Positions 1 to 64,000 of a stretch of 64,000 nt of DNA are shown here, one piece after another (within the stretch, counting starts at the first letter, position 1; each line of letters starts with the position of its first letter). The DNA is from Enchytraeus crypticus (lineage: Eukaryota; Annelida; Clitellata; Enchytraeida; Enchytraeidae). The stretch spans positions 1,476,001-1,540,000 of the forward strand of contig CAJHZI010000463.1 of the NCBI GenBank assembly GCA_905160935.1, written 5' to 3'. The notes under the pieces were generated by a model. That model ran no database searches and was not told where the DNA came from. It worked only from the letters and a program-made list of their open reading frames with translations. Both the position numbers and the translations under genes were made by a program.

Positions 1-86
1 AAATTTAAAATTCCAAGTAGCAGCCTAAGGATGAGCATGGTATGATTATGTATTGGATTCAATCAAGAATATCACATAATATTAAT

Positions 87-119
<33 letters not shown>

Positions 120-330
120 GGTTTATCGTCCGTTTTTTCATTACAAGATGGAGATTGAAAAAGAAATTAAAAAATATGATCTAAAATTACTTATTTAACC
201 CACTTATATAGAGGCAAAGGCTGATGTGATGAGAAGGATAGTAAACTTTAGATATCGTTGAAACTAACAAAACTTCTGTAATATGCTGCTGGGTACATAT
301 GAATAATTTTACAGTAAGATCTCTCTTCTC

Positions 331-686
331 TTCAGTGCACTGCCAAGTGGCAGGTTCATGATACATATTCATACTCAAAGTCTGTTTTCTCGCTCCATAA
401 GAGCAATCCTTAGATCAACAAGTTAATCCCTTCACAAAGTCTATGCTTTCTCCATACCTTATATAACCCATAGCTTGGGAAAAGTATGGCTTTTGAGGTG
501 GTTTCCCGTTGCCTGCCTCAGTTAGATAGATTAATTACCATTTAAGCCTGGGGTAAAATATTTCATGATGAGGTGGGTCCCCTCTTGCCATCCTCAGCTC
601 CTGCCTTAGTCGCCTCTTACGTACACGCAGCAGATTGTTTGCGGTTGCCCTATTCTGCAGTGGTCCAACCACACCCGAGCACAAAT
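331..686 (-). repeat. SINE-C copy
   Basis: About 355 bp, antisense. Its left edge is CAGTGCACTGCCAAGTGGCAG and its right edge CCACACCCGAGCACAA. The same block recurs at 19862-20222, 29025-29390, 15097-15235, 35085-35212 and, diverged, 10460-10625 and 49985-50275. No clear pol III boxes seen. Confidence 0.7.
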
Positions 687-822
687 ATCAGTAAGATGTA
701 TAATTTTAATTCTAATAAGATACAAGCTCTATGAATATACTGTTACACAGATACAAGTTCTATGAATATATGTTGTCTTTGTAATCGTAGAATTTCATAT
801 TTTAAGCTATTTTATTTAACAG

Positions 823-937
823 GAGATGCTTCAGGCTTGCATTGTTATTCTCAATTATTTGAACGATCCCGACTTGAAAGCAGATATAGATTTCAATCAG
901 CTACTACAACCTTTACTACTTGCTCTATCTCTGCAAG
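823..937 (+). CDS. unidentified + strand gene, exon n-2
   Basis: 115 nt, open, 38 codons plus one base. Acceptor TTATTTAACAG and donor CAAG|GTAGAA. Leucine-rich helical peptide with an acidic turn (NDPDLKADIDF). Confidence 0.7.
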
Positions 938-3423
938 GTAGAACTTTCTAACTTAACCTTTACCTTTATTAGTAATACAAAGTGTCTGTTTTATTCATTT
1001 ATATTTAGTTTCAAACATTTTCTGTTTTTTTAAATTAGTAATACAATGTGTTGATTGTCTTTTGCAAACAATGCTAGTTTATCTAGCTGCCGAACGGTTA
1101 CGGTATCGTACTGCTGATCAATAGGTTTAAGATTCTAAGCCAGGGTACCCCGTCCAATGATATCTCTTCATATCGTTAAATAACAAATGATTTAAATTTT
1201 AATGTTTTTTGTGTTTTGACCTGTGCAATAATAAAATTGTGTTAAACTTAACTTGATTGTACTGGTTCAGGAAGTCGAGAGACTTGTTGATGTTGATTGA
1301 CTTGTTGCTTAGTATGTCAAAAATTTGTTTATCTTTAATATCACTCGTCCAAATTTTTTGCAAATAATATAATTTCTTATAAATTTCAAATATGAATACT
1401 GTTGTTAGCCTCTTATTATTTACTGTATTGTTGCAAAATGTGATTATTTGTTTAGTTTCTAGTTAAGTATGCTATATTTGTTATTAATTGTGGCATGAAA
1501 CAAATAAAAAAGGTATTAAAATCTTTCAATTATGCTTTGATTAATTTCTGAAAAGTCTTGAATAATTTTATTTTTGACGACAGGCGGCTTCACTACACTC
1601 AAATATTTTCGTTAAGCCATATAATTAAAATTAAAATGTGATTATTTTATAGTAATAGTCTCACGGTTTTAATTGTTTTGCTCAGATAATGGTTGACTGA
1701 TTAATGTATTTATTCTAAAAAAATATGTTTAATATGTTACTGCATGTGAAATTTAAATTTATAGACAATTACATTTTTTCTGTGCGTGTGTTTTCTTTTC
1801 TAAAAGTCATACTTTGGAATTTAACTTTCACTTTTTTAGTTTTTTTCTCAAAGCTCACTATAATATTTATTTTGAATGGAATACTAAAGATTACATGACT
1901 GATATTAAATGAATCTGTTTTCTGATTCGTTCACTTTTTCTTTTTCTGCAAGTGTTTAAATGCTTAACCGTTGAGTGTATGCCTATACAGTTTATTGTGT
2001 ATACTGTCTAATAGCATACTCATCTTCTTCAAGTGCCTTGCCTGTTCCAGGTCTGGGCGGTCATGGTCATGTTCCCCCTTATGTCTATGTCCATTGTTGC
2101 TGTGATCATTTCTGTTTCCGTTATCTACATCCATTTGCTTAGACTCTTAATGAACGTCATCCTATGTCCACCTTCACTTTGTTTGCCGTTTATTTTTTCT
2201 GTCACTATAGTATTTCAACGATTTTGTTCCAAATAGTGTGTCCGAAAAACTTCACCTGCTAGCATCTTATTCTATTAAATAGATAGTTACGACTAGTTGA
2301 CATACCTTGTCAAAATAACAATCTCTACAAACTAATTAACAAAGATTAATAGTGGTTATTAAAACCATGAGCAGAAACATTTATGAAAATCAAATTTCTA
2401 TTTTTAGCTTTGATTGATTGATTGATTTAAGATGGCGATGATATTCCTGCTGAACTATTGAAACATATGGAGGCTATTTTCTGTGCCAATGAGAAGGCAT
2501 CTGAAGATACAAGAAATAAATTGTTACACATATCCAGGTACAAACTTTCCTTTCTGGTCTTTCCGATATGACGAATTTTTAAAGAAACAAAAAACGTGGA
2601 GTAAAATAATAGAAATCTTTATAGGGTAATTTATTTTAAATATTGCTTTTCCTGTTGATTCGGGGTATGTGCCTTTGGCCTTATTTCTCATTTGACTTTC
2701 TCTACTTCGTATGTATTGATGACTAGCTGACTTAATATGTGAAATAAACAAAATATAAATATGCAAATTAATAAATAAATAAACATAATTCCGATTCTGG
2801 TTCACGCCTTCTATAATTTATTATAGATTTAATATACAAAAATCACCATGTTAGGAAATGCCAACTGTTTACTGGTTGTTGAATAAATTACACATGTGGA
2901 GGATTCTTAGTCTCAACGTTAATAGTCTATGACTCTATATTGAGTACAATGTATGTTCATGTCCACTTAATGCAAATAGCCTCGCTGTTTCAATAGGACT
3001 ATATTACAAATAACATTTTAGCCTCTATATAAGCCTCTACGTAATGATTCGCACGTCGCATATATAATGTTTAGCAGCATATTAAAACATGATTTTAGTA
3101 TTTTTAGTATGTATCATTCTTTTATGTTTATAAAAGTATTTATCATACTTAAAAGTTTCATTCTCAGTATGCATACTAGCACATTATGTGTTAGTATTTA
3201 TCATCCTTAAAGTTTCATTCTCAGTATGCATACTAGCACATTATGTGTTAGTATTTATCATCCTTAGAAGTTTCATTCTCAGTATGCATACTAGCACATT
3301 ATGTGTTAGTATTTATCATTCTTAGTATCTTTCATTCATTCAGTATGCATCATAATTCTTATGCTCATTTTTTACAGATTGAAGGATATGCCGCGACTGC
3401 AAGAATATCTGAAAATGAAATAA
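823..3423 (+). CDS. 3' end of an unidentified protein gene (last three exons)
   Basis: Three exons join in one frame: 823-937 (phase 0 to 1), 2432-2537 (phase 1 to 2) and 3378-3423 (phase 2 to stop TAA). Each has consensus sites: acceptors TTTAACAG, GATTTAAG and TTTTACAG, donors CAAG|GTAGAA and CCAG|GTACAA. The joined tail is about 88 residues, starts EMLQACIVILNYLNDPDLKA and ends LKDMPRLQEYLKMK. It looks fully helical and amphipathic, as in ARM/HEAT-repeat proteins, but I recognise no family. Upstream exons lie left of the window. The gene converges on the collagen gene. The first intron holds an antisense LINE fragment, the second a 58-bp tandem repeat. That the exons are real is well supported by the phase agreement; function is unknown. 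Confidence 0.72.
2020..2235 (-). mobile_element. LINE 3' fragment (same family as 16365-16910)
   Basis: Antisense match to the last about 210 bp of the element at 16.4-16.9 kb, including the shared ATGACCATGACCGCCCAG segment and the final TTGAAGAAG. It lies in an intron of the + strand gene. Confidence 0.65.
2432..2537 (+). CDS. unidentified + strand gene, exon n-1
   Basis: 106 nt; completes a split Asp codon (G|AT) and leaves AG for the next exon. Peptide begins DGDDIPAELLKHMEAIFC. Acceptor tract is a (GATT)n run followed by TAAG. Confidence 0.7.
3096..3350. repeat. 58-bp tandem repeat, about 4 copies
   Basis: Unit contains TCAGTATGCATACTAGCACA followed by TTATGTGTTAGTATTTATCA. It sits just before the terminal exon of the + strand gene. 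Confidence 0.8.
3378..3423 (+). CDS. unidentified + strand gene, terminal exon
   Basis: 46 nt to the stop TAA at 3421-3423. Acceptor is TTTTTTACAG. Phase 2 start completes AG|A (Arg). Encodes RLKDMPRLQEYLKMK then stop. Confidence 0.7.
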
Positions 3424-3519
3424 TCTCTTGTGGACCTGACAACTGTTTGACTTTTTCTGTTATATGCTAAACCGAACAGTTTCGTATAAAAATCTTATTT
3501 GCTTTGGTCGAAATGAACT

Positions 3520-3525
3520 ATTAAA
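3520..3525 (+). terminator. candidate poly(A) signal ATTAAA of the + strand gene
   Basis: ATTAAA about 97 nt after the stop codon, running straight into a genomic A tract (about 3523-3539). No AATAAA is visible closer. The A tract makes this a weak call. Confidence 0.35.
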
Positions 3526-3899
3526 AAAAAAAAAAAAAAGAAATTCAGGAGTAGTTGTTGCTAGGTTCTAGATGTTAGTGTGCTTATTTGGTAGGCCTGT
3601 GCGCATTTCCACAGAATCAACATATTAGCTCGGAACCGTTGTCGATGAAATTTAATTAAGTTAAATTTTAAATACTGTTGGAGAAATTTAATTGAAATCC
3701 TAAAAAAGCTGTTCCGCCTGTTCGTGAAATTTACTTTTTAATACGATATAATAGCTTTGTGAATACTGTAAGAATCCAGCCTTGTATCTACGTTTTATAA
3801 CTTCAATTAACAACATTAATTCTCTACAATACAAATAAGGTTTGAAAACTCTTGCCACATCGGTTATAGCACATGCTAGGCTACACCACATTTAATTTT

Positions 3900-3905
3900 T
3901 TTATT
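3900..3905 (-). terminator. candidate poly(A) signal AATAAA of the collagen gene
   Basis: AATAAA on the - strand about 235 nt downstream of the collagen stop codon (4140-4142). It gives a 3' UTR of about 250 nt and keeps the two convergent transcripts from overlapping. Confidence 0.5.
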
Positions 3906-4139
3906 TCTGTGAAATACGGAGGCTTGAACAAGAAAACTGCGTTTACATGAAGTTACTTACTATTATATTTTACGAAGAAAAATGCTAACGTTCACTATTT
4001 ACATAAGGCACATAACAACTAATTATCCTACCGAATAGTTAGCTGTAACTCTATGTAGAGTAATGTTGCAACATTAACCCAATTAGAGCAGAGACTAAAA
4101 TTCTTTATGTATTCACTAGTAAACTGTTTGCGCGTTTTC

Positions 4140-4195
4140 TCATTGTTCTCTCATGATTGATATTTCACCGGGATCTCCCTTCTCCCCCTTGAAAC
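4140..4195 (-). CDS. collagen exon 30: terminal exon and stop
   Basis: 56 nt completing [18 protein letters not shown] and TGA (4140-4142). Acceptor GTTACTAG lies at the very edge of a 12-bp satellite. A short tail after GEKGD is plausible for an NC1 end. If a donor were used instead of the stop, further exons would be needed, and none was seen. Confidence 0.65.
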
Positions 4196-7100
4196 CTAGT
4201 AACACAGGGCATCATAATGCATTAGAATACATCGCAATACATCACAGGGCATCATAATACATCACAGGACATCACAATACATCACAGGACATCACAGTGC
4301 ATCACAGGACATCACAATACATCTCAGGACATCACAAGACATCACAGGACATCACAATGCATCACAAGACATCACAGGACACCACAATACGTCATAGGAC
4401 AGCGCAATATATTACAAAAGATCACAGGACATGCAAAATATTTTAAGATAAAGAATTGTGAAGATTTAGCATAGAAATTTATATATATTTATTTAGTCTA
4501 GTTTTATTAAATTTTTATATTTTAGTCTGTAATTGCTATATATATTATTTAAAATCTTTTGTAAAGATAATTTACTTTTTAAGTTTAGTTTAATATACTT
4601 TACAAAACATTCAAAGTGATTCTTTAATTCACTGATCTAAAAGAAATGTAAATGAGAAGAAATGTAAGTGTTATGTATGTTCTTAATACATAACACTTGT
4701 GTATTTTATTATTATTATTTATTTTCTGTATTTTATTATTATTATTTATTTTCTGTATTTTATTATTATTATTTATTTTATGTATTTTATTATTATTATT
4801 TATTTTATGTATTTTATTATTATTTATTTTATTATTATTATTTATTTTATGTATTTTATTATTATTATTTATTTTATGTATTTTATTATTATTTATTTTA
4901 TGTATTTTATTATTATTATTTATTTTATGTATTTTATTATTATTATTTATTTTATGTATTTTATTATTATTATTTATTTTATGTATTTTCTTTATGTGTT
5001 TAGTCATTGTATTAAGCGAAGTCGTACCCATTGGTCCGGTAGGTCCGGGAAGCCCTATTGGTCCAACAAGTCCTGGAGGTCCCTGTATACCTGGAACACC
5101 GGCCGAACCTTGTTCGCCTAAGATATATTATAAAAATATATAAACAAAGATATAGACCTGATGTTGACGTCAGTTCAATCATGCGTGTTTACTTTATTAT
5201 ATAACTGATGTCGTTGCTTTATATGGTAAAGTATATATACAACAAATGTAGCAGATATTAACAGAAATTAATAATAATAAAGATTTAACGTCCGTTTCCT
5301 CATCCAAGGATGATGTCAAATTATACGAATATCAATAATAAAGATTAATTTTTAAAATGTGAAAGTCGTTTAATTGTAATTCTCGCTAAAGTGTCCGGAC
5401 AAAGTGTGACATCCAGTTATATTCTGTCATAATGTTATGTTTTCACTGCTAGCCCATAAGAACAACATGTTGCTCATGATGCACTAGCCAGGATCAAAGA
5501 TCAAAGGTTAAAGGTTCGCAAGGTGACGATTTGAAGGACTGTAGTAGGGAGTTGAATGCCTTGAACAACAATGCCTAGAATTTACCATTTCTGCCGCAAT
5601 ATTTTCCACCCTCGTAATTATCGGTTGAGCATTAATGTCAATATTTAGTCATATAAAACAGTTTCACCTTTAAAGAGCAGTAAACCTGATGTTGACGTCA
5701 GTTTAATCTCTCGAAAGCAATATCAGTGACGTGCGAGTCCAGGATTTGAACCGCATACTGATCCGCCGTCGGATATATAACCGACTTCACCACCGGCTCT
5801 AGTGAAATATCGTTGGAGCAGTCCATTGCAAAGATTTTAGACATTATTCATGCCTACTAATTAGCTATGAGTAAAACCCCGGGTGTTGGAAGATTAAATT
5901 AAATGATTATAGGCCTATTAAGCTGCATCTTTGCACGCTGTCAAAAGACAACGACTACTAATAATCATTGACCGAGGAGGAAAGAGAAAATTAATAACAA
6001 AGCAAGGAAATGTTAACACTTGCGGTGTGTCGTTTGTGCAACCAAACGAACAAACAAAATCTCGTGTCTGTTACTTTAATACTAAATATAAACTTGTATA
6101 AAAGATTGCATGTTTTTTATAGTGATTGGTTGAATGTCTCAATAGCGCAATGGTTGGAAGTGAAGATAACGTCATGAGCTTTAAATGACAGACCCTGAGG
6201 TGAATTGAACCCTCGTGGGTTCGAATCCCAGCCGCGCTGATCTGAGAGTAAAATCTCGGACGTTCACTGGATTGGCTACACGGAAAATGGACAAATTTAA
6301 ATTGCCTAACGGTTTAAACATATGGCATTAAAAGTGATAAATATCGAAGTAGTTGATCATTTCACTATAATGTGTGTTATTATTATTAATGACTAACACC
6401 ACAAGACTCGACTCACCAGGGAGACCCTGGGGGCCAGGATTGCCTACTCGGCCAGGGTTACCCACGCCGGGTGGGCCTGGGGGCCCCCGCAACCCCTGCA
6501 CCAACTCATCCAGTCTTTCTGCAAATATTCGGTTAAAAGTTCTAATGTCCCAATCACATTAAAAATTACCATAGACATTTTTGCTTGTACATTAGAAATG
6601 TGTAGCGGCAGTTTCGTCAAATGTGAGCTCTATCTTAATGACCGACGTAATTTCCTAAAATGTTAACATCTTAAGCATTAAGTTTAAATGATATATTAAT
6701 TTCTATCTATAAGCTGTCTTAAATAATGTGAATGTTTGCTTTAACATGTTCTATGCATTCTCATGCGGAAGCAGAATAGTTTAAAACAAAATATTTTTAA
6801 GGAACAGTTTACATTACTTGTGCAAGATGAACCCGTTGTCTAAACGGAAAGACCCAGTTGAGGAGCTATTAGGCGTTAGGACTACAGATCAAGAGTCTAG
6901 AGATTCAAAATCAAGGCTCACTACCACTGATTTTTCTTTGCGGACTGTGATGCTAGACCATTCTTGAACCTTTTAGATATGTTGACTCTGAAGCAAACCG
7001 TTGGAACTAAATTCTTATTCGTCCAGGCTGTATTTAATAGTTTAATTAATAAATTACAGGTATTGCATTCCTCTAATACTCATGCGTTATAAATTATAAT

Positions 7101-10100
7101 GCTTCAACTAATTTTCTAGATTTTGGAATCACACAGTTTACTGAACATCGTACTATTGCCTGTCAGCTTGGTTTTGGTTTTATATTGCTTGATAATATAA
7201 CATAACGGCATACTGGGTCAGGAAGCACAGATGCTTGTTTAAGACCCATTTCCTTCTTCCTCTCCATGGTTACTAGTAATCGTTGTCTTTTGATGGCGCA
7301 TCAATTGCAGCCGGCGCGGATTTAAGAATAACCTTCCATCACCCTGGGATATTTTCTTTCAAAGCTGTCAACACTCGGTCTTCCAAAGTGGTAGCCCACA
7401 AAGTACTAACAGAGGCCGATGCAGCTTAACTTCGGATATTGACGCGCAACTAAACCTAGTGCGATAATGCAACTACATGTATGAGATTTCAACATGCAAC
7501 TATGAGTTAGTGTAAAATTAATTTTTAGACTAAATTACTGATTTGCTCTAAGATTTTACCTTGTAATATTGCGCTGCACAGATCTCTCATTTCACTTAGT
7601 GATACACTCTTTCCCTGAAAAAACAATTTAGTAATACGATCAAATACAGTAGTACACATTCGGTATCATACAGTTTAGTACTAGACCGGACATTAGCTGT
7701 TAATTTAGTGTAGCTTAAATACTTTTAAATACGTTCTTTATTTTGTGTAGTTCCTATACTTGCCTAGCTACCTTTTAATCTATGTAGTTAAACGACCTCT
7801 ATTTCAGGCGTAGGCCTATTTAAATGATAGGCACCAGATTACATTCAATTTCATTTAATTTCAAAATAGAAAAGCGTAATTTAGTTCCTACTTTCAAATT
7901 GCTTTTGAAAAGTGATTCGTTTTAATATTTTAAAAATACTTTTAAAAATATGGACAAAAGTATTTTCAATATATTCTTTGAAAGTATTTTGTCCGTAACT
8001 GGCTAAATTACTGCAATAATAATAATAAAGTAATGATTAATAATAATAATAATAAAGGTTTAACGTCCGTTTCCTCATACAAGGATGATGTCAGAGACGT
8101 CCCCCCATCACATGTCACTACAAATCGATTCACGCAAAACAATCTGCAAAAAAAACATATGCTGAAAAGAAAGAAAAAGATCCTGAAAGGTGCCTGTCCG
8201 GTGATCAAAAAACAGTCAGGCAAGATGTAAAAAATCCATTGTGGGAAGAGATGTGTTTTCCATTCTATGGTGATGTATTTAATTAAATGGATAGCTCATA
8301 ATTAAGAAATTAATTTCTATTTACTGGCGGAAAATGTTTTTTGTATATTTATATGAGTAACTCACAGGTAGTCCCTGCCTCCCAGGAGCTCCAAGGCCAC
8401 CCCTCGGGCCTGGGGGTCCCTCCCTGCCTGGCTCGCCTGGGGCTCCAATGGGTCCTGGGTTACCTGCAGGCCCCGGGGCGCCTCGGGGTCCTGACTCCCC
8501 CCGAGCACCTGACTGTTATAAAATATTACAGTGCTTGATAAAAAAGTATAAAATACAATATATTAACAACAACAACAACAACAGAATTAGAGTGCTACTG
8601 TCGTCCATGAGTGGGACATATAACCTTGAATAAAGCTAACCATACGAGTATATTAACCGAGAAGTTTAACGTTCTATTCTTCATTATATTATCATGTATA
8701 TTATTGCCCACTATTATTTCCTCATTTAATTGGTAATCTCAGTGCGCTAAAAGCAGTCCCAAGATAGCAAAGCAGAGTTTTATTCCATTGCACGTACAGT
8801 CTAACAATGCCACCGAAACAACTGACGGCTTACTTCAGTATTGAAATGCAGAGAAAACTTCAGCAAATAGGTCTAATGTGCAATTAGTGAAATAAAATAT
8901 TTTTAACATGTCATTACTAATCGCTATCCACGTTGAGCGTTAAGTCATTGAAGTGGTTGCTATTATAAAGGCAGGTAGATAGGTAGGTTAAAGTTTGGTT
9001 AAAATCAAGGTTCAGAAGCACAAGGCTTCCCTTCAAGACGACTCGACACACTCGAGCTACCGTCACAAAGATTAATGTAACAGTAAGTAACAAATGTTAC
9101 TTATATCACTTGTGTTGCTATTATAAAGCAGAAAAGTTCTCAAGTCCGGTCGTACGTTATAGCTAAACAGAGCTACCGACAATGAAATTTTTCAGTTATC
9201 CCCAGCGAAATAAATTCAGAGTGTACACAACATTTAGGTCCCTCACATGTACAATATCATGATCATCATCTTCCCTTGAATCCCAGTTTAACTATGGTCG
9301 GGACACGAACAGACTATCTCAAATCCTCCCTGCCCTTCATCATATCATAATCCTCTATTTGAGATTTGATACTTGCCCCTTACACGTACAATAAGTTAGG
9401 ATATATCTGAGAGAGGTTCAGACCTGTCCTGACGGACCAGTTGGACCAGGGGGTCCCTGAAATACAAATATAGAATTATTTTAGAATTTAGGTGTAGAGA
9501 GATTTATATGAACGTAATTGATTTCGTAATATTCATTTCACTATCTGAACAGTTTATTTCACGAGCCGAGGTTGCTTTGAATTGTGAGATTTGAATCCCC
9601 GATAACTGTGTTGTGTGTGTTGGAGTGTGTATTCGTATATAGCACTCACTTTTATTCATGTATCTGTATAAACATGTAATTGAGCTTTATATGTGAACAC
9701 ACATACAGCTTCTATCGGTGTAACTATTCTAACAGTGGATTATCATCATCAACAACTACAGCAATCGTGGACGACTACAATAACAAAAATTTGAGCGCTA
9801 TTGTCGTTAAGGACAACATCGAGCACTATTACACCAAATCCAAGCCGACGAGCAAAACATGAAAGTGTTAAAAACGATACAAATTCCAAAAAATTCAGTT
9901 CAAAATAGTTTACCAGTAGGCTCAATATATGATTAGGCCCAATGTTCTGGGTGAATACATAAACGAGATTCAATAGAAATGTAAGGATTAAATAGGCCTA
10001 TATGGATGAAAATATATATTTCACTCTTCATTTCATATCATAATAGTGATAACATTACTACAATCTACGGCATGTGTTATCACTACTATCATAGTGCTGT

Positions 10101-13100
10101 AGAAAATCAAAAATCTCTTACCTCGAAAATATGTGAGCTCAATAAGTGTTATATAACTTAGATATGAAATTAGTTATGTGATCGATTCAAGTATGAAATG
10201 TCTCCACATACATGTAAGTATTTGTTTTGCTTTCGTAAGTTCTCATCCTTTTAACTATCGATAATTGTTAGTCTTAGCTGCGTGAGTTGTCGATATATTG
10301 CTCTAGCTTTCTATGCCCTTTGTTGTGAAGTCAGATGTCTTTATTTTTATCTCTTTTTCTAGGGTTCTGCAAGTGACAGATCCAAGATATTTATTTCTAC
10401 TCACAGTTTGGTTTGCATTCCCTCTTCGTATGGAGCAGTGCAGAGATCAATAGAACAATACTACAAAACAGGTTATGCTTTATCAACACCTATGTAGCTT
10501 ATAGCATGAAAAAATAGGGCTTGTGCGGTGGTTTCCCGTTGTCTTCCTCAGTTCTTGCTTAATCGCCTTTTACGACTCGTGCAGTTAACGGTTGGTCTAT
10601 TCGTCAATGTCCTGAACACAAAATAGAATTATCTGGTATAGATATAAGCCTACGTGTTAAACAGTCATCATAATCTGCATTCGAGCTAATACACAGGTTT
10701 GTCTTTGCCCTAACTCATATAATCATCGAGTGATTATTTTCAATTCTTTAGTCAACCCGACAAAGCAGTAGGCATATTATTTTATTATTTTCTCAAAATC
10801 TTACCGGTGGACCAGCTACAACTAATCTCCTGGCGTCAGTGAGATCATGTGTTAAACGAGTTCCAAGTTGTGGAACTAAAGCACTGGCATCATCTTGTTG
10901 TCTGAGACTGCCCTATAAACAATTACTGTAGACATGTAATATGTAAAATGAAATCTTGTTTTCTGATGTTATTGTAAGAAAAATTGCAGTGAACATTTCG
11001 TATTTTATATGTAATATGTAATATGTATCGTGTAATCTTGCTGTCTGAGGCTATTCTAATAACAATTACAGTGAACATATTATGCTATCAATTTTTAATT
11101 GATTATTATTTGTTAATTAATTAGTAATTTCTTTCTAAAGCATAGTATTGGTTCAAAGTATCTATTCATTTTTTTTCTGCTATCTGGTTCACAAATGATC
11201 ACTCAGTAAACTTCAAGAAATCTTAATTTAAACAGTTGTAGTTCATAAATTAATTTATTACAAATTGCAATTAAATTTTATAATTAATAATCATATATCA
11301 TGGCCAATTGACACAATACCCAGCAATGTGAACCATTATAGTTTTGCTTTAATAATATGTTTGTATCGAATAAATGCCAAACACACGCAGGTTTTATTTA
11401 AAACTACCATTATTATGTTCATGTCATGTAATGCATTTCTAAAGTTGTTGCACATTAATATATTCTACACTACTGCGATCTATTCTAGCATGTTGCATAC
11501 AACAGCGACATTTAATCCATTTTTAGATTTAGACAAATATGGGGGAAATGGAATTTTACCGGGGGGCCTGGAGGTCCCGTGAGCCCGGGAGCACCAGGGG
11601 GTCCCGGGGCTCCTTGTGGTCCCTGTTGAAACAATCCAAAATATAAAACAAATATAAATAGACTTCGAATTTAGCTTTAGTCAACTTGGATAATTCGATA
11701 ATATTTTACGATATTATAGTTAGGAAGTCTTATCAAACTAATCCGTTAATTTTATTTACTTCGACTAAATGTCTTAAAAATTTATAATGAGTTTATTGAA
11801 ATAGTAATTATCTAAATTTAAATATAAAATAAATTTAAAATATAAATATTATTTTATTATATGACAATACCCATGCAAGCGAATGTAGCAGGCGAACTGA
11901 TGCAAAAATCGGTATAATAATAATAGCACTAGTATTAATAGTAATAATAGTAATAATAACAATAATAATAATTTAGATTAATTAAATAAAGTCTTTCTTT
12001 ATCTTATATTTTAGCCCAGGGCCTTATACAGCCCAGGGCAATTAAATAATAATAACAATAATATTAATAAAGGTTTAACTTTCATTCCCTGACCCAAGGA
12101 TGATGTCAGTGACATCAATGTTAAGTCAAATTACTTGGTGAATGTGGCTTGTCCTTAACATATTCTTAAGCAGAATGACTTCAAATGTACTAGGAAATCA
12201 AAAATGCGAATTAGAAATCACCTTTTTACTCCCAAATCTATAGTCATATACCAGCCAGTGAGTAATCTTATTTTTCTAAGTCTTGATCTATTTAAATAAT
12301 GCTATAATCAACAGTGTCTAAAGATCAATTGTACAGGATTTCGCTACTAAAATACTCAGTCAGTTATAACAACCTGAGGTCCAGGTGATCCATGGACACC
12401 GGGATATCCGCTGAGTCCTCTCTCTCCCTGCTCTCCCTGTGGACCACGACAACATCGAGTCTTATATATATGTATATACATCTTTATTTTCACCAATGCA
12501 TATGACAGCACAAGTACAATAAGTACACCATATAAAGTACACAACACGAAGCGACATCATGTTCAACGAAATAGGCAAAGAGATATAGCGCTATGGTTCA
12601 TATGAATCATTGTGGATATGCGAGGATTTAGATTGTCATACAATTAATTATGCCTTGTTAAACTGCCATTATTAAAAATTAGCATGGAAAATTACGATTT
12701 ATTTTACATATTCATCATCATTTTACGTTATCCTAATTTCATGCGTGCACAGCCTAGACAAGGAAACAGATTTAGCCATTAAGGGCTAGTCATAGTTTAA
12801 CGCCAGTTTCCCGAATCAAAAATCATGTATTTGACGGGAAGGAGAACAATGAATTTCTGCCCTGCACCCAGTGATTCAGTAAAAACCACTGATCCAAGGG
12901 AATCAACTGATCCAGTCGAATCCACTGATCAGTTGTAATCCACTGATCCAGTGGAAATTACTGATCCAGTGGAAACCACTGATCCAGTCGAAAAACATCG
13001 AACTTATCAGAATCTACAAATCTATGTAAATTTATATCGAATTGATATCTAGGGTTTCTTTTCAATAGGGAAAGCTGACAAAACGCGTTCATGTAAGGTA

Positions 13101-15883
13101 GAATGAAAGGAAAACGAAACAGAGGAAGACCAAGATTATAAATTTTAGATGATTCAAAGACCCACTCATATATGGGCATGAAGAGAAAACGGAAGGCAGA
13201 GAAGAGTGGAGGTGTTATATAGTATGGACTTGCCAATAGGCAGTACACTGAGAGAGAGTTTCTAGAATTAGGAGGATAATAAACTCTACTCACTTTTGAG
13301 CCATCAGCTCCAGGCAGGCCTCTAGGTCCTTCTTGACCAGGTAGCCCCTGGATTAAAATGCCAAATAGTAGAAAATGTATCATCTTATACTTAATTATTT
13401 TGTACAGTTGTAAATAAATGCCGACAACCTTTCTACAGTATTAAACGAGCATACATGTTAACGCGCATCGAATCTGTTATGACAATGTGTTGTGAAGAGA
13501 GAAGATAATAACAGATTTGATGTACCTGTTTATTCCAAATTCAAATTTACATATTGTGCATTGCATCAGTAAAGAATATTTGAAATGGTATTCAGTAGTA
13601 TTTAAATATAATGTGCTATTTTCAACCTATCATATGTATCTGTAAGCAACCTGATTAATTATTATCGAAATGCTTAAGTTATATCCAGGGAAGGTCGATT
13701 TGATTTCGCTGTTTTACCTTTAGTTGTACATTTCGCTTTTCAGTCACTAAATTAAGACCTGCACAGTCTTTGGGTATAAAGTCACGCTCTTGTGGGATCC
13801 CTCTACCTAGAATGTCCTTATACGTAGTTTAGTGTCTGTGTGGCTCAGTGTGTACTGTGTAAGAGAGTTAAGTTACGGCGTGAAGTTTCAAATGGCTGTT
13901 CCTGAGGTCCTGGGATCAATTCCCGGTAGAGCTGATCAGAGTGTAAAATCTTGGGCCTTTTAGGATACACCGGTACACCTGGCGTCTTGAAAGAAACCTT
14001 CAGGCTTGTGACATTGACGTTAAGCCCACTTGAGAAAATCCCTTCTACTTTTTTTACTGTGATGAAAATCTGTAACGATCGGACAATTACACGACAGGAA
14101 GTTATCGATTGAGCTCTGCAGAAAGTTGACCATTTGCCAATCTATCAACCCTCTCTTAATCTTCGCTCCTCCAATAGAACCCCTTACTGTACCAGTGACA
14201 TTAGATCTGCTATTGGCAGAACACTCCTTCATATTTTCTGCTCCGATAATATGAAACTCACCGCCACAAGATCTTCGCTCTCCTACTGTAAATGTAGTAG
14301 CCATTTTCTGGACAAGGTAAAAACCCATTTCTTTCCGAAATAGGTCTAAATTTTGACCCTCGTATCTTGGATCATGGACTTGTACTGTTTTAATCTGGCT
14401 TTCTCTTTAATTTTATACAAGACACTAATTAAATAAGACATTAATATTAAATAGGACACTAATTAAATAAGACACTAATTAAATAAGACACTAATTAAAT
14501 AAGACACTAATTAGGAATGATTCATACAGTCTCTCCTTTAGCTCCAGAACGACCATCGCTTCCCTTCTGTCCTGCTTCTCCCTATCATCAACAACAGCAA
14601 TAACAACAATAACAATATTAGCAACAGCAATTAGAGTGTTACAGTCGCCAACGATAACATCGAGCACCATAGAACAAAATTCAAGCCGACGATAATCGAA
14701 AGGGTCCAAAAACGATGAAAAATCCAAAATCCAGAAAACCAGTCCAAATCCAAAACAAAGTGCAAAACTTTTGAGCGTATTGTTGTGCAACTTCTGCAAG
14801 ATTGTATGTACAAAGCTTGCAATTTCACTCAATGCTTACTTTATTGATGTTAAAGGCTAGCCCTGACGTTGCGAATAGACTGAACCGGTGGCATGTTGGC
14901 AAGTTGCTCTACAGCGAATCACTAGGTGTAGGGTTCAAAACCATTTATCTGTAGGACACTAACATGCTATCGTGGAGAGAACTGACGTTAGCCTACATTA
15001 GGTTTTAGGTTTTTGTTAATGATCTCTAGTAGTCGTCGCCCATCTTATATGGCATCTAGACCTGAACTTTTTCACAATTTTGGCCCTGATGAACTTCTTC
15101 TTCTTCAGTGCCCTGCCAAGTGGCAGGTTCAAGGTACATATTCATAATCAAAGTCTGCTTTCTCGCTCCATAAGAGCACTCCTTAGATCAACAAGTTAAT
15201 CCCTTCATAAAGTCTACATGTATGCCTCATCCATACCATACGTAGCCTGATGAACTATGCCATGTTAATTAATTATTCCAGTGCCTTCAATGCTAATCCA
15301 TGTATAAGAAGAGCTGCATATTTACTCACTCTCTCTCCTGGTAGCCCGGTCTCTCCTGGTCGACCCTAAACAGTCATATCAAATATATCTCTTCAATTAA
15401 GTCACGTCTGAGCCGGTGGCTTGTTGGCAAGCTGTTTGACAGCGGATCAGTAGGTACAGGGTTCAAATCCAGTGCTTCCTCGTCACTGTCATGCAATTCG
15501 AGCGGGAAGCTTACGTTAAACTTGGCCTTAGCCTTAATTTTAAGTCAATTTTAATAAGAAATGGGTTAGAAATAAAAGTTGAATAGGTCCTATTCTGAGA
15601 GTAATTAGTTTATAAGAAGAGGTATTTGAAAAGGGAAAGCAGGATAAAGGAGTAGCGAGACATGGGATGGTTGATGATTTCATAACGTCTGCATATGTTG
15701 ATATGAAAAAGGGCAAAGGATTGAAGCATGTTGGTGAGTTATATCCTGTGAACCTTCCAATAGACAGTACACTGAGAGAGAGAGAGAGAAAGCTGGAAGT
15801 CAAATTAAATGATTTCGCAGATGAATTATATTTTCTATCATTTTTACTGTACTTTAAATAGTAAAGGCATGCATAATGTACCA

Positions 15884-15945
<62 letters not shown>

Positions 15946-15953
15946 ATATATAT

Positions 15954-15994
<41 letters not shown>

Positions 15995-16000
15995 GTATAC

Positions 16001-16042
<42 letters not shown>

Positions 16043-16047
16043 GTATG

Positions 16048-16083
<36 letters not shown>

Positions 16084-18706
16084 CTCTTTGGTTCTTCGTG
16101 AAAAGGCTTTCCAAGATGCACGTCTAGGTCAATCAATTTATTTGTCAATATTCAACTTCCTGAAGTTCCTGAAGGGCAATAGGAATTATTAACAGGAATT
16201 TCTACGGCTGCTTCCGCAGTAGCCACAATGTTTAAATACCTAATCTGTTAAATTGACAGATTTTTTCCGCATTTCTAGAGCGTATTTGTTAGATAAATTA
16301 CGAAGACAACATAAAAAGTTATTTAACAAAATAATAAACATGTGACAATAATGAAAATAATGTGACAAAGGAAATAAACAGAAGAATAGCCATGGCTAAG
16401 AAGGCATATAACAGAATGTCAAAGATTTTTGGAAGCCATAAATTATCAATTGATACCAAAAAGACTTCTTCAATGCTATATTCAACCAATATTGTTATAT
16501 GGAAGTGAAGTTTGGACAATGTCTTCTGTAATAGAATCGAACCTTGAATCAACAGAGATGTGGTTCTATAGAAGAATGCTACGTATATCTTATAAAGACC
16601 ACGTTAAAAATGAAGATGTTTTACAAAGAATGTCAACTTGTTGTGACCTTTTAAATCGAATACGACGACAACAGTTGAAATTTTTCGGACACATTATGCG
16701 GAACAAAATAGTTGAAAATACCGTAGTGTCAGGAATAATAGAAGGAAAAAGATGCAAGGGTCGACAACGAATGACGTCCATTTAGAGCCTTAGCAAATGG
16801 ATGCAGTTAACTGAAACAGAGATGATCAGAGCAACAATGAACAGAGACATATGGAGTAATATGACCATGACCGCCCAGGCTTGGAACAGGCACGGCACTT
16901 AGAGAAGAAGAATAAACATGACTAATATTTCGTTGTTACTATTATGATGTCCCTGACATAAACCTTTTATGAGGAAACGGACGTTAAACATTTATCATCA
17001 TTGCTATTACCGGTAGACCTGTGGCTCCGGGCCCACCCGGAGGTCCTGTAGGTCCCGGGGTTCCTGGTGGACCAGGTGAGCCCGGTGGTCCTGATAAAAA
17101 CACCGTCTGAAATTATATTAACAATAGTAAATAATAACAGCAACAATTAGAGTGCTACAGTCATCATTGCAACATCGAGTACCATTGAGTCAAAATCAAG
17201 CTGGCGAGCAAAAATAAGGTCCAAAAACGGTGCAAATTCCAAAATCCAGAAAATCAATAACAAATATAATTATTATAAACTACTAAGATTTCCATCAAGC
17301 TGTTTATTATGAGTTTATGCTAGTGAAAATGACGTATAATTGAAACTGCATGATACGAAAATCTACCTTAAGCTTAGCTTTATATCTTTAAAATAACAAT
17401 TACATTTTTAACAGCATTAATTATGGGTGCTGTACATCCTAGGTTCATAATCTGCACAACTTAAACTACAAATTAACTAGATTTAGGTTCCGGATAAAAC
17501 ATAACGTTCAACCGCGAGAAATAGAAAAACTTTGGAAGTCGATGCTGATGGTTTTGAGTAGACAGGTTTGATCGTTAGACCAAACTTCAATCGATGCATA
17601 TTAATCCAATATAAGGATTGATTAGACAATAATCAGCTATTTAACACATAATACAATAAGTAATAGGAATATTTTTATAGTTATATCTCAGAAATGTATG
17701 AAAAAGTCATTAGAAATATATTTACATACCTGAGATGACGAATTTGAACCTGGAATTCCCGGAAGCCCCTGTACGAATTGATAATATCATGTGCGAGTAC
17801 ATAGCCATCGGCATTTGCTTTTTATCACATCGCAATTATTGTGTACCTAGTTACACGTATCTGTATGAAGACTTACTCAAGATTAAAAATGACCAGAACG
17901 TGTATTCCTCCTTTCAACGAAACAAATAAATTCTTTAAAACAAGAGACTTAAATTGCTATTAGGCATCTTTATTAAGTAATACATGTATGTTAAATATAA
18001 GTGAAAGCTGAAAATTAATTTAAAAAATTAATATTGAAAATCAGTGACCATATTCACTACACAAAAGTGCTTCATCTCGGCCACTTTTATAAAACATTCT
18101 GCGACAAATCCTCAAGGAAGCTTCAATCCGACATTTGCTACAATTTTTCGTCTGAGTAGTCCTTATCGGTATCATCTTTCTAGCATCACTTAATATTAAA
18201 TGTCTCAATAGCGCAATGGCTAAAGGCGTCAGGTAACGTCCTGAAGTTTTAAATAACAGATCCTGAGGTGAATTGAACTATCGCGGGTTCGATTCTCTGC
18301 CGCGCTTATCTCAGAGTAAAATATAGAATTTTTACAGGACTGGATACACAGAAAGTGTAAAAATTGCCACGATTAGATAATTTTAGACGATTTTAACATG
18401 TGGTATTAAAAGTCATAGATAACAACATATTTGATCATTTCACCATAATGCGTGACATTTATTCAATATGTAAACATTAAAATTATCAGCATATCAAGCA
18501 ATTAACAATTAATAATTTATCGTCAGATAAACTTGTAGTTGGCAGTCAGTTAATACTTTACATTAAAATACAATAAGCTTGTAGAAGTTATTGGCCAATT
18601 AGTGTGACATTTCTAACCGGTTCTCCTTTAGCCCCTGGTGGCCCCTGCTGTCCTATCTCCCCCTGAGAGCCTTTCTCACCCTACATTATAAATCAATCAA
18701 TTAATT

Positions 18707-18737
<31 letters not shown>

Positions 18738-21700
18738 TAATCAATCAATTAATCAATCAATCAATCAATTAATCAATAAGAATTTAATATCCGGTTCCTC
18801 GCCATAAGGCAATGTCAGGGACGTCTCTTGCGGACTCTACACAAACAGGCGCCAAAACACCACACGATGACGACTGAGTACACAAAGTCCACAAGAAAAA
18901 GCGAGATCAAAACAGTGCAAGTGCAGGATCCAAAGCAAGCAAAAATGTAGGCTAAGCATACGTCAACTGACGAGCAACTGACGTCATCTCTCGACCTATT
19001 ATATATGTTAATATTAATATATGTGTATGTATGTTTATATAAGTAGGCCTATATGGTATATTAAAACATGGAGTATTGCTAGATGATTTAAAGTTCCACT
19101 CACATGTCGATAAATTTTAAATTTAAATTTAAATGTAATTTTTGTTTAGTTTATTATTATTGAATTCATTCTGCAAAGAAGTCTCGATGACCGATTTCAG
19201 CCATGGCACTGCTATATAAGTTTTCATTGTAAATAATAATAATAATAATAATAATACAAAAAATTAAAAATAATAATAATAATAATAATAACAATAATAT
19301 TAACAATAATAATAACAATAATAATAATAATAATAATAATAACAATAATAATAATAATAATAATAATAACAATAATAATAATAATAAATATTGCTAACTC
19401 ATTTAGTCTAGTCTCTGTTAAATAAAACCGCCTAATATTGACAAAATGAAAACGTTTCGTAAGGTTATCTTTACAACTATACCGATGCCCGATGGCAAAA
19501 TTAATAAAAACCATGCAAAAATTCATTTTGCAAGCTGAAAACTACATTAGAGCCGAGTCTTCGTAATTTAGCAGAACCTATAGGATGTTATCAACTTCTG
19601 GATCGGAAAACTAGGAAATATATTAGATAACAAATATATTATGGACATTTTTATAATAGATGCTTAAAAGCATGTGTCTTTTCTATGAATCATATAACAA
19701 AGCAAACCATGAAGTTTACACTTCGCAGCATGATTGACCGATATATTGATTTGATTGATAGATTAATTATTGGATTAATTAATCTATTAATCGTTTACTT
19801 TATTTACTGAATAATTAAATGATAATTGATTTACTAACGAAATTAATATTTCTTAAACAGCGATGTTGTGCTCGGGTGTGGTTGGACCACTGCAGAATAG
19901 GCAAACGCAAACAATCTGCCGTGTGTACGTAAGAGGCGTCTAAAGGCAGGCGCCGAGGATGGCAAGAGGGGACCCACCTCACCATGAAATATTTTCCCCC
20001 AGGATTAAATGGTAATTAATCCACCTAACTGAGGAAGACAACGGGAAACCACCTCAGAAGCCATAATTTTCCCAAGCCATAGGCTGAATAAGGTATGAAT
20101 GAGACATAACCTTTGTGAAGGGACTAAATTGTTGATCTAAAGAGAGTTCCTATGGAGCGAGAAAGCAGACTTTGAGTATGAATATGTACCTTGAACCTGC
20201 CACTTGGCAGTGCACTGAAGAAGAAGAAGAAGAAGAAGAAGAAGAAGAAGAAACAGCGATACCTTACTGCCTAGGATTCCGGGATATCCTCTTGGACCCT
20301 CTGATCCTGTGTCACCCTTAAACAATTATCATAATACCATCATCATCATCATCTTTCCTTAAATCCCAGTTTAACCAAGATCGGGGATAGGAATAGACTT
20401 TTTCTAGTCCCCTCTGTCCAACACCATATCAACAGTCAATCCCCTCTAAACAATTATCATAATACCACTGTACATAAATGCACCTACGTACGAAATTTCG
20501 AAATAAATAGGCTTACATTGACATACTTTTAATAAAAATACGATAACAAAATTTGATAAACTTTAATACCACAAAATTATAAAACTATTCCTGCAAGAAG
20601 CATATCACATTGCTTTAGCTAAGAATTGTTCAGTTTCATCTACATTTGTTAAAATTGTTAAGTTCAGTTATAGCTGTGCGTGAAGAAATGTCTTCTACAA
20701 TTAAGTAATTGAGAACAGTGAACTAAGATGATATTTTCAATTAAGATGGATGATGAGAACGAAAAAACAAATGATGGCATATAAAGCAAAAAGCTTACAT
20801 TCTGCTCTACTCACATACAGGCTCTACAGTATGTGTTATACAGTATAGATAAGTCTTCATTCTCTACAGTAAAATGTACATCTGTATACGTCTTTAAGTT
20901 TTACAGTTAAATGTATACCTACCATACACAACGATGCAATATGCATAAATGGATAGGTCTAGATGATAGCAAATGCGCCTGATAAGCAGAGATTAAGGAA
21001 ACGAATTTCAGCCTGGCCGCCTCATCAGACTCAATCAGTATCAAACAAGTATGCTAAGAAAACTTTATAGTAACTTCTATATCTCTGAAAAGTCGCTGAT
21101 TTGTGATGTCATTTGCATGATAGCCCTGTTAAGAATCTAGATTAAATATCAATTACAATTATAGCTCTACAAACCTTCTGCCCTTTGCTTCCTGAAATTC
21201 CGTTTATCCCATTATTACCAGTATCACCCTGCAATGACAATGAAAAGAAATTGAATACAAAAGAAGTCTTGGAAAGTTATAGTTAGGAGAAAATCTTAAT
21301 TGATATAATTTGACAACGGAACAAGAAATTAAATTTTTGATGAACGACTATAATTTGAGATCTTAGGAAAATATGAGATCGACAAATATTCAATGCAATG
21401 CGTTTCCATTCGTTTACTGTGCGATAGATATTTTCAGAAATGTCTATTCATTTGTAACAAATTCAAAATCAAAGAAAAATTTCAAACCAAACTGGTATAT
21501 TCTGGTCTATGGTGATGATATCGTAACTGAGATATCGTTACGATATCTTGAGATAGCATGATGGATGATTTTTAGATGTGGTAACCTTTTAGTTAGATGG
21601 TTATAACAACCATTTGAGTTTCTAATATTTTCAAAATCAACACATCAATTCAGTTATAATCTTACCTTTAATCCATTAGGTCCAATAGGGCCGACATCAC

Positions 21701-24700
21701 CTTTGTCGCCTTTGCTCGCCTGTAAAGTAACAATTATCATTATAAAGACAGTTATTTTGCGGTAACATTAGGAATTCTAATAAATTAATAAAATTTGCTT
21801 CAAATTTTGTTCCGTTTCTTTTCGTTATTTATTATCACGAGTATATACATGTACGAGTCAGGGACGATTCAGCCGATAATGTGTTTATGAAACTGCACGT
21901 GTGTTTGAGGTAGTGATCTCTAATGAGGTCGTAATCTTTAATGAGGTCGTGATCTCTAATGAGGTCGTAATCTTTAATGAGGTCGTGATCTCTAATGAGG
22001 TCGTAATCTTTAATGAGGTCGTGATCTCTAATGAGGTCGTAATCTTTAATGAGGTCGTGATCTCTAATGAGGTCGTAATCTTTAATGAGGTCGTGATCTC
22101 TAATGAGGTCGTAATCTTTAATGAGGATCTCTAATGAGGTCGTAATCTCTAATGAGGTCGTAATCTCTAATGAGGTCGTAATCTCTAATGAGGTCGTAAT
22201 CTCTATTGAGGTCGTGATCTCCAATGAGGTCGTGATCTCTAATGAGGTCGTGATCTTTAATGAGGTCGCATTGTTTGCCTTTAAAATACAATAATACAGA
22301 TGACAACTCACTTTAATCACCGTCTCGTCTTTACTGTCCCTTTCTGCCTAAGGATAAACATTCAATCAATCAAACGATGTTATTGTTATTTACTTTCGTG
22401 TAATTAATTTAATTAAGATTTTACAGAAGAAATACTGCTTTAATTCTCCTAGTATATAATCAACACTCCACAACCTGACAGGCGTCATTCGCAATCACTC
22501 ACTCTTCAAGCATGATTCAATAATTCGAGATCTAAAGCTGGTAAAACGATAATGTTAACGTCTGTTTCCTCACTCGAAAACGACTTCAGTGGCGGGCGAG
22601 TCCAGGATTTGAACCCCGCACATATTAATCAGCAGTTGAATATCTTACCAGCATCGCCATAGGATGGACGACAACGCCACTGGCTACATCGAGTGGCGAT
22701 GTCGGAATCTTGTAAGCATTATTCAAACAAGATTCAAGCATGATTCAAAATGATTCAAGCAGCTTACTGATGTAATACTGCGTTACGCTTTCTTAGCATA
22801 TAAATTATTACACAGATATCTCCACAAAAAATCAGTCTTTATTGGTAGCTAATCATGCAAACGATGCTTAAGCTGTTTATTGTTTCCCTTCAAATCAGTA
22901 TACATACTAAATATTTGTACACAACTTTTTACTTGTACTTACATGTATATTACTTCATGAGGTGGTCAGCTAGATAGGGCACTTTATACCTTCTTTTGTG
23001 GTCACAGGATAAATTGACTTAGTTATTTGACTTTGCTTTAAACTTTAGATGTATTAACAATCATTGATATGATTCTAGTATGATGCATCAGTATATCTGA
23101 TTTCTTTCTTTCTTTCTTTCTTTTCTTCTTGCTTTTTCTTTCTTTCTTTATTTCTTTTCTCTCTTTCTTTCTTGCTTTCTTCTTCTTTTTTTACTTTTTT
23201 GCTTTGTCTTTTCTATTCTTTCTGTAATAAACATATTTCTTCTTTTTTCTTCTTCTTCTTCTTTGAGAAATTTTAGCGATATTTTATTTCAGGTAAGTCG
23301 AAAAATAATTTTTAACAAGTGTATGTCAATACTTCCTTCCCATTGACATAAATATTTATGTCAATGGAAATTGTTTTAGTATTTCTTCAATCTGTTATAG
23401 AGTAGAGCCTATGAGAACCGGACAAATACAATATAGCCAGATAAGATCAAAGTTAAATTAATATGAAGGTTTAGTTTGTCAACAATATGCCTAAGCACTG
23501 CAGCTGTTTTCTACAGAAATTACCGTTAGACTCAATGTCAATTGTTAGATATTTATAACATTTTGCATTTTACTCAATTTTCATAGTGCAGCACGAACCG
23601 GTCTTCCAGGGGGTCCGGGTAGTCCTCGGCTTCCTGGTGGGCCTAACGACCCCTTGGGTCCCTAAAATTGAAATATTGTACACAATAAATACATGTATAA
23701 GCCTAACTAATTTTTACACTGATTAACTTAGAATGAAAGTTTCTGCATGTGTATTTAAAGATATATACATGGTTCTGAATATTTTAAGACAGTAAAAATA
23801 AGCTATGAAAGGTTTATAAAACGGCAAGCAAATATTAGTGTCAATTCAGTGGAACTCTTGAACCAATAGTTAGGGTTAGCTGTGAATAGTAGTGTTTAGC
23901 CCCGTAGTTGCTAAAATTAAGTAGGGAAATATAAGTTCAGACAAGTATTGGCATCAAATTAAATAGTAACATTTTTGTTTCTTCGTATCGGGAGTATATG
24001 ATGGGGATCTAACGTTTTTGACATATAGACCTACATGTACAGTATAGGCTACATATTTTGCATAATTTCGTAAGATATCAAATGACCAGTAATTTTTATC
24101 GTAGAGATAAATATCCTACAATTAAATTTCAAAAATTATGTCACTAAGAAGAAAAGCATGTATAATGCTAAATAGAGCTAACCAGAAAAGCAATTTACAA
24201 AATATGGGTGTGAAATAGATATGCTTTTAGGTCAGCAAAGAATGTTTTCCCTGTATTATTATTGAATATTTCTTTATTATATTTCTTTATTTTATTATTT
24301 ATTTATTTATAATTTTATTTACAGTTTTCCCTAAATTATTTTAGATTAGCTGCGTGAATATCTAAGATGTCACAGTCTGATTGATTTGATCTAGAATCAA
24401 CACAGAACTATTAACCTACGAAGATGTCGACCTTTAAGTCGACCTTACAAGTCGACCTTACAAGTCGACCTTACAATAAATCAATTATCATTAGCATACC
24501 GGATGTCCGGATGAACCCGGCTGACCTGGAGACCCTGGAACTCCCGGAGCGCCTGCTGGACCCTGGATAATTTCATAAATTGAGAACTATTAGCAGTCAA
24601 GAGTCTGCTTCCTTGCGGCTGTAGAAGGATATAAAATCACTGATACCGCTTTCGAGTGAGGAAACTGACGTTAATATTAGCTCTACCAGTTTTAAAATCA

Positions 24701-27700
24701 AGAAAGTTTGAAATTTCGTATATTTGTTTTAATTGAAATATTTATAAACTTAACACAGCATAAAGAAAGTGTAAAGTTATTTGACGGGATGCATAAAAAC
24801 TAAAGTATAACTTGTCTATGAAGACCCTTAGTAGAATTCGCTTTCATACTTATTCGTTAGGTAATACCAGTAGCTTGGGTAGGTCCAATAACACATCATG
24901 CGCATACTTAAGGCAGTTAAGTGTATTGATTGATTAAGGCTGCACCTCTAATATTTTAAAGTTTTATTAAATAAATGTAGTATAGGTAATTCATTATTAT
25001 AATCTCAAAATGAATTTAATTATGGGCCTATATATGTCATATTTAAAATTACTTTATACCTTACTGTAGACAATTTTAATTAATCTATCAAAAACTATGT
25101 CTTTTTTGGGTTATCACAAGTAGTGACATCACAATTATACAATAAATTGTATAACAATATCAACTAAATTCTGTAACGCCTCGAAAGATGGATATCCTCA
25201 GGGATGATCGTTTTGCTATAATTATCTTTGATAATCACTCCTTCATATCATCGATTTGTAGTTAATTAACTACAAATGTGTGATGGGGGGCATACCTGAT
25301 GTCATCCTTGCATGCGGAAACGAAAATAAATTGTAATTTTAAAATAATGTAATTTATAACATAATTTTTAATTAATTAATTTATTTATTGTTTGTAATTT
25401 ATTGTAATTTTAATAATCTTTTTAATACCCTGGGCTATATAGTGCCCTGGGCTATACAGCACAGGGCTCTATACTTACTATTATTATTAATATTATTACA
25501 ATTGTCATTATTACTATTATTACTATTATTCCTATAATAATAATAATAATAATTTGGGCTTCAGTTGAATCGTACCAAGTGCGAAGTCATTTCATCAGTT
25601 TGCAAATCTCCGGGCAACTCAGTTTTGTCATCATTTGTGCCAATGTGCCTATCCCATAGTTCTCTACTCGGCGCGCCACTCTCTGGAGAAGAAGCTACTA
25701 CCACCGCTTTATCCAGTCGCCTTGAAGACCTCAAACGTACAGCATCACGCTTGAAGTCGCTAGCCGCTCATGATGCTTTAACAATCCTTCGCTTTTCTTT
25801 AAGTGCACCTAAACTTATGCACGTTCTGCGCTCTAGTCCGAGCTTCTCTAATCCGCGGCTTTTAGACTACGACGAGGCTCTTAGGCAATGCTTATGCGCC
25901 GTTATCAACGCAGATTTGTCTGTTTTGCAGTGGCAGCAAGCCAGTCTACCGGTGAGCCATGGGTGGTCTTGGAATTCGTCTTGTTTCCCATATCGCGCCT
26001 TCAGCCTTTTGGCATCAGCGATGGGAACGAGGCAGTTGCAAGACGCCATCCTTCATAAGTGCTCCCTTTCTGCCGATAGTTCCATTGACGTTGCGTTGTC
26101 AGTTTGGTCCAAAAGCCTCACCTCCAGTGCTCCACCTTCTACCTCAGTCAGTAGCCAGAAATCATGGGACCGTCCTATAGTGGATCGGATTTATAACAGT
26201 CTGTTAGAATCCCAGTCCAATGCAGTAGACAGAGCACGACTCCTAGCTGTATCAACTAAAAGAAGCAGCGACTGGCTTCACGCTCTCCCTGTTGCTTCTT
26301 GTGGGCTATTTTTAGACAATGAGGCGATTCGAGTAGCTGTTAGTTTCCGTTTAGGGGCGAAAACTTGCGAGCCTCACATGTGCCCCTGCGGTCATGAAGT
26401 CGACGCTTTAGGTCTCCACGGCCTCTCCTGCAAACGAAGCTCAGGTAGAATGTCTCGCCATCATAATTTAAATGACATAATATGGCGAGCACTTTCGAGA
26501 GCAGGCATCCCTTCCTCTAAGGAGCCAAGTGGGTTGTCCAGATCAGACGGCAAGCGTCCGGACGGCATGACTTTAGTGCCCTGGTGCAACGGTAAATGTG
26601 CCGTTGGGATGTCACGGTCATTGACACTATGGCAAACTCCTACCTGAATACGACTTCAGTCACAGCCGGTGGGCTGCTGTTCATGCCGCCTCTAGGAAGT
26701 TGGATAAATACCGTGATCTGTCCTTAGGATATGAAGTTGTTCCGGTGGCCATTGAAACCATGGGCCCGATGAATCCCGAAGGAGTTGACTTTATTAATGG
26801 CATAGGCAGACTTATTGCAGAGCAAACCGGCGATAAGCGAGAGACATCTTTTCTTTGGCAAAGGCTTTCCATGACTTTGCAAAGATTTAATGCAGTCTGC
26901 TTCAACAATTCTTTTAAGCCGATTGATGACCTCGAGTAGCCGGGCGGCGATTCAGCACGTATTGCTCGAATCGTTTTTATCAAACCCCAGGTTCTTTACA
27001 CCGGGGTAAATTTTATTATAAAAAAAAAAATAATAATAATAATAATAATAATAAGTCATATCATCAGTTTGCAAATCTCCGGGCAACTCAGTTTTGTCAT
27101 CCTTTGTGCAAATGGGCCTATCCCGTACTCTACTCGGCGCGCCACTATCTGGAGAAGAAGCTACTACCACCGCTTTATCTAGTCGCTTGGAGGTTCTCAA
27201 AAGTACAGCATCGCGCTTGAAGTCGCTAGCCGCTCATGATGCTTTGACAATCCTTCGCTTTTCATTAAGTGCACCTAAACTTTTTTACATTCTGCGCTCT
27301 AGTCCGAGCTTCTCTAATCCGCGGCTTCTAGACTACGACGAGGCTCTTAGGCAATGCTTGTGCGCCGTTATCAACGCAGAATTGTCTGATTTTGCAGTGG
27401 CAGCAAGCCAGTTTACCGGTGAGCAAAGGTGGTCTTGGAATTCGTCTTGTTTCCCATATCGCGCCTTCAGCCTTCTTGGCATCAGCGATGGGAACGAGGC
27501 AGTTGCAAGACGCCATCCTTCATAAGTGTTCCCTTTCTGCCGATAGTTCCATTGACGTTGCGTTGTCAGTTTGGTCCAAAAGCCTCACCTCCAGTGCTCC
27601 ACCTTCTACTCAGTCAGTCAGTAACCAGAAATCATGGGACCGTCCTATAGTGGATCGGATTTATAACAGTCTGTTAGAATCCCAAGTCCAATGCAGTAGA

Positions 27701-29642
27701 CAGAGCACGACTCCTAGCTGTATCAACAAAAGAAGCAGCGACTGGCTTCACGCTTCCCTGTTGCTTCTTGTGGGCTATTTTTGACAATGAGGCGATTCGA
27801 GTAGCGTTAGTTTCCGTTTAAGGGCGAAAACTTGCGAGCCTCACATGTGCCCCTGCGGTCATGAAGTCGACGCTTTAGGTCTCCACGGCCTCTCCTGCAA
27901 ACGAAGCTCAGGTAGAATGTCTCGCCATCACAATTTAAATGACTTAATATGGCGAGCACTTTCAAGAGCAGGCATCCCTTCCTCTAAGGAACCAAGTGGG
28001 TTGTCCAGATCAGACGGCAAGCGTCCGGACGGCATGACTTTAGTGCCCTGGTGCAACGGTAAATGTGCCGTTGAGACGTCACGGTCATTGACACTATGGC
28101 AAACTCCTACCTGAATACGACTTCAGTCACAGCCGGTGGAGCTGCTGTTCATGCCGCCTCTAGGAAGTTGGATAAATACCGTGATCTGTCCTTAGCATAT
28201 GAAGTTGTTCCGGTGGCCATTGAAACCATGGGCCCGATGAATCCCGAAGGAGTTGACTTTATTAATGGAAAAGGCAGACTTTTTGCAGAGCAAACCGGCG
28301 ATGAGCGAGAGACTTGTTTTCTTTGGCAAAGGCTTTCCATGACTTTGCAAAGATTTAATGCAGTCTGCTTCAATAATTCTTTTAAGCCGTTTGATGACCT
28401 CGAGTAGCCGGGCGGCGATTCAGCACGTATTGCTTGCATCGTTTTTATCAAACCCCAGGTTCTTTACACCGGGGTAAAAAAAATTAAAAGAAAGATAATA
28501 ATAATAATAATAATAATTATTATTATTATTATTATTATTATATCAGTAGATTACCATATAAATAAATCAATTTACAATAATGTTACTCACACTGACGCCC
28601 GGGGGCCCCTGCTGACCGGTACGACCCTGCGGGCCCATCTCACCCTGAGGGCCTGGAGCCCCTGGGTCCCCTGGGCGTCCCGGGTAGCCAGGTGGGCCCT
28701 GAAATATTACCAAACAAAAACACCTTATAATCATGAAATATCGAAACATTCAATTTGATAGCTTTTGAAATTAGAAGCCACGATATATTAATTTTGATGA
28801 TGTTTTAATTCTGCAACGTAATGTCTATTGTATCTCTACCTATTGCCCTCGGTTTGCCTTTGATTTAATAGTGCTAGATGTTGTCATAGAAGACAGTGTC
28901 ACTCCAAACGTTTTGTTGTTGTTGTCTTTGCTTAATAATTTAGCCTAACATATATTTCGGAAAAGAGTTGCTCAATTCTAATCGTTAGCTAGATTATTTA
29001 ATTATATTTGTGTATAGTGATCTTCCCCGTGTTGTGCTCGGCTGTGGTTGGACCACTGCAGAATTGGGCAACCGTAAACAATCTGCCGCGTGTACGTAAG
29101 AGGCCACTAAAGGCAGGAGCTGAGGATGGCAAGAGGGGACCCACCTCACCATGGAATATTTCCCCCAGGATTAAATGGTAATTAATCCACCAAATTGAGA
29201 AAGGCAACGGGAAACCACCTCAGAAGCCATATTTTTTCCAAGCTATAGGTTACATAAGGTATGGATAAGGCATAGACTTTGTGAAGGGATTAACTTGTTG
29301 GTCTAAGGAGTGCTCTTATGGAGCGAGAAAGCAGACATTGAGTATGAATATGTACCTTGAACCTGCCTCTTGGCAGTGCACTGAAGAGAAGAGATAGTCA
29401 TCTATAGGAAACCCGTCTTGTGTCCGGGGTTACTAAAGAATAGATGAACCGTTGACAGCATGTGTCGTAAAAGGTGACAAAGCACTAAAATCCAAACCAA
29501 AGTCAGAAAGGGCATTCGGTTGGTAAGCGCTTCGTTTCCAAAAATTGCTATGAAAATTCTAAATCCCGATCTCAGCTAGACTGGGATTCAAGTGAAGATG
29601 ATGATGAGTGATCTATAGGAAAACCTCTAGTGAACTATTCTT

Positions 29643-29720
<78 letters not shown>

Positions 29721-32700
29721 AGATAGCAGCAAAAAATAATGCATCCAACCCGAGTTCCGTTAAGTCCAGGCGATCCAGGAGGACATGTGACGTCACACTT
29801 ATTCTTATTTCTCGTTCTCTTTCCGTTCGCAATAGGTTCATCGTATTCAACCTGATTCTGCAACAACCAGCCAGAAACGTTCAAATAGAGAGAATTTTAG
29901 ATACATAATTCTTGTAAAATTCGCATAGGTATCAGATTAGGAGTACTTGAACTTTGTTTAAAGCTCGTAAAGGTGCAGTACAATATAAACTATCTGAAAA
30001 TGTAATTCAGTAAATAAATAGAAATTAGGTTTCTAATAGAAATATTTTAACATTATTTTGGACAAAATAGCCCGTTTATTTTGTTGCAATAGCAATATTT
30101 GCATTCGTTGTTTTTAAAGAAATAGTGTGTTCGTGGTCCGTACGTCTGAAATTGAACAACAGTAAAATGCACGTGTCGTAAACGGGAACTACTTAAGAAA
30201 ATAGGGAGGCAATGGGAAACCATCTCAGAAACTATTAATCCCAAGCTGTAAGCTAAATTAAAATTCAAATAAGGTATAGTTTTTGTAAAGGGTTAACTTG
30301 ATCGGTGGAGTGCACCGTAAACTGTGAATAGGAATGCAGGTACATTGGACCTGAAATTTGGAAAAATCCCAGAGAGGGAGATAGGGACAGGAAGAGAGAT
30401 GCAAAATGTATTTAACATTATAATTCAACAATTGTTTTATAAAGTTAGTTACAATTTTTTAAACATTTAACTAGCACATTATACAATAATTTCAAATATT
30501 TTATAATAAATAAATTTATGAATAGACATGGCAGCAAGGTTAAACTATCTAAGGTTCTGGTTGAGCTCCCGTTTAAAAAGTAAATACGCATTATAGTGAA
30601 ATGATCAACTATATTGATATCTATCACTTTTTAATACCACATGTTTAAACCGTTATGCAATATAATTCCATTTTCCGTACAACTAGTCCAGCGAATGTCC
30701 GAGATTTTACTCTAAGATCAGCGCGGCTGGGATTCGAACCCACGAGGGTTCAATTCAACTCAGGATCTGTCATTTAAAACTTCATGACGTTACCCCTACG
30801 CATATTTATGCACGATATGGCACATCTCAGCGACGTCTTGAGAAGTAGTATGGTTATAAATGACGCATAGGAATATGCCATCGCCTGCAGGCATAATTTC
30901 ATACACGAGTCTACATGCCTGATTTCTTAGATTCAGATTTTTAATTCAGTTTTCTCTAAACACAAACAAGTAACATATAAATCCATTTCATTAATGAATT
31001 ATGAAATTCTTTTTAGATCTCTTTTATCCATTAAATTTATAATTTATAAATGAGATATATTCATAAGAAAACCTGAGTTGATGAAGCTGATTCCAGTCCT
31101 CGTGGAAGATTGAACTGATCTAGGGCTGACTTTTCAAGATTTTTGATAAACATGAAAAAATAAAAAATAATTATTTGATAGTAGGTCTAGGCATGTCTAG
31201 ACATTTTAAAGTGCAGGCTGTTTACCAGTTCTATAGCCTATATAATTGGCAGTAGGCCTACGTTTGTCCTATAAGTCAGAGATAGCGTTTTAATTTCAGT
31301 AGGACGGCTAGTAACTATTGTATATTCCCTGAGATGCGAAAAGCGATCCAAACAATAAATTTATATACTTAATGTTAGAACAACCATTTGTACAGGGCGT
31401 AAAGTCTAATCTGTTCAAGAAAAAATTATTTCTATGGGTTTATCTATCGTTCAACAATTTGGTTACTTAAGTTGCTTGCTCCGTAGACGACTTGTTGTGG
31501 GCTTCTTAATATGAAGCCACTAAATTAATGTATATGCTGTCAAGAGCCTACTATCAACTTTTCTCTTAATTATTACTAAAATAATTACTACTGTAATTTT
31601 TTTTATATTACTGTAAATTAAATTTATTTCCAAGAAATTTGATCAAAATTTAAACAAACTGTAAGAGCTTATTCTTATTTAAATTCAGAAAAGAATATAG
31701 CCAAATCCTAAAAAGGAAAAATGCAATTTATCTTTTTCATTTCTTCACGTTGCTGTCTTCTGTTGGAGCATGCAACTCACATGAATATTGCATTTAAATG
31801 CAGGCACTATTCACTCCTGCAACTCACCTGTGATAATTCTTCGCATTTATATTTTCTGGGTAACTCAGAGTCGCAGTGAAATAAAATCGTCTGCAAATCA
31901 GTCTGCGCAATACAAATAATACGTATTTTCTATTATAATGAACTTTATATTTTAACAAAATCAAAATCGAGCAAATTTTACGTAACTATGGTCCTAATCT
32001 AGACACATATTTATAAATAAAGGCTAAACTATCCGTATATATAAATGCTTGATGGGATAGATAAATGCTTAAAGAATTAATACTTGATGGATTAGTGATT
32101 AACGTGTTAATGCTTGATGGATTAATTATTTTTTCTCATTGTGGTTGACATCCCACCACAATTTCTCGCATCTCTCGCATCGTACAACGATGCTAAGCCT
32201 CAAAAAGGTCATGCAGCACTCCTGCATTACTAAATTTACTCAAGAAATTTTGATAAACAACGCTGAACCTGATTACCGCCCAATCGCCTCAAAACAATTA
32301 CAACAAGCGTCATTCATCTGAGGTGGTTATTCAGCGAATGGAAATGCAGAAATAAAAGACAATCATCTCCCGATCCGGAGGCAGGATAAAAATGATAAAC
32401 AAATTTATTATAGTCTAGACACCAGAGAATTTAAAGTAGCATATTATTGAGTCGTTGGAAATGTGGATATGGATAAGGATGAAGAAGATTAGCTGGGCTC
32501 AAAAAGATATAAATGAAGCAGTATTGAAGAGAATGTGTACAAATAAACGGTTGGTAAATGCTACAAGAAATAGGAAGAAGAATTAGATAATTGAGATTTG
32601 GAATGTTAGATGATTAACGATCAACTCGTATGTTGACATGAGGAGGAAAACGGAAGACAGAGAAGAGTAAGGGCGTTATATACCATGGACCTGCCAGTAG

Positions 32701-35700
32701 GCAGTGTACTAAGAGAGATAGAGGCTCTAGCTATGAATAGTGACTTCCTTTCTTAATGGATGGCGCATTAGAACTACGGAAATAGAATAGATGGGTTGCG
32801 GCTCACATCTAAGACTAACCGGAACCGTCTCTTCATCGAAGTTCTTAGCGACATGGATGAATCCAGAGACGTCCATGGGACCTCGTGGCAGCAGGACTGC
32901 CGTGGACTGAGTCCTACAGTCGATGTACAGTTCCATCTGACTCCTATCCATCCGCAACTGAACCACGTGCCATGATCTGTCGAACAACTGATGCATAATC
33001 AATCAATCAATCAATCAAAACGATCAGTCACTTAAAATATAATAAAATCAATCAATCAATCAAAACGATCAGTGACTTCAAATATAATCAAATCAACCAA
33101 TCATTCAAAACGATCAGTAACTTAAAACATAATCTGATCAATGAATCAATCAAAACGATCAGTCATTTAAAACATAATCAAATCAATCAATCAATCGAAA
33201 CGATCAGTCACTTAAAACATAATCAAATCAACCAATCAAGCAAAACGATCAGTCACTTAAAACATAATCCTATCAACCAATCAATCAAAACGATCAGTCA
33301 CTTAAAACATAATCTAATCAATCAGGAGATCAAGTCAATCAATTGAATAGATCCGTCAATCACAGTGTTGTAAATAAATCCATCTATCAGAAGATTCTAA
33401 GGATGGGCTTGATTATTTTAATTAGACTCACGCTCTTCACATGCGTTATTCCAGCACTCTTTGAGTATTTGATTATTAAAGTTTATTATTTCTTAACTTT
33501 GGTGGAACGAGAAAAAAAAGAAAATCTGGAAAATAAAGATTAGCATGAATATTTTCCCAAGATGTAATTTTATGGGATATGAATGTAAGCTTCATATCCA
33601 TTAAAATGTTAGAATAGAAGAACTTAAATTTATTGAACTGCGGCTCGTCCTTCAAATAATCATCGAAAACAAATACCCGCTTCCTCACTTCATTAATTTT
33701 TACAATGTATGCTAAATACTCATTATTTGTAATTGGTATCAGAAAAGAAACATTTAAATAAATAAATAAATAAAAATATTATTGCATTGTAACAAACTTT
33801 CTGCAAGTCATTCCCGTAAGTGAACATGAGTGTTTGTATCTGGAGCTGATAGTCCAATACATAAACCCGGACGTCCTTAGTTCTACCGTTGAGATGGACA
33901 GCGAACTGAGTTCTTCCGTCAGCTCCGTCTATCCGGATCAGATCCCAGGATTCTCTGTGCGAGCGTCCTGTCATCCTCAGGACTGCTGTGAAGGAAAACT
34001 TACTGGGAAGTCCATATGGAAAGAGCGACCTGTCAGATATTGTATGGAAAACATTGCAGTAAAGGTCACAAATTCTTATTAGCTCTTTAGGACTGAGAAA
34101 TATATAACATTGCACATTGGGTCAGGAAACACAGATGCTTGTTTAAGGCCCATTTCCCCCTTCCTCTCCATGGTTAGTAGTAGACGTGCCTTTTGATAGC
34201 GTTTTAATTGCAGCCGGCGCCGATTTAAGAATAACCTTCCAAAACCCTGGGATTTTGTAATTCAAAGCTGTCAACACTCGTTTTTCCAAGGTGGTCACCC
34301 AACCATGTAGTAACCGAGGCCGACTTAGCTTAATTTCGATTAGTGACGCGCAACTAAACCAATTAAGTGCGCCAAATCCCGCCGTCGCCGAAATAGTGTT
34401 ATAGTTTTACGATAATGCATAAATGCACCGTCAACGTTTTTCATTGCGTATTTCAACCCAAAGGTCAACCCATAGGACTATCATAAGCAACGTTGGCAGA
34501 GGTTAAAACCAGATATACAATACCTCATATCTATCACAATACCTCCTATCTATTGCAAAACCTCTATCTATCACAATACCTCCTATTAAAAATCCTCTAT
34601 GTATCACAATACCTCTAGTTACGCTGCCAGCTCATTAATAACATGTTAGGGTCTTCGGACCATTATGCCCTTTCATTTTCACATGTAGTGGTTGTATTTT
34701 TAAATTTGTAATTTGTATTATGTGAAATGAATAAATGTTTAAAATTAAATTAAATTAAATCTTGTCTACTGCATTGCGGAATTTAGTCAAGTTCTTCTAA
34801 ACAAATTAGTAGTAGATATGACAAACTAACAGATCAACAATGTACCTGGTTGGTATTCGTATTTCTGAGTGCTTCTGAATATGATACGCGACGTGAAGGG
34901 AGTTCGTGCCCATGATCTGACTGACTCCGGGAATGTTTGATCCAGACCCGAGTTTAGATAGAAAGTTAAAACCTTAAATAACAAGATTAATTTACTAGAC
35001 TATACTAGATAGCATGATAGCACGTGAAATAAATCACATAGCGGTGAGGTGAATATATTATATATATGTATATATAATATGTCTGAACTTTGTAGTGGGA
35101 TTAACTTGTTGATGCTATATCGTCTGTTTTCTCGCTCTTATTGAGCGAGAAAACAGACTTTGAGTATGAATATGTACCTTGAACCTGCCACTTGGCAGTG
35201 CACTGAAGTAGAAGTATGTATACATGTATATAGGTATAAAGGTAGATATGTAGTATCCGTGCTGTGGCTTAGGAATCAGTTATTCCTAAGCCACATAACT
35301 ATAGCACTGTGTAACACTATAAATGTTGCTATAACTATAACCCTGTGGTTGAAAAATTTCTAGCAATTTGAATAGAATAAAACTTTTGCTTACCTCTTCG
35401 TCTGTAGCGGCTCATGGCTGGTAATATTTCAGCATTGTACTAAACAACTTTGAAAAGTTATTTGAAAATATTACATGTCCAATCTATATAAAACTCTCTT
35501 ACATCAATAATTATTGTTTTGTTGCCACTGTGATGCTTCACTCACCAAAGTTGATAGAAATCCTATATGCATCCCACGTTGTATCGGCGACACTGAGGAA
35601 TAGAACAAACGTAAAGCATGCATCGTAAGAGACGACTGAGCAAGAACTAATGAATGCAATGGAAACAACATCAGAAGCCGTCTTTTTCAAAAGCTACAAG

Positions 35701-38585
35701 ATACTTTAAAGTAGAATAAAGAAAGACTTTTGCGAAGAGATCAGCTTGTTTGTATTTGATCGATGGAGTGCTCTTTTTAATCCTCACTCGAAAGCGATGC
35801 CAGTGACGGGCGAGCCCATGATTTGAATCCCGCAATTACTGATCCGCGGTCGATTATCTTAGCGACATCGCCATTGGCTCCAGCCAATGGATAGAAGTTT
35901 ATGGAGAATGCAAGCAGAGTGTGAGTAGAAATATGTACCTTGAATCTGTCACTTAGCATAACTCTAGCAGAGAGAGAGAGAGAGAGAGAAGTATTATGAA
36001 CCGCGTGTTAATTTTAGAAAGCACATTGTGATTATTGAATGATAGAAAGCACATAGAATTGTTGAATGATAGAAAGTTACATTGAGTATTAAAAATGAAA
36101 TTCTATCTCAACCTAATCTGTTATCATCAGGAGAAAGCTCTGGTGGGCAGATCCTCTTCTCCAGGTCATCGAATAAATATTCTGCATGAAGTAACATTAC
36201 AAGGTTATTAAAACAGAAGCGATATGAAATAAGGAAACAACATCTGACGAGATGAAATATAGTCTATAATTAAAGGTATTGAAGACTAAGGAGAGATGGA
36301 CAGAGAGCGAGAGAGAGAAAGAGAGAGAGAGAGAGGGCGAGAGAGAGACATAACGAAGGAGAAAGAAAAAGACGTACGATGACTAAAACGAAATACACAG
36401 GATGAATTTACAAAAGCCCAGTCCGCTCTAGATTGTTTAATTTTGTCATGTTATTCATTTGTAATTCATTCATTCATTAATTGATTACTGATTCATTTAT
36501 TTAAAAATGGTAATTTTTCTATTTTATGTGTGCTTATATTCATTCTATGAATTTTTCAGAGCAACTAATAATAAAATATTTATATTCACCCCCAGTGGCG
36601 GATCCAGGGGGACCCAGGGGGCCCGGCCCCTCCCCCCCCCTTAGGCCCGCCAATAAAAATTTTTAAAGCTGTATTTTCATTGTTTCTATGGCACTTTCGA
36701 TGTATAAATATGTTTGTTAGGGAATTGGTTGGGGGGGGGGAGGTACGAGAACGAACTCAGTATTCATTAGCTCGATTTATTTTCAATATGGGCTCCACTA
36801 GGGGCCTATACTTGATATACTAGGAGTTCAGTATAATAGAAGGGGGGCCCAAAAATGTTGGCAATTTCACTTGCTCTTAATTTTCACTCTAACCACTGTA
36901 TTAGAGGAAAAAAGAGTGTAAGTAAAAATGTGAACTCTGTCCCGTAGCAGTGGTGCAAACAGCCTTGGCTGGGAGGGGCTTAAGCTACCCTATACCGATT
37001 AGATCACTTTGCAATTCATCCAAATCCGCTGAGATTCTTCAGATGTGAAAAAATTAACCTATTTTTTCCAAAAGAAATGTAGGGTTTTAGACATTTTAGG
37101 TTTTCCCCTGACTTTAGAACGGGTATGATGGGGGGGGGGGGTAAGATACGGAGTACACCTACTCTATGAGCCGAATGTAGTAGTGAAAATATTGATCCCC
37201 CCTCACAGCATTTTTCTACTTGCGTCACATACACATATCCCGAAGAAGGCGGTATCGAAGCAAAAGACGTGTACTCTTCCAAGAAATTCGGGCCCCCCCT
37301 TAAAAAATTCCTGGATCCGCCGCTGGTCACCCCTTATTTAAGGTGCCGCAAGCAAACGGTAATAACTTACGAAAAACCTCAACATTTAGACTTAATCTGG
37401 TCAAAGGTTTTAGAAATATTACTACCAACTGCGCTGAAAAATTCATTTTGAAATGAATAAAACTGGTTGAATTATTAAGCAATCTCAAGAGGGCGAGCTT
37501 TTAAAACTCACATTATACATGTATATAGAGAGAGTGTTTGAAATTAGAAACAAGACAGTGAGACGAGAGAGAGAGAGAAAGAGGGAGGCAGGGAGGGAGG
37601 GAGGGAGGAAGGGAAAGAGAGAGAGAGATTGGATGAAAGACAGTAAGAGAGGCAACGAGAGAGAGAAAGAGTGAGAGTGAGAGAGAGAATTTTAAGAGAA
37701 GCTAAAGAGAGCGTATGTTACACACGGCGCCGGTGTTAGACTGTTAATGAATGATGCAGTTCTAACCGTAACAAACAGAAGAGGAGAAAATGAGTAAAAA
37801 CAAATGTTGATGGATGAAGACTGTAGACAACTGACGGAAGAACTGAAATAGGCTGAGCTGAAAGACGATACTTGGGCGCCTCGACTAAATGCACAGAACT
37901 ATTAGCTGTAACACTTTATATAAATCAACCGTCATCAACCAAGCGTTATGACCTAATTCTCAATCCAACCTCACTCTATCGACCCTTCAGTATGTACAGG
38001 CCATGCTGTGAAATTTATTTGATACTTTTATGCTTGAGTGGTGAAGTGTCACTTGTTTTCAACGAACTTGTATAACCTAAATTTATAATGGTAAATGTTA
38101 GTCAATATAACACCCATATCTCGCAATGCTCCACATATGTCGCGCCCCGGGCACCTCTCGCGCCCCTGCGGGGTGACCGGGCATCAGTGCCTGGGCAGTG
38201 GGCACCCCTTGTGCCCCGGGCACAAGGGGTGCCTAGGGGCACAAGATTTCGCCACTGACTGGAGCCAGTGGCGAAGTTGGTAAGATACTCGACGGCGGAT
38301 CGGTAAGTGTGGGGTTCAAATCCTGGGCTCGCCCGTCACTGACATCGCTTTCGAGTGAGGAAACTGACGTTAACATTAGCTTTATCAGCTGTGCCTTTTT
38401 TACTTACCAGAATTTACGAGAATCATTCTAGAAAAGGACAGAGAGTGAGAGAAAATGAATGAGAGAACGAGAGAAATAAATAAAAGAGGTGAGTGATAGA
38501 GATGAAAATATGAATTACTAAATCGCATTAACTTACGTGCAGAAATTGTGTTGAATGAAAGAAGCAGCAGAAAGAATGATGCCAT
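4140..38585 (-). CDS. COL9A1-like: FACIT collagen, alpha-1(IX)-like, 30 exons
   Basis: Secreted fibril-associated collagen. Joined exons (listed separately) total 2376 nt with matching phases, i.e. 791 residues plus stop. Order: signal peptide (1-16), short acidic segment with CPP, TSPN/LamG-like NC4 domain (about 40-240), basic linker and CPPG at about 283, then Gly-X-Y blocks with interruptions ([25 protein letters not shown]; a 36-residue NC exon), an NC2-like helix ([19 protein letters not shown]), and a last collagenous block ending [10 protein letters not shown] then stop. Motifs VAYH...[30 protein letters not shown] and LQTILFHCD match the collagen IX/XVI/XIX type of TSPN domain; the NC2 helix before GPPGPPG fits type IX best. 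Human alpha-1(IX) is about 930 residues, so this is shorter. No fibrillar C-propeptide is present. Paralogue assignment within FACITs is inference. Confidence 0.85.
4200..4440. repeat. 12-bp-based satellite (CATCACAGGA / CATCACAATA)
   Basis: About 20 degenerate copies of CATCACARKACA-like units in the last collagen intron, touching the acceptor of the terminal exon. Confidence 0.8.
4690..5003. repeat. 27-bp AT-rich minisatellite, about 11 copies
   Basis: Unit TGTATTTTATTATTATTATT plus TATTTTA, with shorter variants. It is open in several frames on both strands only because it lacks stops. It fills the 5' part of the last collagen intron. Confidence 0.85.
5028..5117 (-). CDS. collagen exon 29: Gly-X-Y
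   Basis: 90 nt, phase 1 to 1: [20 protein letters not shown] then GLPGPTGPM. Acceptor ATATCTTAG, donor ATGG|GTACGA. A 27-bp AT satellite starts about 25 nt past the donor. Confidence 0.88.
5270..5325 (-). repeat. SINE 3' module (GAGGAAACGGACGTTAAA)
   Basis: Antisense copy of the about 45-bp module GACATCATCCTTG...GAGGAAACGGACGTTAAA ending in (TTA)n. Other copies: 8040-8100, 12060-12120, 16950-17000 (+), 18776-18828, 43945-43995, 44518-44570, 54270-54320 and, partial, 105-160. Confidence 0.65.
5687..5815 (-). repeat. SINE-A copy
   Basis: Antisense; contains GGATTTGAACC (box B complement) and a conserved tail TGATGTTGACGTCAGTTTAA. A fragment of the same tail is at 5157-5180. Confidence 0.65.
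6131..6375 (+). repeat. SINE-B copy (tRNA-derived)
   Basis: About 245 bp with box A-like TAGCGCAATGG and box B GGTTCGAATCC. It then carries AGCCGCGCTGATCTGAGAGT and a conserved tail ending TGATCATTTCACTATAATG. Ends about 40 nt from the donor of collagen exon 28. Confidence 0.8.
6417..6518 (-). CDS. collagen exon 28: NC2 helix end and start of the last collagenous block
   Basis: 102 nt, phase 1 to 1: [11 protein letters not shown] then [20 protein letters not shown] and GLPG. Acceptor ATATTTGCAG, donor CCTG|GTGAGT. GVGNPG is a one-residue slip in the triplet register. Confidence 0.88.
7199..7470. repeat. interspersed repeat D, copy 1
   Basis: About 270 bp starting near GGGTCAGGAAGCACAGATGC and ending GACGCGCAACTAAACC. 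It is closely similar, in the same orientation, to 34103-34375. Class unknown. Confidence 0.7.
7560..7614 (-). CDS. collagen exon 27: NC2-like helix, first half
   Basis: 55 nt, phase 0 to 1, [18 protein letters not shown]. Acceptor TTTTTTCAG, donor CAAG|GTAAAA. The single Cys in an amphipathic helix resembles the NC2 trimerisation/crosslink segment of type IX collagen. Confidence 0.8.
8366..8512 (-). CDS. collagen exon 26: longest Gly-X-Y exon
   Basis: 147 nt: Ser plus 16 triplets, [20 protein letters not shown] and onward to GRQGLP. The acceptor is TATAACAG at 8513; it completes the GQS triplet and keeps phase, unlike the nearer TCAG. Donor CCT|GTGAGT. Markedly GC-rich against its introns. 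Confidence 0.92.
9424..9456 (-). CDS. collagen exon 25: Gly-X-Y
   Basis: 33 nt, [11 protein letters not shown]. Acceptor TATTTCAG, donor CAG|GTCTGA (unusual). The incomplete triplet GQ is completed by Ser at the start of the next exon. Confidence 0.82.
9740..9905. repeat. interspersed repeat E
   Basis: Shares ACATCGAGCAC, AAGCCGACGAGCAAAA and AAATTCCAAAA blocks with 14595-14770 and 17128-17262, and an edge with 8560-8610. Preceded by (CAA)n or (TAA)n runs. Class unknown. Confidence 0.6.
10805..10912 (-). CDS. collagen exon 24: non-collagenous 108-nt exon
   Basis: 108 nt, phase 0. Begins [20 protein letters not shown], ends [10 protein letters not shown]. No Gly-X-Y except at the two ends; predicted mostly helical. 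Acceptor TTTATAG, donor CCG|GTAAGA. It acts as an NC spacer between two collagenous blocks. Confidence 0.8.
11560..11622 (-). CDS. collagen exon 23: Gly-X-Y
   Basis: 63 nt, [19 protein letters not shown] plus PP. Acceptor TTTCAACAG, donor CCG|GTAAAA. Confidence 0.92.
12374..12436 (-). CDS. collagen exon 22: Gly-X-Y
   Basis: 63 nt, [19 protein letters not shown] plus PQ. Acceptor GTGGTCCACAG, donor CAG|GTTGTT (T at +3). Confidence 0.88.
13080..13265 (+). mobile_element. LINE 3' fragment (family 2)
   Basis: Reads as a decayed reverse-transcriptase C-terminus (GKRNRGRPR...) followed by the shared 3' end TTGCCAATAGGCAGTACACT. The same end recurs at 15725-15790, 32650-32725 and 40060-40115. Confidence 0.5.
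13294..13347 (-). CDS. collagen exon 21: Gly-X-Y
   Basis: 54 nt, [18 protein letters not shown]. Acceptor TTAATCCAG, donor AAA|GTGAGT. Confidence 0.9.
13838..13995 (+). repeat. SINE-B-related, diverged
   Basis: Contains GGGATCAATTCCCGGTAGAG and GCTGATCAGAGTGTAAAATC, clearly related to SINE-B but with an altered box B. Confidence 0.5.
14405..14515. repeat. 15-16-bp tandem repeat ACACTAATTAAATAAG
   Basis: About six units, in the intron close to collagen exon 20. Confidence 0.75.
14528..14581 (-). CDS. collagen exon 20: Gly-X-Y
   Basis: 54 nt, [18 protein letters not shown]. Acceptor TTGATGATAG, donor ACT|GTATGA. Confidence 0.88.
14879..14990 (+). repeat. SINE-A copy
   Basis: GTGGCATGTTGGCAAG (box A-like), then GGGTTCAAAACC (degraded box B). 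A second copy follows at 15405-15530 with GGGTTCAAATCC. Confidence 0.6.
15330..15365 (-). CDS. collagen exon 19: Gly-X-Y
   Basis: 36 nt, [12 protein letters not shown]. Acceptor TGTTTAG, donor AGA|GTGAGT. Confidence 0.88.
15890..16080. repeat. (TA)n microsatellite
   Basis: About 190 bp of TA broken by TACATG and GTATA units. Confidence 0.95.
16365..16910 (+). mobile_element. LINE fragment: C-terminus of a reverse transcriptase
   Basis: Peptide pieces [19 protein letters not shown], then in another frame [31 protein letters not shown] and [10 protein letters not shown]...[10 protein letters not shown]. This order is typical of the region after the RT domain in non-LTR retroelements. At least one frameshift and a stop; the end is AWNRHGT then a stop and (GAA)n. 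It is a dead 5'-truncated copy. Confidence 0.8.
17011..17106 (-). CDS. collagen exon 18: interruption then nine triplets
   Basis: 96 nt, phase 0: TVFLS then [20 protein letters not shown] and onward to GLP. The acceptor is ATTTCAG at 17107; using the nearer CAG before GACCACC would break phase, so the longer exon is preferred. Donor CCG|GTAATA. Confidence 0.85.
17730..17768 (-). CDS. collagen exon 17: Gly-X-Y into an interruption
   Basis: 39 nt, [13 protein letters not shown]. Acceptor TTCGTACAG, donor CAG|GTATGT. The repeat breaks off at SNSSSQ and the break continues into the next exon. Confidence 0.85.
18201..18450 (+). repeat. SINE-B copy (tRNA-derived)
   Basis: TAGCGCAATGGC (box A), GGGTTCGATTCTC (box B with changes) and the family tail to CACCATAATGCGTG. 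Confidence 0.75.
18618..18680 (-). CDS. collagen exon 16: Gly-X-Y
   Basis: 63 nt, [19 protein letters not shown] plus EP. Acceptor TATAATGTAG, donor CCG|GTTAGA (T at +3). An (AATC)n run abuts the acceptor side. Confidence 0.9.
18690..18775. repeat. (AATC)n microsatellite
   Basis: Long (AATC)n with AATT variants, joined to a SINE 3' module, so probably the tail of that element. Confidence 0.9.
19220..19387. repeat. (TAA)n microsatellite
   Basis: About 165 bp of TAA with occasional CAA. Confidence 0.95.
19862..20250 (+). repeat. SINE-C copy with (GAA)n tail
   Basis: Sense copy starting GTTGTGCTCGGGTGTGGTTG and ending ACCTGCCACTTGGCAGTGCA then (GAA)n to about 20250. The microsatellite shows the 3' end of the element. 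Confidence 0.75.
20263..20316 (-). CDS. collagen exon 15: Gly-X-Y
   Basis: 54 nt, [18 protein letters not shown]. Acceptor TTGTTTAAG, donor AAG|GTATCG. A SINE-C copy ends about 10 nt past the donor in its (GAA)n tail. Confidence 0.9.
21175..21228 (-). CDS. collagen exon 14: Gly-X-Y
   Basis: 54 nt, [18 protein letters not shown]. Acceptor GTCATTGCAG, donor AAG|GTTTGT (T at +3). Confidence 0.9.
21666..21719 (-). CDS. collagen exon 13: Gly-X-Y
   Basis: 54 nt, [18 protein letters not shown]. Acceptor ACTTTACAG, donor AAG|GTAAGA. The first codon is Ala, not Gly, which continues the preceding interruption. Confidence 0.88.
21901..22270. repeat. 18-bp satellite with 36-bp higher-order period
   Basis: About 20 units of ATCTCTAATGAGGTCGTA. 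Over the first about 220 bp two variants alternate strictly (GTGATCTCTAATGAG / GTAATCTTTAATGAG). The 18-bp period leaves open frames on both strands. Confidence 0.92.
22312..22347 (-). CDS. collagen exon 12 (probable): NC interruption
   Basis: 36 nt, phase 0, [12 protein letters not shown]. Acceptor ATCCTTAG, strong donor AAA|GTGAGT. It has no glycine, but the next exon starts ASKGDKGD, so the two together read as one interruption. The 18-bp satellite begins about 40 nt past the donor. Confidence 0.55.
22548..22695 (-). repeat. SINE-A copy
   Basis: Antisense: GTTTCCTCACTCGAAAACGA...GGATTTGAACCCCGCACATA...CCACTGGCT. Confidence 0.65.
23100..23275. repeat. TTTC-rich polypyrimidine tract
   Basis: Degenerate (TTTC)n and (TTC)n over about 175 bp, ending close to GTTTTAGCG. 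No gene seen. Confidence 0.85.
23599..23661 (-). CDS. collagen exon 11: Gly-X-Y
   Basis: 63 nt, seven triplets, starting [19 protein letters not shown]. Acceptor AATTTTAG, donor CCG|GTTCGT (T at +3). Confidence 0.9.
24500..24562 (-). CDS. collagen exon 10: Gly-X-Y
   Basis: 63 nt, seven triplets, starting [19 protein letters not shown]. Acceptor TTATCCAG, donor CCG|GTATGC. The intron before it carries the tandem LINE copies. Confidence 0.9.
25558..27052 (+). mobile_element. 5'-truncated non-LTR retroelement, copy 1
   Basis: Reads open from about 25565 to 26644. It covers a post-RT region, then a zinc-knuckle-like [17 protein letters not shown] and [10 protein letters not shown]. After a 1-nt frame change it continues [17 protein letters not shown] to an end at [20 protein letters not shown]. 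The zinc motif followed by R-P-D recalls the restriction-like endonuclease tail of R2/CRE-type LINEs; that is inference. The RT itself is missing. Ends CACCGGGGTAAA then A-rich and (TAA)n. Base composition is richer in GC than the surroundings. Confidence 0.8.
27057..28520 (+). mobile_element. 5'-truncated non-LTR retroelement, copy 2
   Basis: Direct tandem copy of 25583-27052, nearly identical but with several extra indels, so its frame is broken near 27425, 27690 and 27780. It shares the frame change near GTGCCGTTGRGA with copy 1. Ends with the same CACCGGGGTAAA and a (TAA)n/(TTA)n tail. Confidence 0.8.
28591..28698 (-). CDS. collagen exon 9: Gly-X-Y
   Basis: 108 nt, 12 unbroken triplets from [20 protein letters not shown] to GPPGVS. 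Acceptor ATATTTCAG, donor AGT|GTGAGT. A 108-nt, phase-0, Gly-first exon is a classic collagen unit. Confidence 0.92.
29025..29390 (+). repeat. SINE-C copy
   Basis: Sense copy from GTTGTGCTCGGCTGTGGTTG to ACCTGCCTCTTGGCAGTGCA then GAAGAGAAGAG. Confidence 0.75.
29645..29718. repeat. (TA)n microsatellite
   Basis: About 37 uninterrupted TA units just inside the intron after collagen exon 8. Confidence 0.98.
29750..29857 (-). CDS. collagen exon 8: basic linker and start of the triple helix
   Basis: 108 nt, phase 0. Acceptor GGTTGTTGCAG, donor CGG|GTTGGA. Begins [20 protein letters not shown], then [16 protein letters not shown]. Cysteines just before the first Gly-X-Y are typical for chain crosslinking. 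A long (TA)n lies about 30 nt past the donor. Confidence 0.8.
30597..30795 (-). repeat. SINE-B copy, 5'-truncated
   Basis: Antisense: CATTATAGTGAAATGATCAAC, TCAGCGCGGCTGGGATTCGA, CATTTAAAACTTCATGACGTT. Box A end is missing. Confidence 0.75.
31073..31129 (-). CDS. collagen exon 7 (tentative): NC4 linker
   Basis: 57 nt, phase 0, [19 protein letters not shown]. Donor CAG|GTTTTC. The acceptor is uncertain: GAAAAG at 31130 is the first AG after a T-rich tract, but GATCAG 15 nt further in would give a 42-nt exon also in frame. Confidence 0.5.
31828..31902 (-). CDS. collagen exon 6: end of TSPN with two cysteines
   Basis: 75 nt, phase 0. Acceptor TTGCGCAG, donor CAG|GTGAGT. Encodes [20 protein letters not shown] then EELSQ; the paired cysteines fit the C-terminal TSPN disulphide. 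The alternative acceptor 12 nt further in would also keep frame. Confidence 0.8.
32448..32725 (+). mobile_element. LINE 3' fragment (family 2)
   Basis: Decayed frame [20 protein letters not shown] then [20 protein letters not shown], followed by the shared LINE end TATACCATGGACCTGCCAGT and AGGCAGTGTACTAAGAGAGA. Confidence 0.55.
32820..32987 (-). CDS. collagen exon 5: TSPN continued
   Basis: 168 nt, phase 0 to 0. Acceptor ATGCATCAG, donor CCG|GTTAGT. Begins [20 protein letters not shown], contains the YIDC cysteine and [20 protein letters not shown]. The (GATT)-rich 45-bp tandem array starts only 13 nt upstream of the exon. Confidence 0.85.
33001..33315. repeat. 45-bp minisatellite, 7 copies
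   Basis: Unit CAATCAATCAAAACGATCAG plus TCACTTAAAACATAATCAAAT. Abuts the acceptor of collagen exon 5. Confidence 0.9.
33798..34029 (-). CDS. collagen exon 4: TSPN core
   Basis: 232 nt, phase 2 to 0. Acceptor ATCTGACAG, donor AAA|GTTTGT (T at +3). Encodes [20 protein letters not shown], then [20 protein letters not shown] and on to TYGNDLQK. The GLPSKFSF...RMTG pattern is diagnostic for FACIT TSPN. Confidence 0.85.
34103..34390. repeat. interspersed repeat D, copy 2
   Basis: Same element as 7199-7470, ending GACGCGCAACTAAACCAATT. Its left edge is about 75 nt upstream of collagen exon 4. Confidence 0.7.
34500..34620. repeat. short tandem repeat (CAATACCTCMTATCTATCA)
   Basis: About five degenerate units of 18-20 bp. 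Confidence 0.7.
34846..34972 (-). CDS. collagen exon 3: start of the TSPN domain
   Basis: 127 nt, phase 1 to 2. Acceptor TTTAAG, donor CCAG|GTACAT. Encodes [20 protein letters not shown] and onward to [15 protein letters not shown], the first strands of the TSPN fold. Confidence 0.8.
35085..35212 (+). repeat. SINE-C 3' fragment with fold-back
   Basis: Sense 3' part of SINE-C (GAGCGAGAAAACAGACTTTG to TTGGCAGTGCACTGAAG), preceded by an inverted piece of itself (see findings). Confidence 0.65.
35780..35890 (-). repeat. SINE-A copy
   Basis: Antisense: TCACTCGAAAGCGATGCCAG, GATTTGAATCCCGCAATTAC, GCCATTGGCTCC. Confidence 0.65.
36113..36181 (-). CDS. collagen exon 2: N-terminus of NC4
   Basis: 69 nt, phase 1 to 1. 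Acceptor TTCATGCAG, donor TTAG|GTTGAG. Encodes [20 protein letters not shown] plus RL, the segment that precedes TSPN in FACIT collagens. Confidence 0.75.
   Translation of the reverse strand, partial: NIYSMTWRRGSAHQSFLLMITD
36593..37325. mobile_element. hAT-like non-autonomous DNA transposon, 733 bp
   Basis: Terminal inverted repeats CAGTGGCGGATCCAGG and CAGCGGCGGATCCAGG (one mismatch in 16). Flanks TTCACCCC (36585-36592) and GTCACCCC (37326-37333) match at 7 of 8 bases, an 8-bp target duplication as in hAT elements. No transposase. An internal open stretch on the - strand is not recognisable. Confidence 0.82.
37555..37690. repeat. GA-rich tract
   Basis: (GA)n, (GGGA)n and related purine runs; similar tracts at 35965-35995 and 36300-36350. 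Confidence 0.85.
38262..38395 (+). repeat. SINE-A copy (best preserved)
   Basis: AGTGGCGAAGTTGGTAAG carries box A (TGGCGAAGTTGG); GGGGTTCAAATCC is box B. The tail reads CACTGACATCGCTTTCGAGT then GAGGAAACTGACGTTAACAT. A second good copy is at 39515-39655. Confidence 0.75.
38537..38585 (-). CDS. collagen exon 1: start codon and signal peptide
   Basis: ATG at 38583-38585 followed by [16 protein letters not shown], a textbook signal peptide with a hydrophobic core and small residues at the cleavage site. Donor GCAC|GTAAGT leaves phase 1, which the next exon completes to Gln (C|AA). The 5' UTR and promoter upstream of 38585 are not resolved. Confidence 0.8.
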
Positions 38586-38639
38586 TACTATCTCTGTTTA
38601 ACATTCACATTCTGTCATTTCAATGTATAGTTTGAGAAA

Positions 38640-38800
38640 TTACATTTTAATCAATCAATCCAGCAATTAACCTATCAATCAGTTAATCTATTAATAAATC
38701 AATTCATCAATGAATATCACAATCAGTCAATCAATCATAAATTAATAGATCGATAAATCAATCAATTAATCAATCAATCAAATCAGTCAATAAATCAATA
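38640..38800. repeat. (AATC)n microsatellite
   Basis: Degenerate AATC/AATT repeat just upstream (5') of the collagen start exon. Confidence 0.85.
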
Positions 38801-39514
38801 AAGCCCTGTGCAAGACTGCAAGTGTATATGTACTTTATTCAGCGCTACTACTACTTTATTCTACTAATGTTCATCCACCGCTACATTTAGCATAGAGCTG
38901 TGCTTTATAAATATACTTTCTATTATTATTATTATTATTATTGTTATAATTATTATTATATATTCGCAGAATAATTCCAGAGACATAAGAACGAAAAAGG
39001 AAAATAAAGTGCAAAAAGCAAAACATATCAAGTGCGTACAAAAATCAGTCAACATCAAGATGCAAAACTAAAAAATTCACAGTTTATCAAAAGATATCAT
39101 ATAGCTTTTCTAAGACTGCCTTTTGTATACGTATAATGTATATATGGACTGCTAGAAAGTATAAGCATAATGTAGATTAGTCATAACACGTTTAGCCAAT
39201 GAGATATCGGTATGTGACAAAATATTATGTAAGCAATGCTGCTTTCAAATGTATCTGATCAATGCAACTGACAAACATTCGACAAGCTGCTTTTGTTATG
39301 GAAAAAATTGACCAGTACCTATCATAGGAATTATTTATACATAGTGAATAGCAATATAGTTTACCAGAAAAATTAGACATGATAATATGCATGCATTTAT
39401 TTCTATTTTTTATAGTGATCACTTAAAAGGTTTTTTTTAATAAATAGCAGTATATGTAGTTGTACAGTATTTACAGCATATAGTGTTTACTGTTATACAG
39501 TATTCACCGACATC

Positions 39515-39655
39515 GTCATAGGCTGGAGCCTGTGGGATGTCGGTAAGACACTCGACAGCGGATCAGTATGTGCTGGATTCAAATCCTGGGATCGCTCGTC
39601 ACTGATATCGCTTTCGTGTGAGGAAACTGACGTTACCATTAGCTTTTTCAGCCTT
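39515..39655 (+). repeat. SINE-A copy
   Basis: GATGTCGGTAAGACACTCGA, GATTCAAATCCTGGGATCGC, GAGGAAACTGACGTTACCAT. Confidence 0.7.
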
Positions 39656-41964
39656 ACATTTAGTATTTTTAAGTCTATTCTCTCTAAGCTTCATATGTGT
39701 TATTTTACTGACTCCCACTCATTATAACCATAGGCCTATGACCTATGACCTATATACTGAATTCCACCAACTATAGTCCTATATACCGAGTCCCACCCCA
39801 ACTGTTAATTAATTTCACTTGGGTTATGTTTAAAATTATTGATTCAACACAATTTAAAAGTATCCGTAAGCAGTAACTCTATAATAAATGTAGTATAACC
39901 ATTTCATCACAAAATTTAGATTTACTTAAAATAGAAACTAAAAGCCGAGGAAGACATAGGGCCCCACTTCGTCAAAAGCAGAATCCCCCAAGAATAATGG
40001 ATTATCAAAAGATCTACTCGAATGTGGACGTAAAAAGGAAAACTTTAGAGAAAAAAAGGAAGCGTTAGGCCTATATACCATGGGCCTGCCAGTGGGCAGT
40101 GCACTCACTAAGAGAGAAAAAAAAAAAAAAAAGGAGAGATAAACTAGAATATAATAAAAATGTATGCCTAAATGCATATTTACTTAATATACACATAGGC
40201 CTATAATACCTTGCATGTATAATGGCGAAATGTATTTCAGTGTCGTGTACGAAAATCCACGCCACTAACTTTTACTGGCTAATTTATGAATTAGGCTATT
40301 CAGCACGATTTTGCGTGTATTCTGTTAAATTGTTAACAAATCAGTAATTTTATAAATGCTTGCAAAAGGATTTAAATTATGTTACAACAAATTTAAAGTT
40401 TACCTCAATTACATGTACACTTTTGTACAGCTAAGGATGTAGATCCATGAGAAGCCTCTTATCCGATGTAAAATACCCTGACATGGCCACTGCTCTAAAG
40501 TGTAAAGAATATTCTAGAAATAATCCAATAACACGTGTCTTTTGATTAATTGTTATTTAAAAGGATTGGAAAGAATCCGCCGTAGGTCCTTTGATTGCAT
40601 CTAAACGTTACTGTTATAAATACGTGAATAAGCACATTAATATGAATAATAGGTGCAGGCCTATAATTGCCAATATCTTCACCTTCTTGTGACTTTTGAA
40701 GCCATAAATTTGCGATTTCATAGCAAGTGGCCCACATGTAGATAGATCATTTGTGGGCGAAATTGAACTGAAGCCTTGTCCTATTACCATATTTAAATCT
40801 CGATTGTGCAGACAAACCATTTTTTAAGTTCGCTAACGTCAGGTGCGCCTATTATTTTTTATTTATCCTCAAGTTTTACATGTAGAAGCCGTAAAATATA
40901 TAATTATCTATATATAATTATCAACAACGAAGCTTGTGTAATTTACTTAAATTATTGTCTAGAAACTCCAGTTTTAGTTTCAGTAAAATTATATGAATGA
41001 AACATATTTAAATATTTTTCAGTTGGTTGCATCCTTATTGAATAGATCAAAACATATATAGACTTGTATTGTTTTTAACTTTAATTAGGAACGCTGAAAG
41101 TCGTTTTTTAAGCAGTGACTACATGTAGTTCAAATTTAACCAAAATGCAACTGCAACCATGCTTAATATTTCCGTAGACGAAGTTAGCATTTTCGGTTTA
41201 CAATTTCGGTTCCAATGCTTGCCGTACAAAATTTAATTTCAAATTTGAGCGATCTCCAGGTAAAAGATAAATAACGATTAAAGTCGGATAGTAGTACGCC
41301 ATCAGATTTACAGTACGATAATGTTTAACTGATTTGTCAAATTTTGATCGTGTTAACATTTTCTGATTTAACAGAGTAATTGTTGAATAAAAATAATTAG
41401 TAGCAGTATAATTAAATCAGTAAACAGAGAATTCGATTAGACATTACGAATTTGTTCCTAAAATTTAGGAAATATAAAATTGACAGAATTTAAAGTAGAT
41501 ATTGATAGTAGCGATTACTAAACGACTTCTGATACTTATTTTGTGAAATTTATGAAATCTATGATTGCTTATTCTTCCATCGTCTCATTCGACAATGGAA
41601 GACGATTCAGCTTCAAAGTGTACATATTAAACATATAAATTACTCAGTACTAAGAAACCCTAAAAGCGTGTAGCGTGTATTGACTTTACTTTTACTGAAG
41701 TCTAAAGAGTGGAAGCTTTTAAAATATAAGTTCTTCCTATAGCCGATACATGTAGCATAGTACATGTGTATACTAGTAGCCTATATATACAAACTCACAC
41801 CTGTGCATATCTGTACTAGCGATGTTTAGTTTCAAGAATTCTTGCGGCTACAGTGCGCACATCTGCTCATGCGTGGACAACCAACGATGAACTGATCCTA
41901 AGAGAAAAAATAGTACCAGGTTCTTGCTTAAAGGAAACCTATAGATGATATTTCCAATATCGTG

Positions 41965-42105
41965 TTAAAGGTAAAGCTAATGTTAACGTCAGTTTCCTTA
42001 CTCGAGAGCGATGTCAGTGACGGGCGAGCCAAGGAAATGAACCCCGCACATACTGATCTGCGGTCGAATAAAACCGACATCGCCACTGGCTCCAGCCAGA
42101 ATAAT
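41965..42105 (-). repeat. SINE-A copy
   Basis: Antisense: TTACTCGAGAGCGATGTCAG, GAAATGAACCCCGCACATAC, ATCGCCACTGGCTCC. Confidence 0.65.
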
Positions 42106-43754
42106 TTAAGTAATATAAGCCTGCTTCAGTAACTGGACTTTAACTATTTAGAATATTAAGTTAGACTAAAAACTTGAATATAAACATCGTATACTGTTCG
42201 GTTTATTTTAACTACAAAGCACATAAATACAAAGACATATATCATGAAACATTTAGACATACTAACAAATACGTATCAACATGTTTAATATATTAAATTA
42301 ATGAGTAAATAGAGTGATGGCGTAACATACGCCTAAATATAGCATAGTTCAACACCCGACAATGTTTATAATGAACATTACCGGAAGCATTATTAGAGTT
42401 CTTGCACTTAGGAGGCTGTTGCGGCCTTATACGCGCAGAACACGGTGGACCGTGGCACAGGCAACTGGTTGATATATCGGGTACCGGAAAGTAAAAACAT
42501 TAATACAATACTAGACTGGGATTCTAAACAGCTACCACAAGTAATCCCGAATAGCCGCGGAAACGTGAGAGTGAAATGTTTTTGAGTATTTTCTACTACA
42601 AATGAAACTCAAGTATGCGATTTAATTTTAAAGAACAAATATTTGCTGTAGGCCCCTATCTGTTGTAATAAAATTCAATCACGCATCGAAATATATCAAC
42701 TAAATTATAAATAATTTTCAGGTATCTTGCTCTTTGAAGGAAGATAGAGACCAAATCGAGCACTCAACTCGATGTCGTCCTCAACAACATAGTTACATTT
42801 ATATGATGTCAGAGAGAGGAGAAGCTAAAGAATGCGATATATCTTTTAGAGATGATTGATAGCAGAAAGAATGAACATTTTTAAAGAAGGATCAAGGACG
42901 ATTCCTATCAAATTTGGCAATGGAAGACAAGAATATCGTACATCAATCAAAGCATAGATTCTTTACTTATTTTAAAATTTCATTACAGATATTAATTCTC
43001 TTAAAACTCTCTCTTATTATTAAATCACAAAATCTTTCAAATATAGAATCCCCTACAATTAATCAATATTAACGTTTCGTTAAAGAACCTGAATGTCGTT
43101 AGATCATTAATTAAAAACGACCACAAACTATGTTTTTCATAATTGCCTCATTCAATTCAAACATGTCAAAAAATGCTTTATGAGTGTCGCAAGATGATCT
43201 ATTCTAAAACAACACAATTTGTAATGCAACAAAGAATAAAATGTAATCTAGTTATATTGTTATTTTATCGTCTAGACCACCACTCCACAAAGGGTTAATT
43301 AAGACGAACGTGGCTTATATAACTCTTATCCGTGAATATGAGTATCAATCAAAAGCATTACAGCGGATAACACTTCTTCATAAAGGTTATTACTATAATC
43401 AATTCTTGCAACATCCTTTCAAGGCTATCACAACGAAAGCCTCCACGATGAGGGAGTTGAGAAACACATCGCTGAATGAAGGAAATGTCTGACTAGATAT
43501 AATAACACAGTTACGTGTAATGAGACAGTTCTCCATATTACAGCCTGTCCCTTACAACCAAACTTATTGGTCAGTGAACCCAATGCATATATGTTTACAC
43601 AAATAAACATCTAGAATTACACTCGCATCCAAACAAACATACGCGTATAAAGTTATTCAGACATTTTACAAAGAAGATATCCAAATTCATATACGCCCAT
43701 ACACTTTGGAACTCGCTTCAATACGTGGATATAGAAAACCCATACAACCGCTAC

Positions 43755-43880
43755 AGTAGGATGGCCAATTGGATAGCACGCTAGCCCGAGAAGCAAGAGT
43801 CAATCTGTCTGAGCCCCAGCCGGATCTTCGTCGACAATATCCCGTTTATGATACAAAAACAGACGTTAAATGTAGTTTTA
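43755..43880 (+). repeat. tRNA-like SINE remnant
   Basis: GGATGGCCAATTGGATAGCA looks like a tRNA 5' half with box A; box B has decayed. It ends near ACAGACGTTAAATG, the shared SINE 3' module. Confidence 0.4.
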
Positions 43881-44699
43881 CAGTCGAGTACGTTTACACA
43901 TACATGTATTTAGGTGCAAAACTAGTCATAATATTCAAACAATAAGCCGATAATGATTCCGTTTCCTATTACAAGGATAATGTCAGGAAGAGCCCTGATA
44001 TAATTCTGCATGTCTACATACACACGCCCATACACTCACTGAATAAAGAATCGTTTACACCCAAACACTCGATTAAGCTTACAGACAAATCTAAACACAT
44101 TATTTAAATACTACGTTTATTCTATGGTTAACATCATAATCTAGAAAAAGAGGAAAAGTTGCACGACAATGACTCGATGGTACAAAAATGAAGCTCACAT
44201 TACACAACGTTACATAAATCAGCTGTTGCTAATATAATGTATCGACTAAAAAAAACCGAAGCAATGGAACATGAGTAGAAGCTGAATGAATTCTCGACTT
44301 AAACTCAAAGTACAACAATCAGTTAAATTATGCGCCAAATTTAAAACAAATCGTCTTTTACTGAAGTAGCTTATGAATGGATATTTCACGATAAAACTCG
44401 CACTGTACCCAAATCCAATCTAATGCAGAATTAAGTATAAGTACTGCCAATGCATGACAAATACACAGTCTCAGCATTGGTTTCTCCTGACATTAAATAA
44501 TGTAAATATCAATCAATCATAAGAATTTAACGTCCGGCTCCTCGCCATAAGGCAATGTCAGGGACGTCAATAATCTAATAATAATAATAATATAATGTAA
44601 ATATTGCAAATGACGAAACATAGATATATTTTACTAGCTGACTAGTTATTTAAGACGTACATGCAGAGATGCATGAGCCATTTGCTCCAGATAACAGAA

Positions 44700-44842
44700 T
44701 AAGGAACAGTCCGTGAGGTCCTGAAACTAAAGAGTCCGTGAGGTCCTGGAACTAAAGAGTCCGTTAGGTCCTGGAGCGAAAGAGTCCGTGAGGTCCGGGA
44801 ACTAAAGAATCCGTGAGGTCCAGGAGCTAACAGTCCGTGACT
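44700..44842. repeat. 25-bp minisatellite, about 5-6 copies
   Basis: Unit AAAGAGTCCGTGAGGTCCTG plus GAACT. Confidence 0.85.
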
Positions 44843-47037
44843 TTATTAACTGTCGCTCCTTTTCCAGCGGCACGAGCGCATTCAGCAATTGCGAGATTTC
44901 TAAACCGGTAAGTTTTAAATTTTCAAATCTCCTACTCATACTCCGTAATACAGTAATTGTAATAAGTATTTGAGCCTAATACAACTAGATCTACAAACAG
45001 TTGAATCTAGAAACACCACAAGCCTTTCCACATCTAAATTAATCAACGGCTCGGACAGTCTCAACCTTCTGCAGCATATTACTAGACATAACCTGCTTGC
45101 AGCCGTCGTCAGAAGCAAACAAAGTTGCGGGTCAAAGTTCAGTAAAGACCTGAGTACACTATCCAAAAACCAGGCCTGTTACTGTAAAATATGGCATTAA
45201 ATTCACAAGAGCTAAGCGCTTTCGTTACACATTAAAAGACACCCTACAATATCGTGGCGTTAAACAGAACACGCAGCTAACAGACCACGTAAACGCTACT
45301 GACTAAAAAGGAAGACACAGCTTGTATAAATAACATACATGTACAATTCTATAAAGTAGAATAGTGCACAAAAATACAAATATAACTAGTTACATGTAAT
45401 TAATTACATTTATGCAAAATTACATGTAAACTTCAACTCGTTTTGATATTTAATCCAATAACAATAATAAAAGATACATATATTAAAAACTTGGTATAAA
45501 TTATCTTGCACTAAAAGAATACAATTTAACTCGAGGCAAATACGTTTGTGGCTTCAACGATAGCGAGTTCAAAGTTTTGTAGAAGACAAAAAAATTCACG
45601 AGATGAGTAACGTTCAATACTTCATATGAGAAGCTTAGTGAGATAGGAATGGGGCGAAAAATCATAATAAATCACCAGATACTATTACATAAGCAATGAC
45701 CAATGCAGATTTTTTCAGCACGACACCAGCGTCTAAATTTATATATCTGTAAGAGAAAAATTATAGTTCGCTGGCATTAAAATAAATACATGTATAATAT
45801 GCTATAAATAGAAAGATCTAGAAATAGTTATAACACTTTTGTAGATGAAATAAATATCAGCATGATTCAATCAATAATAAGTTCATATATGTCCAGTAAC
45901 ACACATGCGCTAAAATTTAGGTATCGTCTTTTGTGAGAGAGATACAATACAAAAAAATTAAGTCTATTAAATCCTCCTTTTCTAGATAAAACTTCTTTAG
46001 AGAAGGCAACCTTCTCTAAAGAAGTGTTATCTAGAAAAAGAGGATATTTAAATGTTTCTTCAAAGACTGTATTAATCTCAAAACAAAACACCTTAACCAA
46101 TAGGGCCTAACTATAAATATCATTGGCAGCAATGTTTAGCGTAATAATCACTATCGTATAATAATATCTACAAACAGATTTGATATGTAACTTCTGGTCA
46201 CTCAACAAAAAGCTAATAACGGCTTAGAATATCATTCAGATAGATAAATAATAAAATTAAAAGCAAATTAGCATTTAAGTGAACATAAATATCAAGCTAT
46301 AAAAATTCTGCAGATGTCAAACCTTAAGAAATTCTACAGTCATTTGACGTACAATATTATGCATGCATAGAAAAGCGCATGCATATTTTAGACAGAGGCA
46401 TTTAATTTTAATCAGGCATAGAAAATTGTGCACAGTGATCAAATACACTGATAATATAATGAAAAATTAAAAGCGTTAATCACATTGTAGATTAACAGAA
46501 AGTTTACATTGTAATTATTGGAGTTCAATGGAAGAGAGACCATGAGTATCAGTTTTTTACTTCCGGTCAAGAGCCAGGTTTAGAGACAAATATAGATTGG
46601 ATTTAGAAACAAGAATTAGTAAGACTAACACCATGATCAAACTCATATCAAACATCAGGTTGAAACTGAAGCTATGCAATACTGGAACAACAGAAAGAGG
46701 CGCCAAAACTGTTCTAATTAAATAATGGTCCATCGAGAATGTAGTTCAACTATAAAGCTAACGAAGTACAATAATCAAAACACCTATGAGATACTTTCTC
46801 TCAAAATCACGTATATGTGTTACTGTTCTAGTTTATAGGCAGCAATTTTTTATCTATCTCATTAACAACACATAATATACCAACTAAGTAACGTACGGAA
46901 ATCTTTATGCCTAGTTAATATTGATGAAATGGACTAATTAATCAACACTGTAGAATATTGTCACAGTTGGCGAGTGTTATGACTATTGAGTGTTCTGACT
47001 GCAGATAAACAGCTCAAAAAGATCACACCTAATAGGA

Positions 47038-47097
47038 TGACGTCAAATCTGATGACTAAGCGTCATCGTATGCGGGTAGGCCACCCAGCTATATAAA
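47038..47097 (+). promoter_or_regulatory. promoter-like CRE plus TATA pair
   Basis: A perfect TGACGTCA (47038-47045) and an AP-1-like TGACTAAG lie about 45 nt ahead of TATATAAA (47090-47097). No gene is visible just downstream on the + strand. Confidence 0.3.
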
Positions 47098-49984
47098 ACT
47101 GAAATTGAACACATTGCAAATTTAGTTACTTAGTTGACTGGCGGGTGAACGCAAATCTTATTCACCACGCGGACAATAGCAACAACAACTACAAGAATTC
47201 TATACAACATTGCATAAATAAGGAACACATTTTTAAAACTAACAGAGCATATGAAACACGTCGAGACAAGAATTAATAAATAGCGATAGTAACAAAACTA
47301 CAAAAACACAACAAAGTTAGACAGTCAATTTAGAATTAATATCCAGAGTAAAAAGAAGCATAGAATGCTATCGTGCACGTTTTATAGTTAAAAATGGAAA
47401 CGATTACCTTAATTGCTTTGTCATGCTGAGACATAAATACAATAGAGTCAGAAGCACAAACAACAAGAACTACAAGATTTTTATTTTGATTCACATTTAA
47501 AAATTTACGCAATCGCTATAAAGGTAACTATTTGATTAAGCGATCCATGCACAGAATAAAATGTAAAAATACATAAAACTCCTTAGTTTACTGAACGTGA
47601 TAAAAGCAAATAAGAGCCACGCCACAGCTACGACACCTCTACACAGTAACGTAACAGGTCCTAGTCTATCACTAACTACACTAAAATATGTACAATCGCA
47701 ACCCAGTGACGCAGGAAGAGTAGTTTAAGGAGTTAAAATTAATTCTCATATTGTCCCCAATACCATTAATTTCACAAGGGTTATTTGATATCATGGACAA
47801 AATAAGAAATTAATTAATTTCTTAAGGAACAAAATATCCATTTTATAAGGAATATCATACTACTTTTAAAAAATCCAAAATACCTTGATTTCTTAGGGAA
47901 AAGAATAAACTTACCATTTCTTCAATTTGTCTATGCAATTTGTTTTTTTTTCAATATAGAAATGCAGAAGAATAGTCACACGAAACTGTATAATAATTAA
48001 CATCTAAATAATGTATTGCAAGCATTTTCAATATATCTTTTCTACGTCACTGGGCAACACAAGCCCATAATAAAGCAGGATAAACCAGTAGCAAAATAAA
48101 TATTTTACACGCTACCGTATACCTACTACTTAGCTAACAGTCATACAACACTGTGAATACTGTTCAATTCTAACAAACCTTCTAAGCACATCAACATTTC
48201 TAGATATGAAAAGTTTCATTGCATATGTTGCATAAAAATCATTTTGTTAACTTTCAAAAACTTGCCAATGAACAGTTTATTGCTTTAATATTACTTTGAT
48301 TCAGTTGAAGAATATTCAACAAAAATTATGTTTCAGTGTTAAAATTAGAGTATAACACGGTCAAACGTTAGAGTACCTTTTAATAATAAGCTACAGTTAC
48401 CAGAATTGGAATTGCTTACTGCTAATCAACATATTACATTCAATAATGAAAAATTTTCCATTACGTAAATATACATATATATATTATTAACTAATTAGAA
48501 CCTAGAGGGTAAAATCAAGTAAATAAAAAAGAAGGATTATTTGCGTTTAAATTATATTAGCTAAAAATATTACACTAACACCAAATATCAAAAAAGCAGT
48601 GAAAATGTCGTAAAATTTCAAACATACACTATGAAACTAATAAACAATAATTAAGACACTAAAAAACACGTTAATAAAATAGTACACAATCTCACTGAAC
48701 TAAAAGTAGACTGAAATTTTTAATGAACTTTGAAGAAATTGCAAGAAATATTTTATCAAGATTAGCTTTTGCATCATAAATGTTTATCTGATACACCTGT
48801 AATATAATTGAATCTAGAAATTTAATTTCAACAAAGTGCAGAAAATATTCAGTCAATCAATGAAATGAAATGCTATATTTCGAGATTCATATTATAAATT
48901 TAATTATAATTATTATCAAAATAATAATAATTATTATTAACAACAACTAAAACATTTATAGCAGTGTAATGGTCGGAATCCGTCTTTGAGACTGCTTTAC
49001 AGAAAGATCGTATATTTAAAAGTATACAAGTTTTATATACTTATATAAATTGTAAGCCTATAGCTTATACACTGCATATAACACGTTGTCAAAACTATTT
49101 CAATTTCAAGCATGTTCTACGCAATCTTGAGGAGATATGCATCACAACTTTCATAAAGATTAGAAAACACAACAGTTTTATATCAAACTTGCATATAACA
49201 CTAACGTTAATGAACTATTTAAGAAATTTATGTATTTATTTAAGATATTTTTATTTTTACTTATCCCGACAAAGCTATCTGGGCTTCAAGGAAAGACGAT
49301 GGTGATGATTAAATATTTATTTAATTATTATATAATGAATTCTTTAAAGAACAAAAGAGTGTAACATATAAAATTATTTATACAGATGATGGATATTATA
49401 TTATATTATTTATAGAGATGATGATATCAGTAATAATGATAAAGCCTTATCAATCTAGTCAGACGGTTTCGAAACTCCACCCTGATTACGACACAATATA
49501 TAACAGCTGCAGAATAGCGTTCTATCAGATTATACGTAGGTATGACTGAATCGACTACACAACAGATAGACAACAATCACAGATCATCTCAGCAGTTCTA
49601 CAAAACACTTAAATATTTCATTTGCATAATTGAGACAACAACAAAAAGCAGAAAAACATGCATTAGAATGTCTAATGTCGAAATCAGCTACTATACAATA
49701 ATCCCAATTTTGGACAAAAGATTTCACGTGATTATCTACACTGTCATGGAATAATTTTGAAACTAGTGTATAATTTTTAAATTGATATATTCTGCATTAC
49801 GATTATGATATTCGCATATTTATAACTAAGATAAAAAAGACACAAATGAATAGAGTTTAGGTGCTTTAAATGAAAATGCACATTACAATATATTATATAA
49901 TACATTATATAGATGTGAATTTACAATCTGATTTTTAGACGTTTTTTGACTCTTGGAAATTTTAAAGTGTCAACTTCTTTAAGT

Positions 49985-50275
49985 ATTTAACCGTGTTGTG
50001 TCCGGGCCATTGAAGAACAGACCAACGGTAAACTGCATCCGCAAGTGTCCGAAACAGCGCCTAAGGAAGAACTGAGGAAAGTAAATTGAAGACACCACAC
50101 AAGCCATATTTTTTTAAATATATAAGCCACATTATGGTATTGGTAAGGTATAGCCTTTAGTAATGGGATTAACTAATTAATCGATTGGGCGCTGTTTATG
50201 TAGCGTGAAGCATAATATTCCTATGAATATGTGCCTGAGACCTGCCAACAGGTAGAACACTTAAGAGAGATAATT
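49985..50275 (+). repeat. SINE-C copy, diverged
   Basis: CCGTGTTGTGTCCGGGCCAT to GACCTGCCAACAGGTAGAAC with AAGAGAGA end. Confidence 0.55.
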
Positions 50276-51368
50276 TTAAAGATTCATTATAAGATAATTA
50301 GGAAATTACTAATTAGGAAACTTCAAAAATATTCTGATCCTCACTATGAGCATGTTGTAGTCACAGCCGCAGAGCCGTACAAAGGCAGACATTTCCGGTG
50401 TCAAATTCATTGATGTCACGAAGAATCACAAGTTATTCTTTCTGTTACATAAGGTATATAGGTAACTTGTGTGAAGATGAACAGGCAATAGCTGGCTACA
50501 ATGCTTCATCAAGTAAATGAATATATTTACAAAAGGGAATTTTAGATTGTAGATTTACTAGCATGCTCATATATATATATATATATATAGTTATACCTCT
50601 ATCTTACATAGTAAAAATATATTTTATTTTACTTAAGTTAAACTAGCTCCATTATATAACACACCTATTTACTTATATTTACTATGATGCATAGTAAAAA
50701 TGCAATACTCCAGTATTAAAATGTCAAACAATTAACATCAATAACATAGATCGACGTTTTGAATGCGTCAAAAGAACTGAATCATAGGGAATTCAATTTC
50801 AGCATTTTTTTGATCAGCTAAATCGTTTAACAGGTCTGCAATGACGTTCATAACAAATAAATAGTTAAATCAAGAAAAAAATAAATCCTTGATTTCATGC
50901 ATTATATTTCATTCAGCAGTATCTTTACAGGACAGGATTTTATTTTTTGCAAAAGTAGAACAGTAGGCTAGAGAACTGGAACATTATGTTACACAGACTA
51001 ACATTAATAATGCTTATACAGTGGAATATGAGTATAAATTCATGTTTAACTCTAGACAATGATAACGAATACTGAACACAATGTGAAACAGATCTATATA
51101 TAAACACAAAACATCTATTAACAGTTCCAAATTTTAAATGCATAGACAATGTCAAAACATTCATGCACTCTGCATAAAACTAACAAAGATGTTAATTAAT
51201 ATCAGTATCTCTAAAGTATGCACTCATCTATACATGTACATCAAATCTATTATGCAAGCAAACACTATATAACAGAATGAAACACTTTAATATCTCTAAG
51301 CAGAAATATAACAATTTTAACTTAAGCAATTAAATAGCCACGTCTATAAATAACATACTAACACAGTT

Positions 51369-51374
51369 TTTATT
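51369..51374 (-). terminator. candidate poly(A) signal AATAAA for the HMBOX1-like gene
   Basis: First obvious AATAAA on the - strand, about 460 nt past the stop. In AT-rich DNA this is weak evidence, and the 3' UTR could be longer. Confidence 0.25.
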
Positions 51375-51831
51375 TGATTTAATTAAAAACATTAATAGTT
51401 CAAATGCATATATATACATCTTAAGTGTAAAAACTTTGTTAAAAGATAATACAAATTTCAGCAAACTTAGGTCTACACCCTAAGACTGGAAAATAATATC
51501 AGGTCTAAGAAAGCTTTCTAAATCTAACTATTATATTTTTCATTTTTACCTCTTTAAGACCCCGATATTGGCACTGAATCCGACCAGATAATACCCACAC
51601 GCGTATTGACAGTATACATTAAGTAGAAGACTATAACAAGTGCATTCACAGAACATACCTTCCTTTCATTCTCAAGCGAAGCACACGATGCCTCTTATAG
51701 ATTTATGCTTTTTCACATCTGTAGGGGGCATCAAAAGAGTTACATTTATGCACAGAAGTCAATGCGCATATATAACTGCATACTTACACAAGCAATCAAT
51801 CTAGCAAGAAATCAATCAATCAAGCAATCGA

Positions 51832-52265
51832 TTAACACGACTCTGTTGACACTAAAGGAGGCGTATGAAGCACACCTCTATCTCTGCCTAACATTTCTTC
51901 TTCCTGCTCGCCATCAGCCGACGTATCGACACTGTTACCACTGCTATACTGACTTTTAACCTGATGATCGCAGTCAGACGCAAATCCATTTCGATCAAAC
52001 GCCGACAGATCGACTGCCCCACACTTCTGCTCCCTGCCGTTGAAACCCTTCATCGAGTCGAAGTCGTCCCGTTGTGAATACTCGCGACTATTGCTGTTCG
52101 TCGGTTGAAATGAGACGTTGCTGTAAACAGTGCTACCATCAGAGGGATTTCCTGATACTTGACTATGAGGAAGAAAACCAGAGTCATCTGTTGACCGAGG
52201 ACTGGACGTCTCAGAGGTGAGAGAGTTTCTGTAGAGTCTACTCAGTCCATCCACCTCTATGCCAT
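51832..52265 (-). CDS. HMBOX1-like exon 7: C-terminal tail and stop
   Basis: 434 nt from acceptor GTGCACAG to TAA (51832-51834). Starts DGIEVDGLSRLYRNSLTSET; low-complexity Ser/Asp/Asn-rich, ends HTPPLVSTESC. A SINE-B copy in the same direction ends about 35 nt upstream. Confidence 0.75.
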
Positions 52266-55200
52266 CTGTGCACAGCATTAGAATAATAATAAATAATAAC
52301 ACACATTATAGTGAAATGATCAACTACGTTGATATCTATCAGTTTTAATACCACATGTAAAATCCGTTAGGCAATTTTGTCCATTTTCCGTGTAACAAGT
52401 CCAGCGAATGTCCGCGATTTTACTCTCAGATCAGCGCGGCTGGGATTCGAACTCACAAGGGTTCAATTCACCTTGAGCAGGGTCTGTCATTTAAGACTTC
52501 ATGACGTTATTTATACCTCTAACTATTGCACTATTGAGACATTCATCCCCTGACTACATCTTATATGAGGTTAAACAAGAAGTGTAAGAGAAATTCTGGA
52601 TAGAGTGTTAAGTGAAATTCTGTTATGAGTAAAGAGTGAAAGTTATGCGCCAGCAAGAGTAGAAGTTACACGTAGGAAAGAGTGAAAGTTACACTCTTTC
52701 GACAGAGCGTCAGCGAAATGCTTAAAGTAACTAACGAATATAGGTTCCAAGGCAAATATATCTCTCGTAATCGTACCCCTGGGTCATTTATTTATACCCA
52801 CAATCCCAAACATCACCAGTTAATCTCATCAAAACGAAAAAGTCTTTATGAAAACTAAAATTAAGCTTTAATGCATGATCAAGAAATGAATTCAAAATAA
52901 CTTTATCTCATTCAGAATTTCATTAATTAACCTTCGCATTCTTTTAAATGCCCTTTGATCAGTGACTAACCATCATTGTTAACAACTACACCTAACAGAC
53001 TTTCTTTCTAGAGCCTTCCCCCCAACTTTACGTTTTACTTAGGAGAACAGAAGTTCCATCCAAACCCTCTGAATGTCATATTAGCGTAGGGGTAACGTCA
53101 TGAGGTTTTACGTGACAGATCCAGAGGTGAATTGAACCCTCGTGGGTTCGAATCCCGGCCGCGCTGATCTGAGAGTAAAATCTCGGACATACACTGGACT
53201 GGCTACAAGGAAAATGGAATAAATTGCCTAACGGTTTGGACATGTGGTATTAAAAAGTGATAGATATCAACATAGTTGATCATTTCACTATAATGCGTGC
53301 TTTTACTCTTTTTTTACTCTAAAATCTAGATGACACTGTTGCATCCACTGTCACAACTATTACTCTAAACACTTCCAAGCGCCCCTCACATGTTCTCACC
53401 GCCCCCTGGCTATATCGCCCACCCACAATTATTGACACAGATATACAATTTTCAATCATGAAAAGAATTTACACTTAAAGGCAGAGTACATACCACTGCA
53501 GGCGAGTTTCTTCATGTCCTTTCTCTTGTTAGCGAACCAGTTGGTTACAACCTGTACCGTTAATCTCTCACGTTCAGTCAGCGGGCGACCAACTGCGATG
53601 TCAACAAGATAACAAGTAGAATATACGAGTTCAGCATACATGAAGATACTTCAGTAAACATCAGTAAAATGATATGGAAGAATATTGAAAAAAATACATT
53701 AAATACTTATGAAATATTACTGTGCATTTATGTCTTAATTTAAATTTATTCTAGCCTGCTTGCAGCATATAAAGTCGCTGTAAGTCATTCATCGCTATAA
53801 TTAGTGTTTCCGATCCTATTGTATTGAACCACGCTCATTAAATCTAGAAGACAAAGGACACAACTTGCACAAACCTGATCTCGAGGTGGCAGCATTACAC
53901 TGCTCCACCATCTCTTCTCGTCGCTCCACGGATGGATAGGGATCCACGGAGAAGTAGTGCTCCAGCACTTCCAGGTGGTTTGATCTGAACACGAATCTCT
54001 CGCGACGCAGACAAGCCATATTTCCACCGTTCATGGAGGACATGATGCCATCCAGCACTGCTCTGTTAGCGGCATTAACGCCAGCTGCTACTGCTGCAGG
54101 CTGCTGCACAAAATCGAGCAGCTGCGTCTGTAGGTCACACAGCTGCTGCTGCTTCTGACTCGCTATAAGTTTCTTGAGAGAAGGTTGAGTGCCGCAGCCG
54201 TTAGAGGGCGCATGCTGAGCCGCAGCATTGGCTGCAGGACCTGCATCACAATGAGTCGTAGAATTATAACAATAAAGGTTTAACGTCTGTTTCCTCAGAC
54301 AAGGATGATGTCAGGGATGTCATACACAAGTTCATATGGGATAGGCATTGCGACATCTGCTGAGGTAGTTGTGATTTATTCCAAAACTTAATAAATACAA
54401 GAAAACAGCAGAAAAGACATACTACAACTAAAAATACTAAAACTATACTAGATATAATAGTACTAGAAAAAATAAAATTTTGACTTACTGTTCTCGCCAG
54501 AAGGCAATGTCAGGGACGTCTCGAGCAGAATATACATACATTATGTAGACAACTTTGTACAACACACCCACAGAGAACACACCCACAGTGAACACACCCA
54601 CAGAGAACACACCCACAGAGAACACACCCACAGTGAACACACCCACAGAGAACACACCCATAGTGAACACACCCATAGTGAACACACCCACAGAGAATAC
54701 ACCCACAGTGAACAAACCCACAGAGAACACACCCACAGAGAACACACCCACAGAGAACACACACATAAAGAACACACGCACAGAGAACACACCCACAGTG
54801 AACACACCCACAGAGAACCCACCCACAGAGAACACACCCACAGAGAACACACCCACAGAGAACACACCAACAGAGAACACACACATAAAGAACATATTCA
54901 AGGAGAAATAACACCCTAATGAACATTGACAATCATTAACCCATTGCGGTGCACTTGTAACCCGTAATATATGGATGGATCCAATTAGGCAGAAAGAGAG
55001 AAACTACAGTAACTTGAATTAAAAGCAGATGTGTACCGATTGGGGGCTGAATTGTTAGCATGATTGCTTGATAAGTAAGAGCCATTTATTCGGAACCTGA
55101 CTTAGCCTTCTCTGATAGTTTACTTGTCATAACCAGAAATTAAGCTTAGCTTAATGACATTCTAGATTTATTTAATATTGCAATTATTAACAAAATAAGA

Positions 55201-58200
55201 CAGGTTAATATGAACATCGTCAAATGTATGGACAGCAACACAGCCTTGGTACTATATGAAAAAATTGAACTGCAGTCAGCTAATAACTACTCTGCCCATC
55301 TAGCCATTAAAAATTTAAAACCATTAAATAATATTTGGTGCGACTGATATTGTTTTAGAGGTATATAGGTAATATAGTTTTGAATAAAACTGAAACTGTG
55401 TCATAACATAATCCACACTTTAAAACCAATATTATCTCTTAAAATTCCATTTTATCTTCTTACAATTTTTCTAACTCGAACCAGTTCAATAAAATTGGTA
55501 GCAACACAATTGATATTGAAGCATTACAAAATAATAACAATAATAATTAACTAAATAATAAATATTAATAATTAATATTAATTAATTTTCTAATGTAAGA
55601 ATAGTAGTACAAACCGATGGACTGTGGACTGTTTCTGAACGCTATATACCAGATCTTGATGGATCTACAGCAGCGCTCTGACATGCTCGTAAACTCACCC
55701 TTTAGATATCGACTCACGTATGGCTGACTGACCCCTATCAGAAAACAAAAAGAGTAAATTAGGTCAGATGAAAAGCCGCAAAAAAGAGCCGAGCTATAGT
55801 TCTTCTACTAAATTTGCAATTGTGGTTGAGCTTAAGAATTTAAAGCTAAGGCCAAGTTTAACGTCAGTTTCCAACTTGAATGGAATGTCAGTGACAGGGA
55901 GATAACTGGATTTGGATCCTGCACCTACTGATCAGCTGTTGAATAACTTGCCAACAAGCCATCGGCTCACCCCAATTTATTTTAATTTAGTTTAAATACT
56001 AAATTGCCGGCTATTAGCGGCAATTAGCGTGTTTTTATTAAGCACTTTGTATATAACAATGTAACAGACAACGTAAGGTACATATATAAATAGGAAGCAG
56101 CTGTCAAATAGCACAAGAGACACCTGAAGTCGTCGCTATATATAAGGTGATTTTTTTAAGTAAACAAAATTTTATAAAAGGTCTATAAGTAAGTTTATTA
56201 CAGCAGAGTTGTCTTAGAACAATCTTAAATATTATTATTGAGATCACATCAAAAATGAAACAGTACTTGAAAGGTTTGGACAAAGAAAATTAGATGAGAC
56301 AGGTTCTAAACGAAGGCTGAGGTTCTTGGGTCACTTATTGAGAATGTATGAAGATAGATATGCAAAGATTGCAATTAATTGGAAGCCAAACCAAGGAAAA
56401 AGGAAAAGAAGTAGACCTAGGATTACTAGAATCAGCACCATTAACAAAGATTGAGAAAATTGAACATTTCATGAAAAGAAGGGGTCAGTGAGCACTGAAA
56501 TGATTATAAGAAAGATTATAATTTGATAGTACCTGCAAGATATGCTATTTGTTGCTGCTTGATATTGTGCTGCGTCACAAATGATCTGATTTGTTCACAA
56601 CATTCTACTTCCCCGAGACTGTAATGAAACCATATTAATATTGTACAAAAGCAATTACAATAATGAGCTATCTATAATTAAGATAAAACAAAACAGTATC
56701 GCATAGCCTAAATGTGATGTCTTCTTCTAATACACTGATATATAAGATTCAATATATAAGACACAATACACATTCCAGATAACATCATAAATTGAGGACA
56801 CAGACTGAACTGTTTTAATTATTTAGATTATTAAATATATCATTACTAATACTGTAATTTTTAATTAACCTTAGGTTAAAATCCTATGGTTGGATAAAAA
56901 GACTTAAGAAAATGAAAGTACACTGTTAATATATTACTAAATATTAGAATTAAATAAAATATTACATACTCTAGAAACCGTCTAAGCTCATCAGAGTTTA
57001 TTTCTGCCTCCGTTAACTCAGTGCCACTGTTTATGAACCTCCTAACCAACCAATCGTCAACACAATCTCCATTGCCAACAACATTTGGGGAAGCCGAGTA
57101 TTCCGATTTCATTGCATATTGAGAATTTTGCTGAAATTGCTGCTTTTGCTGCTGCATCTGAAGAACATGCTGCAAAACCAGCTGTTCTTGTTGCTGCTTC
57201 TGCTGCTGAGCTTCTTTCTGCTCTTGTTGAAGCTTCTGCAATTGCTGAAGCTGTGCTATCTGCAGCTGCAGTGCTTGGACTTGCCGTTGCTGCTGCTGGT
57301 GTTGTTGACTTTGTTGTTGCTGCTGCAACTGCTGCCACTGCTGGGCCTGCACTATCTGCTTCACATACTGCTCTAGCTGAGTATCCTTATTATTAGCTGC
57401 TACAGCTGCTGCAGCTGCTGCTGATGTCAAACCGTTGCTGTTCCTCGCGTTGTCTCCAGCTGCAAATGAATCCTTTTGCTAAGACATAAAAAATAATAAA
57501 ATATTAATTACTACACTTACAGAGCAACATTTTATAAACAATAAGCTGCGTAGGCCAGGGAAGATTCAGGGTTAGAGCCTTTCTTCAGATGATATAAATA
57601 ACTAACAGAATAGAAAATTGCAATTTACTGTTTGATAAGATTAAATAAGTTGAAATAGGCAGGAATAGTAACTAGGATTAAAAAATAGAGCATGACATGA
57701 TAAATACTGACATGGATGTGTCTCAAAACAAAATGAAAAATAATGAAAAAAGTCACTTATTTTGAAAGCAAAAAGTATAGAAGTAAAGAATTGGAACTGT
57801 GGAAGCTGTAGTTCATCGCTAAACCCTTCTTTCTAAGCAAAATCCAGATTATGCCACTTTCTAAAATACAGTGAATTTAAAATATAAAAAAAAAATTTCT
57901 CCCAAATTAGAAGCTGTGTGAGCAAGGATTTATAAGGGTAGTATGGGTTTTCTAAACATAGGAGGAAATGTAAAATTCAATCAAAAACTGCGCCAATAGG
58001 TCTAACTTTTCAGGAATCGCAAAAAGTAAGTTTCGAGGTTTTCTACAAAAACCTAACAGCCCAAACAGTCAGATATTTAGGTCAAATTTCTTGAGAATTT
58101 GATAAATTTAAATCTGATAATTTTACATTACCTTTAGATAAATACTACAAATTATTATTTAATCTATTACTCAAGTCTCAGTCAAGCCAGTAGTGCAGTG

Positions 58201-58700
58201 TTATATTTATCATTTCTGACTAATGATTTCAGGATATTTAGCTTTGTAAAATTGCAACTGTGGACAAACCTAAATACCTGCATTCATTTTTGAAAAAATA
58301 TGCTTTTTTCACCCCTGTTATTTTCTAAAATTATCTCTGTTCACAGATGAAAATGACTTGTTAATATGGTTGCATGGAGTTCAGCTATAAATTCTTTTCC
58401 ACAATTTAAACTACACTACAAAATAAGAGCATAAAGCAGTGCTACAGCATCACTTTGAACGTTATAGAATATTTTTGTATACATTAATTTTTTATCATAA
58501 TTTAATTTTAAGACCTGATCAGCAACTTACATGCTATTATTAGAGTCAATACAAACCAAAGTTGTAGCGCTAAGATTCTGATCGAGTTGTTCAAATGATG
58601 CAAATACTGCGATGACCTGTTCTTTTGTTAGACCGCTGTTGCGCAATCGACGAACTATCTCCAGCTGCTCAACGGTAAATATTAACTTACTATTCTGCAT
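51832..58700 (-). CDS. HMBOX1-like: HMBOX1-like homeobox transcription factor, seven exons
   Basis: Nuclear DNA-binding protein. Exons 58557-58700, 56970-57478, 56533-56618, 55615-55734, 53875-54162, 53494-53592 and 51832-52265 have matching phases and total 1680 nt (559 residues). N-terminal helix FTVEQLEIVRRLRNSGLTKE (about 8-27) matches the HNF1/HMBOX1 N-terminus. A Gln-rich stretch (about 80-170) follows, then a POU-specific-like domain (about 200-287; IRSFVTQHNIKQQQIAYLAG, VSQPYVSRYLKG). The homeodomain (about 338-412) runs RRERFVFRSNHLEVLEHYF to VTNWFANKRKDMKK, keeping the WFAN recognition-helix core. Its long helix 2-3 loop ends GRPLTERERLT, closer to HMBOX1 than HNF1. The tail is Ser-rich and acidic. 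Human HMBOX1 is about 420 residues; the excess is mainly the Gln region. In vertebrates HMBOX1 (HOT1) binds telomeric repeats; whether this one does is unknown. Confidence 0.85.
52301..52548 (-). repeat. SINE-B copy next to HMBOX1-like exon 7
   Basis: Full-length antisense copy (gene sense): ATTATAGTGAAATGATCAAC, CAGCGCGGCTGGGATTCGAA, and TATTGCACTATTGAGACATT at its 5' end. Its (TTA)n tail runs to the exon 7 acceptor. Confidence 0.78.
53085..53303 (+). repeat. SINE-B copy
   Basis: AACCCTCGTGGGTTCGAATC then CCGGCCGCGCTGATCTGAGA; tail TGATCATTTCACTATAATGC. The box A end is lost. Confidence 0.78.
53494..53592 (-). CDS. HMBOX1-like exon 6: homeodomain recognition helix
   Basis: 99 nt, phase 1 to 1. 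Acceptor GACATCGCAG, donor AGTG|GTATGT. VGRPLTERERLTVQVVTNWF then ANKRKDMKKLACS. Carries the invariant W-F-x-N of homeodomain helix 3. Confidence 0.9.
53875..54162 (-). CDS. HMBOX1-like exon 5: linker and homeodomain helices 1-2
   Basis: 288 nt, phase 1 to 1. Proposed acceptor CTTATAG with an upstream CCTTCTCTCTC tract and a CTAAC branch-like site. Donor TCAG|GTTTGT. Starts ASQKQQLCDLQTQLLDFVQQ; homeodomain begins LRRERFVFRSNHLEVLEHYF. A longer exon from 54242 would read protein-like but is out of frame by 2 nt (see findings). Confidence 0.78.
54555..54897. repeat. 15-bp minisatellite, about 23 copies
   Basis: Unit CCCACAGAGAACACA with GTG for GAG variants, in the intron between HMBOX1-like exons 4 and 5. 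Open in several frames because 15 is divisible by 3. Confidence 0.92.
55615..55734 (-). CDS. HMBOX1-like exon 4: POU-specific-like recognition helix
   Basis: 120 nt, phase 1 to 1. Acceptor TTTCTGATAG, donor ATCG|GTTTGT. VSQPYVSRYLKGEFTSMSER then CCRSIKIWYIAFRNSPQSI. The (I/V)SQxxxSxxL motif is the HNF1/HMBOX1 POUs signature. Confidence 0.85.
55855..55975 (-). repeat. SINE-A copy
   Basis: Antisense: GTTTAACGTCAGTTTCCAAC, GGATTTGGATCCTGCACCTA, ACAAGCCATCGGCTCACC. Confidence 0.6.
56250..56465 (+). mobile_element. LINE fragment: RT C-terminus (family 3)
   Basis: Frame IKNETVLERFGQRKLDETGS then KRRLRFLGHLLRMYEDRYAK and GKRKRSRPRITR. This is the usual post-RT RRLRxLGHxxRM motif. Dead fragment in a homeobox-gene intron. 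Confidence 0.65.
56533..56618 (-). CDS. HMBOX1-like exon 3: POU-specific-like helices
   Basis: 86 nt, phase 2 to 1. Acceptor TTTCATTACAG, donor GCAG|GTACTA. LGEVECCEQIRSFVTQHNIK then QQQIAYLAG, the helix-turn start of the POUs-like fold. Confidence 0.85.
56970..57478 (-). CDS. HMBOX1-like exon 2: Ala- and Gln-rich region
   Basis: 509 nt, phase 0 to 2. Acceptor TATGTCTTAG, donor CTAGA|GTATGT. Begins QKDSFAAGDNARNSNGL, then poly-Ala, then about 90 residues dominated by Gln with Leu spacing (coiled-coil-like). Ends DWLVRRFINSGTELTEAEIN then SDELRRFL. Confidence 0.82.
58557..58700 (-). CDS. HMBOX1-like exon 1: start and N-terminal helix
   Basis: ATG at 58698-58700, MQNSKLIFTVEQLEIVRRLR and onward to DQNLSATTL. 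Donor TTTG|GTTTGT at 58556 gives phase 0, which fits exon 2. A stronger-looking GTAAGT at 58525-58530 would give phase 2 and a frameshift into exon 2, unless an unseen exon intervenes. Confidence 0.75.
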
Positions 58701-60290
58701 GTTTCTTCAGTGGGGATATCCATTCAGCCAGTAAGAATAAATATCCAATTTTACTGATCTATTAATTAGAGAGATTATACGACAAAGTTGCATCTGAAAC
58801 AAATTTACATAATATTAACAATCATGTCTAGGTTGACTAAAAACAGCACCAAAACTATGCTTTAATTCCTCTAACAAACTGTAAGAGAATCTGTGAATAG
58901 ACAATTGTTTGAAATAGGTTTGACAAAATTCACCAAATTGGATCTGTATAACATATTGGAATTTCTTCAACTGATTTGCCAATAAAATACATAACTAAAA
59001 AGAATTTTAAACATTATAGATTTTAAATGGCAAGCAAAAGAAAGTATCAGATCTTTGACACTTCGTACTTGTAAAGCTGGACTTTACAGCTAGAGACATG
59101 GCTTTAAATTTTAATACAATGCCATTAGAAAAATATAAACGACACAATATACCAAAATAATACAACATAATAAATTATACCTAAATAAATCCATACCAAA
59201 ATAAATTAATAAAGTATAAATAGCAAATAGCAGTATACATCATCACCAACAACTTATGTTTTAAATATGCATACACGTTAAAATTAAATAATTCAATAGA
59301 TCGATACATTTAAGCAATATTTTATCACATAATTTATTATGCAGAGCCGCCATATTGTTTCTAATGTAAAGTGGTATAATATTTGGTTAGTATTGTTACA
59401 ATGAAATTAGAATATTGAAGACTACATTGTATATAAGTTACACATGACGTATAAATATTTTAATAACAATACTTTGGTGAATTTTTATTAACTAACTTTA
59501 ACTGTTTTCGTTAATATTAGTTTAGAATTTGATTAAAAATTACCAATAATAACGGGTCGATGTAATAAAGTATCGCTTGAATTTACCAATTCCTTGGGAC
59601 TTTAGACAATATCCATTTGGTAATGCATTATTTATCTAATATTTCTAAGCAGTTTGAAGTATACTCTGTAGCCTAGGTGTTGCAATGTACTACCAATTGT
59701 AAAAAATTTTATCTAATAGCAAGTGCCCCTTTGTACCAATCCCAAATAAATTTTAAAGAATATTCGTCGTAAAATTTGGCATGATTAACGAATTTTTTGA
59801 AGAATCCCTTAGGATTACCCAAATAGTAAAAAATAAAATTTGTTGAAATGGGCAGGGTCTCTAGTAACTGGTAGCAACTTGGCTCCGGTGCTTCATGTAG
59901 GCAACCTCTCTTCGTCTTTATGGCTTTTGAAGTTAAGAGAGAGAGCTATTGTGTTTATTTCAGCATCCACACCAAATCACTGACAAATACAAATAGAAAT
60001 AAACATTTAAAAGAAATAAAATAAAAAAATTCCCAGAAACACAGGATATCCAACAATCTTAAGAAACTAGAACAACGGCCGTCAGGGAAGATGATACACA
60101 TCATATCTAGCTGACCACCGTCTACAGCTATATTAATGTCATATTTAATGCAAAATCAACTTAAATACACACTTTAGCTAAGCAACAATTCTAGCTAGAC
60201 ATTTATACAAAAAACCAAAATTTAGTAATTTACAAGCCATCAAACAATATATATTTGTAACGTTTAGTGAATTCCGCTAGGGACCCAGGA
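58701..60290. other. upstream region of the HMBOX1-like gene, no gene seen
   Basis: About 1.6 kb of AT-rich sequence containing presumably the 5' UTR and promoter. No convincing TATA or other element can be singled out. Confidence 0.4.
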
Positions 60291-60439
60291 GGTATTTGGT
60301 TCCAAGAATTGGTAAAGTTATAGACATAAGATTAAAAAAATTCTGAAGTTGTTCTAGAACACAAATAATTAGTTTCGGAGAGCCTTGTATTATACACAAA
60401 CGAGATCTGATTAGCAATAGAAATACATTTTATGGATAC

Positions 60440-61615
60440 TGACATAGTCAGATCGGGGAAATTGATGCATTTAAAACCAAGTTTACCAGTAATTGGAATA
60501 ACTGAAAAATTGGTAATACATTATAATTCATATAAAGTTGCTTAACATTATGAAACTTATGTTTATTCTGTAAAGTTCTTAGAATACGGTTACATGCAAC
60601 ATGTAAGGGTTGAAGCAACTGTTTGGTTGTATTGGCATAAACTTCAATGCCATATTGTGTCCTTGATTTCATATACCAATGAAAGGTATAAATTTTTACG
60701 ACAATTCACAGGAATAAAATCTCTACGATTGTATCACATACTATTAAAATTATTAATTGTACAGATTAATGATTTAATATGATCACCAAAAGTCAAATTT
60801 TCATCTAATGTTAAGCCTAACAATTTGGCAACATATGTTCTATTAATGCAGTTATTATCAAGGGATACAGTTAAATTGTTAGTTTGAATAAGAGCTTCAT
60901 CGTCTTTAGCGGGGTAGAACAATACATATGAAGACTTAGAGCAATTTACAGTTAGCTTGTTACTTATAAACCATTTACTTATTTCAGAGCAAGTTAGATT
61001 CGCAGAGATAAACAATTCATCAATAGACTTATGTTTAACAAACAAATTAGAATCATCAGCATACAGTTTTATGGACCCAAATGAACAGGCATTATGAATA
61101 TCATTCATATAGATTATAAAAAGTAAAGGTCCTAAAATCGAACCTTGAGGAACACCGATACCAACAGATAACACACTAGAAATGCTGTCACCAATTAAGG
61201 TGTGTTGTTTTCTCCGAGATAAATAAGAGTTAAACCAATCATAGGCAGTACCACGTATTCCATAAAAATTTAATTTGTGAAGCAGAATGTTATGATCAAC
61301 AGTATCAAAGGCTTTTGAGAAATCTAAAAATATACCAAGTGTCTTGTTTTTATGCTTATGTTCAGTAGATAAAAAAATTTACACTAGAGAGAAGAACATC
61401 AGTGGTAGAATGGCCGGATCTAAAACCAAATTGATTTTCATTAAGGATTTCGTACTTATTTAGAAATGTAGTAATGCGTTTATGCATAATTTTCTCGAAT
61501 ATTTTATTTAAATTATTAAGGAGGGAAATTGGTCTATAATTTTCCACTAAGTCATGTTTACCCTTTTTATAGACAGGAATGACCTTGGCTAAACAAAATA
61601 TAGTGAAACCTTAGT
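60440..61615 (-). mobile_element. 5'-truncated LINE reverse transcriptase (Jockey/CR1-like)
   Basis: In order: LAKVIPVYKKGKHDLVENYR, PISLL...FEKIMHKR, QFGFRSGHSTTDVL, then after a frame change at a 7-T run DFSKAFDTVDHNILLHKLNF, GVPQGSILGPLLFIIYMNDI, and the YADD catalytic box. Further on: SKSSYVLFYP, KLLGLTLDENLTFGDHIK, and after stops SRTQYGIEVYANTTKQLLQP. The RT palm is nearly intact, so the insertion is fairly young, but frame changes and stops inactivate it. The 5' part (endonuclease) is absent. Confidence 0.85.
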
Positions 61616-62485
61616 TACACAAAATATAATGTTTGGTATTCGATGTTGGCGAAAATTTAATAGAAATCTAGGTTGCTTATAACCGTGAAACGAACTTCGC
61701 ATTTATCGGACATTCTGGTTCACCTGGTATTCTTTATTCTATGCCTGAGCAGAGATGGGCAGTAATTTGGCCAATGTAGTTGAACTATGAAATTTAAATT
61801 ACAAATTGCAATTGTAATTCCTAATTCAATTACAATTTTAACTTTGATGTAATTTGTAATTTAATTATATTGGGTTCTCCCGCTGGGTGGCAGTTTTTGC
61901 CCCACTACGGATGCCAATTGTTGGGTTCTCCAATCCTCTCTCCGTTATAGGAGTTCAGGAATGGAGTCGTGGGTTCGACTTTTCTAACTCTTCATGCTTT
62001 GGCGGTATTAATCTTGAGGATGCAAGGATCTCTTGCTCATATAGCCAGTTGGAGGCTAAATCAATAGACTGGAGCTGCTATGAACAGAACTCATGCTTAT
62101 TCGTTCAATGTATGATAATTTATAGTATTTGTGTGTTATTTGCAATTATCTGTATAAGTTCTAACTAAATTAGAATATTGACACAAAAGCTAGTGATTTA
62201 TTATTTTAAACGATTTATTATTAACAAAGAAACACGATAGCAATATAACGAGATTAAAACATTAAATATAAAGATAGAATAGAATATTAAACGAATACTA
62301 CGAAACAATTAATAAAATGCTAAAAATAGGCGATATATATAAAGTTAGTCTACTTAAAATCAGTTAGCCAAATGTTTGTATTTGCAATTAAAATACGAGA
62401 TAGAAATGGGGAAGCGAGTTATTAGCTTCAAGGCACTCCTCGCTTAAATGATTTCATACTTTCCCTCTTTTCTTTTTTATTATCT

Positions 62486-63302
62486 GACTGTTAACACGTG
62501 AGGTGTTATTTTTCAGTCGTTTAGCTGAATCTATGAAAAAGACGCGTAACTAGAATAGGCAACTAGTAAATTGCGCTTTTCATAGATTTTAGGACCTGCA
62601 ATCGCCTGACTGAGATCTAGAAGGATAACGCTTATCTAGAGTGGACAACTAGAAAATTAGCGTTCTTCGTAGAACTTCAGTATTATTCTCTTCTGTCTTC
62701 TTTTCTTTCTTTCTTCTGACTGTTAACACAAGAGGTGTTATTTTACAGTCGTTTAGCTGAATCTAAGGCAAAGACGCTTAACTAGACTCAGGCACTAGTA
62801 AATCGCGCTCCGTAGAATTCAGGATTGTAGTCGATTAGCTGAAATCTATGAAAGCAACACCTTTCTAGATTAGGCACTAGAAAATTAGTGTTCTTCGTAG
62901 AATTTCGCTATTTCCTGATTCTGTCTTCCTCTTCAATTTTCTATCTTCAATCTTCAGTCTTCTATTTTCTGTCTTCAATCTTCAGTCTTCAATTTTCTGT
63001 CTTCTGTCTTCACTGCCAACACAAATTGTTGTAAATGCAGCTATTCACCTCAATTGACAAGGAAACGCTTTATCTAGATTCAACTCTAGTAATCGGCGTT
63101 TCTTGTACAATCAAGGATTTATACGTTCAATGAATTGAGATATTGAAATGTTGTCGTGATTAACCGACTTATAGAGGATTAGACGACAATTCCACACAAT
63201 ATCTGCAATCCCGTGAGGCACAATCGTTCTAATATAGATTTCGTATTTTTCGTGCTAACTATCCGACCTATAGAAGGTGCATAGTAGCAGTACTTCCTAC
63301 GA
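62486..63302. repeat. array of related hairpins (three short, seven long)
   Basis: Long hairpins at 62528-62588, 62612-62677, 62759-62820, 62841-62907, 63054-63110, 63151-63189 and 63239-63302. Short ones at 62486-62518, 62717-62750 and 63013-63040. The first five long ones keep CTAG on both sides of the loop. Details in findings. Confidence 0.7.
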
Positions 63303-64000
63303 ATGCAGTCAGAAATTCAGAAGCTTGTATGAAATCTATTAGTATATGAGTTTGTCGCAATAATTCATTAAGAGTTAAATTTAGACAAGTTCGCCTAGTA
63401 ATTCCTTACATGCCAGAGTTCAGGAGTGAACTAAAATTCTATGGCCTGTCCTCTGGTAATATAGTATTGATCGAGGCCATGCTCAACAGCCAATCAGAAT
63501 CAGGCTCTTCATAAGCATTTCTCCACCCAGCTCCACGAGTGGTTGCGTTGCATGCATGTATCTTATGCATATAATTTTTATTATTTCTTTACATAATCTA
63601 CTGTTTTTACTGAATGTCATGTATAATTTAATTTAGCATAAGTTTTACATGAATACACCAATAAGCAATGATCATATCTCAATATATGAAAGTTAAACTT
63701 CTAATTACATGTTAATTTGCATTTCCTCATTACTTAATTTAATATTTTCGTTTCATAACCTTGCAATTCTAACACAAAATAAATTCTAATGAACATACGC
63801 TGAAATGAATACACATTTCGATGCAAAAGATCAGTTTAAACATCTAAATACAAACATGAGTGCAAATAAAATTAATTCCAAACATATGGGTGAGAAATAA
63901 AATATGTAACACATTTAGTTGCGCTACATTACAGTGAAACGTCAAATCATCTTTTATTCCCACCTTACTTTGAGATTAAATTACAAAATATATATCAGTT

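Follow-up and report, generated by a model that had tools for sequence, protein, structure and literature searches.

The window, by which we mean the whole 64,000-nucleotide stretch of Enchytraeus crypticus DNA analysed here, carries about ten related hairpins in a row near its right-hand end, and the question raised by this locus is what such an array is. An earlier note took preserved pairing with changing sequence as a sign of selection on RNA or cruciform structure and proposed a microRNA or small-RNA cluster or a structured satellite. Our analysis points to another identity: with a probability of roughly 0.8 for identity and position together, the array is an internal segment of a 2.4-kb long terminal repeat (LTR) of a Ty3/gypsy retrotransposon, present here as one minus-strand copy. 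Taken alone, the identity of the hairpin-holding unit as an LTR is close to certain, being established by its sharp ends, a duplicated target site, copies dispersed through the genome, and full-length relatives that have a primer-binding site (PBS), polypurine tract, and pol. Ty3 LTRs in general are already well known; for the terms used, the open-licence literature yielded no paper that mentions a hairpin array in such an LTR in its title or the opening of its abstract.

Composition of the hairpin array

Folding placed about ten hairpins at 62486-63303, in agreement with the ten or so noted earlier at 62486..63302, and all features of the array were assigned to the minus strand. Fold z-scores were calculated against 200 dinucleotide shuffles, A1 and A2 being folded without their outermost base pair. 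The array contains A1 (62486..62518; GACTG/CAGTC and TAACAC/GTGTTA; z -1.6), B1 (62525..62593; z -5.5; covariance model 82.9 bits), and B2 (62611..62680; z -4.0; 74.4 bits), followed by A2 (62718..62750; z -2.7), B3 (62757..62823; z -1.3; 78.5 bits), and B4 (62840..62908; AACAC/GTGTT; z -3.6; 75.1 bits), with A1-B1-B2 and A2-B3-B4 forming a tandem duplication at a spacing of 228-232 bp. Repeat analysis identified a 14/28-bp tandem repeat, purine-rich on the sense strand, between the hairpin groups at 62930..63013. Beyond it lie A3 (63013..63040; CTGC/GCAG and CAACA/TGTTG; z -1.5), B5 (63049..63116; z -6.4; also matched by the covariance model), a sixth hairpin with the sense-strand loop TCTATAAGTCGG (63138..63212; z -1.9, or -2.4 with other ends), and a seventh with the sense-strand loop TCTATAGGTCGG (63238..63303; z -3.6).

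Most of the earlier description of these units stood. The three type A copies, the third with its deviating arms, and the CTAG that borders the loop on each side in the first five B hairpins were all recovered. The AACGC/GCGTT arm ascribed to those five was present in B2 and B5, with AACAC/GTGTT in B4, whereas the arms of B1 and B3 resemble GACGC/GCGCT. The sixth and seventh hairpins do have a common loop, CCGACYTATAGA, but the covariance model built from the five B hairpins matched neither; in the window, this model gave five sense-strand matches and four weak opposite-strand matches to the same hairpins. Folding of the units, which had been put forward as a check, was clearly better than in shuffles for five of the ten (z -3.6 to -6.4), whereas A1-A3, B3, and the sixth hairpin exceeded them weakly or not at all. 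The mean fold energy of the array region was -13.0 compared with -11.0 for the window, and bulk folding does not mark out the array, because the region lies outside the 15 strongest stretches. Within the window, no tRNA was found, and nothing reached the Rfam gathering scores.

A Ty3/gypsy LTR with dispersed copies and full-length relatives

The array is embedded in a longer unit, whose start lies at 61868/61919 and whose other end falls outside the window. Sequence comparison with other copies placed the LTR at 61919..64000 on the minus strand, which is its sense strand, and past the window end: similarity to the window sets in abruptly at 61919, some copies extending it by about another 50 bp, and comparison of the copies with one another revealed another abrupt end some 320 bp past position 64000; it is there that the sense 5' end of the window's LTR is judged to lie. 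The LTR is about 2.4 kb long in the window type and 2.1-2.4 kb overall, and the five copies checked held no stop-to-stop frame of more than 93 aa in the LTR unit. The sense 5' end reads TATAAGAA in 15 of 18 copies, TGTAAGAA in two, and a variant in one, so that the terminus is mostly TATAAG (TGTAAG in 2/18) rather than TG, as in the short TG...CA inverted terminal repeats of Ty3/gypsy LTRs. The sense 3' end is GAGAACCCAACA in most copies, with a CCCAACA terminus, and CTCAATA in L031. Two AATAAA signals were read on the sense (minus) strand at 62197..62219, followed by a GT-rich stretch at 62180-62190.

A published account of animal Metaviridae describes LTRs with a YNYAACA 3' end, AATAAA followed by a GT-rich stretch, and a TGTTRNR 5' end (PMC3601003). 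The CCCAACA terminus fits YNYAACA, and the AATAAA and GT-rich layout agrees as well. Other features in common with animal Ty3/gypsy elements are the tRNA-Lys PBS, the polypurine tract, the reverse transcriptase-RNase H-integrase order, and the 4-5 bp target duplication. The present elements differ from animal Ty3/gypsy elements in their mostly TATAAG 5' end, which is not the TGTTRNR of that account, in the CTCAATA end of the L031 LTR, and in the about ten imperfect palindromes held within a 2.1-2.4 kb LTR. A nonautonomous DNA transposon, entertained while only the sharp ends were known, was set aside because inverted repetition between these ends stops after a few bases and the relatives carry a PBS, a polypurine tract, and pol.

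A DNA search of the genome (524 Mb, 802 contigs) with 62480-63310 as the query revealed at least 39 other places at 91-98% identity, plus a 42-bp fragment; this count is a lower bound, 40 of 305 candidates having been scored. Exact matches to a 19-nt half of B5 occurred at 180 genome places (control, 0), and exact matches to the LTR tail at 158 (control, 1). Among 100 hairpin-half matches listed of the 180, an exact tail lay on the same strand 873-1494 bp downstream in 54 and was absent in 46, and in none did it lie upstream or on the opposite strand. The 54 distances cluster (21 at 873-877, 11 at 907-910, and 17 or 18 within 1129-1166 bp), which indicates that array length varies stepwise. 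Such dispersed LTR copies speak against a satellite. The earlier note had taken many decaying copies elsewhere in the genome, as of an ordinary repeat, to speak against its own reading, and this is largely what was found, except that the copies are structured.

Twenty copies were fetched with their flanks, two of them without a right end, leaving 18 for the target-duplication count. A perfect 4-bp duplication flanked 11 of the 18, compared with 11 of 306 mismatched flank pairs, and was absent from seven; this signal was reached by none of 20,000 permutations and by none of 300 in which length and offset were re-chosen each time. Following the rule in these copies, ATTA at 61864..61867 is the candidate 4-bp target duplication in the window, where it stands beside an extra 51-bp unit. 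LTR comparison resolved this unit (61868..61918, minus strand) into a degenerate PBS copy (61899-61916) and a repeat of the LTR tail. It lengthens the LTR at its 3' end, occurs zero, one, or two times among the LTRs fetched, and concerns the window, L011-L014, L016, and L021; it looks as if U5 had grown by capture of a PBS, with subsequent priming at the next one. A different oddity was observed at L037 (C454), in which a 39-bp 'LTR' at 3231-3269 comprises 13 bp of LTR head plus LTR tail, with PBS and leader directly after.

Among 100 tail matches listed of the 158, at least eight same-strand pairs and no opposite-strand pair lay less than 20 kb apart. Seven of the eight had the hairpin half in both LTRs, with tail-to-tail distances of 6.9-7.0 or 11.1 kb. 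Two candidates were rejected: the L021 element (C118), which is the eighth pair, was not accepted as full-length, as L030 contains no LTR and L042 has just a 37-bp fragment of a second tail, and the C696 pair (L017 and L029), 13.6 kb apart, was taken as a duplication rather than an LTR pair because both members have an identical 33-bp outer flank. In C188, the LTRs showed 99.3% (1358 bp) and 99.8% (809 bp) identity over the two aligned pieces, the 3' LTR is preceded by the polypurine tract gagagaagggggggtgg, and the outer flanks carry the 5-bp repeat TGTCT; the tract of C331 has one extra G. After the L031 LTR comes the PBS TGGCGCCCAATGTGGGGC, the complement of the 15 terminal gene-coded bases of the host tRNA-Lys(CTT) plus CCA, the latter being joined to the tRNA 3' end after transcription and not gene-coded. 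The genome contains this tRNA 3' sequence 25 times, and the three loci checked contain three distinct genes for tRNA-Lys(CTT). The exact tail-PBS junction has 20 genome occurrences, and a genome search with tail plus leader returned many loci with both.

Pol domains were read in L046 and L045, which are pieces of two 11.1-kb copies, in the order reverse transcriptase (RVT_1, E 2e-32), RNase H (E 2e-35), and integrase (zinc domain, E 5e-15; core, E 3e-13), and the best solved relatives of the reverse transcriptase piece include Ty3 (E 2e-38). Protease gave sub-threshold matches only. Gag-like frames, alike by eye, lie sense-downstream of the LTR in L021 and L017, that of L017 matching Ty3_capsid at E 1e-4, under the Pfam cut-off. 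Two size classes were observed, one of about 6.95 kb (C188, C205, C331, and C354) and one of 11.1 kb tail-to-tail (C127, C158, and C201). Of the short class, a 2.8-kb piece of the 7-kb C188 was read. It contains an open frame of 447 aa, which matches protease below threshold, and otherwise lacks any sense frame of 80 aa; as pol is missing from this piece, C188 suggests that the short class may be a nonautonomous partner mobilised by the long class.

Variation and possible role of the array

The array probably lies within U3, because the AATAAA signals are downstream of it. A TATA-like stretch at 62335-62345 has no preserved counterpart in L031, so the array could also lie in R and thus in the 5' leader RNA. 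Five B hairpins were counted in L034 and 21 other LTRs, including that of the window, and three in L031-L033, L035, and L036, among which C188 and C205 have both LTRs; B hairpins persist in both subfamilies. Comparison of L013 with L034 in 100-bp blocks gave 62% identity for the sixth hairpin, 72% for A3 and the purine tract, and 87-100% for all others, with the B1-B4 blocks at 90-98%, like the rest of the LTR. The least conserved parts of the LTR are therefore these two blocks only and not the array as a whole, and their fast change may mean that there is no function there. In C188 (82690-90554), B5 and the tail are 876 bp apart in one LTR and 910 bp in the other, and this 34-bp difference is a recent alteration within or close to the array.

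As to what the array does, we tentatively favour promoter-proximal palindromic DNA. It would be a promoter-proximal tandem block of imperfect palindromes in which A-B-B units, spaced at about 232 bp, were duplicated in tandem or lost. If it acts at all, it would probably do so as DNA, with CTAG and AACGC/GCGTT as putative paired half-sites and with host factors that bind them driving LTR transcription; the arm matching between types would stem either from paired sites or from palindrome-correcting template switches in reverse transcription. Tandem and palindromic enhancer blocks occur in the LTR U3 regions of Tnt1 of plants and other elements. The array resembles such blocks in having copy-number-variable repeats upstream of the promoter, but differs in that each B repeat is a hairpin of about 70 bp.

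A close rival, possible if somewhat doubtful, is that the array has no role, slippage and template switching in reverse transcription having duplicated units and matched arms that are tolerated in U3. The length difference within one element, C188, is what this explanation would lead one to expect, and the two least conserved blocks between L013 and L034 both fall inside the array, although conservation of the B1-B4 blocks matches that of the LTR elsewhere and both subfamilies keep B hairpins. Within-class variation was analysed in the five B classes with 22 LTRs each. Stems varied more than unpaired columns did in B2, B4, and B5 and less in B1 and B3, so that they are not consistently the more conserved part, which again fits the lack of a role. 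The 116 within-class departures comprised 21 G-U, 30 A-C, and 54 other mismatches, nine single changes to Watson-Crick, and two compensated doubles. This nearly uncompensated loss indicates that integrated copies decay without visible constraint, but the two compensated doubles also leave the ongoing correction that template switching would bring hardly visible.

Comparison between the five B types revealed the older matching of arms. Watson-Crick pairing was 0.747 for own arms compared with 0.621 for cross-pairing, ranking first of 120 arm assignments, although a B2/B4 partner swap was nearly as good (0.746). The preserved pairing with changing sequence that the earlier note described is thus found between types, where own arms pair best, but not within types, where copies are nearly uncompensated (2/116). 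Watson-Crick plus G-U pairing across B arms (0.828) did not clearly exceed Watson-Crick plus A-C (0.817), and the lack of a clear G-U excess fits a DNA-level or mutational cause, the no-role explanation included. The older arm matching between hairpin types shows no clear strand signature, and the proposal of selection on the RNA strand is hence unsupported.

It is accordingly less likely than a DNA role, and on the whole unlikely, that the array acts as RNA in the retrotransposon transcript, in the 3' UTR or, if it lies in R, in the 5' leader, for example in export, stability, or packaging. The five hairpins that fold much better than shuffles and the best pairing of own arms would suit such a role, as would the seventh hairpin, predicted in 7/7 aligned LTRs, three of which are alike here. 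Cell-based covariation also exceeded all 500 shuffles (82.7% vs 74.3% paired, and 227 vs 105 double-changed cells) and all slid versions, but pairs with a double change (12 vs 12.2) and pair types (34 vs 32.7) were no better than in shuffles, and G-U cells (188) stood against 165 A-C cells even though the structure had been chosen on the sense strand. In three LTRs, the array had more structure than the remaining LTR sequence; however, the antisense strand was nearly as structured as the sense strand in two of them, the window and L034 (one antisense mean was not computable), whereas in L031 31% of sense and 17% of antisense windows had z below -2. Counterparts of the sixth hairpin were strong in L031 and L022 (z -4.9 and -4.4) but weak in L013 and L034 (z -1.8 and -1.2).

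The Pol III B-box has the consensus GGTTCRANNCC, and no site with up to one mismatch to it was found at 61868-64000. This counts against a retroelement-encoded microRNA cassette of the kind found in the bovine foamy virus U3, a highly improbable reading that is also less likely than the DNA role. The LTR position and the 67-75-nt stem-loops do resemble the foamy virus cassette as described (PMC7693620), but the type A hairpins measure just 28-33 nt, stem mutations are almost uncompensated, and Rfam gave no match at gathering scores. The foamy virus (BFV and SFV) U3 cassettes are, moreover, Pol III-driven and expressed (PMC7693620), whereas no Pol III B-box was found here. By analogy, a Ty3/gypsy LTR with an expressed modular cassette of about ten hairpins acting in trans or on its own RNA would be an invertebrate counterpart of the foamy U3, which we consider quite improbable. 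A host microRNA or small-RNA cluster confined to the window locus, as first proposed, has hairpin shape alone in its favour and is virtually discounted by the dispersal of the array (180 places vs control 0) in copies with LTR ends, target duplications, and pol-bearing relatives.

This case shows that an array with the looks of a structured-RNA cluster may turn out to be a mutable block of palindromes within an LTR, a question that genome-wide copies settle fast. If the block is active, LTRs with three and with five B hairpins would form a natural series on how U3 palindromes tune retrotransposon expression, and this series would include LTRs from one element with both LTRs more than 99% identical.

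Other features of the window

A reverse transcriptase fragment at 60737-61378 (minus strand; RVT_1, E 1e-21) lies beside the LTR but outside its end. It was considered as the internal part of the element and rejected on account of this position and of its motifs, which are of the non-LTR type by eye. A sub-threshold collagen match was observed on the minus strand of the window. GGTTCRANNCC-like sites numbered 27 in the window compared with 10.8 expected (for example at 5742-6228, 30730-30757, and 53128-53155), and this excess perhaps reflects tRNA-derived SINEs. A homeodomain exon was identified at 53819-54310 on the minus strand (PF00046, E 2e-6); by eye, this exon and 55568-55804 together resemble an HMBOX1/HNF1-type gene.
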